A stretch of 64,000 bases of DNA, taken from NCBI GenBank assembly GCA_946415365.1, contig CAMKSE010000003.1, positions 168,174 through 232,173 of the forward strand, given 5' to 3'. The number at the start of each line of letters is the position of its first letter. Within the stretch, counting starts at the first letter, position 1. Under the pieces are notes generated by a model. That model was not told the DNA's origin and searched no databases. It worked only from the letters and a program-made list of their open reading frames with translations. The translations under genes and the position numbers were made by a program. This DNA is from an uncultured Prevotellaceae bacterium (GTDB taxonomy: Bacteria > Bacteroidota > Bacteroidia > Bacteroidales > Bacteroidaceae). Below are positions 1 to 64,000 of this stretch, piece by piece.

Positions 1-472
1 TGCCAAGCAGGTTGTCTGACAGTTGCATCCTTGCATGCCTTTCCTGTACGCTCAGGTTTTGCCATTCGTCAGTACCTGCTTTTAACGGATAAGTATATAC
101 ATGTGTGCAAATCCATGGGGCACCAGTAGTAACAACGGCGTTAAGATCCTCCTGTGTCGTGATGGTTTGCGGCAGTCCATCCTCATTATACAGCTCAGTT
201 CTGGTCTGCGCCCTGGTGGGATACTCCAAGAGATAGCGTCCTCCATTGTTGTCGCTATGATATACTTTCAGATAGGGCGTCTCTTTTATCTTTTCTTGCA
301 GCCAAAGTGGTTGTTGGGTATCGTCCTCAGTGAGATAGAAAGCCTTTTGAAGAGGTGTCGCTGGTACACTCGTTTCGATATCCCTCAGTTCTTCATCATC
401 ACTGCTACAACTGCACATGCCGATGACCAGCATCAGCGTGGCAGTCATAATAAGACGCAAATCTGTATTCAT
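1..472 (-). CDS. putative lipoprotein, 3' end outside window
   Basis: The start codon is at 472 on the minus strand and the frame is open to the window edge, so only about the first 157 residues are visible. The N-terminus is a lipoprotein signal: a charged start, a hydrophobic stretch and Cys at 20 or 22 (IGMCSC), followed by SSDDEE, an acidic run like those after the lipid anchor in surface-exposed Bacteroidetes lipoproteins. The rest is polar and I recognise no domain. It is the third of three lipoprotein genes in a row (992-1423, 492-983, this one; gaps of 8 and 19 bp), so they are probably one transcript. Product unknown; export and lipidation are well supported. Confidence 0.75.
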   Translation of the reverse strand, partial: MNTDLRLIMTATLMLVIGMCSCSSDDEELRDIETSVPATPLQKAFYLTEDDTQQPLWLQEKIKETPYLKVYHSDNNGGRYLLEYPTRAQTRTELYNEDGLPQTITTQEDLNAVVTTGAPWICTHVYTYPLKAGTDEWQNLSVQERHARMQLSDNLLG

Positions 473-491
473 ACTTTTCGATTTAGAACTC

Positions 492-983
492 TTACCACTC
501 TTTGATGTTGAGTTTGCCCTTCAGACTATTATTATAGGAGATGTTGAAGCGGAAACGCTCTTCTGCGTGTTTTGCCGAAGACAAATCATAACCATTGATG
601 AAGACAATAGTGTAATCGCCGTTTTCCAATGGACCAATCTCGCAATAGAGGTCATAAGGGCAGATGCAATTGGCTCCCGCAAATTGTTCCGTCTCAATGA
701 TCATGATTTCATTGCCAGAGATGGTGGCCTGCATCTTCAGTTCGCCAGGCTCGCAGTTAAAACAAGCATTCACATGATTGATCGACAGGTAGCCGTTGGC
801 CAAGGCCTTGTACTCGATAGATTCCTGATGGAGTCCATCTCCCCTTGTGGCAGCCACAGACTTACAACCCGTGTTTGCGAATTCTCTCACATGAAACTGC
901 ACAGCTTCATCGCTGCTACAACCGTACATACCCATCATCATAAGGACCAAGCCACAGATGATACTTAATACACTCTTCTTCAT
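492..983 (-). CDS. small Cys-rich lipoprotein
   Basis: A 163-residue protein with a lipoprotein signal peptide (hydrophobic core, MYGC lipobox, Cys22) followed by SSDE. The mature part carries a Cys pattern (NACFNCEPGE near the middle, then NCICPYDLYCE) that I associate with a family of small Bacteroides/Prevotella lipoproteins of unknown role. The Cys pairs suggest disulfides in the periplasm or on the cell surface. It sits 8 bp after the preceding lipoprotein gene and 19 bp before the next. No enzymatic motif is visible. Lipoprotein assignment is strong; function is unknown. Confidence 0.8.
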   Translation of the reverse strand: MKKSVLSIICGLVLMMMGMYGCSSDEAVQFHVREFANTGCKSVAATRGDGLHQESIEYKALANGYLSINHVNACFNCEPGELKMQATISGNEIMIIETEQFAGANCICPYDLYCEIGPLENGDYTIVFINGYDLSSAKHAEERFRFNISYNNSLKGKLNIKEW

Positions 984-991
984 ACTAACAA

Positions 992-1423
992 CTATTTTAT
1001 GTATATACGTTTCATCTTGGGGATTGCTTCTTCAAATGCCTGTACGAAATCTTCGTCATGAAAATCCAGTTGCTCACCATCTTCATAATAACTATCACAG
1101 AAGACACAGGAATTCAAATGGTTGTAAATAAAATAAAAGACAGATCCGGCACAAACTCCCCGGAACAATTGTGGATTATCCCCCCATTCTTTATTACCTT
1201 CTCGGAAAACAGACTTTTCTCGCCCTCTTTTTTCCTCAATAGAGGATATCCAGGAAATTAGCCACCCTGGAAGGCTTTCAAGATCTACATACTCGACTTC
1301 AGCATTGAGGAAACCTCCATTTCCAGCCATAACATCAGTTGCCTCATCCGAATTGCTGCAGGCGCTGAACATTCCAAGCGAGAGCAGCATACTCACCATA
1401 ATAAATAAAAGATTCTTCTTCAT
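992..1423 (-). CDS. small lipoprotein, first gene of a lipoprotein operon
   Basis: A 143-residue protein with signal MKKNLLFIMVSMLLSLG and Cys22 (FSAC) followed by SNSDE, a clear SPII lipoprotein. The mature part has a hydrophobic motif VCAGSVFYFIYNHLNSCVFC and an acidic C-terminal half; no domain is recognised. Its signal peptide closely resembles those of the lipoproteins at 7169-7579 and 9556-9978, which belong to sigma/barrel cassettes. It is preceded by a promoter block (1441-1497) that is also found in front of the sigma-barrel fusion gene, so it may belong to the same regulon. Its neighbour upstream is the decayed sigma-barrel copy at 1519-1743. Confidence 0.8.
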   Translation of the reverse strand: MKKNLLFIMVSMLLSLGMFSACSNSDEATDVMAGNGGFLNAEVEYVDLESLPGWLISWISSIEEKRGREKSVFREGNKEWGDNPQLFRGVCAGSVFYFIYNHLNSCVFCDSYYEDGEQLDFHDEDFVQAFEEAIPKMKRIYIK

Positions 1424-1440
1424 ACTTTTTCTTTTTGTTG

Positions 1441-1497
1441 CAAAAATAATACTTTTTACTAATATAGTGTAAGAAAAGGGCTGAAGACTGCATGGGC
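1441..1497 (-). promoter_or_regulatory. promoter block of the lipoprotein operon (shared family)
   Basis: Reading the minus strand, a -7 box TATTTTTG lies at 1441-1448. Further upstream are ACACTATATTAG and the box GCAGTCTTCAGCCC near 1480-1495. The same arrangement occurs at 1778-1826, 9390-9446 and, more distantly, 3668-3724 and 11930-11987. Confidence 0.6.
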
Positions 1498-1518
1498 AGT
1501 CTTATAATTAACATAGTT

Positions 1519-1743
1519 TCACCAACGGAGGCGGATGCCAAGTGGCAGAGTGATGCTTAATGGGTGTTCTGTACGGTAGGTCTTGATATTGCTGCCATCG
1601 TCGACAAAGTATTGCAGGCTGGGCTCTAAATAGATGCCGAGATAGTGCAGACGCAGACGTTCTTGGATATAGGCTTGGCTACTGCCAGTCTTGATAGTGG
1701 AACTGAGCCTGTATTGCTGATATAAGCGCTCATTACTCAGCAT
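1519..1743 (-). pseudogene. doubly deleted remnant of a sigma-barrel fusion gene
   Basis: The 74 codons read as three pieces of the 547-residue protein encoded at 7727-9370, joined in frame. SNERLYQQYR is the sigma N-terminus (residues 9-18 there); RLSSTIKTGSSQAYIQE...HYLG is one barrel segment; and IYLEPSLQYF...LPLGIRLRW is the barrel C-terminus. About 390 residues are lost at the first junction and about 70 at the second. The 5' flank (1766-1880) also matches the flank of the intact gene (9385-9500), so a whole locus was duplicated and then deleted. The remnant keeps an ATG where the intact copy has ATA. A short translated product is possible, but a working sigma factor or barrel is not. 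Confidence 0.85.
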
Positions 1744-1995
1744 CGTCGATCTTGCTGGATACTTTAGATATACGTTGCAAATTTAATTCTTTCTTCTTAT
1801 ATTGTGTTCAGAAGAGCGGAATGACTGCATAAGGGAATAAGTATTTTAACAATGTTTTCGATTTAGGGAGTCTCTTCTACTAATTTTAACAATACAGGGC
1901 ACCTTTATACCCTCTGTAATATCAGGGAAAACAGTGTGAAAGTATGCCCCCCTACACCTTTTGGGGCTAATCGACTGATTATCAGCGTAAAATTC

Positions 1996-2025
1996 GGGTG
2001 TAGACTTCGTAAAAAGTCTGCACCC
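1996..2025. terminator. stem-loop, 12-bp arms
   Basis: Arms 1996-2007 (GGGTGTAGACTT) and 2014-2025 (AAGTCTGCACCC) pair at 11 of 12 positions, the last being G-U in RNA, around a 6-nt loop. It lies downstream of the minus-strand barrel gene ending at 2264. There is no clear T tract, so a terminator role is only likely. Confidence 0.5.
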
Positions 2026-2047
2026 ACTCTACACCCACTCTACACCC
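2021..2047. repeat. 11-bp direct repeat, 2.4 copies
   Basis: The unit CACCCACTCTA occurs at 2021-2031 and 2032-2042 and begins again at 2043-2047. Eleven bp is half of the 22-bp period of the array that follows. Confidence 0.8.
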
Positions 2048-2066
2048 TTGCAAAATACTGGTCTGG

Positions 2067-2242
2067 CATTTGAGTATAGGCAAACAGTCGTTTGGGTATA
2101 GCCGAACAACCGTTTGAGTATAGCCGAACGGTTGAGAAGGTAGGGTTAACCCCCTGCCAGGATAGGGCTTAACCCCTATCAGGAATGCCTTGTTACCTCG
2201 TAAAGGATGCCTTCTTACTCTGTAAAGAATGCCTTCCACGAC
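2067..2242. repeat. phased array: eight units of 22 bp in three sequence families
   Basis: Family A has three units (2067-2088, 2089-2110, 2111-2132) sharing GTTTGNGTATAGCCGAAC. Family B has two units (2133-2154, 2155-2176) sharing TAGGGNTTAACCCC. Family C has three units (2177-2198, 2199-2220, 2221-2242) sharing GTAAANNATGCCTT. The sequence changes between families but the register stays at exactly 22 bp. The units are too short and have no spacers, so this is not a CRISPR array. Confidence 0.85.
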
Positions 2243-2263
2243 CCGAGGAAGGCATATTGTCAA

Positions 2264-2896
2264 TCAGAAATTATAACCAATACTTAGGAAAGCTGATGAT
2301 TGGAGACATTTCTCTACAGCGATCTCATAATTATAATCTACTTCTACTTTACCAGTCTGTTTTATGAGACCGAGATTGATGCCGATGTTTGTATAGAATT
2401 TGCCAAACGACATGCCTACCCCTTCACGCAACCCCACATCAATTTTCTCATTGGTTATGCCATACGACAGATAGATTCCAGAGAACGGTTGTAGCACCAT
2501 ATTGTTTGTGAGATAGAGGTGATAGCTTAACCCAACAGGAATCATCAACGAATGGTTGTGCAAAGTATGTGTGATCTTATCTTCCGGACGACCGTTTGGA
2601 TATTGGATAGAAACCATGTGATATGGATGCTTGAAGTCTTTGAACTTCGTACCCAGATCCATGTAATAGACACCCGAATCAAAGTAGAGAGGAATGCTGG
2701 CTATCTTATAATCAAAAGCCAGTCCGACGACTGGCGTGACCAACGCCCTTGGCTCATCAAGATTATACGTGGAGATACCGACGCCCGCTCTTAATCCGAC
2801 ATGAGTCTTAACTGCGTTTTTGTTTGCTGCGTTGAACTGAGCAAAACTTAATACGGGCATTGCCAATAGTAAAGACAGAAAACAGATCTTTTTCAT
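2264..2896 (-). CDS. outer-membrane beta-barrel protein
   Basis: The start is placed at the ATG at 2896, giving 210 residues with a classic signal peptide (MKKICFLSLLLAMPVLSFAQ). The frame extends further upstream but would delete the signal and overlap the neighbouring gene. The mature protein alternates hydrophobic and polar residues in strands (VGLRAGVGIST, VGLAFDYKI, LYFDSGVYYMDLG, MIPVGLSYHLYL, FYTNIGINLGLI) and ends in a terminal aromatic, SIGYNF, as expected of a small OMP_b-brl-type barrel. It begins 4 bp after the lipoprotein gene at 2901-3650, so the two are probably co-transcribed and may act together. Confidence 0.8.
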   Translation of the reverse strand: MKKICFLSLLLAMPVLSFAQFNAANKNAVKTHVGLRAGVGISTYNLDEPRALVTPVVGLAFDYKIASIPLYFDSGVYYMDLGTKFKDFKHPYHMVSIQYPNGRPEDKITHTLHNHSLMIPVGLSYHLYLTNNMVLQPFSGIYLSYGITNEKIDVGLREGVGMSFGKFYTNIGINLGLIKQTGKVEVDYNYEIAVEKCLQSSAFLSIGYNF

Positions 2897-2900
2897 AAGT

Positions 2901-3650
2901 TTAGTACTGAGATGGGTATGGAGACCCGCCAAAATAGGCGATGTGGTAAAGAAGTTGGCCAGTCTGGGCATCAACGTATATAAAATCACCCTCCTCCCAT
3001 ACTTGGCGCTTATAGACATAGACCAGCCGCGGCTTTAATTCGCCGTTTTCTGGGAATGACATGATGGAAAGATAGATGCGCTTGCCCTCGCCCTCGATGG
3101 AATCATGGATATAATTCTTCACGATTTTCTTGGCAGTGGCCATATTGACAGCAGGATTCACATCCAGTTCTCCGATGGGGATAAACGTGCCAGAGGCACT
3201 TTGTATTGTTCCATCCTCATATAAATAGAAATGCCAGTAGCCCTGTTCAACAGGGACACCCTTGTAAAACTGGAAATAATGCGGGTCATTCCGATAGTCT
3301 CTGTCATAGAATACCATCTGATTATCAGCTGTTACAGGCAGGAACTCGCTGAAGAAATCCTCTGTCGTCTTAGGAGGTGCTGGTGAGGGGGCTGGGTCAA
3401 CGCCTTGGGAACAGAAGATAATATTGCGGATGATACCATTAACCTTGCTGATCTTCCAGGTGCCGTTCGTCGTCTCTTCAAAGTCATACGAGATAGCATC
3501 GAAATCCTGATAGGTAAACTCTGGCGTTGTATTTCCGTAAACCAAGGCATAGTCAATGTCATCATCGCTGCAACCCGTCAAGGCCGAGCCCACAAACGCT
3601 GTTGCCATGATGATCGGCAGCGTCATCAGAATCTCAAGAGTCCGTTTCAT
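2901..3650 (-). CDS. lipoprotein with PepSY/propeptide-like C-terminal half
   Basis: A 249-residue SPII lipoprotein (LTGC, Cys27, then SDDDID). The C-terminal half reads NMATAKKIVKNYI, LKPRLVYVYKRQVW and FIYVDAQTGQLLYHIAYF. This order of an AxxIxxxY helix, a strand pair and a D-A-x-T-G-x-L turn resembles the PepSY/FTP fold of thermolysin-type and streptopain-type propeptides. No peptidase domain follows, so it is a stand-alone domain that could inhibit a protease or bind a ligand. The family call is my reading of the motif and is uncertain. The gene is followed 4 bp later by the barrel gene and is preceded by a promoter block shared with the sigma gene at 11278-11847. Confidence 0.65.
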   Translation of the reverse strand: MKRTLEILMTLPIIMATAFVGSALTGCSDDDIDYALVYGNTTPEFTYQDFDAISYDFEETTNGTWKISKVNGIIRNIIFCSQGVDPAPSPAPPKTTEDFFSEFLPVTADNQMVFYDRDYRNDPHYFQFYKGVPVEQGYWHFYLYEDGTIQSASGTFIPIGELDVNPAVNMATAKKIVKNYIHDSIEGEGKRIYLSIMSFPENGELKPRLVYVYKRQVWEEGDFIYVDAQTGQLLYHIAYFGGSPYPSQY

Positions 3651-3667
3651 ATTCTTTCGTTAGTTTG

Positions 3668-3724
3668 CAAAATTACACCTTATTCTGCTTATATAATAAC
3701 CAAAAGGCGAAAATCTTGTAAGGG
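3668..3724 (-). promoter_or_regulatory. promoter block shared with the sigma gene at 11847
   Basis: The -7 box TAATTTTG is at 3668-3675 on the minus strand. The upstream stretch with TTATTATATAAG and TTTTCGCCTTTTGG is nearly identical to 11930-11987. Confidence 0.65.
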
Positions 3725-3746
3725 GAACGAATTATTTAACAAAGTT

Positions 3747-3812
3747 TTACCAACGGAAGCGGATACCGAGAGGTAGAGTGAAACTTTCACTAACCGTCTT
3801 TACGTTAATAAA
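3747..3812 (-). pseudogene. C-terminal scrap of a sigma/barrel protein
   Basis: Read on the minus strand, this ends in INVKT...TLPLGIRFRW and a stop at 3747-3749. That matches the last 20 residues of the fusion protein at 7727-9370 (NIKTY...TLPLGIRFRW). The frame is closed by a stop just upstream (3813-3815), so only the final beta strand survives. The flank just downstream of its stop (TTTAACAAAGTTTTACC) matches other copies as well. Confidence 0.75.
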
Positions 3813-3847
3813 TCATAAATCATGAGCCAAATAGTGCAACCTTTACG

Positions 3848-3855
3848 TATTTTTG
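3848..3855 (+). promoter_or_regulatory. -7 box of the 3889-7579 operon
   Basis: TATTTTTG fits the Bacteroidetes TAnnTTTG box and lies 33 bp before the ATG at 3889. It is the only good box before a run of five plus-strand genes with short gaps. Confidence 0.6.
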
Positions 3856-3888
3856 TTGTTATAGTTATAGACGAACAAATTATAAAAT

Positions 3889-4686
3889 ATGAAACAGATA
3901 CGTATGAAACGGTTTGGAATGATTCTATTTGCTCTGAGCATGGTATTAGTTATATCATGCTCAAAAGAGGATGTGGAGTCAAATAGTGAACCTGTTATCC
4001 CAGTTAAGACAAAGGAGCTGACCGGCAAGTTCGAGGGAAAGTGGAGTTGCATGTCAGAACCATCAACTGGGACAATTGAAGTGTATGATAATTACTTCAT
4101 TATTTATGAGTTGCCCACGAAGACCATAGTCGACGATGTGGTTCATCCCTTTCGATCTTCTTATTCAGACCATCCGGAGATAAAGGACCAACTGAAGGAT
4201 TCCATTGGGAATTTCTTCTTCGCATCATCTTATCAGTACCCAACTTCATCCCTGAGTTTCAAGTATCAATTGAACTCCTTTTCTGACGAATCCTATTGGG
4301 CTTCGATTTCAGACTTGAGAGATAGATGGTCATTTATCAGTCTATACATCTATACTGACTCTGGTGAATCCATTTGCATAGGCCCCTCTGCCCCATACAA
4401 TATCTCGTTTAATGTCGAAGCAGACGGAGTGTCCTATCGTATAGACATGATCAGTAAGGAACATGAAGTCAGTGCAGAGTTTAACATGAAGACTGGAATG
4501 TGGACATTCTATTATTGGTTTAGTTCCTATAGAATATATAACCTGCAAACAGGTCAACAATATGAATATGGCCTCAAATGGGCATTGGTACCTTCTTATA
4601 GGAAAAATAAAGAAGACACCAACTATCTGAAATTCCAAACTTCAAGAAGGACGGGACCTGTAGATGGTAATATTGTTTATTATTAA
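3889..4686 (+). CDS. lipoprotein, paralogue of the next gene
   Basis: A 265-residue SPII lipoprotein; Cys24 in VISC is followed by SKEDVES. After the signal it reads LTGKFEGKWSCMSEPSTGTIEVYDNYFIIYELP, which aligns with PYGIFEGGWQLSKYGRDVTGEIKVDSDQIIFDVP in the next gene, so the two are tandem paralogues. Mid-protein SYRIDMISKEHEVS...MKTGMWTFYY parallels YCISLAGIKEQPS...ITGQWQLAI there. I recognise no named family; the fold looks all-beta. The start could also be Met6 (3904). It heads an operon with a second lipoprotein, an ECF sigma factor and its membrane partner, so it may be a surface accessory of that signalling unit. Confidence 0.75.
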   Translation: MKQIRMKRFGMILFALSMVLVISCSKEDVESNSEPVIPVKTKELTGKFEGKWSCMSEPSTGTIEVYDNYFIIYELPTKTIVDDVVHPFRSSYSDHPEIKDQLKDSIGNFFFASSYQYPTSSLSFKYQLNSFSDESYWASISDLRDRWSFISLYIYTDSGESICIGPSAPYNISFNVEADGVSYRIDMISKEHEVSAEFNMKTGMWTFYYWFSSYRIYNLQTGQQYEYGLKWALVPSYRKNKEDTNYLKFQTSRRTGPVDGNIVYY

Positions 4687-4697
4687 AAAAGGCTTTT

Positions 4698-5360
4698 ATG
4701 AGACGATTAAGACTGATTCTATTATGTATGGGTATGATGCTGGCCTTTTCTTGTTCTAAAGAGGAGGACTACACCTCTGAACCTCAGCATAATAACAATA
4801 TCATCACCCCGTATGGCATCTTCGAGGGAGGATGGCAACTGAGCAAATATGGGAGAGACGTTACAGGGGAGATAAAGGTTGATTCGGACCAAATCATATT
4901 CGATGTGCCCGCAGACTACCTCCTTTACAGATTAGGATTAGCAAACGAAGACTCAAAGTCAGTTTATCCCGATGAGCCTTTCTTTAAGACCACATCCGAC
5001 TACACGTATTATAACACCACCCAGGTGATGCGATATTCTGAGCTGGGGTATTCTGCCACATCCATCTATATTAAGAACGAAAGTATAGACAACCAGACGA
5101 TGCCCTCTAGAAATAATGCGCTCTCGTTTTACGTCAAGGCCGATGACACAGATTACTGCATCAGCCTAGCTGGCATCAAGGAACAGCCATCAGGAGTGTT
5201 TGATAATATCACAGGTCAATGGCAATTGGCCATACCCATCGACAAAGCCGTCATATATAATAAGAAAACAGCGATGCAGTTTACCATCATCATGCTTGAT
5301 GAGGATACGCCAGACGAATCGGCGTGGTTGTTGGTTTTCAGGGGATATAGAAAGAGATAA
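4698..5360 (+). CDS. lipoprotein, paralogue of the previous gene
   Basis: A 220-residue SPII lipoprotein with Cys19 (FSC) followed by SKEED. It is a shorter homologue of the protein at 3889-4686 (see FEGGW...GEIKVDSDQIIFDVP) and lies 11 bp after it. Only 5 bp separate its stop from the GTG of the sigma factor gene, so it is almost certainly co-transcribed with it. Function is unknown; no catalytic motif is visible. The position suggests that it is either sensed by, or made under control of, the downstream sigma/barrel pair. Confidence 0.75.
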   Translation: MRRLRLILLCMGMMLAFSCSKEEDYTSEPQHNNNIITPYGIFEGGWQLSKYGRDVTGEIKVDSDQIIFDVPADYLLYRLGLANEDSKSVYPDEPFFKTTSDYTYYNTTQVMRYSELGYSATSIYIKNESIDNQTMPSRNNALSFYVKADDTDYCISLAGIKEQPSGVFDNITGQWQLAIPIDKAVIYNKKTAMQFTIIMLDEDTPDESAWLLVFRGYRKR

Positions 5361-5365
5361 CGGTC

Positions 5366-5914
5366 GTGCAGGAGACAGAACGACAGCTGATAGAAGCGAT
5401 ACAGGCTGGTGACAAAGGGGCGTTGCGACGCCTCTATGAACGGTTCGCCAGATATGCGATGGGTGTGACGCTGAGGTATGTGCCGACGCGAGACGACGCA
5501 CTCGACATCGTACAAGACAGCTTTGTCGGCATCCTCACCAACATCGGTACTTTCAAGTATCAAGGCGAGGGATCCCTGAAGTTCTGGGTGGCGAAGATTG
5601 TCAGCAATCAAGCCGTCAACTGGATCAAGGAACATCAACAGCTATCGTTCTCAGACCTAACGTCTGATGAAATCGAGGACGAAGAGGAGGCTATCGTCGA
5701 AAAGGTGCCTCCAGACATATTGAATGGGATGATAGCCCGGCTGCCCCTGAGATACAGGGTTGTCGTTAACCTACGTACTTTCGAGCAGCTCTCCCATAAA
5801 GACGTCGCGCTTAGGCTCGGCATTCCAGAAAAGACATCCGTCTTACTGTTCCATCGAGCCAAGCGCAAGTTAGAAAAGATGATCAAAGAATACTTAAACT
5901 CACAGAGGATATGA
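5366..5914 (+). CDS. ECF-type RNA polymerase sigma factor
   Basis: A 182-residue sigma-70-family protein with a GTG start at 5366. Region 2 spans about residues 20-90 (LYERFARYAMG..., DDALDIVQDSFVGILTNI, FKYQGEGSLKFWVAKIVSNQAVNWI). Region 4 spans about 125-178 (LPLRYRVVVNLRTFEQLSHKDVALRLGI...SVLLFHRAKRKLEKMI). Regions 1 and 3 are missing, as in ECF factors. It directs core polymerase to an alternative promoter set. The next gene starts inside its stop (ATGA, 4-bp overlap) and encodes the likely anti-sigma/barrel partner, so the two are probably translationally coupled. It is a paralogue of the factor at 11278-11847. Confidence 0.93.
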   Translation: MQETERQLIEAIQAGDKGALRRLYERFARYAMGVTLRYVPTRDDALDIVQDSFVGILTNIGTFKYQGEGSLKFWVAKIVSNQAVNWIKEHQQLSFSDLTSDEIEDEEEAIVEKVPPDILNGMIARLPLRYRVVVNLRTFEQLSHKDVALRLGIPEKTSVLLFHRAKRKLEKMIKEYLNSQRI

Positions 5915-7116
5915 AAGAGGAAGAATGGATAAAACGGTTACACGACCATCTGGCAGACTTCGAAGCGCCTGTCCCTGATGATTTGTGGGATAAAATCGAG
6001 GCCCGTCTTCCGAAAGAGCTGGTCGCTGAGAAGCCCAAGGCCCGCATGGTTCCCTTGTGGGTGAGATGGACGGCAGCCGCCGCTCTTGTAGGCATACTCG
6101 TCGCAACGACAGTCCTCCTTTGGCCCAAACACGCGGAAACGCCAACGGCACCAATGGCCTCAGCCACAAAGGAAGGCTATAAAACACCGATGGAATCGAC
6201 GAAAACGAATGAATCAGAATCTGTCAGCCCTGTCGTTGCAAGGAGAACGAAGCTTACCTTCAAACAGCCAACCCTCGCAGAGGCAGAGGTAACAGAGAAA
6301 GAGATGACAGAGGCGGAGGTAGCAGAGATAGCTTCCACGGTTCAGCCGGAACAATCCTCCACAGAGTCATCGGTAGAGGAAAAGCAGAAGACGGAACCAT
6401 CGCAGCAGAATTTGATACGTGAACTCGATGAGAAGATTGCAGACTACAAGATGCAGCACAAACGTCGAGTGGCTGTCAGCCTCTATGCCTCCAACGGCTT
6501 CGGCAACCTGTCGAGCAGAAACGGCGTGTTGATGAGTGATGAGATGTTGGCTTCCTACGACTATGACAGTCGCATGGGGATAAAGTCCACCCGCAGAGGC
6601 GGTGACGTCTACCTCGCCAACTACGAGGAGCGACAGAACTATTACCAGCCCATCTCCTTCGGACTGACCGCAAATTTCCCCATTTCATCGAAACTGTCAT
6701 TGTCATCTGGTGTCGTCTATACCCGTCTTCGCTCAGACTTTACCAATGTGGCGGACTACCTCATCTCTCAGCATCAGACCACGCTCCACTATATCGGCAT
6801 TCCCCTGAACGTGCAGTATCACGTCTGGCAGTGGCAGGGGCTGAACGTCTATGCAACGGCAGGCGGACAAGCCGATTTCAACGTGAAAGCGCGTCTGGAG
6901 GAAGACGGAGTGGAGCATGACATGCAGAAAGACCGCACACAGTGGTCTCTGGGTGGTGCGCTGGGCGTACAATACAACTTCATCCCACAGTTGGGCGTTT
7001 ATATCGAGCCAGGCATCAAATACTACTTCGACAATGGCAGCAACATACGCAATTACTTCAAATACCGTCCTACGAACTTCAACCTTCAGATAGGTATCAG
7101 ACTGCAAGGTTTTTAA
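5911..7116 (+). CDS. dual-membrane-spanning anti-sigma/outer-membrane barrel protein
   Basis: A 401-residue protein in four parts. Residues 1-50 are a cytoplasmic segment with P-DDLWDKIE, the likely sigma-binding helix. One inner-membrane helix lies at 51-71, followed by a charged low-complexity periplasmic linker (72 to about 180) and a C-terminal barrel (about 185-401: SFGLTANFPI, LSLSSGVVYTRL, YIGIPLNVQYHV, LNVYATAGGQ, WSLGGALGVQYNF, LGVYIEPGIKYYFDNGSN, FNLQIGIRLQGF). There is no signal peptide. This layout matches the Dma type of anti-sigma factors described in Bacteroides thetaiotaomicron, which connect the outer membrane to a cytoplasmic sigma factor. It overlaps the sigma gene by 4 bp and is followed by a lipoprotein gene after 52 bp. 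The paralogue is at 10028-11281. Confidence 0.85.
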   Translation: MKEEEWIKRLHDHLADFEAPVPDDLWDKIEARLPKELVAEKPKARMVPLWVRWTAAAALVGILVATTVLLWPKHAETPTAPMASATKEGYKTPMESTKTNESESVSPVVARRTKLTFKQPTLAEAEVTEKEMTEAEVAEIASTVQPEQSSTESSVEEKQKTEPSQQNLIRELDEKIADYKMQHKRRVAVSLYASNGFGNLSSRNGVLMSDEMLASYDYDSRMGIKSTRRGGDVYLANYEERQNYYQPISFGLTANFPISSKLSLSSGVVYTRLRSDFTNVADYLISQHQTTLHYIGIPLNVQYHVWQWQGLNVYATAGGQADFNVKARLEEDGVEHDMQKDRTQWSLGGALGVQYNFIPQLGVYIEPGIKYYFDNGSNIRNYFKYRPTNFNLQIGIRLQGF

Positions 7117-7168
7117 GATTAATAATATTGCACAAGAATAATTGTTTAACAAATAAATAGTAAGAATT

Positions 7169-7579
7169 ATGAAGAAAACAGTATTTATTCTGATGAGCGT
7201 ATTGCTCTCATTAGGAACATTCTGCGCTTGTGGCAATGATGACAATGCCGTTATCAATCCTAAGACGAGCCAGTTGCCGAAGCAGGCCGACTTCATCAAG
7301 ACGGTTACCGAAATCGGTTATATGACGTGCGACGCGGAGGATGGCACGTGGATCATTGACGTACCAACGCCTGTTCCGCCTGGTGAGGTTCTGATCGATG
7401 GAGGAACTTTCTATTATCTTTATGACCTGCCTGAAGAATATCAGAAGAAAGGCCTGAAAGTGAAGGCAACTTTAGATGTCTATATCTGCCACCATTTCGA
7501 TGAGAAAGAGGTAATTATCAAATATGCAGGCTGGGATTATTACGATGCAGTTCTCAAACAAATTGAGATTGCAGAATAG
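7169..7579 (+). CDS. cassette lipoprotein, paralogue of 9556-9978
   Basis: A 136-residue SPII lipoprotein (Cys21 in FCAC, then GNDDN). It aligns along its whole length with the 140-residue lipoprotein at 9556-9978: the signal is nearly identical, then QADFIKTVTE, GGTFYYLYDLPEEYQKKGLKVKA, and Y-D-AVLKQIEIAE at the C-terminus. Both are the third gene of a sigma/barrel/lipoprotein set, which argues that the lipoprotein is a functional part of the signalling unit, for instance a ligand, cap or plug of the barrel. No known domain is recognised. Confidence 0.8.
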   Translation: MKKTVFILMSVLLSLGTFCACGNDDNAVINPKTSQLPKQADFIKTVTEIGYMTCDAEDGTWIIDVPTPVPPGEVLIDGGTFYYLYDLPEEYQKKGLKVKATLDVYICHHFDEKEVIIKYAGWDYYDAVLKQIEIAE

Positions 7580-7588
7580 CCATCAGAA

Positions 7589-7680
7589 TTATAGGTCGAT
7601 TGTAACGATGTTCTGATTCTTGAAGGAGATGTTGCCGTCGTAATCGGTCCAAACTTCTTGATGATTTGATCCATCGGGAT
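7589..7680 (-). pseudogene. 3' scrap of a lost gene fused to a promoter block
   Basis: On the minus strand there is an open stretch of about 30 codons ending WTDYDGNISFKNQNIVTIDL and a stop at 7589-7591. It reads like a genuine C-terminus but has no start. Directly upstream (7680-7703) is the box GCAGTCTTCTGCCC, which elsewhere lies 30-50 bp in front of a -7 box. A deletion appears to have removed the promoter core, the start and most of the gene. Confidence 0.5.
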
Positions 7681-7726
7681 GAAAAGGGCAGAAGACTGCA
7701 TCAAGTGCTGTTTATTTAACATAGTT

Positions 7727-9370
7727 TTACCAACGGAAGCGGATACCGAGAGGTAAGGTGACACTTAGTGGGTGTTCTGTACGATAGGTCTTGATATTAC
7801 TGCCATTATCGAAGAAGTATTGCAGGCTGGGTTCCAGATAGATGCCGAGATGCGGCGTAAAGTCGTATTGCAAGCCTATGCCGAGCGTTGTAGATAATTG
7901 GTTGGGAGCGTTCAGTGTCGATTCATTGTGATAGGTGGTGCTGCCGTTGGAAATATGGTTGACATCGGTGGTGCTGCGTATAGGTAATTCCAACATAAGC
8001 CCTGCAGAAGAGTAGAGGCTGAGGTGTGCCCTGCTGTACCACTGCCAACCAAGACGGAATGGAACACCAAGATAATGAATCCGCTGATGTTCCTGGATAT
8101 AGGCCTGGCTGCTGCCAGTGTTGATGGTGGAACTGAGCCGTGTGTAACTGAGTCCCGTCTCGAAGGACAGCCGTTGGGAGAGCTGACGGCTGAGAAGCAA
8201 TTGGATGGTGATAGGCAATTGATGTTCGTGTTGAGCCTCCATCTTGCCGCCGTTGACGGCAGAGTTTTGGGTAGCGATGTTGATTAGGGAACGGGTTTCC
8301 GGATCATCCGATACATAAGGACTGTTGCTCAGATAGTAATTGTAAACAAACCAATTGTCATATGCATCTTCTGTTGGAATCTGGCTGTTAGTGGCAGCAT
8401 CAAAACTGCCTTTGCCGACGGTGGTTGCTGCCAGATAGTCGTCACGCTGGCCTATCTGTCCGTTGTAAGCCAGTTTGAGGTCCCACTTATCTGATGGTTC
8501 ATACTTCGTAGTTACCGTGAGGTGGTATTCTTCGTTGGATGGCAATGGTGGTAATGGTTGATAGATCAGCGTATCTCGAGGAGACTCCTCCTCTTGGGCT
8601 GTTTCTGTCAGGGTGTCTGTTCTCTCCTCAATAGCATGGTAAGGTATAGAGTCAGGCTGGACGACAGCCTCTGTCTGATAGTTGACGGGACTTGATGACG
8701 GTCTCTTGCCGGCAGCGGCATAGACAGGCTTGTCGTTAGGTCTTTCAACGACGGGCTTAGGCTGTTGAGGCTCTGATGAGGTCTTACGGGCTGTCGCAGG
8801 TTGTTCGGTAGGCTCTTCTTTCTGCAAGAGCTTCCAAACTGCCGTAGGAATGGCGATAAGTAATAGGAAAAGTACCCACGACTGACGGATCAGCGCCCTG
8901 AGCATTCGTTTGGCGTGAGCGAGCTGTGAGGAAGATGAGTGAGGGGCTATGCCGAGCAGCTGGCTGATCTCCTGATGCGATAAGCCCTCAAACACAGACA
9001 GCCTGAACACCTGCTGATAGCCTTGCGGCAATTGGGATACGAGTGATTGCAGTTCGTCATAGTCAGGAGCCTGGTTTGTCTCTGCGGTCTCTGGCCTCTC
9101 CTGCGCAAAACGTTGAAGTGCCGATTGTTCCTTATTGAGATGCTGGCGATAGTGGTAGCCCACGTTCCTGACGATAGCCGTCATCCACGACTCTATCTTT
9201 TCTGGATCCTCCAACTTGTCGAGCGAGGTCAGGATAATCACAAAGGCATCATGCAACAGATCTTCCGCCACATCATCCTCTCCTGCATATTCTTTACAGA
9301 TATTCAGGAGTTTGGGCCTATATTGCTGATATAAGCGCTCGTTACTCTGTATTGGCGATTTTGTCGGCAA
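7727..9370 (-). CDS. sigma factor fused to inner-membrane helix and outer-membrane barrel
   Basis: One 547-codon frame contains sigma region 2 (about 15-80: LYQQYRPKLLNICKEYAG, DDVAEDLLHDAFVIILTSL, IESWMTAIVRNV), sigma region 4 (about 106-160: LPQGYQQVFRLSVFEGLSHQEISQLLGI...AHAKRMLRAL), a membrane helix (164-182: WVLFLLLIAIPTAVWKLL), a Pro/Glu/Gln-rich linker of about 100 residues and a beta-barrel (about 285-547, ending TLPLGIRFRW). The two neighbouring cassettes carry the same modules as two genes, with an anti-sigma N-terminus on the barrel protein; here that segment is absent and the sigma domain is tethered instead. No frameshift is needed to read it. The start is uncertain: TTG at 9370 is the only usual codon near the promoter, and the decayed copy has ATG where this one has ATA. 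Transcription is separate (terminator 9503-9524, promoter 9390-9397). Confidence 0.85.
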   Translation of the reverse strand: MPTKSPIQSNERLYQQYRPKLLNICKEYAGEDDVAEDLLHDAFVIILTSLDKLEDPEKIESWMTAIVRNVGYHYRQHLNKEQSALQRFAQERPETAETNQAPDYDELQSLVSQLPQGYQQVFRLSVFEGLSHQEISQLLGIAPHSSSSQLAHAKRMLRALIRQSWVLFLLLIAIPTAVWKLLQKEEPTEQPATARKTSSEPQQPKPVVERPNDKPVYAAAGKRPSSSPVNYQTEAVVQPDSIPYHAIEERTDTLTETAQEEESPRDTLIYQPLPPLPSNEEYHLTVTTKYEPSDKWDLKLAYNGQIGQRDDYLAATTVGKGSFDAATNSQIPTEDAYDNWFVYNYYLSNSPYVSDDPETRSLINIATQNSAVNGGKMEAQHEHQLPITIQLLLSRQLSQRLSFETGLSYTRLSSTINTGSSQAYIQEHQRIHYLGVPFRLGWQWYSRAHLSLYSSAGLMLELPIRSTTDVNHISNGSTTYHNESTLNAPNQLSTTLGIGLQYDFTPHLGIYLEPSLQYFFDNGSNIKTYRTEHPLSVTLPLGIRFRW

Positions 9371-9389
9371 CTCTATTAGATATATGTTG

Positions 9390-9446
9390 CAAAATTAATT
9401 CAATCTTCTTATATAGTGTTCAGAAGAGCTGAATGACTGCATGGGA
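9390..9446 (-). promoter_or_regulatory. promoter block of the sigma-barrel fusion gene
   Basis: The -7 box TAATTTTG is at 9390-9397 on the minus strand. Upstream are ACACTATATAAGAAG and GCAGTCATTCAGC. The block matches 1778-1826 almost base for base and 1441-1497 closely. Confidence 0.65.
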
Positions 9447-9502
9447 AGACACGTTATTTAACAAAGTTTTCGATTTAAGGGGTCTCTTTTACTAATCATA
9501 AC

Positions 9503-9524
9503 AAAAGGGGCACATAGGTGCCCC
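9503..9524 (-). terminator. intrinsic terminator of the 11847-9556 operon
   Basis: A perfect 7-bp stem GGGGCAC/GTGCCCC (9507-9513 with 9518-9524) around a 4-nt loop is followed, on the minus strand, by TTTT. It separates the lipoprotein gene from the fusion gene. Confidence 0.75.
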
Positions 9525-9555
9525 CCTGCCAGGTTATAGTATGAATCGAATGGCA

Positions 9556-9978
9556 TTATTCCACAATCTCTATATCCCTGAGGACTGCATCGTAATACTC
9601 ATAGCCAGCATACCACATATGTTCCACTCTCTCATTGAAATGCAGGAAGGTATAGCAATCTAAAGACGCCTTCACTTTCAGACCTTCCTTTTGATATTCT
9701 ACTGGCAAGTCATACAGATAATAGATGTTTCCACCATCATATCTTATTTCCTGACCATGATAAGGAGATTTAATGAACCATGTGTTATCCGCTTTATCAC
9801 ACATGAGAACCCCCGTATCTGTAACCGTCTTGATAAAGTCGGCCAATGCTGGCATTTGACGTGTCGGATGACCAGTTGCGGAATTTTCTGGAGTATCGAT
9901 ATCGTCATCACTGCTGCAAGCGCAGAATGTTCCTAATGAAAGCAATACGCTCATCAGAATAAATGCTGTTTTCTTCAT
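9556..9978 (-). CDS. cassette lipoprotein, paralogue of 7169-7579
   Basis: A 140-residue SPII lipoprotein (Cys21, then SSDDD) that is homologous over its full length to the product of 7169-7579, sharing ADFIKTVTDTG, GGNIYYLYDLPVEYQKEGLKVKA and EYYDAVLRDIEIVE. It is the last gene of the minus-strand set sigma (11847-11278), barrel (11281-10028), lipoprotein, and it is followed by a terminator. The sequence just before its ATG resembles the one before the paralogue, so the duplication included non-coding sequence. Function unknown; it probably works with the barrel protein. Confidence 0.8.
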   Translation of the reverse strand: MKKTAFILMSVLLSLGTFCACSSDDDIDTPENSATGHPTRQMPALADFIKTVTDTGVLMCDKADNTWFIKSPYHGQEIRYDGGNIYYLYDLPVEYQKEGLKVKASLDCYTFLHFNERVEHMWYAGYEYYDAVLRDIEIVE

Positions 9979-10027
9979 AATTCTACTTTTTAATTGTTAA
10001 ACGATTATTATTGTGCACAATCTTTTC

Positions 10028-11281
10028 TTACTTGATGTTGATTTTCAGACCTACATTCAGGTTAAAACCGAAAGGCTTGTCGCGATAGTAGGTGGGCAGA
10101 CTGCTGCCGTTGTCGAAGTAATAGCCAACGCCAGGCTCTGCATAGATGCTGAACCAGCGGCTGAGATTGAATTCTGCGCCAATGGCTCCGTTCACGGAGA
10201 ACTGCAGCGGACGAATGGACACACTCTCCGTCGTCTCCAATTTGTCCTCACTCTCTTCAATATGCAGGCGGCCTTTTACCATCTTTTCTGCCATACCGCC
10301 AGCCGTGACATAGAAACTGCCATAATGACTTCCCCACAGCTGATAGCTGACATTGGCTGGGATGCCGATATACGACAGCGTCTGTTCTATATTCGAAGTA
10401 ACGGTCACGTCTGGTTTAAGATCTGTTGGAAGAGCAGTATGGATGTCAGAACAAAGGCGTGTATAGACCAATCCACTTTCGAGGCTCCATCTGTTGTTGA
10501 GGCGATAGCGCAGGGAAAGACCGTAACGTATTGGCAAGTTGTGGTATACATCACTCTTTGCAGCACCACTTGCATAATCTGAGAGGCTTCTCGTTGGGAC
10601 GTCAAGGGGCTTTCCATCTGGACCTACAATGACATAATTATAAGTATGAATAATTTCAGTCGGAATGTTATGCTCTGTCTCTTTCATCGCGCCATTCGTC
10701 AGATACACCTTTGCCATCAGGCGGTTTCCTGAAACCGCTGGCTTGCGGATGTCTGTAGGATAGTCAAGTGGAAGAGGCATGGGAGAAGTGTTCGCAATTT
10801 GGGTATGAGAGTCTTCGTCGTGTGGGGCAGAAGATTCTTCCGCCAGCTGAACTGAAAGTTCCTCTTCCTGCTGCAATACTTCCGGCTCCGGCTGAGGCTC
10901 TGACGGTAGAGTGTCCGTCGGCAATACTTGTGGCTTGTGACTGACAGACAACATCTTAGACTTGTGGCTAACGGATTCTTTTGCGACAATCTTTTCTTCC
11001 TTTGGCTGAGGACTTGTCTCCTTGTTACTAACCTCAGTCTCCACATTATTCGCTGTTGTAGTATCCTCCTGCTGATTCCATGCCAGATAGCCTGTTGTGA
11101 CAGCCACCAGCACCACAACGGCTGCCGCTATCCTGCGAGTCCACATCTGGACTATCCTTGCCTTCGCCTTTTGCCTGTTGTTGGCGAGTGCCTTCTCAAT
11201 CTCATCCCACGACACCTCAGGGGCGGGCTGTCTGTAGCCTGCCAACTTCTGTTGCATCTGTTGTATCCATTGTTCTTTCAT
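10028..11281 (-). CDS. dual-membrane-spanning anti-sigma/outer-membrane barrel protein
   Basis: A 417-residue paralogue of the product of 5911-7116. Residues 1-48 are cytoplasmic with APEVSWDEIEKAL, matching the W-D-x-I-E segment of the paralogue. A membrane helix (49-67: RRIAAAVVVLVAVTTGYLAW) leads to a long acidic, Glu/Ser/Pro-rich linker (about 70-175) and a C-terminal barrel (RYGLSLRYRLNN, WSLESGLVYTRLCSD, YIGIPANVSYQLW, SFYVTAGGMAEKM, FSVNGAIGAEFNLS, FSIYAEPGVGYYFDNGSS, GFNLNVGLKINIK). There is no cleavable signal. By analogy with Dma proteins it should hold the sigma factor encoded just upstream (4-bp overlap) and release it when the outer membrane is perturbed. That role is inferred from architecture only. 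Confidence 0.85.
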   Translation of the reverse strand: MKEQWIQQMQQKLAGYRQPAPEVSWDEIEKALANNRQKAKARIVQMWTRRIAAAVVVLVAVTTGYLAWNQQEDTTTANNVETEVSNKETSPQPKEEKIVAKESVSHKSKMLSVSHKPQVLPTDTLPSEPQPEPEVLQQEEELSVQLAEESSAPHDEDSHTQIANTSPMPLPLDYPTDIRKPAVSGNRLMAKVYLTNGAMKETEHNIPTEIIHTYNYVIVGPDGKPLDVPTRSLSDYASGAAKSDVYHNLPIRYGLSLRYRLNNRWSLESGLVYTRLCSDIHTALPTDLKPDVTVTSNIEQTLSYIGIPANVSYQLWGSHYGSFYVTAGGMAEKMVKGRLHIEESEDKLETTESVSIRPLQFSVNGAIGAEFNLSRWFSIYAEPGVGYYFDNGSSLPTYYRDKPFGFNLNVGLKINIK

Positions 11282-11847
11282 CGTGGGTGATATTGTTTGT
11301 TGTACTCTTTTATCTTTTTAGCGAGCAGGTCCTTGGCCCTGCGCAGTAGAGAGGAAGAGGATTTCTCCTTGATGCCAAGTAACTCGGCTATCTCCTTATG
11401 GCTCTTGTTCTCGAAGGCATATAGGTTCAGTGCCGTTCGATAGTTTGTAGGCAACTGGCTTACCATCTGATGGAGCACCTCTGGGGAAATGTCCTCTATC
11501 TGTGGCGCTTCCGGCTCTGACTCTTCTGGCGTGTCTTGTTCCAAGAGTAGCAGTTCTTGCCGTTTGGCTGTCCTCAGGAACTTCAGCGACTCGTTGATCA
11601 CCACTCTGGTTGCCCAGGCTTCGAGAGATCCTTCGCCACGATAGTTGAAGTCGCAGATGTGGGAGATAATGTGTACGAGCGACTCCTGAAACACATCCCT
11701 CATGTCTTCCTTATCGACTATATATCGTGCGCAGACACCCGCCAGTTGCTCTGCATATAGGGTATAGAACTCCTGCATCGCCCCGTTGTCTCCGTTGCGA
11801 AGCCGCTTTGCCAAGCGTTGCTCTTTATTGATCCCTATCTTAATCAC
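11278..11847 (-). CDS. ECF-type RNA polymerase sigma factor
   Basis: A 189-residue sigma factor with a GTG start. Region 2 (about 20-95) contains YTLYAEQLAGVCARYIVDKEDMRDVFQES and FNYRGEGSLEAWATRVVINESLKFLR. Region 4 (about 130-185) contains LPTNYRTALNLYAFENKSHKEIAELLGIKEKSSSSLLRRAKDLLAKKI. It lacks regions 1 and 3, as ECF factors do. Its stop overlaps the ATG of the anti-sigma/barrel gene by 4 bp, exactly as in the other cassette. The promoter block at 11930-11987 is nearly the same as that of the lipoprotein/barrel pair at 3650-2264, so that pair could be a target of this factor. Confidence 0.93.
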   Translation of the reverse strand: MIKIGINKEQRLAKRLRNGDNGAMQEFYTLYAEQLAGVCARYIVDKEDMRDVFQESLVHIISHICDFNYRGEGSLEAWATRVVINESLKFLRTAKRQELLLLEQDTPEESEPEAPQIEDISPEVLHQMVSQLPTNYRTALNLYAFENKSHKEIAELLGIKEKSSSSLLRRAKDLLAKKIKEYNKQYHPR

Positions 11848-11929
11848 TTTAGGATTCCTTCTGCCTATTAAATCCAGAAAAGCCTCAAATACTGAGTGGA
11901 AAAGAGTTAAAGAATATTAATCCGGTTTG

Positions 11930-11987
11930 CAAAAGTATACCTTATTCTATTTATATAATAACCAAAAGGCGAAAACCTTGCACGGGA
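11930..11987 (-). promoter_or_regulatory. promoter block of the sigma/barrel/lipoprotein operon
   Basis: The -7 box TACTTTTG lies at 11930-11937 on the minus strand. TTATTATATAAATAG and TTTTCGCCTTTTGG follow upstream, as at 3668-3724. Confidence 0.65.
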
Positions 11988-12075
11988 AACGCGTTCTTTA
12001 ACATATTTTTACCGAAAGAGAGCATGTTAACCTAAAGATAACATTTAAATAACCTTAAATGCATGTAGTTTTTCA

Positions 12076-12083
12076 TACCTTTG
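12076..12083 (+). promoter_or_regulatory. -7 box before 12126
   Basis: TACCTTTG followed by C is a canonical Bacteroidetes -7 box, 43 bp upstream of the ATG. Confidence 0.65.
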
Positions 12084-12125
12084 CAACGTCTAACAGGCAA
12101 ACGAACAATTTAAAAGACAAGAGTT

Positions 12126-12620
12126 ATGGAATCAATTATCACAATCGCAACAGTTTTAACGATGTATTTCAACGCCGCTAACGACGTGAATGCACCCTTT
12201 ATGTACAACTCTGACCTGGAAGACGGTGTAATCCACAAGATCGAGGTGTACGAGAAGAAGGCCGAGGGCCAGATGTGCGCCAAGATGGAGTATCGTTATG
12301 ACTACGACGAGCAGGGCCGCCTGACCACTCGTGAGGTAATGCGCTGGGACGACAGCCAGAAACAGTGGGTGAACGACTTCCGTCACACCTACAAATATTA
12401 TAAGAACGGCTACAACATGGAGACCAGCAAGTGGGACGCTGCACAAAAAGGCTACGACCTCCCCTTCGAAGTGACGCTCTATCGTGAGGTGGCACCCAAC
12501 GTGACATCAGTGAAGACATTCAAGATGAATGAAACCAAGGATAATATGTACCTTGTCAACAGAATGCTCTGCATGGAGCCGCTGGAGGTCATCAGCAACC
12601 GTCTTCTGGCTGTGCAGTAA
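12126..12620 (+). CDS. DUF3836-like small protein
   Basis: A 164-residue protein. The N-terminus (MESIITIATVLTMYFNAAND) is a weak hydrophobic lead that could serve as an export signal. The core YRYDYDEQGRLTTREVMRWDDSQKQW...HTYKYYKNGYNMETSKWD carries the tyrosine/aspartate-rich Y-x-Y-D-x-x-G-R repeats I associate with DUF3836 proteins of Bacteroides and Prevotella, a family of unknown role. It has its own promoter and terminator, so it is monocistronic. Codon use looks biased to common codons, which would fit strong expression (an impression, not counted). The family name is a tentative call. Confidence 0.65.
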   Translation: MESIITIATVLTMYFNAANDVNAPFMYNSDLEDGVIHKIEVYEKKAEGQMCAKMEYRYDYDEQGRLTTREVMRWDDSQKQWVNDFRHTYKYYKNGYNMETSKWDAAQKGYDLPFEVTLYREVAPNVTSVKTFKMNETKDNMYLVNRMLCMEPLEVISNRLLAVQ

Positions 12621-12669
12621 GCAAGGCTTTCTCTCTCTCATGATATAAAAACCCTTCAAAGGGTAGCAG

Positions 12670-12704
12670 AATCCGTAATCAGCACAACGCGATTACGGAT
12701 TTTT
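12670..12704 (+). terminator. intrinsic terminator after 12126-12620
   Basis: AATCCGTAATC and GATTACGGATT form an 11-bp stem with a 10-nt loop, followed by a T run. It ends the transcript of the preceding gene. Confidence 0.8.
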
Positions 12705-12716
12705 ATGGCGAATTAT

Positions 12717-12747
12717 TTTGTGTTTTGCTCGTTTTGCATTATCTTTG
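12717..12747 (+). promoter_or_regulatory. promoter before 12773
   Basis: TTTG at 12717-12720 and TATCTTTG at 12740-12747 are 19 nt apart, the spacing expected for the -33/-7 pair. Confidence 0.65.
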
Positions 12748-12772
12748 CAGGCGATAATATAACTCCAAGACA

Positions 12773-13627
12773 ATGAAGCTAATCAAAGACCAACAATTCG
12801 GAGGCGAGCGACCACTGTTCGCCACACATGACCTGCGGCTTGAGAACGTCACCATCACTGACGGTGAGTCAGGTATCAAACAATGCCAGAATATGGAAGC
12901 TTACAACTGTAAGTTCTACGGCAAGTATCCTTGGTGGCACGTTGATGGTGCGAAGATCGACAACTGCTACTTCGCCTTAGGCTCCCGTTCTGCCATCTGG
13001 TACACGAACGACCTGGTGATGACCAACTCACGCATCGACGGGCCGAAGTTCTTCCGTGAGATGAAGAATCTGACATTAGAGAACGTGGAAATCACTGATG
13101 CTGACGAGACCTTCTGGAAGGTGGACGGCATAAGGATCAAGAACGTGAAGCTACATGGTGGCACGTATCCGTTTATGTTCTCAAGCAACATCTATGTGGA
13201 CGGGTTGGAGAGCGATTCGAAGTACGTGTTCCAGTATTGCAAGAACGTTGAGGTGCACAATGCCAAGATTCTAACGAAGGATTCGTTTTGGGAGTGCGAG
13301 AACGTTGTCATATATGACTCCGTGCTCGACGGTGAGTATCTGGCCTGGCACTCGAAGAACGTGCGGCTGGTGAACTGCCATCTGGCAGGTGAGCAGCTGC
13401 TCTGCTATACAGAGAACCTCGTGCTTGAGAACTGCACCATCGACAAGATGTGTGACCGTATGTTTGAGTACTCGACGGTCGAGGCCGACATCCGAGGACA
13501 TATCGAGAACATCAAAAACCCCACCAGCGGACACATTATTGCCGATTCCATCGGTAGTATCACCATCGATGAGAACGTCCGCCAGCCGAACAATTGCATT
13601 ATTGAAACAAGAAAAAATTGTTTATAA
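12773..13627 (+). CDS. DUF3737 family right-handed beta-helix protein
   Basis: A 284-residue cytoplasmic protein made of short repeats in which N or D and an aromatic recur every 20-22 residues (LENVTITDGESGIKQC, MEAYNCKFYGKYPWWHV, KIDNCYFALGSRSAIWY, LTLENVEITDADETFW, VRLVNCHLAGEQLLCY, LVLENCTIDKMCDRMF). The pattern indicates a beta-helix and matches what I know of DUF3737, a conserved family of about 280 residues and unknown function. There is no signal peptide. It lies upstream of the lyase/OPT operon, separated by a 71-bp inverted repeat. No partner or substrate can be inferred. Confidence 0.85.
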   Translation: MKLIKDQQFGGERPLFATHDLRLENVTITDGESGIKQCQNMEAYNCKFYGKYPWWHVDGAKIDNCYFALGSRSAIWYTNDLVMTNSRIDGPKFFREMKNLTLENVEITDADETFWKVDGIRIKNVKLHGGTYPFMFSSNIYVDGLESDSKYVFQYCKNVEVHNAKILTKDSFWECENVVIYDSVLDGEYLAWHSKNVRLVNCHLAGEQLLCYTENLVLENCTIDKMCDRMFEYSTVEADIRGHIENIKNPTSGHIIADSIGSITIDENVRQPNNCIIETRKNCL

Positions 13628-13628
13628 A

Positions 13629-13699
13629 ACAACGAATTACACGAATTTCACGAATTGGCTGCGCTTGGAATAATTCGTTTAATTCGTTAAATTCGTTGT
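13629..13699. repeat. REP-like inverted repeat of ACGAATT units
   Basis: Two 28-nt arms (13629-13656 and 13672-13699) are reverse complements around a 15-nt loop. Each arm holds three ACGAATT/AATTCGT units spaced 8-9 bp apart. It fills the gap between two plus-strand genes and could end or attenuate the first transcript. Confidence 0.85.
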
Positions 13700-13714
13700 C
13701 GTAAAAAAAAGAAT

Positions 13715-14863
13715 ATGTTTGATTTCGATGAAGTAGTAGAGAGACGGGGCACGGGGTGCGTGAAGTGGGATGAATGCCCAAACGATGGCGTGATTCCCCT
13801 GTGGGTGGCAGATATGGACTTCCGTGTGGCACCAGCCATCCAGAAGGCTCTGCAGCAACGGGTGGAACACGGTGTGTTTGGCTACAACATCGTGCCGGAG
13901 AGTTATTACGAGGCAGTCATATCCTGGTTCCGTCGCCGTCATCAGTGGGAAATCCAGCGCCAGTGGATACTTTACACGACAGCCGTAGTCCCTGCGATGT
14001 CTTGTGTCATTAAGGCCTTGACGATGCCTGGCGAGAAAGTACTGATCCTGTCGCCTGCCTATAACTGTTTCTTCTCCAGTATCAAGAACAATGGCTGCGA
14101 GGTGCTGGAGTCTGCTTTGAGGCGTGTGGACGATACCTTCGAGGTCGATTTCATCGATTTCGAGGCGAAGTGCGCTGACGAAAAGACCACCGTCTTCCTG
14201 CTCTGCAATCCTCATAACCCCTGCGGACGCGTTTGGTCTCGCGAGGAACTTCAGCGAATGTACGACATCTGTAAGAAGCATGACGTGAAGGTGGTGAGCG
14301 ATGAGATCCACTGCGAACTCATCATGCCTGGCTACAAGTTCGTGCCGTTTGGTACTGTCACCGACGATTGCGTGGTGATGAACTCTCCCTCTAAGAACTT
14401 CAATACCGCAGGCCTTCAGATAGCCAACATCATCTGTTCGCATCCCTCCTGGCGTCGCCGTATTGATCGCGCCATCAACATCAACGAGGTGTGCGACGTG
14501 AATCCTTTCGGTATTGTGGCGCTTCAGGCAGCCTATAACGAGAGCGAGGACTGGGTTGACGGACTCTGTGAATATCTTTGGGGAAATTATCGCGTTTTGT
14601 GCGATTTCATCGAGGAAAATATACCCCAATGGAAGGTCTGCCGACTCGAGGGCACCTATCTTCCCTGGATGGATATCTCTGCGATGGGCATGACTTCGCA
14701 AGAATTGGCTGACCGTCTGCTCACAGAGGCCAAAGTCTGGATTAACCCTGGTACGATGTATGGCCCTTTGACTGGCGAAGGCTACCTGCGTTTTAACATA
14801 GCCACCCAGCGCAGCCGTCTGGTGGAGACCCTTGAACGCATAGCGAAAGTAATGAAACAATAG
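13715..14863 (+). CDS. PatB/MalY-type PLP-dependent C-S lyase
   Basis: A 382-residue fold-type I PLP enzyme of the MalY/PatB group (cystathionine beta-lyase-like aminotransferases). Diagnostic stretches are PLWVADMDF near the N-terminus, FGYN, the CNPHNPCGRVWSREEL loop, VVSDEIHCEL with the Asp that contacts the pyridine nitrogen, and the Schiff-base lysine in SPSKNFNTAGLQ (Lys227). GTMYGPLTGEGYLRFNIA near the C-terminus includes the carboxylate-binding Arg. It probably cleaves C-S bonds of cystathionine or cysteine conjugates in the cytosol. It is 8 bp upstream of an OPT transporter gene, which suggests that imported peptides or amino-acid conjugates are its substrates. The start and full length look normal. 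Confidence 0.9.
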   Translation: MFDFDEVVERRGTGCVKWDECPNDGVIPLWVADMDFRVAPAIQKALQQRVEHGVFGYNIVPESYYEAVISWFRRRHQWEIQRQWILYTTAVVPAMSCVIKALTMPGEKVLILSPAYNCFFSSIKNNGCEVLESALRRVDDTFEVDFIDFEAKCADEKTTVFLLCNPHNPCGRVWSREELQRMYDICKKHDVKVVSDEIHCELIMPGYKFVPFGTVTDDCVVMNSPSKNFNTAGLQIANIICSHPSWRRRIDRAININEVCDVNPFGIVALQAAYNESEDWVDGLCEYLWGNYRVLCDFIEENIPQWKVCRLEGTYLPWMDISAMGMTSQELADRLLTEAKVWINPGTMYGPLTGEGYLRFNIATQRSRLVETLERIAKVMKQ

Positions 14864-14871
14864 CATATATT

Positions 14872-16854
14872 ATGGAAGAGATGAAGACACAGTTGCCCGA
14901 TAATGCTTTTCGGGAATTGAAGGACGGAGAACGGTATGAACCCATGATGTCGCCTCACGGACAATATCCTGAGGTGAATGCGTGGTCAGTCACCTGGGGT
15001 GTGCTGATGGCGATGCTTTTCTCTGCAGCTGCAGCCTATCTGGGACTGAAGGTAGGACAGGTGTTCGAGGCGGCCATTCCCATTGCCATCATAGCTGTGG
15101 GCGTTTCTACAGCCGCCAGGCGTTCGAAGGCACTGGGCGAGAATGTGATCATCCAGTCGATAGGTGCCTGCTCAGGTGCTGTGGTGGCAGGTGCCATATT
15201 CACTTTGCCGGCCATCTATATCCTACAGGCGAAGTATCCAGAGATGTCGGCTTCATTCCTGAAGATCTTCATCGCCTCATTGCTGGGTGGTATCATCGGC
15301 ATTCTGTTCCTGATTCCCTTCAGGAAATATTTTGTTTCCGACATGCATGGTAAGTATCCCTTCCCAGAGGCCACGGCTACTACGCAGGTGCTTGTCAGTG
15401 GTGCAAAGGGCGGCAATCAGGCCAAGCCTTTGCTGATGGCAGGTTTGGTGGGTGGAATCTACGATTTCATCGTGGCTACCTTCGGCTGGTGGAATGAGAA
15501 CTTTACTTCACGTGTTGTGGAATGGGGACAGACAATGGCTGATCAGGCCAAACTGGTATTCAAGGTGAATACAGGTGCGGCAGTTCTCGGCCTGGGCTAT
15601 ATCATCGGCTTCAGATATTCGCTCATCATCACGTTGGGGTCGCTCTCCGTTTGGTGGCTCATCGTGCCTGGCCTTGCACTGTTTTTCGGTTCAGAGGTAT
15701 TGAACCAGTGGGATCCTTCGATTACGACAGCAGTGGGCGATATGTCGCCAGAGCAGATATTCAAGGCCTATGGCAAGTCGATAGGCATCGGAGGCATTGC
15801 TATGGCCGGTATTATCGGCATCATCAAGTCATGGGGTATCATCAAAGGTGCCGTCTCTCTCGCAGCGAAGGAGATGAAGGGTGGTGGTGAGACTGATGTG
15901 ACTCAGCAGCGTACAGAACGGGATTTGTCGTTCCGATTTATCGCCATTTCATCTATAGTAACGATACTTCTTACGTTCCTCTTCTTCTGGTTTGGCGTGA
16001 TGGACGGCAATATGCTGCAGGCGCTGGTGGCTATTGTTCTTGTGGCTGTCATTGCCTTCCTTTTCACCACCGTTGCTGCCAATGCCATCGCCATCGTAGG
16101 ATCTAACCCCGTGAGTGGTATGACGCTGATGACGCTCATCCTCGCTTCTGTGGTGATGGTGGGCGTAGGCTTGCAGGGCACCAGTGGTATGGTGGCCGCA
16201 CTGATCATGGGTGGTGTCGTCTGTACGGCGCTCTCAATGGCAGGTGCCTTTATCACCGACTTGAAGATCGGCTACTGGCTGGGTACGACCCCGAGGAAGC
16301 AGGAAACCTGGAAGTTCCTCGGCACACTCGTTTCAGCTGCTACCGTGGGAGGTGTGATGATGCTGTTGAATGAGACCTATGGCTTTGCCTCTGGACAGCT
16401 CGCCGCGCCTCAGGCCAATGCGATGGCTGCCGTGATAGATCCGCTGATGAACGGCGTGGGTGCGCCTTGGGTGCTCTATGGCATCGGTGCCGCCATTGCC
16501 ATTGTGCTCACACTCTGCAAGGTGCCGGCTTTGGCCTTTGCGTTGGGTATGTTCATTCCCTTGGAGTTGAACGTGCCGCTGCTGATAGGCGGCGCCGTAC
16601 ACTGGTTTGTGGAGACACGCTCGAAAGACAAGAAGGAGAATGAGGCTCGAAGCGAGAAAGGAACGCTCCTTGCTTCAGGTTTCATTGCGGGCGGAGCCTT
16701 GATGGGTGTCGTCAGTGCGTTGCTTCGTTTCGGAGGTTTCAACCCCGTGAGTGCCGAGTGGTTGGCAAATCCGCTTTCCGAGGTTTGCTCGCTCCTTGCG
16801 TACATATTATTAATAGGTTACTTCGTTCAAGCTACGAAGGTTTCCAGAAAATAA
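14872..16854 (+). CDS. OPT family oligopeptide transporter
   Basis: A 660-residue integral membrane protein with about 14-16 hydrophobic helices. It shows OPT-family features: an N-terminal segment leading into TM1 (WSVTWGVLMAMLFSAAAAYLGLKVGQVFEAAIPIAI), the QSIGACSGAVVAGAIFTLPAIYIL helix, a KYPFPEATATTQVL motif, and GSNPVSGMTLMTLILAS in the second half. OPT proteins take up small peptides or metal-chelating peptides by proton coupling. It is co-transcribed with the C-S lyase (8-bp gap) and ends at a strong bidirectional terminator. The combination suggests salvage of sulfur-containing peptides; that is inference. Confidence 0.9.
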   Translation: MEEMKTQLPDNAFRELKDGERYEPMMSPHGQYPEVNAWSVTWGVLMAMLFSAAAAYLGLKVGQVFEAAIPIAIIAVGVSTAARRSKALGENVIIQSIGACSGAVVAGAIFTLPAIYILQAKYPEMSASFLKIFIASLLGGIIGILFLIPFRKYFVSDMHGKYPFPEATATTQVLVSGAKGGNQAKPLLMAGLVGGIYDFIVATFGWWNENFTSRVVEWGQTMADQAKLVFKVNTGAAVLGLGYIIGFRYSLIITLGSLSVWWLIVPGLALFFGSEVLNQWDPSITTAVGDMSPEQIFKAYGKSIGIGGIAMAGIIGIIKSWGIIKGAVSLAAKEMKGGGETDVTQQRTERDLSFRFIAISSIVTILLTFLFFWFGVMDGNMLQALVAIVLVAVIAFLFTTVAANAIAIVGSNPVSGMTLMTLILASVVMVGVGLQGTSGMVAALIMGGVVCTALSMAGAFITDLKIGYWLGTTPRKQETWKFLGTLVSAATVGGVMMLLNETYGFASGQLAAPQANAMAAVIDPLMNGVGAPWVLYGIGAAIAIVLTLCKVPALAFALGMFIPLELNVPLLIGGAVHWFVETRSKDKKENEARSEKGTLLASGFIAGGALMGVVSALLRFGGFNPVSAEWLANPLSEVCSLLAYILLIGYFVQATKVSRK

Positions 16855-16857
16855 AAG

Positions 16858-16894
16858 AAAAAGGCAGAGGATTTCACAGATTCTCTGCCTTTTT
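16858..16894. terminator. bidirectional terminator between convergent genes
   Basis: A perfect 12-bp stem AAAAAGGCAGAG/CTCTGCCTTTTT (16858-16869 with 16883-16894) has A and T tracts on both sides. It serves the OPT gene on the plus strand and the GH43 gene on the minus strand. Confidence 0.9.
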
Positions 16895-16906
16895 CTTGAT
16901 TGTAGC

Positions 16907-18943
16907 TTAGTTGATCAAGAATATCTTGGTCAGTCCGTTGTACGTGGCTTTGACCGTAGCGCGGCCCTCGACGATGGGACTGATCTCGAATTTCACTCCC
17001 GGATTGTTGGAGGTCGCAGTGAGTCTGGACCCCTCGCCCAACTTGCCATACACCTGATAGCGGGTCTGATCGGTGTAACCGTTGAGATTAGTGAAACGGA
17101 TGGGTGTTGTAGGAATGACCAGCTTCTGACCATCGGCCATGATAGTGACCTGTGGCACTTGAGGTGCCTTCAGACTCATGCCTGTCTTCATGAAGCCAAT
17201 ACCATGGAGGTCGAAGAGACCATCAGGACGCTGTGGTCCACGAGGACCACCCCAGCGGGGACGCTCAGGTGCCTTTACATCAGGTCCCTCAGCCACGAGG
17301 AAGATAGCATGTTTGCCTGTCAGTCCCTCAACGGCAGGCACATTCTTATGATACAACTTAGCCGTCCGTGAATCGTCTGCAGGGATATCAAAAACCGTGA
17401 TTTCATCGCCTTTCCAAGGATCATCAAGACGTACGTGGATCTTGAAGGCACCATGTCTGCCTGGCGTCAGATTCAGATACAGTCCTGTGCCGTCGCCAAC
17501 CTTCGTACCCTCAAATGCCTTCAAGCCCTTCGTATCCTGGGCCAGACCACCGAAGCCGAAGTACTTGAAGCCGATGATGCCGCCGTTGGTGATGCCAGCC
17601 AGATCCATCGAGTTGTTCCAGATGTCGTGGTTATCCTGCATCCACTCGTTGCTATTCGTGCCGCCAGCCATGAAACAGGCATAGCCGGCAGAATAGTACT
17701 GATAGGGAGGCAGACCGAAAATCTGGAAGCCCTCGCTGGTCACTTCTGCACCAGAATAGACCATTCCATCGGAGGTTTCAGCCGTCCAGCTCTGGTCTGC
17801 GGCATAAGGATCGTAGCCCGTGATCTTCACGACGCCACCATCAGCCACCTTCTTCTTGTCCCACGTGATCTTTACAGGGGCCACCATTGCCTGACGGGCA
17901 AAGCCGAAGCCACGAGGCGGACGATGATAGAACACATACCACTGGCCGTTGATCTCCTGCAGCGAGCCGTGGGTGTTGTGGCCTGCATTGGTGGTCATCA
18001 GCTGTGAACCGTCCTCGTTGGGCACCACGCCACGGGAGTCGACGAGCACACCACCAGAGCGCCAGGGACCTAAGGGTGAGTCGCCAAAGGCATAGCGCAG
18101 AGCGGAGTTGGTGTTGCCCAGGCCATATTCCTTACCGCTGTAGCCGCTGAACACCATGACGTACTTATTACCCACCTGACGGATGGAAGACGCCTCGAAG
18201 AAATTGAAGTCGAGCGGATTCTGGCCTTTGTAAAGGGCCTTATACTCGCTGCCTTCCTTGTCCAACAGTCTGCCGTCGGCGCTGCTGGCTGGGATAAAGG
18301 GGTCGATGAGTTCCGTTCCCTCGCGCTTGGAGTACATCGTGTTCTGATCGAGTTCACAAGCCGTAGAATGCTGGAAGCCATAGAACACATAGGCCCGGAA
18401 GCCCTTGTCGTAGTCGGGATCCTTCTTGTTGGTAATCGTCTCGATGAAAACGGACGGATCGAAGTCGATGAGTGAGCCAGGCAGGCACTTGCGACCATCC
18501 TCTGTGAGGTTGATGGGTGTGAAGGGGCCGTTGGGACGGTCACTCTTACAGACCATCGCCACACGCTGCCAGCCACGGGAGTGGGGATAGAGGTAATAGG
18601 TCTTCTTGTCCGTGGACTTGTCCTTCACCTCTACAAGGTCTGGGGCGAACATCGTGTCCCACTGACCATCGACATAATGCGTGAAGATCGGACCTTCGTC
18701 GCGCCATTGGCTGAGGTCTTCGACTGGAGCCGACCACATGCGGATGTCACTACCGCAGTAGGCCGTATAATTGGTGTCGTGTGAGCCGATGATATAGGCA
18801 CGGAACTTACCTGGCTGGTCGGGATCCTCGAATACACGGGGTTCGCCGTCAGGCAGATGCTCCCAAAGGGGGAGATATGGGTTCTGCGCTTTCACCGACA
18901 AGGCCATCAAGCACAGAATGGGTAGGAGAAATAATCTTTTCAT
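16907..18943 (-). CDS. secreted GH43-family glycoside hydrolase
   Basis: A 678-residue protein with a signal peptide (MKRLFLLPILCLMALSVKAQ). The N-terminal two thirds are a GH43-type five-bladed propeller. GEPRVFEDPDQPGKFRAYIIGSHD would hold the catalytic base, DFDPSVFIE the pKa-tuning Asp and FFEASSIRQVGNKYVMVFS the acid Glu; AGHNTHGSLQEINGQWYVFYHR is another conserved stretch. The C-terminal third (about 410-678) looks like one or two beta-sandwich modules, one CBM6-like with GGIIGFKYFGFGG and GLYLNLTPGRHGAFKIHVRLD. Substrate is unknown; arabinan, xylan or galactan side chains are usual for the family. It follows the carboxylesterase gene by 15 bp, so the two form one degradation operon. 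Confidence 0.88.
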   Translation of the reverse strand: MKRLFLLPILCLMALSVKAQNPYLPLWEHLPDGEPRVFEDPDQPGKFRAYIIGSHDTNYTAYCGSDIRMWSAPVEDLSQWRDEGPIFTHYVDGQWDTMFAPDLVEVKDKSTDKKTYYLYPHSRGWQRVAMVCKSDRPNGPFTPINLTEDGRKCLPGSLIDFDPSVFIETITNKKDPDYDKGFRAYVFYGFQHSTACELDQNTMYSKREGTELIDPFIPASSADGRLLDKEGSEYKALYKGQNPLDFNFFEASSIRQVGNKYVMVFSGYSGKEYGLGNTNSALRYAFGDSPLGPWRSGGVLVDSRGVVPNEDGSQLMTTNAGHNTHGSLQEINGQWYVFYHRPPRGFGFARQAMVAPVKITWDKKKVADGGVVKITGYDPYAADQSWTAETSDGMVYSGAEVTSEGFQIFGLPPYQYYSAGYACFMAGGTNSNEWMQDNHDIWNNSMDLAGITNGGIIGFKYFGFGGLAQDTKGLKAFEGTKVGDGTGLYLNLTPGRHGAFKIHVRLDDPWKGDEITVFDIPADDSRTAKLYHKNVPAVEGLTGKHAIFLVAEGPDVKAPERPRWGGPRGPQRPDGLFDLHGIGFMKTGMSLKAPQVPQVTIMADGQKLVIPTTPIRFTNLNGYTDQTRYQVYGKLGEGSRLTATSNNPGVKFEISPIVEGRATVKATYNGLTKIFLIN

Positions 18944-18958
18944 TGTTTCTTTGATGTT

Positions 18959-20446
18959 TTATTCAGGAATAATTGGCTCACCCATCTCAGATGCCTCGGC
19001 ATCCTTGTCATCGAGTTTGAAGAGCATGAACTCGGGCTTCTCTGCTGTGCAGGGCTCCCAACCAAGGCTCTTGCCGTCCTTACCGTTGGGATCGCTATAT
19101 TTGGCGAAGTTCGTCCAGGCAGTGAGCATCTTCTCGGCGAGATCCCAGTCACCCTGGGTCCACGGACGCCAACAATGCTTCATACTCTTGAACACATACC
19201 AGAGGTCGCTGCTGTGGAAGGCTCCTTTCAGACGGGCTGTCACCTCAGGATGGCTGCCGTCATCGGGCAACGGACGGGCAAACTCGTAGGCCCAGGCCTT
19301 GCCGCCCTTCTCCTGACGGACCTTACAGAACTCTGCAATGCCAGGTCCCATGGAACCCAGATCGTTCAGGGTGTAGCCAATCATATAGGGCACATCGGCG
19401 ATAGAACCCTCACGGGCAGCCTCGTCGAAACTCTTCATGGATACATAACCATCGACAATCGGACGCTCCATCACATAGAGATCGCTCTTGTTCACCATGT
19501 TATAGATATTGCACAGGGGGTAGAGAGTCTCTGTAGAGGCGGCACGCAGCTTGGTGAGATCGGTAAGACCTGCCCAGTCCATCACCTTCTTGGTTTCTGC
19601 TTCAGCCTCCTTCAGCGTAGGATTGTAGGTAAAGAACTTCGCCATCGGCGTAGCCAGCTTGGCTGCCTCGCCATCCTTCGGAGGTACGTTCAGACCACCG
19701 CCACTCATAATGACAGCCTTGTGGAACAGGCCACGGGCAAGAGGAGACTCACAGATGGTACGCACGCTGCCTGCTCCGGCACTCTGGCCAAAGATGGTCA
19801 CATTGTCCGGGTCACCGCCAAACTGTGCGATGTTCTCTTTGATCCATTTCAACGACTGAATCTGGTCAAGTATGCCGTAGTTGCCGGATACGCTATGAGG
19901 ACTCTCGGCAGACAGTTCGCCATAAGGCATAAAGCCGAAGATGCCGAGACGATAGTTGATGGTCACGAGCACCACATCCTTCGAAGCCCACTCCTGACCG
20001 TCGAACTCGGGCTCTGTTCCCCAGCCCTCACGATAGCCGCCACCATGGATCCACAGGGCCACGGGCAGTTTCTTGTCCACCTGGCCAGGTGCCTTCGTAT
20101 AGACATTCAGATACAGACAGTCCTCACTATAGGGAGCCTCGTCGCCGTAGCCCCATTCTGTGGCATAGCCACCGGGATAGTGGACAGCCTGATAGCCGGG
20201 ATGACCGAAACGGTCGCACACCTTCACGCCTTCCCAAGCCACCACGGGCTGGGGTTCCTTCCAGCGCAGGTCGCCAATGGGAGGAGCGGCATAGGGGATG
20301 CCCTTGTAGACATACACACCGGGGTTGTCGGCTAAGATACCTTGGATCTGACCACCCTCAATGGTCAATACGGGATTGTCGACTTCAGTGGAAGTGCAAC
20401 CCAACAGTGCCAGTAACGGCAACAGTAACAATAATTTCTTCATCAT
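18959..20446 (-). CDS. type-B carboxylesterase lipoprotein
   Basis: A 495-residue alpha/beta hydrolase of the carboxylesterase type-B family, with a lipoprotein signal (LLALLGC) followed by TSTEVD. Conserved elements in order: GIPYAAPPIGDLRWKEPQP, EDCLYLNVYTK, the oxyanion-hole IHGGGY, the nucleophile elbow FGQSAGAGS (Ser222) and a late His in GAFHSSDLWYVF. Its partner genes (GH43 downstream, GH28-GH43 divergent) suggest that it removes ester groups such as acetyl or feruloyl from plant cell-wall glycans at the cell surface. That substrate is inferred from context; the family itself is broad. The ATG at 20443 is an alternative start. Confidence 0.9.
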   Translation of the reverse strand: MMKKLLLLLPLLALLGCTSTEVDNPVLTIEGGQIQGILADNPGVYVYKGIPYAAPPIGDLRWKEPQPVVAWEGVKVCDRFGHPGYQAVHYPGGYATEWGYGDEAPYSEDCLYLNVYTKAPGQVDKKLPVALWIHGGGYREGWGTEPEFDGQEWASKDVVLVTINYRLGIFGFMPYGELSAESPHSVSGNYGILDQIQSLKWIKENIAQFGGDPDNVTIFGQSAGAGSVRTICESPLARGLFHKAVIMSGGGLNVPPKDGEAAKLATPMAKFFTYNPTLKEAEAETKKVMDWAGLTDLTKLRAASTETLYPLCNIYNMVNKSDLYVMERPIVDGYVSMKSFDEAAREGSIADVPYMIGYTLNDLGSMGPGIAEFCKVRQEKGGKAWAYEFARPLPDDGSHPEVTARLKGAFHSSDLWYVFKSMKHCWRPWTQGDWDLAEKMLTAWTNFAKYSDPNGKDGKSLGWEPCTAEKPEFMLFKLDDKDAEASEMGEPIIPE

Positions 20447-20575
20447 TTACGGTTTTAAGTTGAAAAATTCAGGGCAAAGATAGGAAATAATACTGAAAGC
20501 AGCGTATATATTGGACTAAAAACTTTGTGGCGCATTATAAATGAAAAAGTATTGGTTACTTTCAAAAATATTTTG

Positions 20576-20583
20576 TATCTTTG
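20576..20583 (+). promoter_or_regulatory. -7 box of the GH28-GH43 gene
   Basis: TATCTTTG with TTGG about 20 nt upstream (20552-20555). The box overlaps a TTG that would begin a longer reading frame, which argues that translation starts at the ATG at 20611. Confidence 0.7.
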
Positions 20584-20610
20584 CACAAAATATATAATAT
20601 AAGGTGTAGA

Positions 20611-23457
20611 ATGAGACGGATAGTGTTTCCTTTCCTGATGGCAGGATGTATGACTGCTTACGCGGCCGACTTTAACATCGTTAGTTTTGGAGCTAAGTCT
20701 GATACGACGATGCTCAGTACGACGGCTATTCAACAGGCCATCGATGACTGCTCGAAGGCGGGTGGCGGAAGGGTGGTGGTTCCCGAGGGCATATACAAGA
20801 CTGGCACCATCGTACTGAAGAGCAACGTGTGCTTCTATTTGGAGCAGGGTGCGACACTCTACGGCAGCACCGACCTCAAGGATTATATCCCGATGAAATC
20901 GGACTATGTCTCGTTGAGGACGAATGTTGCAACCATCCAACTCATTTATGCCGACAAGGTGAGGAACGTGACCATTGACGGCCATGGGACTATCGACGGA
21001 CGAGGACGAGCCTTTAAGAAACTGACGTGGAACGACGAGGGCATCACGCGGCCTCATCTGTTACGGATTATACGAGGAGAAGACATCACGGTCAAGAATG
21101 TCACGCTCAGAAACAGCGGCTGCTGGATGCAGCACTATCTTGCCTGTGACCGTCTGAATATCGATGGAATCAAGGTTTTTAACCGAAATAACTATAATAA
21201 CGATGCTCTTGACCTCGATGGCTGCCATGAGGTCACGGTCAAGAGAATGGTGTCTGACAGCGATGACGACGGCATCACCTTGAAGTCTACTTCTCCCCGG
21301 CTCTGCGAGAATGTACGTATCTCCGACTGTGAGGTGTCTAGTCATTGCAATGCCGTCAAACTGGGCACGGAGACCAACGGTGGGTTCCGAAACATTAACA
21401 TCTCAGGCATTAAAGTCAAGCCGAGTAGCGATCAGAAGGAGAAGTTCTTCGGCCAGTGGATTGGTTCCTCGGCCATCTCGTTGGAGATCGTCGATGGGGG
21501 TGTCCTGGAGAATGTCTGCATCTCGGATATGACCGTCGAAGGTACAGAGTCGCCTATCTTTATCCGCCTGGGCAACCGTGGAAGAGGCTATCAGTATGCC
21601 GCTGTCGCTTCCGACTTGGAATCCGCCACCCTGATACCCATCAACCACGTGGGCACAATCAACGGTGTCCGCCTCGACAACATCCATATTCGCCATGCAG
21701 GATCCATGGGCTGCAGCATCACCGGTCTGCCTGACCATCCTGTGGAGAATATACATGTCAGCAATGTCACGATTCATCATAAGGGAGGCGTAACTGTCGA
21801 TGAAATGGCACATATTAACGATTCTGTCAAGGACGAGAAAGAGAAGGAATATCCTGAGGCGACGATGTGGGGTAACCTGCCTGCCAAGGGTTTCTTCGTC
21901 CGCCATGCACGGAATGTCCGTTTCGACCGTGTAACCGTCACCACAGAACAGCCCGATGTCCGTCCCGACTTTGTTAATATCGATGCTGACATCCAGCGTT
22001 TGCCGCTCTCCTGGGGTGATCAGGGCGATGGCACCTATGTCAATCCTGTCCTTAACGCTGACTTCTCCGATCCCGATGTTATCCGTGTGGGTAACAAGTA
22101 TTATATGGTGGCCTCCGACTTCCATTTCTTGGGCATGCAAGTGCTGGAATCAGAGGATATGGTCAATTGGCAGTACATCAGTCAGATTTATCGTCGTTTC
22201 GACGAACCGGGATGGGACGATAACCGCCATTATGCCGGTGGTTCGTGGGCTCCCGCTATCCGCTACCACGACGGACTCTACTACGTTTTCTTTTGTACCC
22301 CTGAGGAAGGACTCTATATGTCGACCGCTCAGGATCCTCACGGTCCATGGGCACCCCTGCATCTGGTTCAGCGTGTGGAGAAATGGGAAGATCCCTGCCC
22401 CTTCTGGGATACCGATGGAATGGCGTATTTAGGTCGCAGCCGTCATGGTGCAGGCCCTATCATCGTACACAAGATGTCACCTGACGGCAAACAGTTGCTT
22501 GATGAGGGTGTGACAGTCTATGAAGGTCCCATCGCCGAGGGTACGAAATGGCTGAAGCGCAACGGCTGGTATTATCTGATTATTCCTGAAGGTGGAGTAG
22601 GTACTGGTTGGCAGACGGTACTGAGATCGAAGAAAATCTATGGTCCCTACGAACGGAAGATCGTGCTCGAACAGGGATCTACGGATATCAACGGCCCGCA
22701 TCAGGGCGCCTTGGTAGATACCCCTGACGGTCAGTGGTGGTTCTACCATTTCCAGGAAACTCCTGTTTTGGGACGTGTCGTTCATCTCCAGCCCGTTCGC
22801 TGGCAGGATGACTGGCCACTGATGGGTGAAGACTACGACGGCAACGGCATCGGCGAGCCTGTACACCATTATTCCTTACCCTGTCCTACCGTTGCAAAGA
22901 CACTCCAGACTAACGATGATTTCTCCGATTCCATCGGTCTTCAGTGGCAATGGAACCATAATCCAGACAACTCACATTGGAGCCTTTCGGAATATCCTGG
23001 TTATCTCACTATCCATGCTCAGCCAGCCGACAGCCTGAAAACTTGCCGGAATATGTTAACGCAGAAGGTTTTTGGATACAGAAGTGAGAGCACTACGCTA
23101 CTTACTGCCTCCGGCAACTGCTATGCAGGTCTCTTTTGTTCTGGAAAGCTGTTCCGTGGCATCGGCATCTGTCCGCAGGGCATTTTCATCGAGGCCAACG
23201 GCCAACGGCAGATAATCGATTCAAACATTGGAACCAATCCGGAAACCCCAACCCCTATTTTCTTCCGAGTCATCAACGACTGCGAGCAGAACCGCCATCA
23301 GTTCTATTATAGCACGAACGGAAAAGACTTCATCTCTGCTGGCGACAGTTTCCCGATGCGTGCTGGCTACTGGAAAGGTATCCGAGTCGGTATTTTCTGT
23401 TACGGTACAGATAGTAAGGCACAGTTTGACTGCTTTCGTATGGAAATACAAGAATAA
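20611..23457 (+). CDS. secreted bifunctional GH28-GH43 enzyme
   Basis: A 948-residue protein from the ATG at 20611 with signal MRRIVFPFLMAGCMTAYA. Residues about 25-470 are a GH28 polygalacturonase-like beta-helix (FGAKSDTT...AIQQAIDDCSKAGGGRVVVPEG, NNDALDLDG, SDSDDDGITLKS, SSHCNAVKLGTE). The usual S/G-H-G is S-H-C here. Residues about 475-770 are a GH43 propeller with base Asp in NADFSDPDVIR, second Asp in WEDPCPFWD and acid Glu in PIAEGTKWLK. The remaining 180 residues resemble the beta-sandwich at the end of GH43 xylosidases/arabinofuranosidases. Two chemistries in one chain point to pectin with neutral side chains, such as rhamnogalacturonan or xylogalacturonan. It is divergent from the esterase/GH43 operon. 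Confidence 0.88.
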   Translation: MRRIVFPFLMAGCMTAYAADFNIVSFGAKSDTTMLSTTAIQQAIDDCSKAGGGRVVVPEGIYKTGTIVLKSNVCFYLEQGATLYGSTDLKDYIPMKSDYVSLRTNVATIQLIYADKVRNVTIDGHGTIDGRGRAFKKLTWNDEGITRPHLLRIIRGEDITVKNVTLRNSGCWMQHYLACDRLNIDGIKVFNRNNYNNDALDLDGCHEVTVKRMVSDSDDDGITLKSTSPRLCENVRISDCEVSSHCNAVKLGTETNGGFRNINISGIKVKPSSDQKEKFFGQWIGSSAISLEIVDGGVLENVCISDMTVEGTESPIFIRLGNRGRGYQYAAVASDLESATLIPINHVGTINGVRLDNIHIRHAGSMGCSITGLPDHPVENIHVSNVTIHHKGGVTVDEMAHINDSVKDEKEKEYPEATMWGNLPAKGFFVRHARNVRFDRVTVTTEQPDVRPDFVNIDADIQRLPLSWGDQGDGTYVNPVLNADFSDPDVIRVGNKYYMVASDFHFLGMQVLESEDMVNWQYISQIYRRFDEPGWDDNRHYAGGSWAPAIRYHDGLYYVFFCTPEEGLYMSTAQDPHGPWAPLHLVQRVEKWEDPCPFWDTDGMAYLGRSRHGAGPIIVHKMSPDGKQLLDEGVTVYEGPIAEGTKWLKRNGWYYLIIPEGGVGTGWQTVLRSKKIYGPYERKIVLEQGSTDINGPHQGALVDTPDGQWWFYHFQETPVLGRVVHLQPVRWQDDWPLMGEDYDGNGIGEPVHHYSLPCPTVAKTLQTNDDFSDSIGLQWQWNHNPDNSHWSLSEYPGYLTIHAQPADSLKTCRNMLTQKVFGYRSESTTLLTASGNCYAGLFCSGKLFRGIGICPQGIFIEANGQRQIIDSNIGTNPETPTPIFFRVINDCEQNRHQFYYSTNGKDFISAGDSFPMRAGYWKGIRVGIFCYGTDSKAQFDCFRMEIQE

Positions 23458-23480
23458 GGCTCGAAAAAACTTAAATAAAA

Positions 23481-23512
23481 TTTGGTTTTTTACTCGCTTA
23501 TTCGTACCTTTG
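23481..23512 (+). promoter_or_regulatory. promoter of tRNA-Arg
   Basis: TTTG at 23481-23484 and TACCTTTG at 23505-23512 are 20 nt apart; the tRNA begins 17 nt later. Confidence 0.75.
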
Positions 23513-23529
23513 CACCGTCTTTACGACAT

Positions 23530-23601
23530 GCCCTGATAGTTAAATGGATATAACAAGGCTCTCCTAAAGCTTAGTTCCGAGTTCGATTCTCGGTCGGGGT
23601 A
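23530..23601 (+). tRNA. tRNA-Arg(CCT)
   Basis: The 72-nt cloverleaf has a 7-bp acceptor (GCCCTGA with TCGGGGT, two G-U pairs), a short D arm closed by GTT/AAC, an anticodon stem AGGCT/AGCTT with loop CTCCTAA (anticodon CCT, reading AGG), and a T arm CCGAG-TTCGATT-CTCGG. Base 73 is A. The next bases are CTA, so CCA is not encoded here. The 3' end from 23581 on is repeated at 33290, where it marks the far end of an integrated element. Confidence 0.92.
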
Positions 23602-23602
23602 C
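23581..23602. repeat. left att core (22 bp) in the tRNA 3' end
   Basis: These 22 bases, from the T-arm loop to just past the discriminator, recur without mismatch at 33290-33311. They are the crossover repeat of the element between them. Confidence 0.9.
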
Positions 23603-23672
23603 TATCTGTTAAACCTCTTTTCTCTATATCTTTCTTATATTTAACAAGTTACGTCAATATCCCGTTTTCTTC

Positions 23673-23692
23673 TTTCCCCACATTTTCCCCAC
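23673..23692. repeat. arm-type repeat near left end
   Basis: Twenty bases built from two TTTCCCCAC blocks are identical to 33139-33158 and in the same orientation. The position, 70 bp inside the core, fits an integrase arm-binding site. Confidence 0.75.
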
Positions 23693-23775
23693 CAAATGCA
23701 ATTTTATTGTAGGTTGTTGGATGCGAAAGGTTGTTTTGCAATCTCTGGATAGCAATTTTTGCCATTTCTGTGAGG

Positions 23776-24984
23776 CTATAAAAGCTTTTCCAAATCTTCC
23801 ACTGATGGCAGGACTTTTTTCAATCTGTCATCCATATCAGCAGAGGTTTTATAGGTAGCTACACCCATCGGGCGGTCATAGTCTTGGATTACATACTCCA
23901 CAAACTTCTTGTTGGCACTCTTACAGAGCACGATACCAATTGATGGATTTTCATTGGGCTTGCGTACCTCGTCATCCAATATTCTTAGATAACCAGCCAA
24001 CTGTCCCAAATACGCAGTCTTGAATGGCCCGTCTTTGAGTTCCACGCAGACGAGGGCTGACAACTCCCTGTTGAAAAACAGTAAGTCTGGGAATTGCTCT
24101 ACACCAAACTTCTCCAGATGGTATTGGTTGCCAACAAAAGTGAAGTCCTTACCAAAAGTCATGATGAAGTTCTTCACATTGTTGATAATACCCTGTTCTA
24201 TCAATTTCTCATCCCTATCCTTGTCCCTGACGAACAGCTCTTCCGTGTTGATATAGTCCAACAGATACTCGTCTTTGAACATCGCTATAGTCCGATATGC
24301 CAGTAATTGGTCAGGTATGGTCTTCTTGAAATTGTTGGGTAACTGTCCCTGATGATTATACAGACCGTCTTTCATCAACTGCTCTAAATCCTCTGACTTT
24401 ACTTTGTAGTCTGCCGCAAATTGGATGTAGAACTTACGTTCCTCATACGATTTCACTTGCGAAAGAATGGTTGTATGGTGAGTGAAGCTGATACTGAGGA
24501 AGGCCACAACTGGGAAATCTGGTAAATTCGTCAGTTGCAACTGGCGAATATCGTCATCCACTTGCAATTCGGCAGTTTGAACTGCCGGATTGGTTGGCAT
24601 TTCGTCAGTCCGACCTGACGATTCCGTGTTAATTCCTGTAAATTCGGCAGTTCCGCCTGCCGAATTGTAGTTCTCCAGGATCCTCCATTCCTCATAGAAT
24701 GTACGCATGTTCTTTAGGTTGCGTTCTGAGAAACCTTTCAGCCCTGGAAGTTCCTTTCTTAGCTGTTCACTGATGGCAGTCAAAGCTCCCTTACCCCAGT
24801 TCTTCTTTCTGGTGTTGGCCGAAACATAGCGTCCAATACCATAGTAGAGGGCAAGTTGTTCTTGATTAATCGCCTTCAGTGCTCTCTGTTGGCTCTGCAA
24901 TATGGCAGCCTTAATAACCTGCACAGCATTTGCAGTAGCATCCGTAGTGATTAACTCTTTCTTATCTTCAATTTCTTCCTTCAT
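23776..24984 (-). CDS. YhcG/DUF1016-type PD-(D/E)xK nuclease
   Basis: The start is set at the ATG at 24984 (402 residues), because the upstream TTG of the open frame coincides with a promoter-like CTTTGCAAA sequence. The N-terminal half is the DUF1016 winged-helix part (LALYYGIGRYVSANTRKKNWGKGALTAISEQLRKELPGLKGFSERNLKNMRTFYEEW). The C-terminal half has the nuclease core: FGVEQFPDLLFFNRELSALVCVELKDGPFKTAYLGQL, with Asp and E-L-K in order. Such proteins occur on mobile elements and near restriction systems. A DNA-cleaving or genome-defence role is inferred. It lies at the tRNA end of the element as likely cargo. Confidence 0.85.
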   Translation of the reverse strand: MKEEIEDKKELITTDATANAVQVIKAAILQSQQRALKAINQEQLALYYGIGRYVSANTRKKNWGKGALTAISEQLRKELPGLKGFSERNLKNMRTFYEEWRILENYNSAGGTAEFTGINTESSGRTDEMPTNPAVQTAELQVDDDIRQLQLTNLPDFPVVAFLSISFTHHTTILSQVKSYEERKFYIQFAADYKVKSEDLEQLMKDGLYNHQGQLPNNFKKTIPDQLLAYRTIAMFKDEYLLDYINTEELFVRDKDRDEKLIEQGIINNVKNFIMTFGKDFTFVGNQYHLEKFGVEQFPDLLFFNRELSALVCVELKDGPFKTAYLGQLAGYLRILDDEVRKPNENPSIGIVLCKSANKKFVEYVIQDYDRPMGVATYKTSADMDDRLKKVLPSVEDLEKLL

Positions 24985-25074
24985 ATTTCGCTTGCCATAT
25001 TTATAACGTTTTGTTTCTTGTTCTATTGTTTGCAAAGTAAATCATCAAAACCGTCCCCATGATCCATGAAAACA

Positions 25075-25530
25075 CTATTCTTGTTCAACATTTGCGTTTG
25101 GACTCGAATTCGTTGGTATTTGGTCTTGTAGCCATTTGTGTGCTGAATTGTAAAAATTGCCGTTTAACATTTTAGCCCTTTTTGTATGTGCGTTTTCTTC
25201 AATTCCAATCCGCTTCAACATAATTTTTATATTGTCATCTGAATATTCCATTGTTTTATACAAGTCAGGAACTGTTTTATTCATGATTAATCGAATTTTA
25301 AACAAACCGGAGTTGCTATATGGCCCAATTCCGTCTTTTTCCAAAACAGATACTATACTTTGAAGAGCCATTCCTTCTTCGGTATCAACATACTTCTTTT
25401 CTTTAACAAAAGCATAAGTTCTTCCTTTGACATGTTTCATTTGGGTGTCTGTTAAACTTTCCTTTATTGCAGGAATGAAAAATACTAATATGCCACCCAG
25501 AATAAGTAATATAATTAAAAAGACATTCAT
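25075..25530 (-). CDS. small membrane-anchored protein of unknown function
   Basis: A 151-residue protein with one N-terminal hydrophobic helix (NVFLIILLILGGILVFFIPAI) and no cleavage site, so it is probably anchored with the rest facing the periplasm or the cytosol. The soluble part is charged and helical (MKHVKGRTYAFVKEKKYVDTEEGMALQSIVSVLEKDG...IKIMLKRIGIEE). I recognise no family. It lies 113 bp downstream of the WG-repeat gene, in the same AT-rich part of the element, and may form one cargo unit with it. Confidence 0.65.
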   Translation of the reverse strand: MNVFLIILLILGGILVFFIPAIKESLTDTQMKHVKGRTYAFVKEKKYVDTEEGMALQSIVSVLEKDGIGPYSNSGLFKIRLIMNKTVPDLYKTMEYSDDNIKIMLKRIGIEENAHTKRAKMLNGNFYNSAHKWLQDQIPTNSSPNANVEQE

Positions 25531-25643
25531 ATTAATATATGTTTGTATTAAACGTTATTGCTATTGAAAATGATAATTATAATAGTTCTTTTTCTTTAAT
25601 GATAAACACTTCTAACGCATGAACTCACTGAGAGTTCCCCAGT

Positions 25644-28600
25644 TCAATAACCTAAAAAACCGTAATCGCCATCAAAACCGTCAGGCATATCACCATACAT
25701 TCCATCAGTCATTGCATCCCAAGTGTCTCTTGCATAGTCATGGTCATCGTAATCGCCATAATCTTCTGAATAGTCTGCTTCCTTCATTCTGTAATCGTTA
25801 GCAAACCAATAAATATCTTTGAATCTTGAACAGGAATAATTTGATTCTTGCTGAGAAACTTTACGGATAAAGGAACCATCAAAAATATCATGTTTAGGCA
25901 AAATAATATTACTCAGATTTGATTCCACGTCTTTACATTCTATCTTAAGTCCTCCAAATGCTGCATTTTCAATGAGTTCTGATGTTTTAATTTTTCTTAT
26001 AGCCTCTATGTGGAAACTTTTATCATTCAAAGAGTAAAGTGAAAGATTTGAAAAATCATCGTCTAATTCTTTAGCTACAAAATAAAAACCATTTACAGGA
26101 TAGGTCATAAATAAGAACTCTGCATTGACAATGATATCATTATAATTCCTTATACCTATTTTATTCTCTTCAGAGAAAAAGAATGTGGATTCACTTATAA
26201 ACTCAATTCTTTGATAGAATGGAGATTGATCACCGTTGGAGACTTTCAAAGCGGCAAATTGTTGAAACTCTTCTTCATTACAATCTGCAATAATAATATT
26301 ATTTCCTTCTATTTTGGCAAAGCCTTTAGCCATAACACTAATGGGCATATTATAAACATATGTCTTTTTCTTATCTTGTTGTTTAACTTCAATTTTGCAT
26401 ATAGCTCCTTTCTTAAATGCAACTTGTTCACCATTAGAATCTCTTATGATAGATTTTAAATTACGGTCAAGAAACAGCCAAAGTCCTATACCGCGTTTAA
26501 AAATGTAATCATGATAATATATATTATTCCATTCATCTACTAATTCAGAATAGTTTTCCCAGTTGCCTCCCAAAAAGAAAATATATACTTCATTATCTTT
26601 GTTATAGCGAAACTCTGAAAAACCACCAAATATCAGTTCGCCAGTAAGCGAATATAAATCATATACCCCGCTATAATCCGACCCGTATGAACTGTCATCA
26701 TGGCAAAGCATGCTGCCATCTCGTCCTGCCAACAAATATCCATCTTGTATTTTATAACAATCGTATTTAGGATTAACCAAAACTTTCCCCTTATTATTCA
26801 TTACACCCCATGTTGCCAAATCAATTTTGCTGAAAAAATTTCCAACACAGAAATCCTCTTCATACCCGTTATATCCAAAGAAAATTAGATCATCCTCAAT
26901 CTTTAGATGTTCATATATAGATGGAATTCTTTCCGTACCATCTTCAGACAAAATGCCGTATCTTCCAGTGGATGCATTTTGTACTATTTCACCAGCAAAT
27001 GAAAGAGGAAGTTTACTTGAATATTTAATACCAACGATTTCTCTTCCAGAAATATCAAGAACGCCCCAAGCGTTACCCTTTTTTACATCAAAATTGCCAT
27101 CTTCTCTTTTTTCAATACTATCAAATTGGAAAGGAACTGTAACATATCCTTTTGAACTAATAAAACCATATTTGCCTTTTTTTGAAGCTTGTATTCTTTC
27201 AAAATTATAATCAAAGATTTCACATTGTTTATCAAGGTCCGTAAACTCAGACAATTCGCCGTATATTTCTCCAGTATGGTCAACAATAGTATATCCTCCA
27301 ATTGTAGTCAATTCACATTTCCAAATTACATTATATTCTTTTTTATCTTGTAGTTTAACACCAAAATAAAGTTGTGCATCGTCTAAAATCTTAATTTCTT
27401 CAAAAATAACAGGAACATCTGTTTTCATTATTGAACAAGATTCGTGACTTTGTAATACTAACGTCTTCGCACCCCACAACTCTCCTTTATTCAAAAGGGC
27501 GACATGACCACCTTCAAATATAATTCTGTCATATTCACATGGAATAATAATCTCACCCACATCCCCTTGAAAAACTCCCCATTTATTATCCCGCTTTACT
27601 GCAAAACTTATATTTGTGAGTTTCCGTATTATTGTATAACGACTATTCGCAATAATGCCATCATTGACAGAAAACAATTCACAATAATTATCACCATGCA
27701 AAATAAAAAGTTTTTCAAAATCAAATTTTGACTCATTGGTTATAGAGATACGGTGATTATTGTTTGATTGGGCATATATTATTTCTATACAAAGCAACTT
27801 TGATTTTTCCTCTGTGTCAAATTTACAATCTTTGTTATATTTTCCATATATCAATGGATTATGCACACCGCCATAAATATTGTCATCTATTGTAGCACAC
27901 TCTATTTTATTATAGGATGGACTAATGAGGATACTACCATCACTTTCTAGTACTCCCAACTTCTTATCTTTCGCTACTACAATCTTATCCTTGATTACAC
28001 TGACAGCATCATACAGAAAATTTGCTACTCTTTTATTAGATTGAGTTATTACGCCCCATCTACCGTTTGACGATACTGCTAAATAATATTCAGAAAGAAT
28101 TTCTGCTTTTCCATCAAACAGTTTTATTCCTTGTTTATTATACCAAGAAGGCTTATTTAATGCATAGTATTCATTTATTGGAGATGCTGAAACCCTGTTA
28201 TTATTAACTGGGATGTATTTGTATTTTAATTCACACTCTGCCTCTTCAAAACATCCATAAAAGGATGGATCACCATGTGAAATATACTTGTATTTAAAAT
28301 CTATGACAACATTTTCGTTATTATCAATTACCCCAAATTGCCAAGAAGAATCATTGTCAAGTCTAACAACAAAACGGTCATTTGCAGTGCAATATATTTC
28401 TGAATATATACATTGTATCATATAATTCCCTGTAGAATCTATGACACCAAGTTTGTTGTTTTCTTTAACAATCAAATAATCATGTGAACTTGTAACACCT
28501 TCTCCTCTATAGACTTGTTCCCCTTTTGAGTTAAACCAAACCTCGTCCTCTTTAAATGAGTATTCATATATATGCCCATCTGTATCCATATTACAGTGGG

Positions 28601-28994
28601 AATACTTCCTTTTAGAATGAGCACCAACAAAGCACTGAATAAAATGGTGGGCATTTCTGATGAATTTATATTCAAATGGTATTATAATCGTACCCTGATT
28701 ATCAATGACCCCAAATGACCAGTCGTTTCCTTCTGTTTTTTTTCTTACGGCAAAAAGATTATCCGTAAGATGATATGCTTCTTCATATATGAAAGGAATT
28801 ATAACATTTCCGTATTGATCAATGACGCCAGTTTTCCCATCTTTCAAAACGCTTGCATATGAAACGATATCCTCTGAAAATAATGAGCCAAAAAACAATT
28901 GCCCCTCATCGTATTTAGGTTCTATAACAATGTTTCCAGACTTGTCTTTGTATCCAATTTTGTTGTTGACTTCTATTTTTTCAAATTGTGCCAT
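25644..28994 (-). CDS. giant WG-repeat protein
   Basis: A 1116-residue soluble protein built largely of WG repeats: units of 35-45 residues with W/F-G-V-I-D-x-x-G-x-x-x-I-P-x-x-Y (IGYKDKSGNIVIEPKYD, TGVIDQYGNVIIPFIYE, FGVIDNQGTIIIPFEYK, LGVIDSTGNYMIQCIYS, WGVLDISGREIVGIKYS, WGVMNNKGKVLVNPKYD and more). At least a dozen are visible, some degenerate. The last 100 residues leave the pattern and end in an acidic, Asp/Tyr-rich tail (SEDYGDYDDHDYARDTWD). There is no signal peptide. WG-repeat proteins are thought to be protein-binding scaffolds; the role is unknown. The gene is much richer in A+T than the chromosome around the element, which indicates separate ancestry. Confidence 0.85.
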   Translation of the reverse strand: MAQFEKIEVNNKIGYKDKSGNIVIEPKYDEGQLFFGSLFSEDIVSYASVLKDGKTGVIDQYGNVIIPFIYEEAYHLTDNLFAVRKKTEGNDWSFGVIDNQGTIIIPFEYKFIRNAHHFIQCFVGAHSKRKYSHCNMDTDGHIYEYSFKEDEVWFNSKGEQVYRGEGVTSSHDYLIVKENNKLGVIDSTGNYMIQCIYSEIYCTANDRFVVRLDNDSSWQFGVIDNNENVVIDFKYKYISHGDPSFYGCFEEAECELKYKYIPVNNNRVSASPINEYYALNKPSWYNKQGIKLFDGKAEILSEYYLAVSSNGRWGVITQSNKRVANFLYDAVSVIKDKIVVAKDKKLGVLESDGSILISPSYNKIECATIDDNIYGGVHNPLIYGKYNKDCKFDTEEKSKLLCIEIIYAQSNNNHRISITNESKFDFEKLFILHGDNYCELFSVNDGIIANSRYTIIRKLTNISFAVKRDNKWGVFQGDVGEIIIPCEYDRIIFEGGHVALLNKGELWGAKTLVLQSHESCSIMKTDVPVIFEEIKILDDAQLYFGVKLQDKKEYNVIWKCELTTIGGYTIVDHTGEIYGELSEFTDLDKQCEIFDYNFERIQASKKGKYGFISSKGYVTVPFQFDSIEKREDGNFDVKKGNAWGVLDISGREIVGIKYSSKLPLSFAGEIVQNASTGRYGILSEDGTERIPSIYEHLKIEDDLIFFGYNGYEEDFCVGNFFSKIDLATWGVMNNKGKVLVNPKYDCYKIQDGYLLAGRDGSMLCHDDSSYGSDYSGVYDLYSLTGELIFGGFSEFRYNKDNEVYIFFLGGNWENYSELVDEWNNIYYHDYIFKRGIGLWLFLDRNLKSIIRDSNGEQVAFKKGAICKIEVKQQDKKKTYVYNMPISVMAKGFAKIEGNNIIIADCNEEEFQQFAALKVSNGDQSPFYQRIEFISESTFFFSEENKIGIRNYNDIIVNAEFLFMTYPVNGFYFVAKELDDDFSNLSLYSLNDKSFHIEAIRKIKTSELIENAAFGGLKIECKDVESNLSNIILPKHDIFDGSFIRKVSQQESNYSCSRFKDIYWFANDYRMKEADYSEDYGDYDDHDYARDTWDAMTDGMYGDMPDGFDGDYGFLGY

Positions 28995-29135
28995 AGGTGT
29001 TTATTTATAATAATTCAACAATAGTTATTTGGATCTACATGAGAGCAGTTTTCTCATAGCTCCTATGATATATTTATGCCAATAGACTCAGGGACCTATG
29101 TGTATTGTCATATTCTATACTTTTCTTCCTGTTTG

Positions 29136-29342
29136 TTATTTCGTTGATACTAATAACTCCCTCACATCCACGTCGAGATGTTTGGCGATGTCGAATAGTT
29201 GCTCCACTGATGGCTGAACCTTGTTGGTCATCCATCGCGATACTGTTCCAATGTTGCGCCCCATCTGTTCAGAGAGCCATGTACCAGTCTTCTCTTTTTC
29301 AGCCAGTACGATCTTTAGTCTATTATAATGTTGCCTATCCAT
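29136..29342 (-). CDS. XRE-family HTH repressor-like protein
   Basis: A 68-residue protein from the ATG at 29342. It is one helix-turn-helix domain of the Cro/CI type: LKIVLAEKEKTGTWLSEQMGRNIGTVSRWMTNKVQPSVEQLFDIAKHLDVDVRELL. A longer open frame exists, but its beginning lies in the promoter. Upstream, a palindrome at 29386-29407 covers the -7 box, so the gene is likely autoregulated. In an element of this size it is the natural candidate for the switch controlling excision or the replication genes. The gene order (regulator between cargo and DNA-metabolism genes) fits that role. Confidence 0.85.
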   Translation of the reverse strand: MDRQHYNRLKIVLAEKEKTGTWLSEQMGRNIGTVSRWMTNKVQPSVEQLFDIAKHLDVDVRELLVSTK

Positions 29343-29385
29343 GTCGCTTTTAGTTACTCGTCGCCTAACATTGGGCGTTTCGTGT

Positions 29386-29407
29386 GCAAATTTAATAAAT
29401 AATTTGC
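29386..29407. promoter_or_regulatory. palindromic operator over the XRE promoter
   Basis: Arms GCAAATT (29386-29392) and AATTTGC (29401-29407) are perfect. The -7 box TAAATTTG (minus strand, 29387-29394) lies inside, and TTTG at 29415-29418 is 20 nt upstream of it. Confidence 0.65.
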
Positions 29408-29557
29408 AATGAAACAAACAATATGGCGTTTTTCTTAGGAAATAAAAAAAAGGGATGGCTGAGCTTGCTCAATTTCTCGCTATCCTGTTCTCCCAAAATG
29501 GATTTTTGGGGTATTAGGCTGCCCCTAAAAAATTAGTCCACACAAAGGCAAGCCTTT

Positions 29558-29914
29558 TTAAGTGGAATCCTCGTTGATTTCAGAGATAGAATTGAGTGGA
29601 GCAATTGCCAGATTTAGAATACGGACGGTGACTCTTCGATACTCCCTTTTGACTTCAATGACACCCATCTTTTGTAGTGATTTCAAGAATATCATAACTG
29701 TCTTCCTGTCCCAGTTCCAACGTTCGGATAGATCTTGATAAGCTATGAAAAAGGGAATCTCAAGGGCATAATATCCGAACACTTTAAAGTCCTTGATTTG
29801 TTGTTCGTATAGATCCAAAAAAGCGTAGAATCGTGATGTGCGGCCAGGCAATGACTTGGCCAAGAATGGGAATAAATCCGCATTGAGTTTAGTAAAAATG
29901 ATGTTCTGATTCAT
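29558..29914 (-). CDS. winged-helix protein of the element
   Basis: A 118-residue protein. The segment FFIAYQDLSERWNWDRKTVMIFLKSLQKMGVIEVKREYRRVTVRI has the helix-helix-strand-wing pattern of winged-helix DNA-binding domains that prepare or regulate replication in small mobile elements. The N-terminal part (TSRFYAFLDLYEQQIKDFKVFGYYALEIP) is unassigned. Its ATG overlaps the stop of the preceding gene by 4 bp, so it belongs to the 31.6-29.6 kb operon. Function is inferred only from fold. Confidence 0.6.
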   Translation of the reverse strand: MNQNIIFTKLNADLFPFLAKSLPGRTSRFYAFLDLYEQQIKDFKVFGYYALEIPFFIAYQDLSERWNWDRKTVMIFLKSLQKMGVIEVKREYRRVTVRILNLAIAPLNSISEINEDST

Positions 29915-30522
29915 GATTGTATGCTATGTCTTATCGGGGCATCTGCCTCGTTGATTCTCTGTTGAAGTTCTCGTTCGTGTGCCGCTAATATCAACTCGCG
30001 TTCACTGCAAAAGGACTTGACGCTTCTCACAATAGTCTGTGGGTCAAAGTAGCCATAGAATCGTTCATAGAGACCAGCCTTAAAGTTGAAAAAGAAGAGC
30101 ATCACCTCATCGGTTTTCAACAATTTATACCTACTTGCTATAGCCGATGCTACCAGTCTGATCTGGTCTTTGCTTGCATCTTCTTTCAGACCACAGCAGA
30201 CACTTACGTCTGCAATTTGAGGCACAAGCCACATGGCAGACGCAAACCTTCCGTATGTTGCATCGAGCAAACCCAGCCAGGGCGAATTACCAAGAATGCA
30301 CTCTTCTGCTTCTTGGCATAAATAGAGTTGCCGAGCAGGAGGATTTGCCTTTGCAAACTCTTCAAATGTTGGATACTTCTGTAGAAGAACAGACACTTTC
30401 TGAGTAAGTTCAGGATTGTTCTGATACTGTGCCGAATTCGCTGATAACTTCTGCAGCGGAACAATATACGTCCCGTTTTCTCTTTTCATCTTCATTAGTT
30501 CTTGGCCTATTGTTGATTCCAT
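29911..30522 (-). CDS. conserved mobile-element protein, unknown function
   Basis: A 203-residue protein with no signal or membrane helix. Features visible: YPTFEEFAKANPPARQLYLCQEAEECILGNSPWLGLLDATYG, a run of small hydrophobic helices, and a Glu/Arg-rich C-terminus (CSERELILAAHERELQQRINEAD). It resembles proteins found next to DUF6291 genes in Bacteroidales elements, but I cannot name a family with certainty. Its start lies 113 bp inside the previous gene in another frame; internal Met12 (30489) would shorten the overlap only to 80 bp. The following gene overlaps by 4 bp. Confidence 0.6.
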   Translation of the reverse strand: MESTIGQELMKMKRENGTYIVPLQKLSANSAQYQNNPELTQKVSVLLQKYPTFEEFAKANPPARQLYLCQEAEECILGNSPWLGLLDATYGRFASAMWLVPQIADVSVCCGLKEDASKDQIRLVASAIASRYKLLKTDEVMLFFFNFKAGLYERFYGYFDPQTIVRSVKSFCSERELILAAHERELQQRINEADAPIRHSIQS

Positions 30523-31189
30523 CTTGACTAACGTTTATTGGGTGATTCTCCCAGTATCTTTCTGAGAGGAAATTATTAAAGTTTTTGCGATATCTGATCT
30601 CTGGTGTACTGGCTATATAGCCAGGAAGGTATGTGAGAATGGCTGTCCGGTCTTGATCTGTCAGTTCATTCCACATAGTTTTAATGGAATTTTTATCACC
30701 AACAGGTTTCCCATACATCTCCCAGACAGTTTCAAATGAGACATCTGTCTCTTTATTGATGATTATAGCGTTAGCGGTATCATCATCATTATCATTCTTA
30801 TTTTCATTTTCATTTTCATTACCATTATCTTTTTTATTGTTACTCTTATTATCATTATTATTTAGGCATCCATTCGCTTGTGATGGGACGCCATCATTTG
30901 CGCTCGGATGCGATTGCACACATTGGCTCAGATTTGTATAGCGTTTGCGTGCGTTGGCACTGTTTCGTTCACATCGCTCTTCGTACTTCTTATGATCACG
31001 ATCAATCTGATTGCAAAGCATAGAGAATAGTGCTATCAATGCTGTGTCTGACGAGGTGAGCTGCTGGCCATCCCTTGCGTAGCGGAATACGCCTTTGATT
31101 AGGATACCAGCCTGCTCGTCAGTCAGATGTTCGATGGCAACGATGCTGTCAAGATAAAGAATGATACTCTTGATTTCTTTCATCACCAT
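30410..31189 (-). CDS. DUF6291-like replication-type protein
   Basis: A 259-residue protein. The N-terminal 85 residues (IILYLDSIVAIEHLTDEQAGILIKGVFRYARDGQQLTSSDTALIALFSMLCNQIDRDHKKYEERCERNSANARKR) match what I know as DUF6291, a domain at the start of phage and element replication proteins. A 40-residue Asn/Asp/Glu/Lys low-complexity linker follows, then a second domain (FETVWEMYGKPVGDKNSIKTMWNELTDQDRTAILTYLPGYI) typical of helicase-loader or replication-initiator C-termini. Its ATG overlaps the stop of the excisionase-like gene (TAATG). The linker is encoded by repetitive T/A-rich DNA at about 30775-30870 and may vary in length. Confidence 0.7.
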   Translation of the reverse strand: MVMKEIKSIILYLDSIVAIEHLTDEQAGILIKGVFRYARDGQQLTSSDTALIALFSMLCNQIDRDHKKYEERCERNSANARKRYTNLSQCVQSHPSANDGVPSQANGCLNNNDNKSNNKKDNGNENENENKNDNDDDTANAIIINKETDVSFETVWEMYGKPVGDKNSIKTMWNELTDQDRTAILTYLPGYIASTPEIRYRKNFNNFLSERYWENHPINVSQDGINNRPRTNEDEKRKRDVYCSAAEVISEFGTVSEQS

Positions 31190-31578
31190 TACATTTTTCC
31201 GTTGACCAACTGTTTAATGTCTGATGTACGATACATCACCTTACGTCCTATCTTGACTGGCACCAGATAGTTCTTCTTTGCCCAAAGCCAGAGAGTCGTA
31301 TCACTCACATTAAACTTTTCTTTAACATCCTGCTTGGTTAGCAGTTCATCGTCATCCTCATTCTCGTCAGTCATCTGAAGACTGTTCTCGGCGAGGATAT
31401 AATTTGAGAGTTCACGGGCAAAGGCGATTGCACCCTTTTCCGTCAGAGTCAGGGAGATGTGCTGCTCCCCTTTGGCAATTACAGACACGAGATGCTTTGC
31501 AAACATCTCACTTTCTTCGTTTGGTTCAAAAGTGCTAACCTTGTCAGCTTCCTTTTGCATAAAATTATACTTCGTCAT
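31189..31578 (-). CDS. excisionase-like HTH protein
   Basis: A 129-residue protein from the ATG at 31578; the longer open frame starts with a TTG that is part of the -7 box TACCTTTG (31606-31613), so it cannot be the real start. The C-terminal 55 residues are a MerR/AlpA/Xis-type helix-turn-helix (LLTKQDVKEKFNVSDTTLWLWAKKNYLVPVKIGRKVMYRTSDIKQLV). The N-terminal half is a small alpha/beta region seen in similar Bacteroides proteins. It is encoded next to the integrase and presumably bends DNA to favour excision, or regulates the integrase. It is the first gene of the operon running to 29558. Confidence 0.8.
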   Translation of the reverse strand: MTKYNFMQKEADKVSTFEPNEESEMFAKHLVSVIAKGEQHISLTLTEKGAIAFARELSNYILAENSLQMTDENEDDDELLTKQDVKEKFNVSDTTLWLWAKKNYLVPVKIGRKVMYRTSDIKQLVNGKM

Positions 31579-31605
31579 CTTGAAAACAATTAAAATTTGT
31601 GGCTG

Positions 31606-31613
31606 CAAAGGTA
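31606..31613 (-). promoter_or_regulatory. -7 box of the excisionase-led operon
   Basis: TACCTTTG on the minus strand, 28 bp before the ATG at 31578. Confidence 0.65.
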
Positions 31614-31664
31614 TCCCAACAATATGACACTAAAAGGAATTTGAGCAAATCCTCTAAAATTTAA

Positions 31665-31706
31665 CATTTCCGTATGGCATTAAATGTTAAATACCATACG
31701 GAAATG
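31665..31706. repeat. 13-bp inverted repeat between xis-like and int genes
   Basis: Arms CATTTCCGTATGG (31665-31677) and CCATACGGAAATG (31694-31706) are perfect complements around 16 nt that include a second palindromic pair, ATTTAACATT/AATGTTAAAT, offset from the first. No T tract follows, so a protein-binding site is as likely as a terminator. Confidence 0.75.
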
Positions 31707-31740
31707 TGCGTTACACCTTATTATAATAGTATAGTATTCG

Positions 31741-33078
31741 CTACACTAACATATCAACAAGGCTCTGACGCATATCATCGTCAGGTGTCCAGTAACGGTC
31801 GAATGCTTTGCTGTCAGAAGTGTGGCCGGATAGCATCGAGACCATTCCTTTGTCTTTTACCTTTTTGTAGAGGTTGCCAATAAAGGTTCGTCTCGCCATG
31901 TGACTTGCAGCAATATCGCAAAGCGGTTGTTGTTCTGGCTTTCTTGTTGTAGGATTAAGCACAGTAACCATTCGTGTCAGACCTACCTCCTTAAACACCT
32001 TCTTGATATCCTCGTTATAGTCTTGCTGGCATCCAAATGGGAAGAGTGATGGTCCAGGATAGTCTTTGTATTTCTGAAGAATTGACTTGCTGATGGCATT
32101 GAGTGGAACGGTAATGGTTCGTGGATTGTTATCAATAGTCTTGCCCGCAATATATTCGATATGGTCACCAACAACATTTTTCTTTGTCATACTCCATAGA
32201 TCGCTTACTCGACAGCCTATCAGTGAATGAAAGACAAAGATGTCTCTGTATTTCTCCAGTCTTGGATTATCTGAAAAGTCATGTTTCAGCAGCAGGTTCC
32301 TTTCCTCCAATGAGATATAGACAGGTGAGCCATAGACGGGTTCTTCTATATGATACTTGTCGAAAGGTCTGTTCGTGGTAAAATCGTTGTCATAGCACCA
32401 TATCATGAAACTGCGTATCTTGCGGAAATAGTCAATGAGTGTGTTCAAACCTCTTGGTTTTGGTTGGCGTGTTTCAGGAACAGCTTCAAACAACTCTGGA
32501 GATTTCTCTACATAGTTATGCTCATCCCTGAAATAGATCCACATGTTCTGAAGCGTATCAGGAGAGACTCCATCAAGCGTGAGCTTAAAAGTGGAGCTTC
32601 CTTTATGCGCGATTCTGATGTATAACTCATACCGGGCCAAGATTCTTCGAACCACTCGATAGTTCTTCTTCCTGACTTCAGATATGGGGTGCATCTCCAT
32701 ATAGTAGTCGAACATTGGTATCAAATCCAGATTCGTCTTTTTCGATTTTATCTCATATTTCTCAGGGTGATAGAACTTGTCAATAACCATTTCTATCCAA
32801 TCCTTATCAATTGGGTTCTTTTCTTTGGCATACTCGTTGTTGATGAATGTGACAAGATTGTTGGCTTCACCGTCAATTCTGGCTTTATCCATTTTGTCGA
32901 TAACTATCCTATCCTTCAAGTGCCCCTTGGAGTTATCCCAAAGATTCGGATTCACTTCTATCATAGTTGAAACTGTGCAGTCGAGTCGTCTGCCATCGCG
33001 CACTCTGGCATAGACCGTTGCCTTTGACTCCATGTCGTTTCTCTTGGCTGACTTTTTAATAATCAATGTAACTTTCAT
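31741..33078 (-). CDS. tyrosine recombinase (element integrase)
   Basis: A 445-residue protein from the ATG at 33078; the upstream TTG is part of the promoter. The N-terminal arm-binding region (KVTLIIKKSAKRNDMESKATVYARVRDGRRLDCTVSTMIEVNPNLWD) and a SAM-like core-binding domain precede the catalytic domain. Catalytic residues visible are Arg290 (GCRVSDL), His393 and Arg396 (SHMARRTF), His419 (LSGHTSDS) and the nucleophile Tyr429 (FDRYW). It should catalyse recombination between the 22-bp att sites at 23581 and 33290. It is of the length and layout usual for Bacteroidales integrases and has its own promoter. Confidence 0.93.
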   Translation of the reverse strand: MKVTLIIKKSAKRNDMESKATVYARVRDGRRLDCTVSTMIEVNPNLWDNSKGHLKDRIVIDKMDKARIDGEANNLVTFINNEYAKEKNPIDKDWIEMVIDKFYHPEKYEIKSKKTNLDLIPMFDYYMEMHPISEVRKKNYRVVRRILARYELYIRIAHKGSSTFKLTLDGVSPDTLQNMWIYFRDEHNYVEKSPELFEAVPETRQPKPRGLNTLIDYFRKIRSFMIWCYDNDFTTNRPFDKYHIEEPVYGSPVYISLEERNLLLKHDFSDNPRLEKYRDIFVFHSLIGCRVSDLWSMTKKNVVGDHIEYIAGKTIDNNPRTITVPLNAISKSILQKYKDYPGPSLFPFGCQQDYNEDIKKVFKEVGLTRMVTVLNPTTRKPEQQPLCDIAASHMARRTFIGNLYKKVKDKGMVSMLSGHTSDSKAFDRYWTPDDDMRQSLVDMLV

Positions 33079-33102
33079 ATTATTCGTGTTTGAATTCCTA
33101 TG

Positions 33103-33134
33103 CAAAGTTATACAAGTCAGTCAACACCACCAAA
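33103..33134 (-). promoter_or_regulatory. integrase promoter
   Basis: On the minus strand, TTTG (33131-33134) and TAACTTTG (33103-33110) are 20 nt apart, 24 bp before the integrase ATG. The -33 element is close to the arm repeat, so integrase binding could repress it. Confidence 0.7.
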
Positions 33135-33138
33135 CATT

Positions 33139-33158
33139 TTTCCCCACATTTTCCCCAC
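33139..33158. repeat. arm-type repeat near right end
   Basis: Identical to 23673-23692 and in the same orientation; 131 bp inside the right att core. Confidence 0.75.
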
Positions 33159-33289
33159 TGAATACAAAGAATGAAATATCCACCTTAAATCTAATTAAAG
33201 TGGATTTAATTCGCAAAACGTTGAAAGCTAAAGGCTTATACGAAATTGCCCTTTTGAGACATTTTGAGGCCTTTAATTAATTGTGCCTT

Positions 33290-33311
33290 GTTCGATTCTC
33301 GGTCGGGGTAC
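33290..33311. repeat. right att core (22 bp)
   Basis: An exact copy of 23581-23602. The bases that follow make the 3' end read GGGGTACCA, i.e. the displaced chromosomal tRNA tail with an encoded CCA. Confidence 0.9.
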
Positions 33312-33389
33312 CAGCGGTGTACTTCATCATCTGGTGTTGGCCAGCAAAATTGGAAAAATGCGTATCATCGTGTGCAAAATTACATAATA

Positions 33390-33423
33390 TTTGCAAATTA
33401 ACCAAATATTTATTGTATCTTTG
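33390..33423 (+). promoter_or_regulatory. promoter before 33448
   Basis: TTTG at 33390-33393 and TATCTTTG at 33416-33423 are 22 nt apart; the ATG is 24 bp downstream. Confidence 0.65.
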
Positions 33424-33447
33424 CACCATTATCTACATTATTATAAT

Positions 33448-34527
33448 ATGAGAAGACAACGCTACTTACTAACCACCATGCTTTTGATGGCGACACTTAT
33501 TCCCACCATAGCACACTCACTGATTTATTTGGACGTTGACGTATGCCTCCATCAGGACGGCTCGGCAAGGGTGACGGAGAAACGTACCTGTATGATAGGC
33601 GATGAAGGTACCGAGGGGTTCATTACGATGCTGAATATGGGCAACATAGGCATCTGTAACCTCAAGGTGAAGGACGAGCAAGGCGTAGAATTTGTCTGCG
33701 AGGAAGGCAACTGGAACACCAACCGTAGCAGACGGGAGAAGACCTGTCGTTGCGGCATCCACCAGATCAACGGAGGAGTGGAACTGTGCTGGGGCATCGG
33801 AAACGCAGGAATGCGCACCTATGAAATCAGTTATACACTCACAAACCTTGTCAAGGCATATACCGACTACGACGGATTCAACCACTCTTTCTATGAGGTT
33901 GACAACACACCAGCCCAGGCTGCCTCGCTGACAATAAGACTCGAAGGCGGCTCTCTACACATACCTACATCACGAGTCTGGGCTTTCGGCTTCACAGGCA
34001 AAGTGATGCTCGCCAATGGTCAAATGTCGGTAGCGGCCTCCGAGCCACTGAAGGAAGGTGGCAGTATGATTGTGATGTGTCAGTTTGACAAGGGCATCTT
34101 CACGCCTGCCGCTAATGGTGAGGGAGAGTTTGCCGAAGTGCGCCATAAGGCCTTCGAAGGAAGCGATTATCAAGAGGAACTGTATCGTGAGAGGTATGAG
34201 GATTCCATACCCCTTTCAGGTACACCCACGTCACTGCTGGGTGGCTATGGATTCACTGGTGAGAATAATGCCTCGTCGGGAGAACAAGCATCAGCCACTC
34301 TGAGTGACCTGATGGACAAAGGCTGGTTTATAGGTCTCATCGCTTACATCATCTTTATCGCCTACATGATGTTCAAAGGTAACGGCAGGGGCGGCGGTTC
34401 GTCATCATATGGAGGCGGAGGCAGCAGTTCCAGATCAGCGAGTAACAGAAGCAGCGGCTGGGGCGGCAGTTCGTCATCACGTGGAGGCAGAGGCCACAGC
34501 GGAGGCGGTGGGAGTGGATTTAGATGA
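33448..34527 (+). CDS. DUF2207-like membrane protein with Gly/Ser-rich tail
   Basis: A 359-residue protein from the ATG at 33448 (the longer frame starts in the promoter). A signal peptide (YLLTTMLLMATLIPTIAHS) leads to a beta-rich extracytoplasmic domain of about 230 residues whose opening (DVDVCLHQDGSARVTEKRTCMI) and EISYTLTNLVKAYTDYDGFN section resemble DUF2207 domains. One helix (WFIGLIAYIIFIAYMMF) and a tail GGGGSSS...SGGGGSGFR follow; similar Gly-rich ends occur in DUF2207 and TPM proteins. Function in this family is unknown; an envelope role is likely. It is the first chromosomal gene after the integrated element. Confidence 0.75.
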   Translation: MRRQRYLLTTMLLMATLIPTIAHSLIYLDVDVCLHQDGSARVTEKRTCMIGDEGTEGFITMLNMGNIGICNLKVKDEQGVEFVCEEGNWNTNRSRREKTCRCGIHQINGGVELCWGIGNAGMRTYEISYTLTNLVKAYTDYDGFNHSFYEVDNTPAQAASLTIRLEGGSLHIPTSRVWAFGFTGKVMLANGQMSVAASEPLKEGGSMIVMCQFDKGIFTPAANGEGEFAEVRHKAFEGSDYQEELYRERYEDSIPLSGTPTSLLGGYGFTGENNASSGEQASATLSDLMDKGWFIGLIAYIIFIAYMMFKGNGRGGGSSSYGGGGSSSRSASNRSSGWGGSSSSRGGRGHSGGGGSGFR

Positions 34528-34547
34528 AAACAGGATTCTTCGGTAAG

Positions 34548-36560
34548 TCAGATTCCTGAGACAACAAAACGAACTCCTTTGGTATATTTCAGGTCGAGTG
34601 TAACGCTGTACCCCATTGATATTGCGAGGCGACGAGCCAAAGGCAGACCAATGCCAAGGCTATGCTCGTCGGGAGAGAGACGGACAAAGGGCTCGAAGAT
34701 GCGCTCTGCATCATCAGCTGGGATGACGGGTCCCTCATTGGTGACGGATATGGCATAGGTGCCGTCGGCGTTGGCGTGACAGCTCACCAGCACAGAACCG
34801 TCAGTAGCATACTTGTCGGCATTGTCGAGCAGGCAGGTCAACAAGTCTTGCAACAGCAGGTTGATATTAATCATCACATCGTCAGCCACTTCGGTCTCGA
34901 ATGCTATAGCCACTTTGTGGTTCTTATCAATGGGAGAGGGGCGAAGGTCGTAACTGTTCAAGATGGAGCGTGCCACTTCATTCAACCCTATTCTGTCCTG
35001 CTTAGGTGTCGGAATGTCATCGCCGTAGAGACTGAATAGGATCAGTTGATGAGTAGAGGTTGCTACAACGTGAGCATTATGGCATACGTCAGCGCGTAGC
35101 TGCATATATTCATCTTGAGGTATCTGTCCGTCTCCATCAATGATAATTTCTGCTGTGCTTATCAGTGTGAGCAGTGGCGAACGGAGTGCTTCCCAACAGA
35201 TAATCCTCTCCTCATTAGTGATGCCTGTTGTTCCTTGAGCAAAAGAGTCGATAACAGGGTCAATAAGTGACTCTATGCTTTGAGCGGCAGCGAGGATGTC
35301 TTTGTATCGCTTGGGACGATCCTCAGGTTTCAGCGTAAAAGCCGGATTGTTGAAAATACGAGCATATCCCCTCAGCACGTTGATGGGCGACTTCAGCTTC
35401 TCCTGAATTGTACTGACAAAGGCACGGCGGATGGCCTGTCCTGCCTCAGTACTGCGTCGGGCTTCCTGCAACTGGAGAAACTGCTCCTTCAGCCGGCGGT
35501 TCTTCTGGTGGCGATAGACGAGCATACCTATGAGCAGGGCGATGATGGCCACAGCCATCAAGCTGACTATCACCAATTGTATACGTCGTATCTTGGCCTT
35601 GTCCTGCTCAGCCTGAAGCAGGTCGATATCATGCGCCATATCAGCCATTTGTAACTCCAATGCTTTGCGCTCGTCGGTCTGGACAAGACTGTCTTTTAGC
35701 TCCGAGGCACGAAAGGCCCGCTCCCAATCGCCCATCTGCTCATAGATGTTGATGCGCAGTTCTGTAGCCACCAGCGGCACATCAAGGGAGTCGCACCAGG
35801 CGAGGGCTCGCTGATAATCGTTCTGCATAAGGCTATGGCAAACCATTACCTGATGCAGGTTGGCTGTATTAAACTGTGCAGGCAGATTCAAGCGGATGCT
35901 GTCATACTTCGCAAAATATCGGTTGAAAGCCTCACGGTCGCCCATCTTATTGGCGATGATACAGCGATACCCCAACACGCCGCTCTCGTACATCGGGTTC
36001 GCGAGCATTTGCTGCGGCAGGCTGTCAAGACATGTCATAGCCTCAGCGGGACGTTTGAAACTGAGCGACTGTGCCAGCGAGAGATAGGCATTGAACACTG
36101 CCACAGGATTCTTCTCAGCGTCTATGCCCTGCAAAGCGCGTCGGAAGAACATCTCGCCCATTTCCGGCTGGTTACGGCCATTGTAGAAAAAGCCCAGTCC
36201 CATGTTCGAGATGTAGAGATACTGTTCCTGATGATGCTCTTTAATATGATTAGTGATGTAATGAATTTCATTGTAGGCACGATGAAAATGCTTATGGTTA
36301 ACCTCATATATCACGCGATTCAACCCCGTGCGATAGTATTTATCCCAGTCTTGGCGACTCTCCAAGTAGTCCATATACGTCTGTTGCGCCTCGTAGAAAT
36401 CCGAGTCGCTGCCACTCATCTGCGCCTCATTTATACTCTGCACCATAGCCATCTCCAGCTCTGAGGGCTGATGTTGTTTCTCCTGAGCAGTAGACTTCTG
36501 CTGGGCGGCAAGGGTTACGCTTACCACCAACAGGACTACGGATAATACATTCTTTTTCAA
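34548..36560 (-). CDS. histidine-kinase-like sensor lacking phospho-acceptor His
   Basis: A 670-residue protein: signal peptide, a TPR-like helical periplasmic domain (about 30-310: RAYNEIHYITNHIKEHHQEQYLYIS, QPEMGEMFFRRALQGID and others), a membrane helix at about 325-348, then a kinase region. The first DHp-like helix reads AFVSTIQEKLKSPINVLRGYARIF, with Gln386 where His is expected. A second, EERIICWEALRSPLLTLISTAEIII, has Trp456 at that place. The ATPase domain keeps an N box (LLDNADKYA), FEPFVRLSPDEHSLGIGLPLARRLA and a normal end. Without a donor-accepting His it may bind ATP and signal by conformation, or act as a scaffold for another kinase. No response regulator gene is adjacent; an AraC-type regulator gene lies upstream. 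Confidence 0.85.
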   Translation of the reverse strand: MKKNVLSVVLLVVSVTLAAQQKSTAQEKQHQPSELEMAMVQSINEAQMSGSDSDFYEAQQTYMDYLESRQDWDKYYRTGLNRVIYEVNHKHFHRAYNEIHYITNHIKEHHQEQYLYISNMGLGFFYNGRNQPEMGEMFFRRALQGIDAEKNPVAVFNAYLSLAQSLSFKRPAEAMTCLDSLPQQMLANPMYESGVLGYRCIIANKMGDREAFNRYFAKYDSIRLNLPAQFNTANLHQVMVCHSLMQNDYQRALAWCDSLDVPLVATELRINIYEQMGDWERAFRASELKDSLVQTDERKALELQMADMAHDIDLLQAEQDKAKIRRIQLVIVSLMAVAIIALLIGMLVYRHQKNRRLKEQFLQLQEARRSTEAGQAIRRAFVSTIQEKLKSPINVLRGYARIFNNPAFTLKPEDRPKRYKDILAAAQSIESLIDPVIDSFAQGTTGITNEERIICWEALRSPLLTLISTAEIIIDGDGQIPQDEYMQLRADVCHNAHVVATSTHQLILFSLYGDDIPTPKQDRIGLNEVARSILNSYDLRPSPIDKNHKVAIAFETEVADDVMININLLLQDLLTCLLDNADKYATDGSVLVSCHANADGTYAISVTNEGPVIPADDAERIFEPFVRLSPDEHSLGIGLPLARRLAISMGYSVTLDLKYTKGVRFVVSGI

Positions 36561-36626
36561 TATTAATATTACTTTTTTTTTAGTAAGTCAGCATTCTTCA
36601 AGCATGCCGTGATATTTTAACCATTG

Positions 36627-36694
36627 GGCATTTTTGTTTTGCAAAGGTAGTAAAATTTTCCCAAATAACAATGCCCCGAATGCCTTTTGCATTC
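36627..36694 (-). promoter_or_regulatory. promoter and inverted repeats before the sensor gene
   Basis: The -7 box TACCTTTG is at 36643-36650 on the minus strand. A 7-bp inverted repeat GGGCATT/AATGCCC (36627-36633, 36670-36676) brackets it, and a 6-bp stem GAATGC/GCATTC (36678-36694) follows. Confidence 0.5.
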
Positions 36695-36748
36695 AGATAT
36701 TTCTATTTTTGAAACAATTTTATCTGATTTTGAAAGTCAGACCGCAGA

Positions 36749-37828
36749 TTACTGGGCCATTTCGCGCATCCAGGACGTTACGGATTTTCCAAGGCGCTGC
36801 TTGAAGGCGAGACTGAAGGTGCTGTAACTCCGGTAGCCGCTGTCGCTGGCCAGTTGCTGGGCAGTGATGGGCTGCCGGGCAGAGGTGGCCTCGCGATAGA
36901 GACTCATAAAATGGTCGATGCGGAGGTCGTTAATATAAGCATTGTAAGTCATACCTTGGCGGGAGAAATAGTGGCTGAGATAGAGACGGTTGGTACCAAC
37001 AGCTTGAGCCAGTTGGGTTATGGTCAGGTCGTGCTGTAGGTAAAGCTGTGTGGACACGCAGTGCTCAGCCAATAGTTGTTCGATATTGGAGGGAATGACC
37101 AGTGTCTGTCGTGTCCGCTGTTCCATCGATGTGTTCTCCAACTGTGGTAGCGTCTCTACTCGCCACAACAGGAGACCGAAAAGAATGAAATTGATGAACT
37201 GCACAAGATAGGCTATGGTTATGTCGCCGGTATCGAACCCATATATGATAATAAATAGCAGGATGACGATTACAAATAGATGGCTCAGCCACACCTCCTT
37301 ATGCTCCACGTCGGCATAATTGTCGCGCAGCCACCGCCCGTATTGCCTGACAGCAAATACCATATATATACTAAATATAACGTAGAGCAACAGGATGTAT
37401 GCGATGGCTATGATTATATAATGACCGTTGGGATAGCCAATGTTCAGAACCAAAAGTGCCACGTATGGTATCGTTGCCAGGACGACGGGCCAGACGGGCC
37501 GCTTGCGGTCTTGGAGCATGGCCAGCAGCGTACCGGTGATAGTGATTAACAGCGACACGCTGTCGATCACAGCCACTACCAAACAACTCACGGAATAGAT
37601 ATCGCCAGAAAAGATGAAGAAAAGATACCACCACACATGGCCCAAGAATGCTACGGCAAAGAATGCCGCTGCCCAACGGCGCAGTGATACTGGCGGTGTG
37701 ACGTCAGCGGCGAAGGCATTGCCCTTGCGCAGACAGAGGTAGACGCCGGCGATGACAGACGCTACTGCTGCTCCGCCATAAAGCATTGAAAAAAGTATCA
37801 GCTCAGAAGGTATTTGTGCTAAAAACAT
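36749..37828 (-). CDS. membrane-bound AraC-family regulator
   Basis: A 359-residue protein with six or seven N-terminal membrane helices (residues about 10-235: LILFSMLYGGAAVASVIAGVYL, WAAAFFAVAFLGHVWWYLFF, VVLATIPYVALLVL, YIIIAIAYILLLYVIFSIYM, LFVIVILLFIIIYGF) and a C-terminal AraC DNA-binding domain (about 255-359: LTITQLAQAVGTNRLYLSHYFSRQGMTYNAYINDLRIDHFM ... LASDSGYRSYSTFSLAFKQRLGKSVTSW) with both helix-turn-helix units. DNA binding would take place at the membrane. It is the last gene of an operon (gaps of 15 and 12 bp) after the M64-like peptidase and EFR1 genes; a promoter and gap separate it from the sensor gene. It could control this operon. Confidence 0.88.
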   Translation of the reverse strand: MFLAQIPSELILFSMLYGGAAVASVIAGVYLCLRKGNAFAADVTPPVSLRRWAAAFFAVAFLGHVWWYLFFIFSGDIYSVSCLVVAVIDSVSLLITITGTLLAMLQDRKRPVWPVVLATIPYVALLVLNIGYPNGHYIIIAIAYILLLYVIFSIYMVFAVRQYGRWLRDNYADVEHKEVWLSHLFVIVILLFIIIYGFDTGDITIAYLVQFINFILFGLLLWRVETLPQLENTSMEQRTRQTLVIPSNIEQLLAEHCVSTQLYLQHDLTITQLAQAVGTNRLYLSHYFSRQGMTYNAYINDLRIDHFMSLYREATSARQPITAQQLASDSGYRSYSTFSLAFKQRLGKSVTSWMREMAQ

Positions 37829-37840
37829 GATTTCATTTTT

Positions 37841-38620
37841 TTAATGGGTGCTTTTTACGGTGCAGAAGTACTGTCCACGGCGGCGGGTGATGGAACCGTA
37901 GTTGATGGCGTGGACGGGACAATGGTGGTAACAGGCAAGGCAACAGGTACATTTGCCGTTGTGGAGCCAGTCGGGGGGAGTGCCGGCGATATTGTCTACA
38001 GGACAGACTTTTGCGCATTTGCCACATTTGATGCAGACATCGGCGTCGACCATAAACTTTTTGTCCGTAATCATCCTCTTGTTGAAATAGCCGCCTATGA
38101 CATAGGAGTAGAGGCGCGGGGTGGCGCCCTTCTCCAAGGATACGATACCCTTTCGGCAATCCTTGATGGTAGCGATGATTCCAGGCAGCTGCTCTCTGGC
38201 ATGGGCAAGCTTGCTGGCAGCCTTCTCTTCTGTATCCGTGTACATGAACGGTAGGCAGACATACGACTCTGGCATGATGACAGAATAGAGCGTATCTGCA
38301 TGCAATCCCTTACGAGTCAGGTCTTTGTTCAGGATGGTCATGCACTCCCCCGTATTGTCACCGCAGGTGGTCAGTGCCCAGCAGAAGGCATCATCATATC
38401 CTTTTAGCACCAACCTGTTGATGAAATCTCTCATAATCCTCGGCGGCTGCCAGCCATGGGTGGGGAAGCAGAAGCCAATGCGTTCTCCTTCCCTCACCTG
38501 AAACTCATACCGGCCTTCCCTGATAAGGTCTGGTATATATAGCAATTCCTCCCCGATGGCCTCAGCTATCTGCCCTGCCACCCATTTCGTATTGCCGGTA
38601 CCTGAGAAATAGAATACCAT
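37841..38620 (-). CDS. EFR1-family flavodoxin-ferredoxin
   Basis: A 259-residue soluble protein. The N-terminal 150 residues are flavodoxin-like, with the FMN phosphate loop FSGTGNTKWVA at the start. The C-terminus has two 4Fe-4S motifs: CIKCGKCAKVCPVD (near 195-207) and CTCCLACYHHCPVH (near 222-235). This layout defines EFR1-family proteins, which pass low-potential electrons between a flavin and iron-sulfur centres; the partners are unknown. The gene is 15 bp after the peptidase gene and 12 bp before the AraC gene. A redox protein between a secreted peptidase and a regulator is unusual, and the link between them is not obvious. Confidence 0.88.
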   Translation of the reverse strand: MVFYFSGTGNTKWVAGQIAEAIGEELLYIPDLIREGRYEFQVREGERIGFCFPTHGWQPPRIMRDFINRLVLKGYDDAFCWALTTCGDNTGECMTILNKDLTRKGLHADTLYSVIMPESYVCLPFMYTDTEEKAASKLAHAREQLPGIIATIKDCRKGIVSLEKGATPRLYSYVIGGYFNKRMITDKKFMVDADVCIKCGKCAKVCPVDNIAGTPPDWLHNGKCTCCLACYHHCPVHAINYGSITRRRGQYFCTVKSTH

Positions 38621-38635
38621 CCCGTGGTCGATGTA

Positions 38636-40912
38636 TTACTTTTTCTTCATAGCATCCTTCCATGTGCCAGAAACAAAGACTGGCGGCAAAGGACGGGTTG
38701 CATTGTTCTCCTTGTCATAGTCTGACGCACTGTCATTCCCTCTCGCAGCTGCTTTTCTCTGGGCATTGACAAACTGCTGTCGGCCAGGCTCGTCGAAAGC
38801 AACAAACGTCTCATAGTCATATTTCCAGTCAGGACCTTCCGACTCCTGCATGACATATTTGTAGATGGCCTCGCGTGATGGCGCATTGAACGGGATGTCG
38901 TTATATCGCATCATGCTGTTCTCTGTAGGACGATACACATCACGGCCAAAAGTGCCAGCACCTTCATAGGCTCCAAGGCGTTCGAAGGCATAACGGCTGT
39001 CGGCAGCCAAGTGGCTCCATCGCGTCTGGGTGACATCGGCGTGCAGGTCGATGTTTGCACCACGGCCGAAGTCCGTCCAAGCCTTCTCCAGATACTCCTT
39101 CATCTCTGCCGTCGGCACACTGTTCGCATTGTCTTCCACATATTCGTCGAGCAAGCGTCCTACACCATGACCACCGCTCTCATGGTTGAGCACACGGTTA
39201 ACGCCATTCAGCATCAGAGCCACGTAAGAAGCATCATCATACATATAGCAGATGCTTCGTCCGGCATTATAGGAATCATAGATGACGCTGACGCGCAACG
39301 GACGGTCAGGAATCAGATCCTTTACTTTCTGAGCGTAGGCAAAGGCGTCCTCGTTTGACGAGAGGGCCTGCTTGGTGCCCTCATACAGATCATGGTTGGG
39401 TGACACAGCCTTCACGGCATAGACATTGAAACGGTCGCGCAGCGAGGTGTAGGGCTCATAGGCAAAGAACTGCTCCATGGCCTCCTTCATCTTCTTCTCG
39501 TACTTGCCACCAGGCGCCATGTCCTTGTCGACAAAGGCATTGCCCACGAACACGATGTCCACACCCAGGCCCTTCGTCGCCTTCTGCAGGGTCATTACCT
39601 CACCGTCAGCGGAATAGTCGGTAGAGGTGTAGGGGGTATAGTCTATGGCACCGAATTCCTTCTCCAGGATATCAAACAACAACTGGTCACGCGTACTGCC
39701 GAGATAACCTGTGTCTTCCATCTTGCCGTTTTCGTCCATGAGACTGGTAAACACGATATGGCCGTTCTGATCCACCAGGTTCACGTAGTTCAGATACATG
39801 AAATAACGGTCGAAGAAGCCGCGGAAACCCTCCGGGTCGACGTTCATCCAAGTGATGTTATTCTCATACAGATACTTTTTCACATCATCCACGTTTCCAG
39901 GCATCATGCCAAGCACCTCGAAGCCCTTGGACTTATATGCCTCGTAAGCTTTCGCCAGTTTGTCGGTATAACCGCTCTGGGCAGAGGAGTAGTTGTAGAG
40001 CAGCGTCAGGATATTATCCTTATAGACGTCTGTTGTCGAGAAATGGTTGCCGTCCACGTCTGTCACATCCATCACCGGGGCGGGGATGTCCGGCACCGCC
40101 AGATGTCCTCTCTGCGGAACGATATAGTCCCACAACTGCGAGAATCTCGGATGGTTGACAACTGTCTCTGGCACCTCACCACTGAGGTCGTTTCCAGCGA
40201 TGTTAATGAGAAAAGCATCGTCCATCAGATGGCTGATATTGGCGGGGATAGGACCTGTCAGATTGTTTTCGCCAACCTCAAAACGATTAAAGTAAGGCAA
40301 GTCGAAAAGGGTTGCAGGTATCTCGCCCGTTAGCAGGTTGTTGTCCATCAGCAGCCCGTTCGTCGTGAAATTATGTGTTAAAGATTCCGGTATAGTCCCT
40401 CCAATCTGATTTTCCCATAAATTGAGGCTGTTTAACCCCACCATGCGCTGCAGGCAGTCGCCACCAGGCAATTGTCCGCTTAGGTTATTACCCGACAAGT
40501 ACAGGTGCCTGACATAGGGATAGCCGGGGGTAGTCATCACACCAAACCACTCTTCCACCGGTTTGTCCGTGCACCAGTTGGTGTTATTGCTCCATTGGTC
40601 ACCATTGGTCGACTGATAAAATTCAACCATTGCCTTACGAACCTGTTCACGCACCTGCTCTTTAGACATGTAATCTACGGAAGAGACATTGTCCATAGTC
40701 TGGACAACCCGACCTCTTGGCGTGTCAAAATTGAGATTCCAGACGATGTTGCCATCCTTTACTTGTGGGTTCAGACTCTGGCAGCAGGATAATTCCACCG
40801 GAATGCTGTCACCCGTCGACAACTTGAAATTGACACACTGTCCATCATATTGGGCCTTTACGCCTACGACGGCCGCAGCCATCATGATGATTGATAAAAA
40901 GAAGCGCTTCAT
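38636..40912 (-). CDS. secreted LRR/thioredoxin-like/M64 metallopeptidase
   Basis: A 758-residue protein with signal peptide (MKRFFLSIIMMAAAVVGVKA). After a small beta domain come plant-type leucine-rich repeats (about 130-270: VRHLYLSGNNLSGQLPGG, LNSLNLWENQIGGTIPESL, TNGLLMDNNLLTGEIPATL, FNRFEVGENNLTGPIPANI). A thioredoxin/TlpA-like domain follows (about 285-425: PVMDVTDVDGNHFSTTDVY...FEVLGMMPGNVDDVKKYLYENN) without CxxC. The C-terminal half is an M64-like metallopeptidase with His577-Glu578...His582 and Asp589-Glu590-Tyr in HESGGHGVGRLLDEY. The zinc motif is HExxxH, one residue longer than the HExxH usually quoted. Extracellular proteolysis of host or dietary protein is plausible. It shares a 4-bp overlap with the gene upstream. 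Confidence 0.82.
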   Translation of the reverse strand: MKRFFLSIIMMAAAVVGVKAQYDGQCVNFKLSTGDSIPVELSCCQSLNPQVKDGNIVWNLNFDTPRGRVVQTMDNVSSVDYMSKEQVREQVRKAMVEFYQSTNGDQWSNNTNWCTDKPVEEWFGVMTTPGYPYVRHLYLSGNNLSGQLPGGDCLQRMVGLNSLNLWENQIGGTIPESLTHNFTTNGLLMDNNLLTGEIPATLFDLPYFNRFEVGENNLTGPIPANISHLMDDAFLINIAGNDLSGEVPETVVNHPRFSQLWDYIVPQRGHLAVPDIPAPVMDVTDVDGNHFSTTDVYKDNILTLLYNYSSAQSGYTDKLAKAYEAYKSKGFEVLGMMPGNVDDVKKYLYENNITWMNVDPEGFRGFFDRYFMYLNYVNLVDQNGHIVFTSLMDENGKMEDTGYLGSTRDQLLFDILEKEFGAIDYTPYTSTDYSADGEVMTLQKATKGLGVDIVFVGNAFVDKDMAPGGKYEKKMKEAMEQFFAYEPYTSLRDRFNVYAVKAVSPNHDLYEGTKQALSSNEDAFAYAQKVKDLIPDRPLRVSVIYDSYNAGRSICYMYDDASYVALMLNGVNRVLNHESGGHGVGRLLDEYVEDNANSVPTAEMKEYLEKAWTDFGRGANIDLHADVTQTRWSHLAADSRYAFERLGAYEGAGTFGRDVYRPTENSMMRYNDIPFNAPSREAIYKYVMQESEGPDWKYDYETFVAFDEPGRQQFVNAQRKAAARGNDSASDYDKENNATRPLPPVFVSGTWKDAMKKK

Positions 40913-41355
40913 GGTCTTACAACTTTTTGATATTTCTCACCCTTCTTCACGATATAGACGCCCTTGGGCTGTCCTACTAAGCTGTTCCTGCCGTTGCCGA
41001 CATACCTTCCGCTCAACGAATAGACCTTCTCTGAGAATTGGTCCGTTTCTGCCTCTCTTGACACAATGCCGGTCGATTCGAAGCCTGTGTAAAAACGCTT
41101 GATTTCCGACTGCTTGATTTTTAAACGCTGACCGTTGTTATAAGTGACAACCAATATCGGCACCATGTGACTGTCATAGAGATGTTGCATGAGAGGATAA
41201 CCCTGAGTGATGGGAATTTTGACGACAGAGCCGTCCGTCTTTTCAATATACACCTGTGCCTGCGAGGCGTCTTGAGCCCAAATACTTACAGGCAACACCA
41301 TCAGCATCAGAAGCATGCACCATCTGACACTGTAAAATAACGTTATTTTACCCAT
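40909..41355 (-). CDS. small secreted protein with CTD-like end
   Basis: A 148-residue protein with a signal peptide ending ...LPVSIWAQ. The mature part begins VYIEKTDGSVVKIPITQGYPLM, a stretch resembling the first module of the downstream peptidase (FKLSTGDSIPVELS). It ends with VYSLSGRYVGNG...GQPKGVYIVKKGEKYQKVV, which has the look of Bacteroidetes C-terminal sorting or anchoring segments (compare the end of the pectin methylesterase, VIYNLQGVRL...KGIYIINGKKV). It overlaps the peptidase gene by 4 bp and is the first gene of that operon, so it may be a partner or inhibitor of the peptidase. Function is unknown. Confidence 0.72.
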   Translation of the reverse strand: MGKITLFYSVRWCMLLMLMVLPVSIWAQDASQAQVYIEKTDGSVVKIPITQGYPLMQHLYDSHMVPILVVTYNNGQRLKIKQSEIKRFYTGFESTGIVSREAETDQFSEKVYSLSGRYVGNGRNSLVGQPKGVYIVKKGEKYQKVVRP

Positions 41356-41472
41356 AGCGAATTAATTTAGAATGGTGCAAAATTACAAATAAATTCTTAA
41401 TTCACCAAAAAAGTTCCATAATAATTCTGTTCTTTTGCTAAAGACAGGTAAGGGGAATGTGTCAGTATCGGG

Positions 41473-41486
41473 CGTAAACGTTTACG
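41473..41486. promoter_or_regulatory. 14-bp perfect palindrome, LacI/CcpA-like operator
   Basis: CGTAAACGTTTACG is fully symmetrical with a central CG, as in operators of LacI-family sugar repressors. It lies 45 bp upstream of the -7 box of the pectin methylesterase gene. Confidence 0.6.
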
Positions 41487-41530
41487 AAGAAAAAGAAACC
41501 AAAACCAGAGGTCGGCTCAGGAAAAAGCAC

Positions 41531-41538
41531 TAACTTTG
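41531..41538 (+). promoter_or_regulatory. -7 box before 41586
   Basis: TAACTTTG followed by CA; 47 bp before the ATG. Confidence 0.65.
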
Positions 41539-41585
41539 CAAGTAGAATTCACCTAATTAATTACATTTACTTTAACAACAAACTT

Positions 41586-44500
41586 ATGAAGAATCAATTA
41601 CGAAGACTTGGCACAATGTGCCTGCTGCTGATGCTCGCAATGGTGAGCAGGGCAGACGGTTTCAAGGACTTCGGCGTCATCGTCAACAACGATAAAGAAA
41701 CGTTGCTGACGGCTGATGAGCAAGCCCAAGGAACAGCAGTGAGTTTTGGTGTTGCTGTCGCTGACGACGGAACGGTCAGCCGTGTGGCTGCCGACGACGC
41801 CAGTGCCGTGGCAACAGTCAGCGGTAAGTTCCACAGCGAACACGGCTGCACGGAACTGAAAGTCGTGGTACCCAACGCCACCAACGTGAAAATCACCGTC
41901 GGACAGTGTACCTACAGCGGTTCCACTATCACGGTGACCGATGCCAATGGCAAGGAAGTGGCCACGAAGGCCCCTAACAACCCCGGTTGTTGGAAAAACG
42001 ACAAGAAGAATGTCGATGTGCTCTACTACCAGGGCGAGGCCACGACACTGACCATCACGGGTATGACCTACTGCCCCTATGTCGGTGTGAGTGCGCTGAC
42101 GGAGGAGGAGATCGCAGCCCTTAACGCCAGCTACACCCTGACCTACTACGGTCTGGACGGTAGTGTGGTCGGCACGCAGGAGGCCAAGGGCCAGCAGCCC
42201 ATCGGCGCTTTTGCCTATGGAGAAAAGGATGTGAACGCGCCTATCGGTGTGGTGTTCCGCGGCTGGTTTGAGAGTGCCGCTGGTGGAAAGAAGTTCAAGG
42301 TGGAGGATCTTGTGGAGGGCGACATGTCGCTCTATGCCGTGGCCACACCGATGGAGTTTCCCGACAGCAAGTCCACCTTTGCCTACAACCTGGCAGATCC
42401 TAACTTCGATCCCGCCGACCATGAGTGCATTGACATCAGCGACGGTGGTTACTACTACAACACCCACGGCTGGACCTTCGGTCCTGGACAGACCATGAAA
42501 CTGTGGGTGAGTGACAACGCCACCATCAGCATCGGAGGCTGTGCCTACTCGAGCGGCGAAGACATCGTCATCACCGATCAGGATGGTAACACTGTGGGAA
42601 CCGTCAGCGGCAAAAACGATACCGACGGTGGCATCAACACTTTTGAGTACAAGGGTAACTACGGCACGCTGACGCTGACCTTCGGAGGCCGCGACTACAT
42701 CCACAGCGTGTCAATCGCCAACCACAGCAAGGCTACGACTACCGACGTCAACGCCGAGTGGAGCTGGCAGAACAACTGGCCCACCAGCCTCGCCAGTGTG
42801 CATATCGAAGGCACCACTGGCACCGTAGCTTCTTCCGTTGAAGGTATAGAGCTGTTCGTCGACGCCACCAACGGCAAACTGGCCAGCAACGGCGACAACG
42901 TGCAGTTCAACAAGGGAACCATCCTCCGCGTGCCCGTCGTCTCTTCTAACGACATCGTGACTGTGATAGCCCATCCCTACAACTTCACAGAGATCAAGAT
43001 CGGTGGTAACATCTACAACTCCGAGTACACAGAATACAAGGCCAGTGCGGTGGATGCCGCCAACGGCTACGTGGAAGTGGAGGCAACGACCAACATCTAC
43101 CTCTATGGCATCTCCGTACAACAGAAAGCCCCGAAGGGACTGGCAGAACTCGACAACGAGCCTGTGACCGCTACCTTCGCCTTCAACCTCGGCACAGAGG
43201 ATCAGAAAGCCGACTTCGGTGAGGCCTCCGACTACTTCGTGACCAGCAAGGTGACATGGGGCAGCAACCTGTTTATCAAGGGACTCGGTGCCAGCGGCGG
43301 CGGACAGACACAGTTTGAGCCTCTGACACAGCAGAACGAGGGAGAGAGCGGCACTGCTGCCGACGAGAGCAATGCCATCCGATTCCTCATCCAGCCGAAC
43401 TTCGGCCTGGCATTCACTCCGAAGAAGGTGTCACTGAAGACCACCCGCTACGGCACTGACAACGGCCTGCTCGACTTCTCATGGCAGAATCCCGACAAGA
43501 CCACCGTTTCTCTGGCCGTAGGCGTGAAGCCCAATCGTAACAACGACTCGAACCCTGTGACCGAGCTGTCGTACGACATCGAGGGTGCCACCCCAGGCGA
43601 AGGCACCTGCGGACTGCTCATCAACCTCTATCACCTGCAGGGAACCAAGCAGATCGGCTTCTCCGACATTGTCATCGAGGGAACCCTGACTGGTAAGGAG
43701 AAGGAAGTGCCCGTCCTTGCCACGCTGACCATCAACGGTGAGGAGTTCACCGCCGAGCAGATCTTCGACGATGCCTACGAGGCAGCGATGGAACTCTCGA
43801 AGAAAGTAAAGATGGTAGGTGAGACCAACCCCGTCGAGGCCACGGCCAAGAAGGGTGAGGTGGGCGTCATCGGCTATGTGGGTGACGATACCCAGTGTGT
43901 GGTCACCATCCCGATGAGCTTCGGCGAGACCTCTGTAGAGTATGTGCTCACACTGACCCAGAAGCCCGACTACACCCTGACCTATATCGACACCGACAAG
44001 CAGACCGTTCTCGGTACTGCCACCCGTGAGAAGGACGAGGCCATCGGCCAGTTCGACATCGACTTCGCCACTGCTACTGCCGATGAAGGCATGAAGGTGC
44101 GTGGCTGGTTCCTGAAGACCGCCGGCGGTGAGAAGTACACTGCTGACTACGTGGTCACCGGCGACATCAGCCTCTATGCCGTGGCAACTGAGATCGAGGA
44201 GCCCAGCACTTACAAGAAGTACTATTTCGACCTCACCGACAAACTGTTCGATCCCGCTGACCATGAGGCCTTCAACCCCTCTGGCAACTACTATTGGCAC
44301 GACGCACAGCACGGCTGGGCATTCAAGGCCGACGATAACAACAAGATCGACTTGCTCGTAGGCCCGAAGGCAACCATCTCCGTGACACTCTGCCGTTACG
44401 GCAGTGCCAACGACATCGTCATCACCGATGCCAACGGCCAGAAACTCGGCAGCATTCCCGGAAAGAACAATGAAGACATTGATGCTGAGGTTGTTGCCTT

Positions 44501-45932
44501 CCTCTATGAGGGCGCAGGCGGTACCATCACGCTGAACCTGAACACGGAGGGTGAGATGTACCTGCATGCCGTGAAGGTCGTGAACACCGCAGAAACCAAC
44601 TATGAAAGCCAGGGCAACTGGTACTTCGTGAAGCCTGGCAGCGCTGAGAGCCTCATTGATGTCATCGAGGTGGTGAACGGCATCAATGCCTCCAAGGACG
44701 CTGTACGCTCATTCATCTTCCTGCCCGACGGCACTTACGACCTGAATGAGACCGTGAAGACGTCCATCAGCGGACATAACATCTCCATCATCGGACAGTC
44801 GATGGACAACACCATCATCGTGACCGCTCCGGACAAGAGCATCGAGGGCCTCGGAAGCGCAGACATGTTCCAGTCGAGCGGCACCAACCTGTATATGCAG
44901 GATCTGACCCTGAAGAACGCACTCGACTACTACAATGCAGGCTCTGCAGGACGCGCAGCCGTCATTCAGGACTCTGGTAACCGTACCATCTTCAAGAAAG
45001 TCAGAATGCTTTCTTACCAGGACACCTATTACAGCTCGAATGACAATATGCAGTCGTACTTTGAGAGCTGCGACGTACATGGAACCGTCGACTTCATCTG
45101 CGGTGGCGGTGACGTGCGCTTCGTCAAAACCCAGCTCTCACTCGAGCCTCGCCAGACCGATCTTAAGGGCAGCCGCACCATTGTGGCACCGAGAGGCACT
45201 GTGAAATTCGGCTACGTGTTCGACAAGTGTAAGGTGGTTGACCTTGCCCAGGGCAATGGCACATGGAACTTCGGACGTACTTGGAACAATAATCCTATCA
45301 CAGTCTATCTGAACACCACGCTCGACGAGAACGCCCAGAACACGCTCATCGCCTCGCGCTGGATTGAGAAAGGTATGAACTCTAAGGATCCGGTATTGTT
45401 CGGTGAGTTCCACACGATGGACATCAATGGCAATGACATCACGCCTGAGAGCAACATCATCAAGTCGCATGGCGGTGATTTCCAGACCATCATCTCTGCC
45501 GAGCAGGCAGCCAACTTCAGCTACGAGATGATGTTCTCCCAGAATCTGGAGAAAGCTTGGGATCCTGCATCACTGACCAAACAGGTGGATGCATCGGCAC
45601 TCCATGCCAAGTATGATAACGGTACCGTAACATTTGCCGTTGCGGACAATGGCATGACGGGTTGCGCTATTTTCAAGAACGGTGAGTTTGTCGGACTGTC
45701 CACCAATGGTTCCTTCAACATCACCGTCGATCCCGCTGTTGACGAGCTGACCATCCGCGCGGCCAACATGATGGGTGGTCTCGGAGCTGACGCTCACGTA
45801 GAAGGCACCACAGGCATCCAGACCGTCAAGGCTACAGACGGCAAGGAGGTCATCTACAATCTGCAGGGTGTCCGCCTCAACAACCCGGGCAAGGGCATCT
45901 ATATCATCAACGGCAAGAAGGTGATCAAATAG
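41586..45932 (+). CDS. modular pectin methylesterase (CE8), 1448 aa
   Basis: A secreted protein with a signal peptide (MCLLLMLAMVSRADG). The C-terminal 400 residues before the tail are a CE8 beta-helix: RAAVIQDSGNRTIFKKVRMLSYQDTYYSSNDNMQSYFES, then CDVHGTVDFICGGGDVRF with the catalytic Asp (about residues 1166-1180), and WNFGRTWNN with the conserved Arg near 1231. The first 1000 residues are repeats of a beta module carrying C-x-Y-x-S-x-x-DIVITD-x-x-G (about residues 100, 310 and 940), and a second block LTYYGLDGSVVGTQ...GWFESAAGGKKF...SLYAVAT that occurs twice; these are probably carbohydrate-binding. The end, VIYNLQGVRL...KGIYIINGKKVIK, is a CTD-like tail. It would de-esterify homogalacturonan outside the cell. 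It is far longer than typical CE8 enzymes (300-600 residues). Confidence 0.88.
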   Translation: MKNQLRRLGTMCLLLMLAMVSRADGFKDFGVIVNNDKETLLTADEQAQGTAVSFGVAVADDGTVSRVAADDASAVATVSGKFHSEHGCTELKVVVPNATNVKITVGQCTYSGSTITVTDANGKEVATKAPNNPGCWKNDKKNVDVLYYQGEATTLTITGMTYCPYVGVSALTEEEIAALNASYTLTYYGLDGSVVGTQEAKGQQPIGAFAYGEKDVNAPIGVVFRGWFESAAGGKKFKVEDLVEGDMSLYAVATPMEFPDSKSTFAYNLADPNFDPADHECIDISDGGYYYNTHGWTFGPGQTMKLWVSDNATISIGGCAYSSGEDIVITDQDGNTVGTVSGKNDTDGGINTFEYKGNYGTLTLTFGGRDYIHSVSIANHSKATTTDVNAEWSWQNNWPTSLASVHIEGTTGTVASSVEGIELFVDATNGKLASNGDNVQFNKGTILRVPVVSSNDIVTVIAHPYNFTEIKIGGNIYNSEYTEYKASAVDAANGYVEVEATTNIYLYGISVQQKAPKGLAELDNEPVTATFAFNLGTEDQKADFGEASDYFVTSKVTWGSNLFIKGLGASGGGQTQFEPLTQQNEGESGTAADESNAIRFLIQPNFGLAFTPKKVSLKTTRYGTDNGLLDFSWQNPDKTTVSLAVGVKPNRNNDSNPVTELSYDIEGATPGEGTCGLLINLYHLQGTKQIGFSDIVIEGTLTGKEKEVPVLATLTINGEEFTAEQIFDDAYEAAMELSKKVKMVGETNPVEATAKKGEVGVIGYVGDDTQCVVTIPMSFGETSVEYVLTLTQKPDYTLTYIDTDKQTVLGTATREKDEAIGQFDIDFATATADEGMKVRGWFLKTAGGEKYTADYVVTGDISLYAVATEIEEPSTYKKYYFDLTDKLFDPADHEAFNPSGNYYWHDAQHGWAFKADDNNKIDLLVGPKATISVTLCRYGSANDIVITDANGQKLGSIPGKNNEDIDAEVVAFLYEGAGGTITLNLNTEGEMYLHAVKVVNTAETNYESQGNWYFVKPGSAESLIDVIEVVNGINASKDAVRSFIFLPDGTYDLNETVKTSISGHNISIIGQSMDNTIIVTAPDKSIEGLGSADMFQSSGTNLYMQDLTLKNALDYYNAGSAGRAAVIQDSGNRTIFKKVRMLSYQDTYYSSNDNMQSYFESCDVHGTVDFICGGGDVRFVKTQLSLEPRQTDLKGSRTIVAPRGTVKFGYVFDKCKVVDLAQGNGTWNFGRTWNNNPITVYLNTTLDENAQNTLIASRWIEKGMNSKDPVLFGEFHTMDINGNDITPESNIIKSHGGDFQTIISAEQAANFSYEMMFSQNLEKAWDPASLTKQVDASALHAKYDNGTVTFAVADNGMTGCAIFKNGEFVGLSTNGSFNITVDPAVDELTIRAANMMGGLGADAHVEGTTGIQTVKATDGKEVIYNLQGVRLNNPGKGIYIINGKKVIK

Positions 45933-45955
45933 AATAAGTTCCTGTCTGTCAAACT

Positions 45956-45995
45956 AAAGGGGAGCGCACTCACACTCAAGTGCCCTCCCCTTTTT
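45956..45995 (+). terminator. terminator of the CE8 gene
   Basis: AAAGGGGAG-GCACT pairs with AGTGC-CTCCCCTTT with one bulged base on each side, followed by TTTTT. Confidence 0.85.
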
Positions 45996-46022
45996 CTGTA
46001 AACTCTAATCCTTAGATAGAGC

Positions 46023-46667
46023 TTAGTCGTTCTCGCCGGTGTCTTCACCGTCATCACCACCGCCGCCGGTCTGGCCGCCAGTCTGACCGCCTGTGTTGCC
46101 TCCAGTGCTGCCTCCAGTAGAACTGCCACCACTGCTGCCACCGTCAGCCTCAGGAGCCAGGATGTAGCTCAGCGGCGTCTTGTTCTGGACACGACGTACC
46201 TTGCCGTTCACAGTACGCTTCTCGCTCTCCACGAGGTAACCCCACTCGAACAGACACTCAGCCTTGAAGGCCCTCGAGGTCAGCTTCTCGCCCTTGGTGT
46301 TCTCAGGCGTGAACACGAGATGGATGCCGTTGATCATGTTCTCGGCCCCCAGAGCCACAGCCTCGGCGATGGTAGCCGTACCGTTGCCCTGACTGTCGGC
46401 AGAGGGTGAGATGGTGCCAAGGCCGTCGAGCTTAATGGGCTGGCCTTCCTTCAGGAGGTGGACCATACATTTGACCATCTCCCCGAGTACCAGTACGATC
46501 ATTTCATACGTACTTACCTTGTTGTGTTCTGCCATGTGGGCAGCGAGACCCTTCAGGTTCAAGGGCTCTTTGGTGTCAACCTCGGCGAAGTACTTGCCGT
46601 AGGCGGTGTTCTCCACGTTCTTGTTCTGACGCAGGTTGATCACCATTGGAATGTTTGATCTTGCCAT
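46023..46667 (-). CDS. HU-like DNA-binding protein with Gly-rich tail
   Basis: A 214-residue protein. Residues 1-125 are an HU/IHF-type domain of the HU-HIG kind (YFAEVDTKEPLNLKGLAAHMAEHNKVSTYEMIVLVLGEMVKCMVHLLKEGQPIKLDGLGTISPSADS), followed by a charged region (LTSRAFKAECLFEWGYLVESEKRTVNGKVRRVQ) and a 40-residue tail of GGSTGG/GGQTGG repeats ending acidic. Such proteins regularly accompany VirE_N/DUF3987 genes in Bacteroidales. It probably bends or coats DNA. It has its own promoter and is separated from the upstream DUF3987 gene by a terminator. The repeat tail may vary in length between strains. Confidence 0.85.
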   Translation of the reverse strand: MARSNIPMVINLRQNKNVENTAYGKYFAEVDTKEPLNLKGLAAHMAEHNKVSTYEMIVLVLGEMVKCMVHLLKEGQPIKLDGLGTISPSADSQGNGTATIAEAVALGAENMINGIHLVFTPENTKGEKLTSRAFKAECLFEWGYLVESEKRTVNGKVRRVQNKTPLSYILAPEADGGSSGGSSTGGSTGGNTGGQTGGQTGGGGDDGEDTGEND

Positions 46668-46749
46668 TTGTTTTGTAATTTTTTATGGTATTAAACTATT
46701 TTTGCCAGCGTCTACTCGGGCCCTCTGGCTACCCCTTTTATTTATGGTT

Positions 46750-46757
46750 CAAAGGTA
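46750..46757 (-). promoter_or_regulatory. -7 box of the HU-like gene
   Basis: TACCTTTG on the minus strand, giving a 5' leader of about 75 nt before the ATG at 46667. Confidence 0.65.
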
Positions 46758-46814
46758 CAACTTTTTTTTGAATTATGCAAATTTTTAAGCAAAATATTTG
46801 TTAAATAATATCAA

Positions 46815-46852
46815 TAAAAAATCTCACAACAGGACAGTCCCCATTGTGAGAT
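46815..46852 (-). terminator. terminator of the DUF3987 operon
   Basis: ATCTCACAA/TTGTGAGAT (46821-46829, 46844-46852) forms a perfect 9-bp stem, followed on the minus strand by a T run (46820-46815). Confidence 0.85.
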
Positions 46853-46901
46853 AATCAAAAGAGTGTTCTTGTCTACTTTCTTACTTTCCTACTTTCCGCA
46901 T

Positions 46902-48848
46902 TTATATCGTCGGAAGTTCAGAAACAAGTTTCTTGTAGTTGCCGCGCATGGTGCGCTCAATGGCTTTGTCATCAATCAGACGCTCAAGGGTCTTATGACC
47001 AGAGCGGTTGTTGGCATACCCAAAGACCTGTGCGAACTGCTCAGTCGTGAACTCTTCCGGGAGGTTTCGGAAGCACTCGACGAACTTGTTAGTGCGGCGA
47101 CGCTGCTTGGCTAAATCCCTCAGCTGGTTGTCGTAGTACTGACGGTGCAGTTCGTAATACCAATAATGCTGCGTCCGATATTGGATATCAAGTACTAAAT
47201 CACAAAGCGCAAGGTCTTGAGCGTCAATAACATAGGTTCCCGTCTTTTCGCGCTCTTCCCAATGTTTCATGTCTATCCATGGGGCGCTGATATTGATGCC
47301 GTAATATGGGCATCTTTTTATAAGTAACCAGTCTGCCTTATCCTTGTCGTTGAACTCGGCAATGGCACGGCGATCATCGCACCACTGGTGAACATGCTCA
47401 ACCAAAGGCCACAACGGCAATTCACCACGACGCTGATCCAGACGATAAGCCCACTGTTTGAGCGTCTCATTATATTCTGCTATCTTGTGGTCTTTTTTCT
47501 CGCCTAACGGCATCATCGTGAAATCATCCTCGCCCATCGGGATCGATCCGGTACGTGTGTCAAGACCTGAATTGACAGACCTTTCATTGACCAACTTTGA
47601 TAGTGTGGGCGGCGTAAAGGTCTCGACCATGTTCCAAAACACGCGATAACGGCCACTGACTGACTGCTTGTTACTATAGTGCTGAGAGTCGAATTCCCCA
47701 TGAAAGCTGAGCAAGATCATATTAGACTTTGAAATCCAACTGCCTGCCTTGCCTATCTCGAGGTCTTTCTCTGATGAGACGGTTACCATGTGGCGACCCA
47801 TCATTTCTCCATCCACCTCTTCCTTACAGTTTATCAGGCTGCGTATGAACTCGCTGTTAGATGTCCGATAGCCAAACATTCGGGTATAAATAGCAGGCCG
47901 TAAATCCTTCTCCTTGTTGGCACCCTTGGCATCAGTGCTTTCTTTCCAGGAGTTGGTGCTATCGTCTGCTAATTCACCCTCCGCAATGACGGGAGCCAGC
48001 AGATAAGTCATCAGTCGCTCCAACGTGTGTTTACCCGACGTTGGATCACCTATGCCCCAAATAATATAATTGAGACGCGTGCGCTCATCTCTGTTCGCAT
48101 AAAAATAATAATAAGTTAAATCCATACATGTGCCCAACATGGCAGCAGAGGCGAAGAGCAGGAAAGGCCACAGACGGCGCGGATGGGGCTCGCAGACCTC
48201 GCGTAGACAAGGATAATCGTCAAATAACGATTCTATCTGGTCGCACCACTTATCGAAGGGCAGGTCTCTCATCGGATCGGCACCTGATGTTGCTGCCATC
48301 TGTAATGCCACGTCAGCAGAGGCTTTGGGCATCAATTCGGCCAATTCCTTAGGCAGCTTACGCCATAGGGGCTTCTGACTCACGGTGCGTATCACATTCT
48401 CCAGTTCGAAGGGTTCCATCGGGTCCTCTGTGTCGTCTATCCACTTCTTGATGTAGTCCACGTGCTGGGCCAGCTTCAAGGCCTTAGCCTGATTGTTGTC
48501 TGAGCAGAAGAGCAACCATGCCGCAGTCTCACTCATAAAGGTCTTGTGGCGCTCACCACGACCTACACCAGCCTTGTAGCGTTCGTTGGTGGCACGAATG
48601 AGGATTTCCTCATCAGGCGTCAGTGCAATGTCGACTGCCACCACAGTTGGTTTTTCCTCATGGGGGACTGACATCGGCTGCGTAGCGTCTCCACCTGTAA
48701 TCTGCTGCTCCTTGCGCTTCCGAGCTTTCAACTGGCGGTCATACTCTTTCCACTTGGGGTCTGTGGGTGTCGAGTCTCCCTTGGGCAGCAGGCGATAGCG
48801 ATCGCCTTGCTGCATGTCATAATCGGTTCTTGTGATAATATTATCCAT
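46902..48848 (-). CDS. DUF3987-type primase-helicase-like ATPase
   Basis: A 648-residue cytoplasmic protein. The N-terminal 150 residues resemble the helical primase-C/VirE-associated segment (ERHKTFMSETAAWLLFCSDNNQAKALKLAQHVDYIKKWIDD). From about 230 onward is a P-loop ATPase of the DUF3987 type, with Walker A-like IWGIGDPTSGKHTLERLM, a later MILLSFHGEFD strand and FWNMVETFTPP. The C-terminus holds a winged-helix-like part (FTTEQFAQVFGYANNRSGHKTLERLIDDKAIERT). The usual P-loop GxxxxGKS/T is GDPTSGKH-T here. Together with the VirE_N protein upstream it should act on DNA replication or recombination of a mobile region. Confidence 0.8.
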   Translation of the reverse strand: MDNIITRTDYDMQQGDRYRLLPKGDSTPTDPKWKEYDRQLKARKRKEQQITGGDATQPMSVPHEEKPTVVAVDIALTPDEEILIRATNERYKAGVGRGERHKTFMSETAAWLLFCSDNNQAKALKLAQHVDYIKKWIDDTEDPMEPFELENVIRTVSQKPLWRKLPKELAELMPKASADVALQMAATSGADPMRDLPFDKWCDQIESLFDDYPCLREVCEPHPRRLWPFLLFASAAMLGTCMDLTYYYFYANRDERTRLNYIIWGIGDPTSGKHTLERLMTYLLAPVIAEGELADDSTNSWKESTDAKGANKEKDLRPAIYTRMFGYRTSNSEFIRSLINCKEEVDGEMMGRHMVTVSSEKDLEIGKAGSWISKSNMILLSFHGEFDSQHYSNKQSVSGRYRVFWNMVETFTPPTLSKLVNERSVNSGLDTRTGSIPMGEDDFTMMPLGEKKDHKIAEYNETLKQWAYRLDQRRGELPLWPLVEHVHQWCDDRRAIAEFNDKDKADWLLIKRCPYYGINISAPWIDMKHWEEREKTGTYVIDAQDLALCDLVLDIQYRTQHYWYYELHRQYYDNQLRDLAKQRRRTNKFVECFRNLPEEFTTEQFAQVFGYANNRSGHKTLERLIDDKAIERTMRGNYKKLVSELPTI

Positions 48849-48860
48849 AGCAATACAAAA

Positions 48861-49490
48861 TTAATGATTAAATAATTCTTTCTCGTCACAATAGAGCACG
48901 TCGTCGGGTGTGGTCAGGAAGCTCAGGCGACTACTGTCTTTGCATTGGTCATCTACCCACTGAAGCAACCCCAGGCGCTCTGCCATCTGCCATTGCTGGC
49001 ATATCAAGTTGTGGGGGTAGTTGGGATCGGCCTTAAATACAATCTTCATGCCGTCTTCCGATGCAGAGACATAGACCAGCAGTATGCCGAGTTCCTTGAA
49101 GTCATGCTCCTGCTGCAGGCGTACAAACAATTCACGGGGATTGCCGCAATGGTCAACATCTATAACGATGAGTCCGGAGAGGTAGGCGTAGCGCATGTCG
49201 CGCCAACGCCCAGCTTTCCCATAGTTGTATTTCTTCTTCGGGTCATCGCCAACGCTCACTTCAAATTCTGAAGCCTGAAAGCAGGCACCAGGCAGCGTGC
49301 GCTTCACGGCATCAGCAGCCAGCTTGGCTTTCTTGCGGGCAGCCTTGTCGGTCAGTTGCTTCATGTCGGCCAGCATTTGGCGATACTTCTTTACTATGTC
49401 CTTGGCTATCTGCATGGCCTGCTGCCACTCGTCCCAGCCCATCTGCTGCATTTCGCAGTAGGTACGTACTTGGTAGGTGATTCTAAACAT
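48861..49490 (-). CDS. VirE N-terminal domain (BT4734-like) protein
   Basis: A 209-residue protein; its second half matches the VirE_N/BT4734-like family: YAYLSGLIVIDVDHCGNPRELFVRLQQEHDFKELGILLVYVSASEDGMKIVFKAD, where the IDVD and S-x-DG-x-K motifs recall an archaeo-eukaryotic primase-like fold. SRLSFLTTPDDVLYC near the end is also typical. The N-terminal half is a basic helix (KKYRQMLADMKQLTDKAARKKAKLAADAVKR). In many Bacteroidales proteins this domain is fused to DUF3987; here they are separate genes 12 bp apart. It overlaps the next gene upstream by 8 bp. Confidence 0.82.
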   Translation of the reverse strand: MFRITYQVRTYCEMQQMGWDEWQQAMQIAKDIVKKYRQMLADMKQLTDKAARKKAKLAADAVKRTLPGACFQASEFEVSVGDDPKKKYNYGKAGRWRDMRYAYLSGLIVIDVDHCGNPRELFVRLQQEHDFKELGILLVYVSASEDGMKIVFKADPNYPHNLICQQWQMAERLGLLQWVDDQCKDSSRLSFLTTPDDVLYCDEKELFNH

Positions 49491-49986
49491 GGTTTTGTCC
49501 TCCGTTTTTAATGTTGTTAATGATTTTGTTGAACCGTTCGCTGGCGGGCAGACGACGTACCACCAACTGAACCTGACGCAGCACCTCAGCCTGCCAGTCG
49601 CGGCTGTGACGTGAGAGGTCGATGGTGCCCGTGAAGATCATCTCGTTCTTTTCCTCGTCGAGCCAGCACTCCAGACCCTGCTCCTTCACTACGCGCTGAC
49701 TATCAGGCAACTGTATGGGCTTCTTGGGCTTTAAGTCCTTTGTCAGTGCGTTAAACTGACTCACGAAGTCGGCGTACTGGTCGGCAGAACTCTCCTTGCT
49801 CTTCAGACTTATCATCTTTGAAGGATCAGATCCTGTAGTCACCCAACGTTTGCCACCACCGGCACAGTTCTTTACTTGAGTCTGTGTTGAGGGGGCCTCG
49901 TTAAACGGATCGAAGCCGAACTTGTTCGTCTCAGGGTCGAATGTGCCTGTGCCGCGAACCTTAATTTTCTTTACTGTCTTGTTCAT
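49483..49986 (-). CDS. unknown protein of the primase-like module
   Basis: A 167-residue soluble protein with a basic start (MNKTVKKIKVRGTGTFDPETNKFGFDPFNEAP) and no recognised domain. The region KRWVTTGSDPSKMISLKSKES looks exposed; the C-terminal 70 residues are mixed alpha/beta and end in basic helices (QVQLVVRRLPASERFNKIINNIKN). It overlaps the VirE_N gene by 8 bp and follows the next gene by 13 bp, so it is part of one operon. A DNA-related role is suggested only by context. Confidence 0.65.
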   Translation of the reverse strand: MNKTVKKIKVRGTGTFDPETNKFGFDPFNEAPSTQTQVKNCAGGGKRWVTTGSDPSKMISLKSKESSADQYADFVSQFNALTKDLKPKKPIQLPDSQRVVKEQGLECWLDEEKNEMIFTGTIDLSRHSRDWQAEVLRQVQLVVRRLPASERFNKIINNIKNGGQNHV

Positions 49987-49999
49987 TTTTGTATTACCT

Positions 50000-50527
50000 T
50001 TAAATGATTTTAAACTCTATTCCTATGTCCTCGAGCACTTCGAAGAAGTAGCTGGCCCACTCTTCCGCATCGAGCTTGCTTTCGAAAGCATCGATGTCGA
50101 AAATGGTTTCGAAGTAGTTACCGTTCAGATGGCAGATTACAGAATAATTGCCTTGACGCGCAGGACAGCCTTCGTTGGAGATGACATCCATTTCCAGCAC
50201 CAGCGGCTCATCTTTTACGTCGAGGGTTACACCCAGACGCTTCAGACTCTTCACCCGATGGCGCAGCACCTCGTCGGCCCTGTCTTCGGGGTTCTCCAAC
50301 GCCTTGCCAAGCATCTTTGCCACTGCCAGCGATCCCACTTTGCCGCCAGCCTCGCAGAGATATGAGAAGCCAATGTCCTCAGCACCTGCAAACTTCTCTA
50401 ATGGCTGCAGTTTCATACCGATTGTTGTCACCCACCAACGACCACCGATGAACGTTATTTTTAGCGGGCTTCCAGCGTAGTTGTCAAAAACTACAACCTG
50501 GAATTGCTTATTAGAATATTCTTTCAT
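50000..50527 (-). CDS. unknown protein of the primase-like module
   Basis: A 175-residue soluble protein with no signal or membrane segment. It begins SNKQFQVVVFDNYAGSPLKITFIGGRWWVTTIGMKLQPLEKFAG and has an acidic C-terminus (IDAFESKLDAEEWASYFFEVLEDIG). GGRWWVTT resembles the GGKRWVTT stretch of the adjacent 167-residue protein, which could mean a shared short motif or common origin. I do not recognise a family. Spacing (13 bp to the next gene) indicates co-transcription. Confidence 0.6.
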   Translation of the reverse strand: MKEYSNKQFQVVVFDNYAGSPLKITFIGGRWWVTTIGMKLQPLEKFAGAEDIGFSYLCEAGGKVGSLAVAKMLGKALENPEDRADEVLRHRVKSLKRLGVTLDVKDEPLVLEMDVISNEGCPARQGNYSVICHLNGNYFETIFDIDAFESKLDAEEWASYFFEVLEDIGIEFKII

Positions 50528-50601
50528 TTTGTTTGATTCTTTTATTTAATAATAAATAATGTGGGGGCACTTAGATGGCACTTCGTGCCCCCAACGTTCG
50601 C

Positions 50602-50973
50602 TTAAATGGGACTTTTTAGATGAATACCCTGTTTTAAAGCGCACGTTAAAATCTTGGCGTATAAACGCCCCAAGAGGTCGTCAATATGGGCAAAGCCAGT
50701 GACGTGGAGTCCAAAACCGCTCATGCAGTCTATCAAATTGTCGACAATGATCAGAGCCATCTCGGAATCGAATCCGCGCAGGCTGTCGGTCATCTCGAAG
50801 TACAGAGTCGAGGGAATCCAATCCGGAGTGCCCATCGCTAACATTGATGTTGCAAACGAATCGGGAGCAAACTTACTCATTTCCCTACGTTGGTCGAAGA
50901 TTGTCATCTTCAGTTCACTACTTTCGCTGCGGTTGGCAGTTTTGCAGTGGTTGTGTAAATTACGCTTTTTCAT
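50602..50973 (-). CDS. unknown small protein of the primase-like module
   Basis: A 123-residue soluble protein with a basic N-terminus (MKKRNLHNHCKTANRS) and a helical C-terminal half (SEMALIIVDNLIDCMSGFGLHVTGFAHIDDLLGRLYAKILTCALKQG). No family is recognised. It is the first gene of the minus-strand run leading to DUF3987; a 326-bp non-coding region lies before it. The opposite-strand frames here look like random translations, which supports this one as the real gene, though less firmly than its neighbours. Confidence 0.55.
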   Translation of the reverse strand: MKKRNLHNHCKTANRSESSELKMTIFDQRREMSKFAPDSFATSMLAMGTPDWIPSTLYFEMTDSLRGFDSEMALIIVDNLIDCMSGFGLHVTGFAHIDDLLGRLYAKILTCALKQGIHLKSPI

Positions 50974-51206
50974 AATCTAAATGCGTTTTACTTTGTTAAT
51001 GCCTCGCACTTCAGCCGCCATAGGCGATTTCAGCAGCTGCCGGACCTGTGCTCAGGTGATTCCCTTTTACATATGTATTTTAATATGTGAAGATTTTGTC
51101 TCCAGACCAGCACAAAAACAAAATGCACTGCGAAACCTTACGTTCACAGTGCAAAAAGTGCAAGCCCCGTGCTATTTATGCCAATCTAATAATCTCCCCT
51201 ACGAAC

Positions 51207-51231
51207 AAAAAGGGGGAGATTTTTCTCCCCC
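51207..51231 (-). terminator. terminator of the 52780-51300 operon
   Basis: GGGGGAGA/TCTCCCCC (51212-51219, 51224-51231) is a perfect 8-bp stem; on the minus strand it is followed by TTTTT. An alternative pairing with CTCCCC at 51193-51199 is possible. Confidence 0.8.
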
Positions 51232-51280
51232 ACAAGTATATAATTTCTCCCCGACACACTGTCATGTTCTCCCTGACACA
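51223..51280. repeat. 22-bp-period repeat, three units
   Basis: TTCTCCCCCACAAG (51223), TTCTCCCCGACACA (51245) and TTCTCCCTGACACA (51267) start exactly 22 bp apart. Conservation is confined to the first 14 bases of each unit. Confidence 0.7.
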
Positions 51281-51299
51281 TCTCCCCTATGACACCTTG

Positions 51300-52634
51300 T
51301 CACACCTTATTCTTTGGGTTTTCCATGTTTAGGACAATTCCCCAGTCCAGTTCAACTAAAAGCTTATTGATATCTATAATGAGTTCCTTATTTGCGCTCG
51401 TTACATACTCTCTGTGGGAGAGCCACTTGGCACAGGTGTGCGCCGGATTATCCTTTTTGCCGCTGCGTATGTCGAGCAAGAGCATCATGAGCTGGGCCAC
51501 CTTTATTAATTTGCGGTTGCGACTGTCCAATTTCTCGTCTTTCAAACCTGCAGCCCGGAACAATTGGAGGGCAAATGCCATCCGTACATTTTGGGTTGCA
51601 GTTAGCTCTTTTACAGGCTCGCAAAGTACTGATATTTCTTCTTCAAGCTTAGCATTCTTGGATTTTTCTTCTTCCAGTGCATCCTTCAATTCTTTGATGC
51701 GAACTTGTAGTTGTTCAGTCTCATAGCTCGATGCCTCAGGTTGGGGCGAGTTCACTTCCTTACTCGTCTGAAGAACATCTGTTTCTGGTGTCTGAGGAAT
51801 TTCAACAGTTTCTTCCTTAGAATCGTTAACCTCCTTTGTCGGATAGTGCTCTTTGTAATAATCTATGGCCTCTTTGCTTTGCTGGTAATTACTCCTTACA
51901 CTTTTCTCCCAAGTAAGGTCACTTCCAAAACAGTTATTATCCTCATATTTGAAACAATCTTTCTTGGGGCTATATCCGCTGTCTTCACAGAGCTCACGTT
52001 GGTAGTCCTTTATCCGGGCTATGGCCATGTCAGCCCCGTACATTCGCTGGCGTTGGTCTTTCATGAGAGCAAGCCTTTCGCAAATATATTCGGCATTTAC
52101 CTGTAGATCCCTTTCGCTACAATTCTCAATTACCTCTATAATATCGCGAGGTACAAATTCGCTTGGAGAAATGATGAGTTCATCTGTATTGTGTTTCTCC
52201 ACCATAAATTCAAAACTATTGCGAGCCCCGCTATGCATCCACTGATAGTGAGTGAACCTATAGCGTATTTGTTCAATCAAATCGCTATTCTCAGGTATCC
52301 ATCTGGCATCACTGGCTGGCAGCAACTTAGATACCATTGCCATTGACACTGCACAGACCTCTTCGCAATCGTAACGGGCACCTTTCAAAAGCAGTTTTTC
52401 ATATTCTGCAACCTGCGTTTCAGGGAAATCTTCAAATGGTATGATGGTACATATATAATAGGCATTGTTAAAGCATCGAAGTATTAACTCTTTTGCCCTA
52501 TCTGTAGCCCTGAATAAATCTTTCAGATTTGAAAAGAGCAGATTATTCATTGTCCCTGGTACATTCACACCAAAATCTTTCAAATTAGTGCGATCTTTGT
52601 ATATAAGTGAGCGAGGTATTATTATGTAGTCCAT
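51300..52634 (-). CDS. coiled-coil protein of unknown function
   Basis: A 444-residue soluble protein. The N-terminal 230 residues are helical (LILRCFNNAYYICTIIPFEDFPETQVAEYEKLLLKGARYDCEEVCAVSMAMVSKLL) and keep a Cys/Tyr-rich section; there follow a linker (about 265-305, Pro/Glu/Thr-rich), a coiled coil (about 310-340: LQVRIKELKDALEEEKSKNAKLEEEISVL) and a compact C-terminal domain (MAFALQLFRAAGLKDEKLDSRNRKLIKVAQLMMLLLDI...KELIIDINKLLVELDWGI). I know similar unnamed proteins from Bacteroidales mobile regions but no function. It forms an operon with the 39-residue gene upstream. Confidence 0.7.
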   Translation of the reverse strand: MDYIIIPRSLIYKDRTNLKDFGVNVPGTMNNLLFSNLKDLFRATDRAKELILRCFNNAYYICTIIPFEDFPETQVAEYEKLLLKGARYDCEEVCAVSMAMVSKLLPASDARWIPENSDLIEQIRYRFTHYQWMHSGARNSFEFMVEKHNTDELIISPSEFVPRDIIEVIENCSERDLQVNAEYICERLALMKDQRQRMYGADMAIARIKDYQRELCEDSGYSPKKDCFKYEDNNCFGSDLTWEKSVRSNYQQSKEAIDYYKEHYPTKEVNDSKEETVEIPQTPETDVLQTSKEVNSPQPEASSYETEQLQVRIKELKDALEEEKSKNAKLEEEISVLCEPVKELTATQNVRMAFALQLFRAAGLKDEKLDSRNRKLIKVAQLMMLLLDIRSGKKDNPAHTCAKWLSHREYVTSANKELIIDINKLLVELDWGIVLNMENPKNKV

Positions 52635-52660
52635 TATATTCTTATTTCTTATAATATTAG

Positions 52661-52780
52661 TTATGCATCCATCATTATTATCTGCACTGAGAAAACCAGG
52701 CGCTCAGCCACGCGTTTCGTTATCTGTTCATCTGTGAACAGATTCATGAACTTATTGACTATATTTCTTTGTAGTAGCAT
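52661..52780 (-). CDS. 39-aa small protein, first gene of the operon
   Basis: ATG at 52780, stop at 52661; product MLLQRNIVNKFMNLFTDE followed by QITKRVAERLVFSVQIIMMDA. It is an amphipathic, basic helix-rich peptide. A clear -7 box lies 25 bp upstream and the next gene starts 26 bp downstream, so either it is translated as a real small gene or the region is a leader of the 444-residue gene. There is no other candidate start for the promoter. No family is recognised. Confidence 0.5.
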   Translation of the reverse strand: MLLQRNIVNKFMNLFTDEQITKRVAERLVFSVQIIMMDA

Positions 52781-52804
52781 ATACTGTTTACTTTAAGTTG
52801 TTCG

Positions 52805-52812
52805 CAAATATA
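52805..52812 (-). promoter_or_regulatory. -7 box of the 52780-51300 operon
   Basis: TATATTTG on the minus strand, followed by CG; 25 bp before the ATG of the small gene. Confidence 0.65.
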
Positions 52813-53393
52813 CAAATAATCTTCGAGAACAAAATGTTTTTAACTCATAATTAACAAATTATTTAATAGAATAATGTACCCATTGCTAAGAGGAGATAGT
52901 AGTATAGTAAGAAGGTAAGAAAGTAGACATTAATACATTTTCAGGTATGGAATAGTGATAGTTAATTGATAGTCTTATAAATATAATTATTAATAAATGT
53001 TAAAGAACTAATACTTATAAAGTCTCACTTCCAACTTCAGAATACCTTAATGTCTACTTTCCTACTTTCATACCTTCTGCATTTCTCCATAATAAAAATC
53101 AAATCGTAATATAGTAAAATTAGTTTACATTTGTAAGACTGAAATGTTCCGCGAAAACTTCACTCTAACTAAACGGGGATTTTAGTCGCACTAAAGTGGA
53201 GCTTTAGATTAACTAAACTCTGACTTTAGTCTGTCTAAAGTCCGAGACCTTCTTTTAGGGCGTTTTCCGAGTATTTCGGACTGTTCTTAAAAAGACAAAA
53301 AGTATTGACAAAATTGTATCTGTTCTATTATATGAATCCTCCAGATCCACAAGAAAAATCAATGATTTCCTTGCATATTAATTTTTTTCTTCG
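52813..53393. other. 580-bp AT-rich gene-free region
   Basis: No gene is seen. It holds an imperfect inverted repeat built from GTAGACATTAA/TTAATGTCTAC plus pyrimidine-rich flanks (52911-52933 and 53047-53077) and a four-unit 22-bp array (53159-53246). The block TCTACTTTC-TACTTTC at 53052-53069 occurs again at 46872-46895, next to the stop of the DUF3987 gene. Confidence 0.65.
53159..53246. repeat. 22-bp-period array with TTTAG-N5-CTAAA dyads
   Basis: Units at 53159-53180, 53181-53202, 53203-53224 and 53225-53246. The last three each contain TTTAG, five bases and CTAAA, i.e. a small dyad that repeats every 22 bp; the first unit keeps the right half only. Confidence 0.8.
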
Positions 53394-53401
53394 TATCTTT
53401 G
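53371..53401 (+). promoter_or_regulatory. promoter of the methylase/helicase operon
   Basis: TTGC at 53371-53374 and TATCTTTG at 53394-53401 are 19 nt apart. Transcription would start near 53408, leaving a leader of about 300 nt before the first large gene. Confidence 0.7.
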
Positions 53402-53521
53402 CCCTCGAACATCGGCGTTATGCCTCGGTGGAGGTGCCGGTGCGACTTTTGAGGGTTAAACAATAACGACAATAGCAGTTATCAGGAAGATATAGAAACG
53501 TGACAAATTTCTAAAAACAAA

Positions 53522-53557
53522 ATGAATTTCGATAATTGTGATTGTTCGCGCTTATAG
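53522..53557 (+). CDS. possible 11-codon leader peptide
   Basis: ATG at 53522 opens the frame MNFDNCDCSRL and stops with TAG at 53555-53557. The stop lies in the 5' arm of the outermost stem of the following hairpin, so ribosomes finishing it would open that stem. Another tiny frame, MPRWRCRCDF (53420-53452), precedes it. Translation of either is unproven; chance is possible. Confidence 0.3.
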   Translation: MNFDNCDCSRL

Positions 53558-53702
53558 CGTGGACGTCACTTATCATTCATTTGGGCAATGTCACGGCCTC
53601 TATATCTGGTAAGAGCGGACACGCTCTTATCGTGTATAGAGGCTTTGATGTATATAAGCCCAAAGAATTCCGATAAGTGCTTTTGCCAATAGCTATAAGC
53701 GC
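53548..53702 (+). ncRNA. 155-nt nested hairpin leader RNA
   Basis: Five perfect complementary pairs nest in order: 53548-53558 with 53692-53702 (11 bp), 53567-53574 with 53672-53679 (8 bp), 53580-53586 with 53658-53664 (7 bp), 53596-53604 with 53635-53643 (9 bp) and 53610-53616 with 53623-53629 (7 bp, loop GGACAC). In total 42 base pairs are separated by small, mostly asymmetric internal loops. The structure ends 5 nt before the ATG at 53708, so it can hide the start site. It is downstream of the promoter at 53371-53401 and has no T tract. It may be a translational switch, a stable RNA, or a protein-binding site. Confidence 0.8.
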
Positions 53703-53707
53703 AAAGA

Positions 53708-54580
53708 ATGCCAGACAAAGAGACTGGTTCTTCCTGTATTGAAGTCAGGGAGGACGACCTGTCGGAGATATCGCCAGAGGTGTTAGCCACCTTATTACGC
53801 GACCATACCACAGGCAAGAATATCTTCTGGGCTACTCATGACTATGAGGCGCTTGGAGGTGAATATGGTTACCATTCGGAGATACTGCCTGAGCTGATTA
53901 CAGGTGAGTATGGAAAGGTGATCCGTCCACGTGTGCTCAAATCGAAGGAGAATCAGACAGACCGTTCCAAGGATATGGCAGAGGTGTTCACACCGTCGTG
54001 GATTTGCAACGCCCAGAACAATCTCGTCGAAGATGCTTTGCCCAACGACATGACATGGCAGGACTATGTACGCCTAACTTGTTTAGAGATTACGTGTGGG
54101 GAAGCACCTTATCTGGCAAGTCGCTACGATGCTACTACAGGTGAACCTATTCCTTTGGAGAAACGCATCGGACTGCTCGACTGGAAACTACGTATGGTTA
54201 GCAATCATACTGAGTGTGAAGAAGATTGGATAGTGTGGGCACAAGTGGCCTACAAAAATACCTACGGCTATGAGTGGCAGGGGGACAATCTGTTACTGGC
54301 CCGCGAGTCTCTACTCTATACATTTATAGATTATTACCAATCAAAGTTTGGTGAGCGCCCTGCCGAGTCAAACATTCTCAAAATAGCTGAAATCATATCG
54401 TGGAACCTGTGGCAGATGGACGGACTGAAATATGGCATACCTGGCCATGATCCTACAGAACAATTAGGAGGCGGTTTCATGGATATGCTTTATCCGCCAG
54501 CTCCAGAGGAACGTTACTGTCGCATTTTCGACTGGGAGAAACAAGAAGAGGTGATATACGCAAAACTGATAAAACAATAA
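53708..54580 (+). CDS. methyltransferase-like subunit (degenerate)
   Basis: A 290-residue soluble protein. DMAEVFTPSWICNAQNNLVED resembles the VFTP motif at the start of N6-adenine methylases, and CLEITCGEAPYLASRYDATTGEPI resembles SAM motif I (D-P-x-C-G-S-G-x-F-L) in changed form. No NPPY is present. KVIRPRVLKSKENQTDRSKD lies before the VFTP motif. Proteins like this are annotated in Bacteroidales as a restriction subunit M next to an Eco57I-type methylase. It probably assembles with the methylase encoded 3 bp downstream as a structural or specificity partner. It is the first gene of a five-gene operon behind the structured leader. Confidence 0.72.
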   Translation: MPDKETGSSCIEVREDDLSEISPEVLATLLRDHTTGKNIFWATHDYEALGGEYGYHSEILPELITGEYGKVIRPRVLKSKENQTDRSKDMAEVFTPSWICNAQNNLVEDALPNDMTWQDYVRLTCLEITCGEAPYLASRYDATTGEPIPLEKRIGLLDWKLRMVSNHTECEEDWIVWAQVAYKNTYGYEWQGDNLLLARESLLYTFIDYYQSKFGERPAESNILKIAEIISWNLWQMDGLKYGIPGHDPTEQLGGGFMDMLYPPAPEERYCRIFDWEKQEEVIYAKLIKQ

Positions 54581-54583
54581 TAT

Positions 54584-56092
54584 ATGAACGGAAACCAGAA
54601 CTATAATCCAGATGTGCTCAACTGTCTTGCCAACTTGAGCAATGACGAGGTATTTACCCCGCCCGAACTGGCCAACAAGATGCTCGACTTGTTGCCGCAG
54701 GAACTTTTTCAGAATCCGAACACAACGTTTCTCGATCCCTTTACTAAGAGCGGCGTATTTCTCCGCGAGATAGTGAAAAGGTTGGACAGGGGATTGGAAA
54801 AACTGATTCCAGACCGACAGAAGCGTATAGACCATATACTTCAGAAACAGGTGTTTGGCATCGCCATCACAGAACTGACTTCGCTTTTGGCCCGTCGCTC
54901 GGTATATTGCTCGAAAGATGCCAGCGGTAAATATAGCATCAGCAAGTTCACCACCTCAAGCGGCAACATCCTATATAAGAACATAAAGCATACATGGTTT
55001 AACGGCAAGTGTAAGTATTGTGGTGCTTCCCAAGCCGTCTATGACCGCGGTTCAGAGGCAGAGCAGTATGCCTATATGTTTATTCACACAGATAATCCCA
55101 AACAATTCTTTCCAAATATGAAATTTGACGTAATCGTTGGCAATCCGCCGTATCACCTCAGTGATGGAGGACAAGCAGCTAGTTCAAAACCATTATATAA
55201 CCAATTTGTAGAGCAAGCTATTATGTTAAACCCTCGATACTTCTCTATAATTATTCCAGCTCGTTGGTATGCAGGAGGAAAAGGGCTTGATTCATTTAGA
55301 TCTACTATGCTCCAGAATAATAGGATAAGAAAGTTAGTTGATTACAACAATAGTGCAGATTGTTTCCCTGGAGTTAATATTGCTGGAGGAGTTTGCTATT
55401 TCTTATGGGATAGAGAACATCAAGGCGATTGCGAAATAACAAATATATCACAACAGCAAACAGGTTCTTCAGAATCAAGGTCGTTAAACGAATATCCAAT
55501 TTTGGTTAGAAATAATACTGCTATACATATAATAAGGAAAGTATTGGCCATATCAAGAAAAACATTAGATAAGAGTGTTCAATCTTATAGTTACTTTTCT
55601 GTAAGAAGTTATGAAAGGGGATCCGACCAAAAGCAAAAAGCAAGTGATGTGATACTTCTGTCAAGTCAAGGAAAAGGATACTACGATAAAAATAGAATAG
55701 AAGACAAGAATAGTATTCTCTCAAAATATAAGGTAATAATAACTTATGCAATGTCTGGGGGGAATAAGCCGACATCACAAGGAGATTTTCAAGTGATTTC
55801 ATCATTGCAAATACTATCTCCAAATGAAGTCTGCACAGAAACATATCTTATATTGGGTGTCTTTGAAAATATGAAAGATGCAGAACATATGTGCTCATAT
55901 GTTTCAACAATGACATTTAGATTTTTGTTATTACAAGCATTAACTTCTATTCATATAACGAAAGAAAGTTTTCTCTTTGTCCCCATCCAAGACTTCTCTC
56001 ATCCTTGGACTGACGAGATGCTCTACAAGAAGTACGGCTTGACGGAAGAAGAGATAGCATTTATTGAATCGATGATACGTCCAATGGAATAG
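54584..56092 (+). CDS. Eco57I-type N6-adenine DNA methyltransferase
   Basis: A 502-residue protein. The order is NDEVFTPPELANKMLDLLP, SAM motif I in FLDPFTKSGVFLREIVKRL and catalytic motif IV FDVIVGNPPYHL (NPPY 187-190). A Cys pair CKYC at about 145-150 may bind zinc. The C-terminal 300 residues include the target-recognition part. The segment encoded at about 55150-55980 is visibly more AT-rich than the two ends of the gene, as expected after exchange of a recognition domain. It would modify host DNA, protecting it from the helicase-nuclease encoded 3 bp downstream. It lacks a nuclease domain of its own, unlike Eco57I. Confidence 0.87.
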   Translation: MNGNQNYNPDVLNCLANLSNDEVFTPPELANKMLDLLPQELFQNPNTTFLDPFTKSGVFLREIVKRLDRGLEKLIPDRQKRIDHILQKQVFGIAITELTSLLARRSVYCSKDASGKYSISKFTTSSGNILYKNIKHTWFNGKCKYCGASQAVYDRGSEAEQYAYMFIHTDNPKQFFPNMKFDVIVGNPPYHLSDGGQAASSKPLYNQFVEQAIMLNPRYFSIIIPARWYAGGKGLDSFRSTMLQNNRIRKLVDYNNSADCFPGVNIAGGVCYFLWDREHQGDCEITNISQQQTGSSESRSLNEYPILVRNNTAIHIIRKVLAISRKTLDKSVQSYSYFSVRSYERGSDQKQKASDVILLSSQGKGYYDKNRIEDKNSILSKYKVIITYAMSGGNKPTSQGDFQVISSLQILSPNEVCTETYLILGVFENMKDAEHMCSYVSTMTFRFLLLQALTSIHITKESFLFVPIQDFSHPWTDEMLYKKYGLTEEEIAFIESMIRPME

Positions 56093-56095
56093 TTT

Positions 56096-58837
56096 ATGGC
56101 AACTACAGATTTACTAAGAAACAGGGTCGCTGAGACACCAACTATATATGCCTACGAGCATATAGGAGTGCCAGCACATAAGGGCATGCTTAAGGTGGGC
56201 TATACCACTCGCGATGTAGAGACTCGTGTCAAGGAACAGAATAAGACGGGCAATATCCAGTATCGCATCGTACTGGCTCGACCAGCCATGAGGCACGACG
56301 GGACATCGTTTGACGACCATTTGATACACAGTATCCTGCGAAAAGACCATGTGAGAAATCCTGAAGGCGAGTGGTTCGTGTGCGATGCATATAAAGTTGA
56401 GCGAGCTATTGCTGCAGCCATAGAGGGAAAGAACACCATGGTGGACCGAATCTACAACTTCCCCATGCGACCAGAGCAGAAACGAGCCGTGGATAAGACC
56501 GCCACATATTTCAATGCTTTCAAGAAAGACCCGGATAACCGAGGACTGATTCCACATTTCCTGTGGAATGCCAAGATGCGATTTGGCAAGACCTTTACCA
56601 CCTATCAGTTGGCTCTAAGGATGGGATGGACTAAGGTGCTGGTGCTGACGTTCAAGCCTGCCGTAAAGACAGCATGGGAGGAAGACTTGCTGACGCATAA
56701 GGACTTTGACGGCTGGCAATTCTGCCAGAAACAGGACGACCGTGAGTTTAACTATGTGAACGAACGTAAACCGTTTGTATGCTTTGCATCGTTCCAAGAC
56801 GTACTGGGCAAGAATGCCGCTGGCGGAATTAAGGCCACCAATGAGTGGATACAGACTGTTGACTGGGATTGCATTGTGCTCGACGAATATCACTACGGAG
56901 CATGGGGCAAGAACGCCAAGAACTTCTACGACAAGAAAGACCCTGCCTTGAAGCGGGCTGAGGAGATGGGTGACATCATCAGCGAGGATGCTGATAATGT
57001 CCGTGAGTTGGAAGCCCGTGAAATCTATGATGAGGGTTTGATGCCTCTGCGCACAGGAGCATATCTTTATCTGTCTGGCACACCCTTCCGGGCCATCTCT
57101 ACCGGTGAGTTCATCGAGGAGCAGATATACAACTGGACATATAGTGACGAGCAGGCAGAAAAGGAGAAATGGAAGGGCGATCATAATCCATACGCACAGT
57201 TGCCAAAGATGGTGATGCTCACTTATCAGTTGCCAGATAGCATACGCCAAATAGCATCCCAAGGAGAATTCGATGAGTTTGACCTCAATGAGTTCTTCCG
57301 TGCCGATGATAATGGCTTTATCCACGAGGAATATGTGCAGAAGTGGCTTGACCTGATTCGCGGTAGTTTTGCAGATGATATAGTCACGGAATTGAAGCTG
57401 GGGACAGAGAAGCCACCAATGCCATTCTCGGACAGCCGACTGCTTAGCTACTTGCAACACACCTACTGGTTTATGCCGTCGGTGGCTGCCTGTAAGGCCA
57501 TGGCCAAACTGCTGAGAAAGCGTAATAACCGGTTCTTTGATGATTATGAAGTGATAGTTGCAGCCGGTAATGAAGCGGGAATGGGAGCCAAAGCCGTCGA
57601 GCCTGTATATAATGCGATGGGAGATCCACAACAGACGAAGACTATTACGCTGTCGTGCGGAAAACTGTCGACAGGTGTGACGGTAAAGCCTTGGACTGGC
57701 ATTCTGATGCTTCGTAATACCACGTCACCAGAGACCTATTTCCAGGCCGCCTTCCGCGTTCAGTCGCCTTGGACTACCAAAGATGAATGGGGTGAGGAAG
57801 TTATACTGAAACCTCTCTGCTATGTGTTCGACTTTGCACCCAACCGGGCTCTGCGTCAGGTAGAAGAATATAGCTGTCAGCTGAATGTCGAAGAAAGTAA
57901 CCCGGAGAAGAAGGTTGAGGAGTTTATCAAGTTTCTGCCGATATTGGCTTTCGATGGTTCTTCGATGAAGGAGATCGATGCCGCAGGAGTTTTGGATATG
58001 GCTATGAGCGGCACCACTGCCACCTTACTTGCCAGACGTTGGGAGAGTGCCGTATTAGTGAATGTGGATAATGCCACCCTCCAGCGATTGATGAACAACC
58101 CTGAGGCGATGAAGGCTCTGATGAATATTGAGGGATTCCGCAATCTGAACAGCGACATTGAGACCATCATCAACAAGTCGGAGCACGTAAAGAATACAAA
58201 GAAAGAGAAAGGCGAAAACCTGACACCAAAGGAGAAGAAAGAACTAACAGAGGAAGAGAAGGAATACAAGAGCAAGCGCAAGGAGATACAGGAAAAACTT
58301 ATTAAGTTTGCCACCCGCATTCCTGTGTTTATGTATTTGACAGACTTCCGTGAGTACAGCTTGAAAGACGTGATTATGCAATTGGAGCCAGAGTTGTTCA
58401 GAAAGGTGACAGGTCTTACGCTGGATGATTTCAGCCTGCTGGTGAGTCTTGGTGTGTTCAATAGCGACTTGATGAACGATGCTGTTTATAAGTTCAAACG
58501 CTATGAGGACTCGTCGCTGAATTATACAGGAATAGATAAGCATACGAGCAAGGTAATTGGCGGTTGGGATACTGTGAAGGAAATAACGGAAGAGGAGGAT
58601 GATGAAATCGATCATGTCATTTCTGAAAGTGAAGAGCAAGTCGTTCCTGACATCCAAGAAGAGCCTGAGGTTAAGCCGTGGGAAGATCTGAGCGTGGGTG
58701 ACAAAGTAGTGCACAAGAGCCTTGGTGAGGGAGTCATTGTTTCGCTCGATGACAATTATCTCTTTGTCAGATTCAAAGACCGCGAATCTAAGTTCCTTTA
58801 TCCAAGTGCATTTGAGAAAGGTTATCTGAGTAAGTGA
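56096..58837 (+). CDS. GIY-YIG nuclease fused to SF2 helicase
   Basis: A 913-residue protein. Residues about 15-110 are a T5orf172-like GIY-YIG domain (TIYAYEHIG, GMLKVGYTTRDVETRVKEQ, FDDHLIHSILRK, EGEWFVC). Residues about 130-640 are a superfamily 2 helicase: motif I WNAKMRFGKT (157-166), DEYH (263-266), SGTPFR (327-332), and motifs V-VI in KLSTGVTVKPWTGILMLRNTTSPETYFQAAFRVQSP. A Lys/Glu-rich coiled region follows (about 700-730), and the last 50 residues (SVGDKVVHKSLGEGVIVSLDDNYLFVRFKDRESKFLYPSAFEKGYL) form a small beta-barrel like those at the end of UvrD-type helicases. It likely translocates on and cuts unmodified DNA. It is the central effector of the putative system. Confidence 0.85.
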   Translation: MATTDLLRNRVAETPTIYAYEHIGVPAHKGMLKVGYTTRDVETRVKEQNKTGNIQYRIVLARPAMRHDGTSFDDHLIHSILRKDHVRNPEGEWFVCDAYKVERAIAAAIEGKNTMVDRIYNFPMRPEQKRAVDKTATYFNAFKKDPDNRGLIPHFLWNAKMRFGKTFTTYQLALRMGWTKVLVLTFKPAVKTAWEEDLLTHKDFDGWQFCQKQDDREFNYVNERKPFVCFASFQDVLGKNAAGGIKATNEWIQTVDWDCIVLDEYHYGAWGKNAKNFYDKKDPALKRAEEMGDIISEDADNVRELEAREIYDEGLMPLRTGAYLYLSGTPFRAISTGEFIEEQIYNWTYSDEQAEKEKWKGDHNPYAQLPKMVMLTYQLPDSIRQIASQGEFDEFDLNEFFRADDNGFIHEEYVQKWLDLIRGSFADDIVTELKLGTEKPPMPFSDSRLLSYLQHTYWFMPSVAACKAMAKLLRKRNNRFFDDYEVIVAAGNEAGMGAKAVEPVYNAMGDPQQTKTITLSCGKLSTGVTVKPWTGILMLRNTTSPETYFQAAFRVQSPWTTKDEWGEEVILKPLCYVFDFAPNRALRQVEEYSCQLNVEESNPEKKVEEFIKFLPILAFDGSSMKEIDAAGVLDMAMSGTTATLLARRWESAVLVNVDNATLQRLMNNPEAMKALMNIEGFRNLNSDIETIINKSEHVKNTKKEKGENLTPKEKKELTEEEKEYKSKRKEIQEKLIKFATRIPVFMYLTDFREYSLKDVIMQLEPELFRKVTGLTLDDFSLLVSLGVFNSDLMNDAVYKFKRYEDSSLNYTGIDKHTSKVIGGWDTVKEITEEEDDEIDHVISESEEQVVPDIQEEPEVKPWEDLSVGDKVVHKSLGEGVIVSLDDNYLFVRFKDRESKFLYPSAFEKGYLSK

Positions 58838-58853
58838 ATTGACGAAAAAAACA

Positions 58854-59618
58854 ATGAACAAATACATAAGCACAAAAGATGCAGTCCGATTAACAGGCCT
58901 TTCGACACAGGAGATTTATGACCTGATTCATAGCGGCACGCTCCCTGCTCGCAAGGCCCCCAAAAGTGGGTGGCGTATTTCCCAACAAGACTTGGAGGCA
59001 TTGGGGTTGATTAAAGAGGAGTCAGACTCCATAGCAGAGGAGCCTCAAACGGAGGACTATGTTTCTTATGTGGCAGATGAAGAACATTACACAGAGGTTT
59101 TCAAACGGATGACAGAGGTGAAGCGCTGCCTGAAAATAGCTACGGCAAATCTCAAGAACTTCAACGTATCCGTTGAGTCTGATGACGGAGATGAAACGCT
59201 TCGGTTATGTGATTTCTTCCTGTCGCTGGTAGAGCGTGGCGTTCAGGTTCAAGTTGTATGTATGAAGCCTTTTGGATTCTACTTGTACACAAAGGAGAAC
59301 TGTCCTCAGCTTTTGGAGAATCCTCTTTTTGAGTTACGGTACAACGGGCACAATCATATGAAGACATTCATCTTTGACGATGAGTGTGCATATATCGGAT
59401 CAGCCAACATAACTCCTGCTGCCATAGGTAGGCGCGCAAGTGGAAGCAGAAATCACGAAGCTGGAATGCTGGTGTGGGGGCCGAAGATGATGCAGGCTCC
59501 ATTACGTCACTTTGAAAGGGTATGGGATGATCCTGACATCCTTAAATCTACCTGGAAACGATTTGCTACGAAGGCAAAGGAGTTGGATAAAGAACTAAGA
59601 GAGAGATACGGCAAGTAA
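58854..59618 (+). CDS. HTH-PLD nuclease-like protein
   Basis: A 254-residue protein from the ATG at 58854; an upstream TTG is possible but overlaps nothing useful. Residues 1-50 are an excisionase-type helix-turn-helix (YISTKDAVRLTGLSTQEIYDLIHSGTLPARKAPKSGWRISQQDLEAL). The rest is a phospholipase-D-like domain with one HKD motif: His168, Lys170, Asp175 and GSAN (182-185) in HNHMKTFIFDDECAYIGSANIT. One HKD per chain implies a dimer. PLD proteins with this fold cut DNA in DISARM and in some restriction enzymes. The direct DNA-binding domain suggests sequence targeting. It follows the helicase gene by 16 bp. Confidence 0.85.
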   Translation: MNKYISTKDAVRLTGLSTQEIYDLIHSGTLPARKAPKSGWRISQQDLEALGLIKEESDSIAEEPQTEDYVSYVADEEHYTEVFKRMTEVKRCLKIATANLKNFNVSVESDDGDETLRLCDFFLSLVERGVQVQVVCMKPFGFYLYTKENCPQLLENPLFELRYNGHNHMKTFIFDDECAYIGSANITPAAIGRRASGSRNHEAGMLVWGPKMMQAPLRHFERVWDDPDILKSTWKRFATKAKELDKELRERYGK

Positions 59619-59655
59619 TAGCTATAAAAAGACACGCGATGCGTACACAGTTCTT

Positions 59656-60168
59656 TTGGAGAAGATAGTGGACGCTTCCTTGCGCTTGGGGCTGGAACTG
59701 AATCTGCAGCAACAGTCTGCCTTGGCGATGCTGCTGGAGGGGGCTGCGTATAAGGATGTTGCTCAGAGCCTTAACCTTAGTCAGAGCTATGCCGTCCAGA
59801 TAACACAGGACGCGGTCAAAGAGTTGGGGCTGTTCCTTGACAGTCTGGAAAGCATCGAGAGGGTTAAGGAAGAGAGTGAGAAAAGGGTTGAACGCGAAAG
59901 GCAGTATTATATCACACGAATACTGGAGCTACAGGACGAAATAGCGGCACTCAAAAAGGAGGTTCAGGAGAAGGGGAATGAGATCATGACTCTCCCGATT
60001 CACCAGTTGCCTCTCAGTCCCGTGCTGATGAGCATATTGCTGAAAGCTGGCTATTACACTTTAGAGGATGTGGCAAAGGAGGATCAGGACGCGCTGAAGG
60101 CTCTGCCTGGCATGACCAGCGACATGCTGAGAACCGTCAACAAATATATCGAACTAAGCAAAAGATAG
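59656..60168 (+). CDS. HTH/coiled-coil/RNAP alpha-CTD-like protein
   Basis: A 170-residue protein with a TTG start at 59656 (GTG at 59668 possible; no ATG is in frame nearby). Residues about 15-55 are a sigma-4-like helix-turn-helix (LQQQSALAMLLEGAAYKDVAQSLNLSQSYAVQITQDAVKEL). Residues about 65-110 are a coiled coil (RVKEESEKRVERERQYYITRILELQDEIAALKKEVQEKG). The C-terminal 55 residues, LPIHQLPLSPVLMSILLKAGYYTLEDVAKEDQDALKALPGMTSDMLRTVNKYI, follow the helix pattern of the RNA polymerase alpha C-terminal domain, including the AGYYTLEDV and LPGM helix-hairpin-helix. It lies 37 bp after the PLD gene. It may regulate this operon or contact polymerase during infection; the role is inferred from domains only. 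Confidence 0.72.
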   Translation: MEKIVDASLRLGLELNLQQQSALAMLLEGAAYKDVAQSLNLSQSYAVQITQDAVKELGLFLDSLESIERVKEESEKRVERERQYYITRILELQDEIAALKKEVQEKGNEIMTLPIHQLPLSPVLMSILLKAGYYTLEDVAKEDQDALKALPGMTSDMLRTVNKYIELSKR

Positions 60169-60224
60169 GTCTACGCGCACAGGGGGGCGGTCCCCTCTGT
60201 GTCCGCACAGGGGGTCCCCTGTGC
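60167..60224. repeat. GC-rich hairpin element, copy 1
   Basis: After TAGGTCTACGCGCACAGGGG come two stem-loops, the second being GCACAGGGG/CCCCTGTGC with a 2-nt loop. It lies just after the stop at 60168. The opening 19-20 bases recur at 60854-60872. Confidence 0.7.
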
Positions 60225-60399
60225 CTTGTGTGCCAACTTCTGTGTCATGGCGAATCTGACCCCCGATCGTTTGCTCACTCTGACACTTAACCGGACAAAT
60301 TTTGAGCGAATTTGCTCGATTTGTCGCATTTTTCCCCACTTGTCGCAACAAACTCGTTCAAAAGTCAGCAAAATTGTTGCAAATCCTTGAAAGTCGCCA
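60225..60399. other. gene-free region before 60400
   Basis: No gene is seen. It has a small hairpin GAGCGAATTTGCTC (60304-60317) and two TTGTCGCA copies 19 bp apart (60321, 60340). Confidence 0.55.
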
Positions 60400-60407
60400 T
60401 ACCTTTG
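60377..60407 (+). promoter_or_regulatory. promoter before 60471
   Basis: TTGC at 60377-60380 and TACCTTTG at 60400-60407 are 19 nt apart; the leader is about 55 nt. Confidence 0.7.
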
Positions 60408-60470
60408 CATCGTCGAAAGGAAACAAACGACAGATTCAACAATAGTATAAACAGATAAAAAAGTAAAGTT

Positions 60471-60794
60471 ATGACAAACAAAAATTTCAATGCAAAGAAG
60501 GTGCTCATGAGCACAGTTGCAGCAGTAGTTTTCTCATTCGTGTTCACCACCAGTGCAAATGCAGATTCTAAGGCAGGAACCCCACAGAAGAGTTCTTTAG
60601 AGGTTCGTGTGAAAGGTGCCCAAAAGGGTAATGTGGGGATTCGCGTGAAAGGCGCCCAAAAGGGTAATGTAGGGATTCGTGTGAAAGGTGCCCAAAAGGA
60701 TAATGTAGGGATTCGTGTGAAAGATGCTCCCAATAATTATTTTGAGAATCTCCTCGAACGGGTTCTGGGCATCCGCGTAAAAGTTCGCGTATAG
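60471..60794 (+). CDS. small secreted 12-residue-repeat protein
   Basis: A 107-residue protein with a signal peptide (VLMSTVAAVVFSFVFTTSANA). The mature part, about 75 residues, contains three tandem units RVKGAQKGNVGI and a partial fourth (RVKDAPNN), then FENLLERVLGIRVKVRV. It is strongly basic. The repeats are 36 bp in DNA (60606-60641, 60642-60677, 60678-60713). Promoter, short leader and signal make a real gene likely. Basic repetitive secreted peptides could bind polyanions, stick to the cell surface or act on other bacteria; nothing in the sequence decides between these. Its neighbours are unrelated, and hairpin elements of the same family flank it. Confidence 0.7.
   Translation: MTNKNFNAKKVLMSTVAAVVFSFVFTTSANADSKAGTPQKSSLEVRVKGAQKGNVGIRVKGAQKGNVGIRVKGAQKDNVGIRVKDAPNNYFENLLERVLGIRVKVRV
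60606..60713 (+). repeat. 36-bp tandem coding repeat, three units
   Basis: Units at 60606, 60642 and 60678 differ by only a few bases, mostly synonymous, and keep the reading frame; a truncated fourth starts at 60714. Confidence 0.9.
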
Positions 60795-60853
60795 TACCAG
60801 CGGTATAACATACGAAGCCGTCGGCATTTGAATGTCGGCGGCTTCCATTTATA

Positions 60854-60889
60854 TAGGTCACGCGCACAGGGGAGGGCTGTCCCCCGTGA
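60854..60889. repeat. GC-rich hairpin element, copy 2
   Basis: It starts TAGGTCACGCGCACAGGGG, one base shorter than copy 1 at 60167, and continues to a GGGG/CCCC stem closed by TCACG/CGTGA. Confidence 0.65.
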
Positions 60890-60900
60890 TCGATCGACAA

Positions 60901-60930
60901 AGAAGCACCGCCCTGGGGCGATGCTTCTTA
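60901..60930. terminator. terminator between 60794 (+) and 60954 (-)
   Basis: AAGAAGCACCGCC pairs with GGCGATGCTTCTT with one mismatch and a 4-nt loop. It lies 24 bp after the secDF stop and can serve both strands. Confidence 0.75.
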
Positions 60931-60953
60931 AATATATTAATAATGTGTAAGAC

Positions 60954-63900
60954 TTACTTTTTGGCAGGAGCCTTAACCTCTTCTTCTTCCTTGATGGTGC
61001 GGCCCAGTGTCAGATATGCCACGGGAGCTGCAATGAAGAGTGACGACAGGGTACCGAATACAACACCCAGGATCATAGCGAATGAGAACGAACGGATCGA
61101 ATCACCACCGAGGATGAAGATGGCGAGCAACACGATCAAGGTCGTTACAGAGGTGTTGATGGTACGGGCCAGAGTCTGGTTCAGCGAGTCGTTGAACAGC
61201 TGCTGACGGTCGCGCTTGCCATAGAGACCGATGTTCTCACGGATACGGTCGAACACCACCACCTTATCGTTGATGGAGTAACCAATCACCGTCAGGATAG
61301 CACCGATGAACACCTGGTCGATCTCCAGCGACATCGGCAGGATGCCCCACAGGGCAGAGTAGAGTCCGAGTACCACCAGTGCATCGAGAGCCAGCGCAAC
61401 GATAGCACCTACAGAGAAGGCGAGGTTGCGGAAGCGGAGCAGGATGTAGAGGAAGATGGCTACCAGGGCTATCAGCACGCTGATGATAGCACCGTAAGTG
61501 ATATCCTTGGCCACAGAAGGACCTACCTTTGCAGAAGAGATGATAGAACCGCCTTCGCGGACATCAGGATTCTTGAAGTGCTCGACATTGTCCTGGCTGA
61601 CGAGGCCGGCCTTCTTCAGGGTGTTGAAGAGGATGGTCTCTGCCTGGTCGTCGACCTCAGGATTATTCGACTCGATATCCCAGTTGGTGGAGATACGGAC
61701 GGTCTTGCCGTCGGTACCGAGGGCGATCACAGAGGTGTTGGCCTCCTGATTGGCCTTCTCACCCATCGTGTTGATGAAGGCGCCAGCCATGGCCTTACGG
61801 ACATCCTCAACGGGAGTCACCTTGTCGAGGGTCACCACATAGTTACGACCACCGGTGAAATCGATGCTCTGGCTCAGACCGCGAACAGCGAAGGAGATGC
61901 AGAACAGAATGGCAAAGATTCCGTAGACAGTGAACGACTTCTTGTAGATACCCATGAAGTTGTAGCGGGCATTCTGCATGAGGTTCTTCGAGTAAGCGGT
62001 CACGAAGGTCAGGTCGGTCCACTTATCCTTCTTCAGCATATAGTCGTAAACAAGACGTGTGAGATATACGGCTGTGAAGAATGAGCAGGCGATACCGATG
62101 ATCCAGGTGGTGGCGAAGCCCTTCACAGGACCTGTACCGAAGTAGAGCAGGATGATACCTGTGATCAATGATGTGAAGTTAGAGTCGAAGATGGCGCTGA
62201 AGGCGTTGGAGTAACCCTTGTTGAGGGCTTCCTTCATGCTCAGACCCTTCTTCAGCTCTTCCTTGATACGCTCGTAGATCAGCACGTTGGCATCCACGGC
62301 TGTACCCAGCGTCAGCACGATACCGGCGATACCAGGCATCGTCAGGGCTGCCTGGAACGATGTGAGGATACCGAGGGTGAAGAACAGGTTGAACAGCAGG
62401 GCGATATCAGAGAGGATACCGGGAATCCAGCCGTAAAGCATGATCATGTAGATCATCAACAGCACGAAGGCTACGATGAATGACATGACACCCTGCTTGA
62501 TGGACTGTGCACCGAGTGACGGTCCGACAACCTCTTCCTGCACGATACGTGTGGGAGCAGGCATTTTACCTGAATTCAGCGTGTTGGCAAGGTCCTTGGT
62601 GTCCTCAATGGTGAAGTTACCGGTGATCTGAGAATTACCTCCGTCAATCTGAGTGAGGATACGGGGAGCGGAATAAACGGCGTCGTCGAGCACAATGGCC
62701 ACAGCCTTGCCGATGTTCTGCTTAGTGATCTGGCTCCAGCGGCGGGCACCGTCAGAGTTCATCTGCATCGACACACAAGGATGACCCATCTGGTCGAAAT
62801 CGTCCTTACCGTTGGTGATGACGTCACCCTCCAGCGGAGCACGTCCTGAGGGCTCGGTGATCTTCAGGGCATAGAGCTCGAAGATGTCGCCCTTGGTGTT
62901 CTGACCGCCGAAGTCCTCAGCCTTGGCACCCCAACGGAGTTTCAGCTCAGCGGGGAAGATCTGACGGGCGAGGTCGGAGTAGATAATCTTGTCAATCTCT
63001 GCGGTATCACGTACGTTGGCATAACCAACGACAGCGAGGGTGTTGCCCTGTGTGGGCTGGAAGATCGAGAACAGCGGGTTCTGCTTCTTAGCAAGCTCAG
63101 CGGCCTTGTTGTCTGCAGCCTTGGTGTCCTTCTTAGCCAATTTGGCAGCGAGGTCAGTGGCAGCAGCCTTCGTGGTATCAGCAGCCTCAGCAGCATTCTC
63201 AACAGCGGCAGAGTCAACGACCTCACCACCCTGGGCTGCCCAGCGCTGGTTCAACTGAGCCAGTAGCGGCGTGATCTCCTGAGAATTATAGGTCTCCCAG
63301 AACTCGAGGTTTGCGGAACCCTGGAGGAGCTTACGCACACGCTCCGGCTCCTTGATACCCGGCATCTCGACCATGATACGGCCGCTCTGTCCCTCCAGTT
63401 TCTGGATGTTGGGCTGAACGACACCGAACTTATCAATACGGTTACGAACGACGTTGAACGAGTTGTCAACGGCAGAGGCGACCTCTGCACGGAGAGCTGC
63501 CTCGACCTCAGAGTCGCTGCTCTGGGTGCTCACCTTACCCTTCATCTGCTGGGTGGCAAAGATGGCGGCGAGGGGACGGCCGTTGCCCTCCTGTTTCCAA
63601 TACTTCACGAACAGAGAGATGAAATCGTTCTGACTGGTCTCCTCTTCCTTCTTTGCCAACTCCATGGCCTTCTTGTAGGCGGCGTCTGTCTTGTGGTCGG
63701 CGAGCACATCGACGACATCGGGTACAGACACCTCGAGGATAACGTTCATACCGCCTTTCAGGTCAAGACCCAGGCCAATCTCCATCTCACGGCACTGCTT
63801 CAGCGAGTAGATGCCCATATACACCTTCTCGTTGTTGATTGAGTCGAGGTACTCCGCACCTGCTTCCTCACCCATGGCGGCAGCCTTACTCTCGTAGTGG

Positions 63901-63986
63901 CGTGTCACGAATGAGAAGGAGAGGTAGAAGCAGCACACGAGCACAAGAAGCACTGCGATTACTTTTACAATTCCTTTGTTTTGCAT
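60954..63986 (-). CDS. secDF: protein translocase subunit SecDF
   Basis: A 1010-residue fusion of SecD and SecF, the usual form in Bacteroidetes. The SecD half has TM1 (GIVKVIAVLLVLVCCFYLSFSFV), the conserved GLGLDLKGGMNVILEV, the periplasmic P1 domain with VVRNRIDKFGVVQPNIQKLEGQSGRIMVEMPGI, and a TM block with SLGAQSIKQGVMSFIVAFVLLMIYM and LGTAVDANVLIYERIKEEL. The SecF half (about 690-1000) has SIDFTGGRNYVV and TVIGYSINDKVVVFDRIRENI. It uses the proton-motive force to help pull proteins through SecYEG. An Ala/Lys-rich insert (about 245-300: AAVENAAEAADTTKAAATDLAAKLAKKDTKAADNK) interrupts P1 and is an addition to the core family. The start is 15 bases from the window edge. Confidence 0.96.
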   Translation of the reverse strand: MQNKGIVKVIAVLLVLVCCFYLSFSFVTRHYESKAAAMGEEAGAEYLDSINNEKVYMGIYSLKQCREMEIGLGLDLKGGMNVILEVSVPDVVDVLADHKTDAAYKKAMELAKKEEETSQNDFISLFVKYWKQEGNGRPLAAIFATQQMKGKVSTQSSDSEVEAALRAEVASAVDNSFNVVRNRIDKFGVVQPNIQKLEGQSGRIMVEMPGIKEPERVRKLLQGSANLEFWETYNSQEITPLLAQLNQRWAAQGGEVVDSAAVENAAEAADTTKAAATDLAAKLAKKDTKAADNKAAELAKKQNPLFSIFQPTQGNTLAVVGYANVRDTAEIDKIIYSDLARQIFPAELKLRWGAKAEDFGGQNTKGDIFELYALKITEPSGRAPLEGDVITNGKDDFDQMGHPCVSMQMNSDGARRWSQITKQNIGKAVAIVLDDAVYSAPRILTQIDGGNSQITGNFTIEDTKDLANTLNSGKMPAPTRIVQEEVVGPSLGAQSIKQGVMSFIVAFVLLMIYMIMLYGWIPGILSDIALLFNLFFTLGILTSFQAALTMPGIAGIVLTLGTAVDANVLIYERIKEELKKGLSMKEALNKGYSNAFSAIFDSNFTSLITGIILLYFGTGPVKGFATTWIIGIACSFFTAVYLTRLVYDYMLKKDKWTDLTFVTAYSKNLMQNARYNFMGIYKKSFTVYGIFAILFCISFAVRGLSQSIDFTGGRNYVVTLDKVTPVEDVRKAMAGAFINTMGEKANQEANTSVIALGTDGKTVRISTNWDIESNNPEVDDQAETILFNTLKKAGLVSQDNVEHFKNPDVREGGSIISSAKVGPSVAKDITYGAIISVLIALVAIFLYILLRFRNLAFSVGAIVALALDALVVLGLYSALWGILPMSLEIDQVFIGAILTVIGYSINDKVVVFDRIRENIGLYGKRDRQQLFNDSLNQTLARTINTSVTTLIVLLAIFILGGDSIRSFSFAMILGVVFGTLSSLFIAAPVAYLTLGRTIKEEEEVKAPAKK

Positions 63987-64000
63987 TTTGATTTTTGATG

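Follow-up and report, generated by a model that had tools for sequence, protein, structure and literature searches.

Our analysis revealed that an uncultured Prevotellaceae bacterium encodes a single chain in which an ECF sigma factor is joined to an OmpA-type barrel by way of a membrane helix and a disordered linker, both of them predicted. The gene lies on the stretch of DNA analysed here, which we call the window (64,000 nt; GCA_946415365.1, CAMKSE010000003.1, positions 168,174 to 232,173). A promoter-like element at fused genes of this kind points to a sigma factor that is working and self-regulating, with a largely local regulon.

A sigma factor and an outer membrane barrel in one chain

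The features of the fused gene and its surroundings are listed by position in the window.

9432..9442, minus strand: -35-like box ATGCAGTCATT 5′ of the fused gene, a variant of the family element RTGCAGTCTTTT
9411..9417, minus strand: -10-like box ACTATAT, identical in the nearest relatives
7727..9370, minus strand: fused gene (sigma factor, membrane helix, linker, barrel), single open frame, 547 aa, TTG start
9146..9334, minus strand: sigma region 2, residues 13-75
8900..9058, minus strand: sigma region 4, residues 105-157
8825..8878, minus strand: membrane helix predicted by hydropathy, proline inside, residues about 165-182
8504..8812, minus strand: predicted disordered periplasmic linker, residues about 187-289, pLDDT below 50 over most of its length
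7730..8500, minus strand: outer-membrane-type barrel, residues about 291-547
5366..5914, plus strand: separate Das-like sigma factor, flanking pair 1
5911..7116, plus strand: Dma-like barrel protein, flanking pair 1, PF13568 above cut-off, N-terminal anti-sigma-like stretch and helix
11278..11847, minus strand: separate Das-like sigma factor, flanking pair 2
10028..11281, minus strand: Dma-like barrel protein, flanking pair 2, PF13505 above cut-off
1522..1830, minus strand: decayed twin of the fused gene, boxes at about 1799-1830, 87-aa remnant frame at 1522-1782

The Pfam domain search returned PF04542 and PF08281 above cut-off, TIGR02937 matched with 77.0 bits (cut-off 42.9), and the N-terminal part is an ECF sigma factor in having regions 2 and 4 without region 3. 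The C-terminal part has an OmpA-type barrel fold. An initial annotation had read this build of sigma regions 2 and 4, helix, linker of roughly 100 residues and barrel from the sequence, and domain search, hydropathy and a structure model confirm it, the linker of about 105 residues being disordered in the model. In the same model the helix of sigma region 4 and the membrane helix form one continuous helix (residues 143-182). Neither domain search nor model revealed an anti-sigma domain in the window protein, as only the disordered linker and the barrel follow the helix.

The gene stands between two cassettes that, as the initial annotation had pointed out, both consist of a separate Das-like sigma factor and a Dma-like barrel protein. 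The barrel proteins of pair 1 and pair 2 gave weak matches to the anti-sigma model NF052375 (25.7 and 26.4 bits, respectively, against a cut-off of 100). Each of the pairs is accompanied by one of two related small lipoprotein-like genes (7169-7579, plus strand; 9556-9978, minus strand), for which no Pfam family scored above cut-off. The decayed twin has retained the same promoter-like element together with the beginning of the sigma part, the remainder being mostly lost, and is followed on the same strand by two lipoprotein-like genes (992-1423 and 492-983). Two further fused genes are found in the genome of the window, at C2 and C20.

Relation to Dma proteins

Dma1 and Dma2 likewise carry a helix, a disordered tether and a C-terminal barrel in one chain and involve an ECF sigma factor; however, their chain starts with an anti-sigma segment and the sigma factors Das1 and Das2 are separate, whereas the window chain starts with the sigma factor itself (PMC13088901). 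In its predicted membrane helix, disordered tether and C-terminal barrel the window protein agrees with Dma1 and Dma2, but it lacks their N-terminal anti-sigma segment and, apparently, their separate cognate sigma gene. Two Das-like genes lie near it, each joined to its own Dma-like gene. For comparison we used a set of 25 Das/Dma-like pairs. The gap between sigma region 4 and the helix has a median of 7 residues (range 2-15; n=84 fused proteins measured), which leaves no room for the anti-sigma segment of Dma proteins. The linker comprises at least 90 residues in the 86 of 95 fused proteins in which it was measurable, and a proline lies inside the membrane helix in 74 of the 95 compared with 1 of 25 Dma partners.

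The initial annotation, which is partly supported overall, knew of no described protein of this build, and this point needs correction. Dma3 of Bacteroides thetaiotaomicron is reported to carry an N-terminal sigma domain in a Dma-type chain, as does the window protein, with its function given as unknown and very little as known about it (PMC13088901). According to the same paper the dma3 locus (bt_2778-2779) is raised in both the dma1 and the dma2 deletion, and deletion of dma3 did not restore the vesicle profile (PMC13088901). BT_2778 appears in published iron tables as a sigma-70 family factor that changes 2.3-fold, apparently upward under iron limitation (PMC10434189). Dma3 is likened here by its published description; by sequence, the window protein was compared with Bacteroides-type fused proteins and shares about 30-35% identity with them. 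The sister species B. faecis has two fused genes of the window build, one of them followed by a methyltransferase gene. The window protein differs from Dma3 in its shortened N-terminus and in its position between two Das/Dma-like pairs.

Occurrence and origin of the fused genes

Among the best 80 of 453 relatives, the fusion was present in one frame at 74 of 80 named loci; three of the remaining six loci stop at a contig edge and three are interrupted. These counts come from our own translations because the open-frame length given by the scan can cross a stop, as it also did at three Das/Dma pairs. Including duplicates, 118 fused frames were found among the loci examined, and 114 of the 120 protein-search matches listed (out of 2502) are longer than 530 aa. 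Titles of records with fused genes name Bacteroides, Phocaeicola, Alloprevotella, Prevotella, Muribaculaceae and others. Within the family at least 82 of 251 genomes had a match at E 1e-28, a lower bound since up to five candidates were scored per genome, and some of the matches are not fused genes. No intact fused gene was detected at E 1e-45 in 198 order-level and 296 phylum-level genomes outside the window's own genome.

Nothing was found in favour of an assembly or sequencing error that joined two genes at about 8875-8900. The 74 of 80 fused loci rule it out, and the 118 fused frames and the near-identical 547-aa proteins from several sources (95-98% identity, protein search) speak against it in the same way, so that we regard it as extremely improbable; the statement of the initial annotation that there is no frameshift holds for the single 547-aa frame. 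These homologues also suggest that the window gene is maintained. It is nevertheless atypical among its kin in its TTG start and its shorter N-terminus, the latter being common to the closest relatives; its element is 2 bases off the consensus, and no convincing second copy of the element was found 3′ of its stop.

Several candidates were rejected as fused genes. The G656 match contains two stops, the G002 match is interrupted, and two long open frames reported for G652 held no frame above 480 aa on reading. Two stretches in viral contigs fitted a pattern for a relative and neither was confirmed. At three loci (L055, L056, L057) Das/Dma-like pairs stand each in-frame with a single stop codon between the two parts.

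A FastTree of the sigma domains groups the 62 fused representatives without exception in one clade (support 0.709), sister to the separate Das-like factors, and the B. faecis fused genes (L074) fall into the clade of the window gene. The barrel tree places all 62 on one side, where a single pair barrel joins them (support 0.855). Based on both trees the fusion most likely arose once, with modest support.

A promoter-like element at the fused genes

The element RTGCAGTCTTTT (at least 10 of 12 positions) was found upstream of 77 of 94 non-redundant fused genes, compared with 0.92 on average and no more than 5 in 200 rounds of shuffled upstream regions. With a -10-like box about 25 nt beyond it, these 77 genes have the conserved -35 and -10 boxes of an ECF factor's own promoter; the bases of the box are near invariant and the spacer is variable. 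Thirteen of the 17 genes that were missed were checked further upstream, and in seven the element stood ahead of another gene, for a lipoprotein or similar protein, which lies on the same strand before the fused gene. These seven are nearest relatives of the window gene, with the -10 box ACACTATA that is also present in the window. The lipoprotein before fused genes of the window type (L105, L114, L123, L022) looks related, at about 23-25% identity, to one of the C2 type (L060:2800-3363), which stands behind the fused gene.

A further copy (at least 10 of 11) follows within 700 nt after the fused stop in 69 of 104 loci and within 49 nt in 63 of 104, some of the counted sites, including that of the window, being without a convincing -10 box. 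Lineages differ in their -10 variants. Within a locus, the -10 boxes of the upstream and downstream copies agree at 9.18 of 14 positions compared with 7.64 after permutation (maximum 8.23; 0 of 2000; 62 loci), and at 8.95 compared with 7.15 (0 of 2000) when 37 more distant loci are added, in a test that ignores kinship of the loci. The spacers of the two copies do not co-vary (297 of 2000 with 62 loci, 165 of 2000 with the 37 more). The co-variation of the -10 boxes is the strongest indication we have that the tethered protein functions as a sigma factor at these sites, and chance as the source of the element is rejected by both the upstream shuffles and the -10 permutations. The window contains two matches to RTGCAGTCNTT, one at the fused gene and the other at the decayed twin, where 0.37 is expected; since 5 of 100 shuffles also held two or more, the window alone is insufficient proof of the element.

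The commonest -35 boxes of Das genes (TGCAGTATTT) and fused genes (TGCAGTCTTT) differ by one base. Of 25 Das-like genes 13 have TGCAGTATTT and none TGCAGTCTTT, while the 94 fused genes include 69 with the C form of the box and 3 with the A form. In B. faecis one Das-like gene is preceded by GTGCAGTATTTC, no TGCAGT site was present in the 300 nt before the match of the second, and the two fused genes are preceded by ATGCAGTCTTTC and its variant CGCAGTCTTTT, each with a further copy behind. The one-base difference could mean that the sigma part no longer transcribes but titrates core polymerase or another regulator, the element belonging to another sigma factor such as Das; the reported increase of the dma3 locus upon deletion of dma1 or dma2 would also fit (PMC13088901). 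We consider this very unlikely, because the C form occurs in 0 of 25 Das genes and in 69 of 94 fused genes, the -10 boxes co-vary within fused loci, and the residues of sigma regions 2 and 4 are conserved.

Behind the downstream copy stand different genes, among them a lipoprotein of about 185 aa in the Prevotella type, a methyltransferase in the B. faecis and Phocaeicola types, a glycosyltransferase in B. salyersiae and, at some loci, a radical SAM/SPASM protein, in several of them followed by a Gfo/Idh/MocA oxidoreductase. In G251 (B. faecis; C56:8962-9477, L236) a second fused gene precedes a radical SAM-like gene that has a promoter copy of its own. Counted by hand, 9 of the 34 distinct sites found in 16 genomes adjoin a fused gene. 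The other 25 of the 34 are not clearly above 14 control matches, and a distant regulon is therefore unproven. Three similar copies of the element in the window's own genome (G000 C3:62906, C4:106552 and C11:29614; L158, L168, L175) are followed by the start of a short lipoprotein-like frame, a shared repeat and a hairpin-like end, and look like a dispersed, mostly decayed repeat.

Possible control of the tethered sigma factor

CadC and ToxR are transcription regulators held by one membrane helix, with a winged helix instead of a sigma factor and no known outer membrane barrel. To our knowledge there is no such barrel in the hosts of ECF52-like factors either. These factors (SCO4117 of Streptomyces) are comparable to the window protein in that a sigma domain is followed by membrane helices and an outer region; in contrast to it they carry a zinc-finger anti-sigma-like domain (PMC8999054). 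In IutY of Pseudomonas putida sigma and anti-sigma domains share one membrane chain, and the sigma domain is freed by Prc and RseP (PMC5411451, PMC8999054). It resembles the window protein in its sigma domain within a membrane-bound chain (PMC5411451) but has a periplasmic anti-sigma domain and signals through a separate receptor, whereas the window protein has its barrel in the chain.

The initial annotation had rightly seen two possible modes, action at the membrane or after proteolysis, and our ranking puts proteolytic release first as the most likely one and action at the membrane second. It is moderately probable, in our judgement, that the fused protein is a one-protein surface-signalling switch whose sigma part is held off at the inner membrane until cuts free it; topology, release and signal are here what we infer. 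The sigma part would be inactive while tethered, and the barrel would report the state of the outer membrane or its own assembly. A cut in the linker and then, by intramembrane proteolysis, in the membrane helix would free the sigma part, for which IutY is a precedent. The freed sigma factor would bind RNA polymerase, read the RTGCAGTCTTTT element and raise its own gene together with the adjacent lipoprotein, radical SAM, methyltransferase or glycosyltransferase gene, depending on the lineage. One site-2-protease-family gene is present in the window's genome; since 14 of 14 control genomes also have this nearly universal family, this is weak support for release. A proline in the membrane helix would fit site-2 cleavage, and no passage supporting it as a feature of such cleavage was found in the review searched. 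It speaks against release that the chain has no anti-sigma domain to silence the sigma factor, such as the periplasmic one of IutY. The atypical traits of the window copy and the sites away from fused genes, which do not clearly exceed the control, count against this reading as well.

A possible but less likely alternative is that the sigma factor is active while tethered, like CadC or ToxR, and mostly serves promoters next to its own gene; the coupling of transcription and translation to membrane insertion would draw these promoters to the membrane. Promoter copies repeated immediately 3′ of the fused gene at 63 of 104 loci would agree with this, as would the 9 of 34 sites at a fused gene with the other 25 not clearly above control, and the position of sigma region 4 almost directly at the helix (median gap 7, n=84). 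However, RNA polymerase is large and region 4 would have to dock only a few residues from the membrane, local autoregulation is common among ECF factors generally, and the sites at C3, C4 and C11 have a good -10 box away from fused genes. A wider form of this idea is rather unlikely: location alone would control a widespread class of sigma factors that have no anti-sigma domain, each a single chain reaching from DNA to the surface and transcribing, while in the membrane, neighbouring genes that coupled expression and insertion would hold there.

The long linker, predicted as disordered, would also allow for a constitutive early cut that yields a free sigma factor and an unrelated barrel without any surface signalling. 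This appears improbable, since the fusion, the spacing of 2-15 residues between sigma part and helix and the linker of at least 90 residues (86 of 95) have been retained by very divergent relatives, and this conservation suggests that being joined is important.

Meaning of the fused family

While the build itself is already known from Dma3, the literature searched gave no mention of the promoter element, the breadth of the family or the predicted regulon, which appear to be new. For Dma3 this search, which was incomplete and does not prove absence, found no published promoter motif or regulon. Given the one-base difference in the -35 box, freed Das factors might read the dma3 promoter, which could explain why deletion of dma1 or dma2 is reported to raise the dma3 locus. 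The fused proteins are a family in many Bacteroidales, most likely of one origin. Their promoter element and predicted local regulon are testable in B. thetaiotaomicron, and through this family the silencing of a sigma factor without an anti-sigma domain becomes testable as well.
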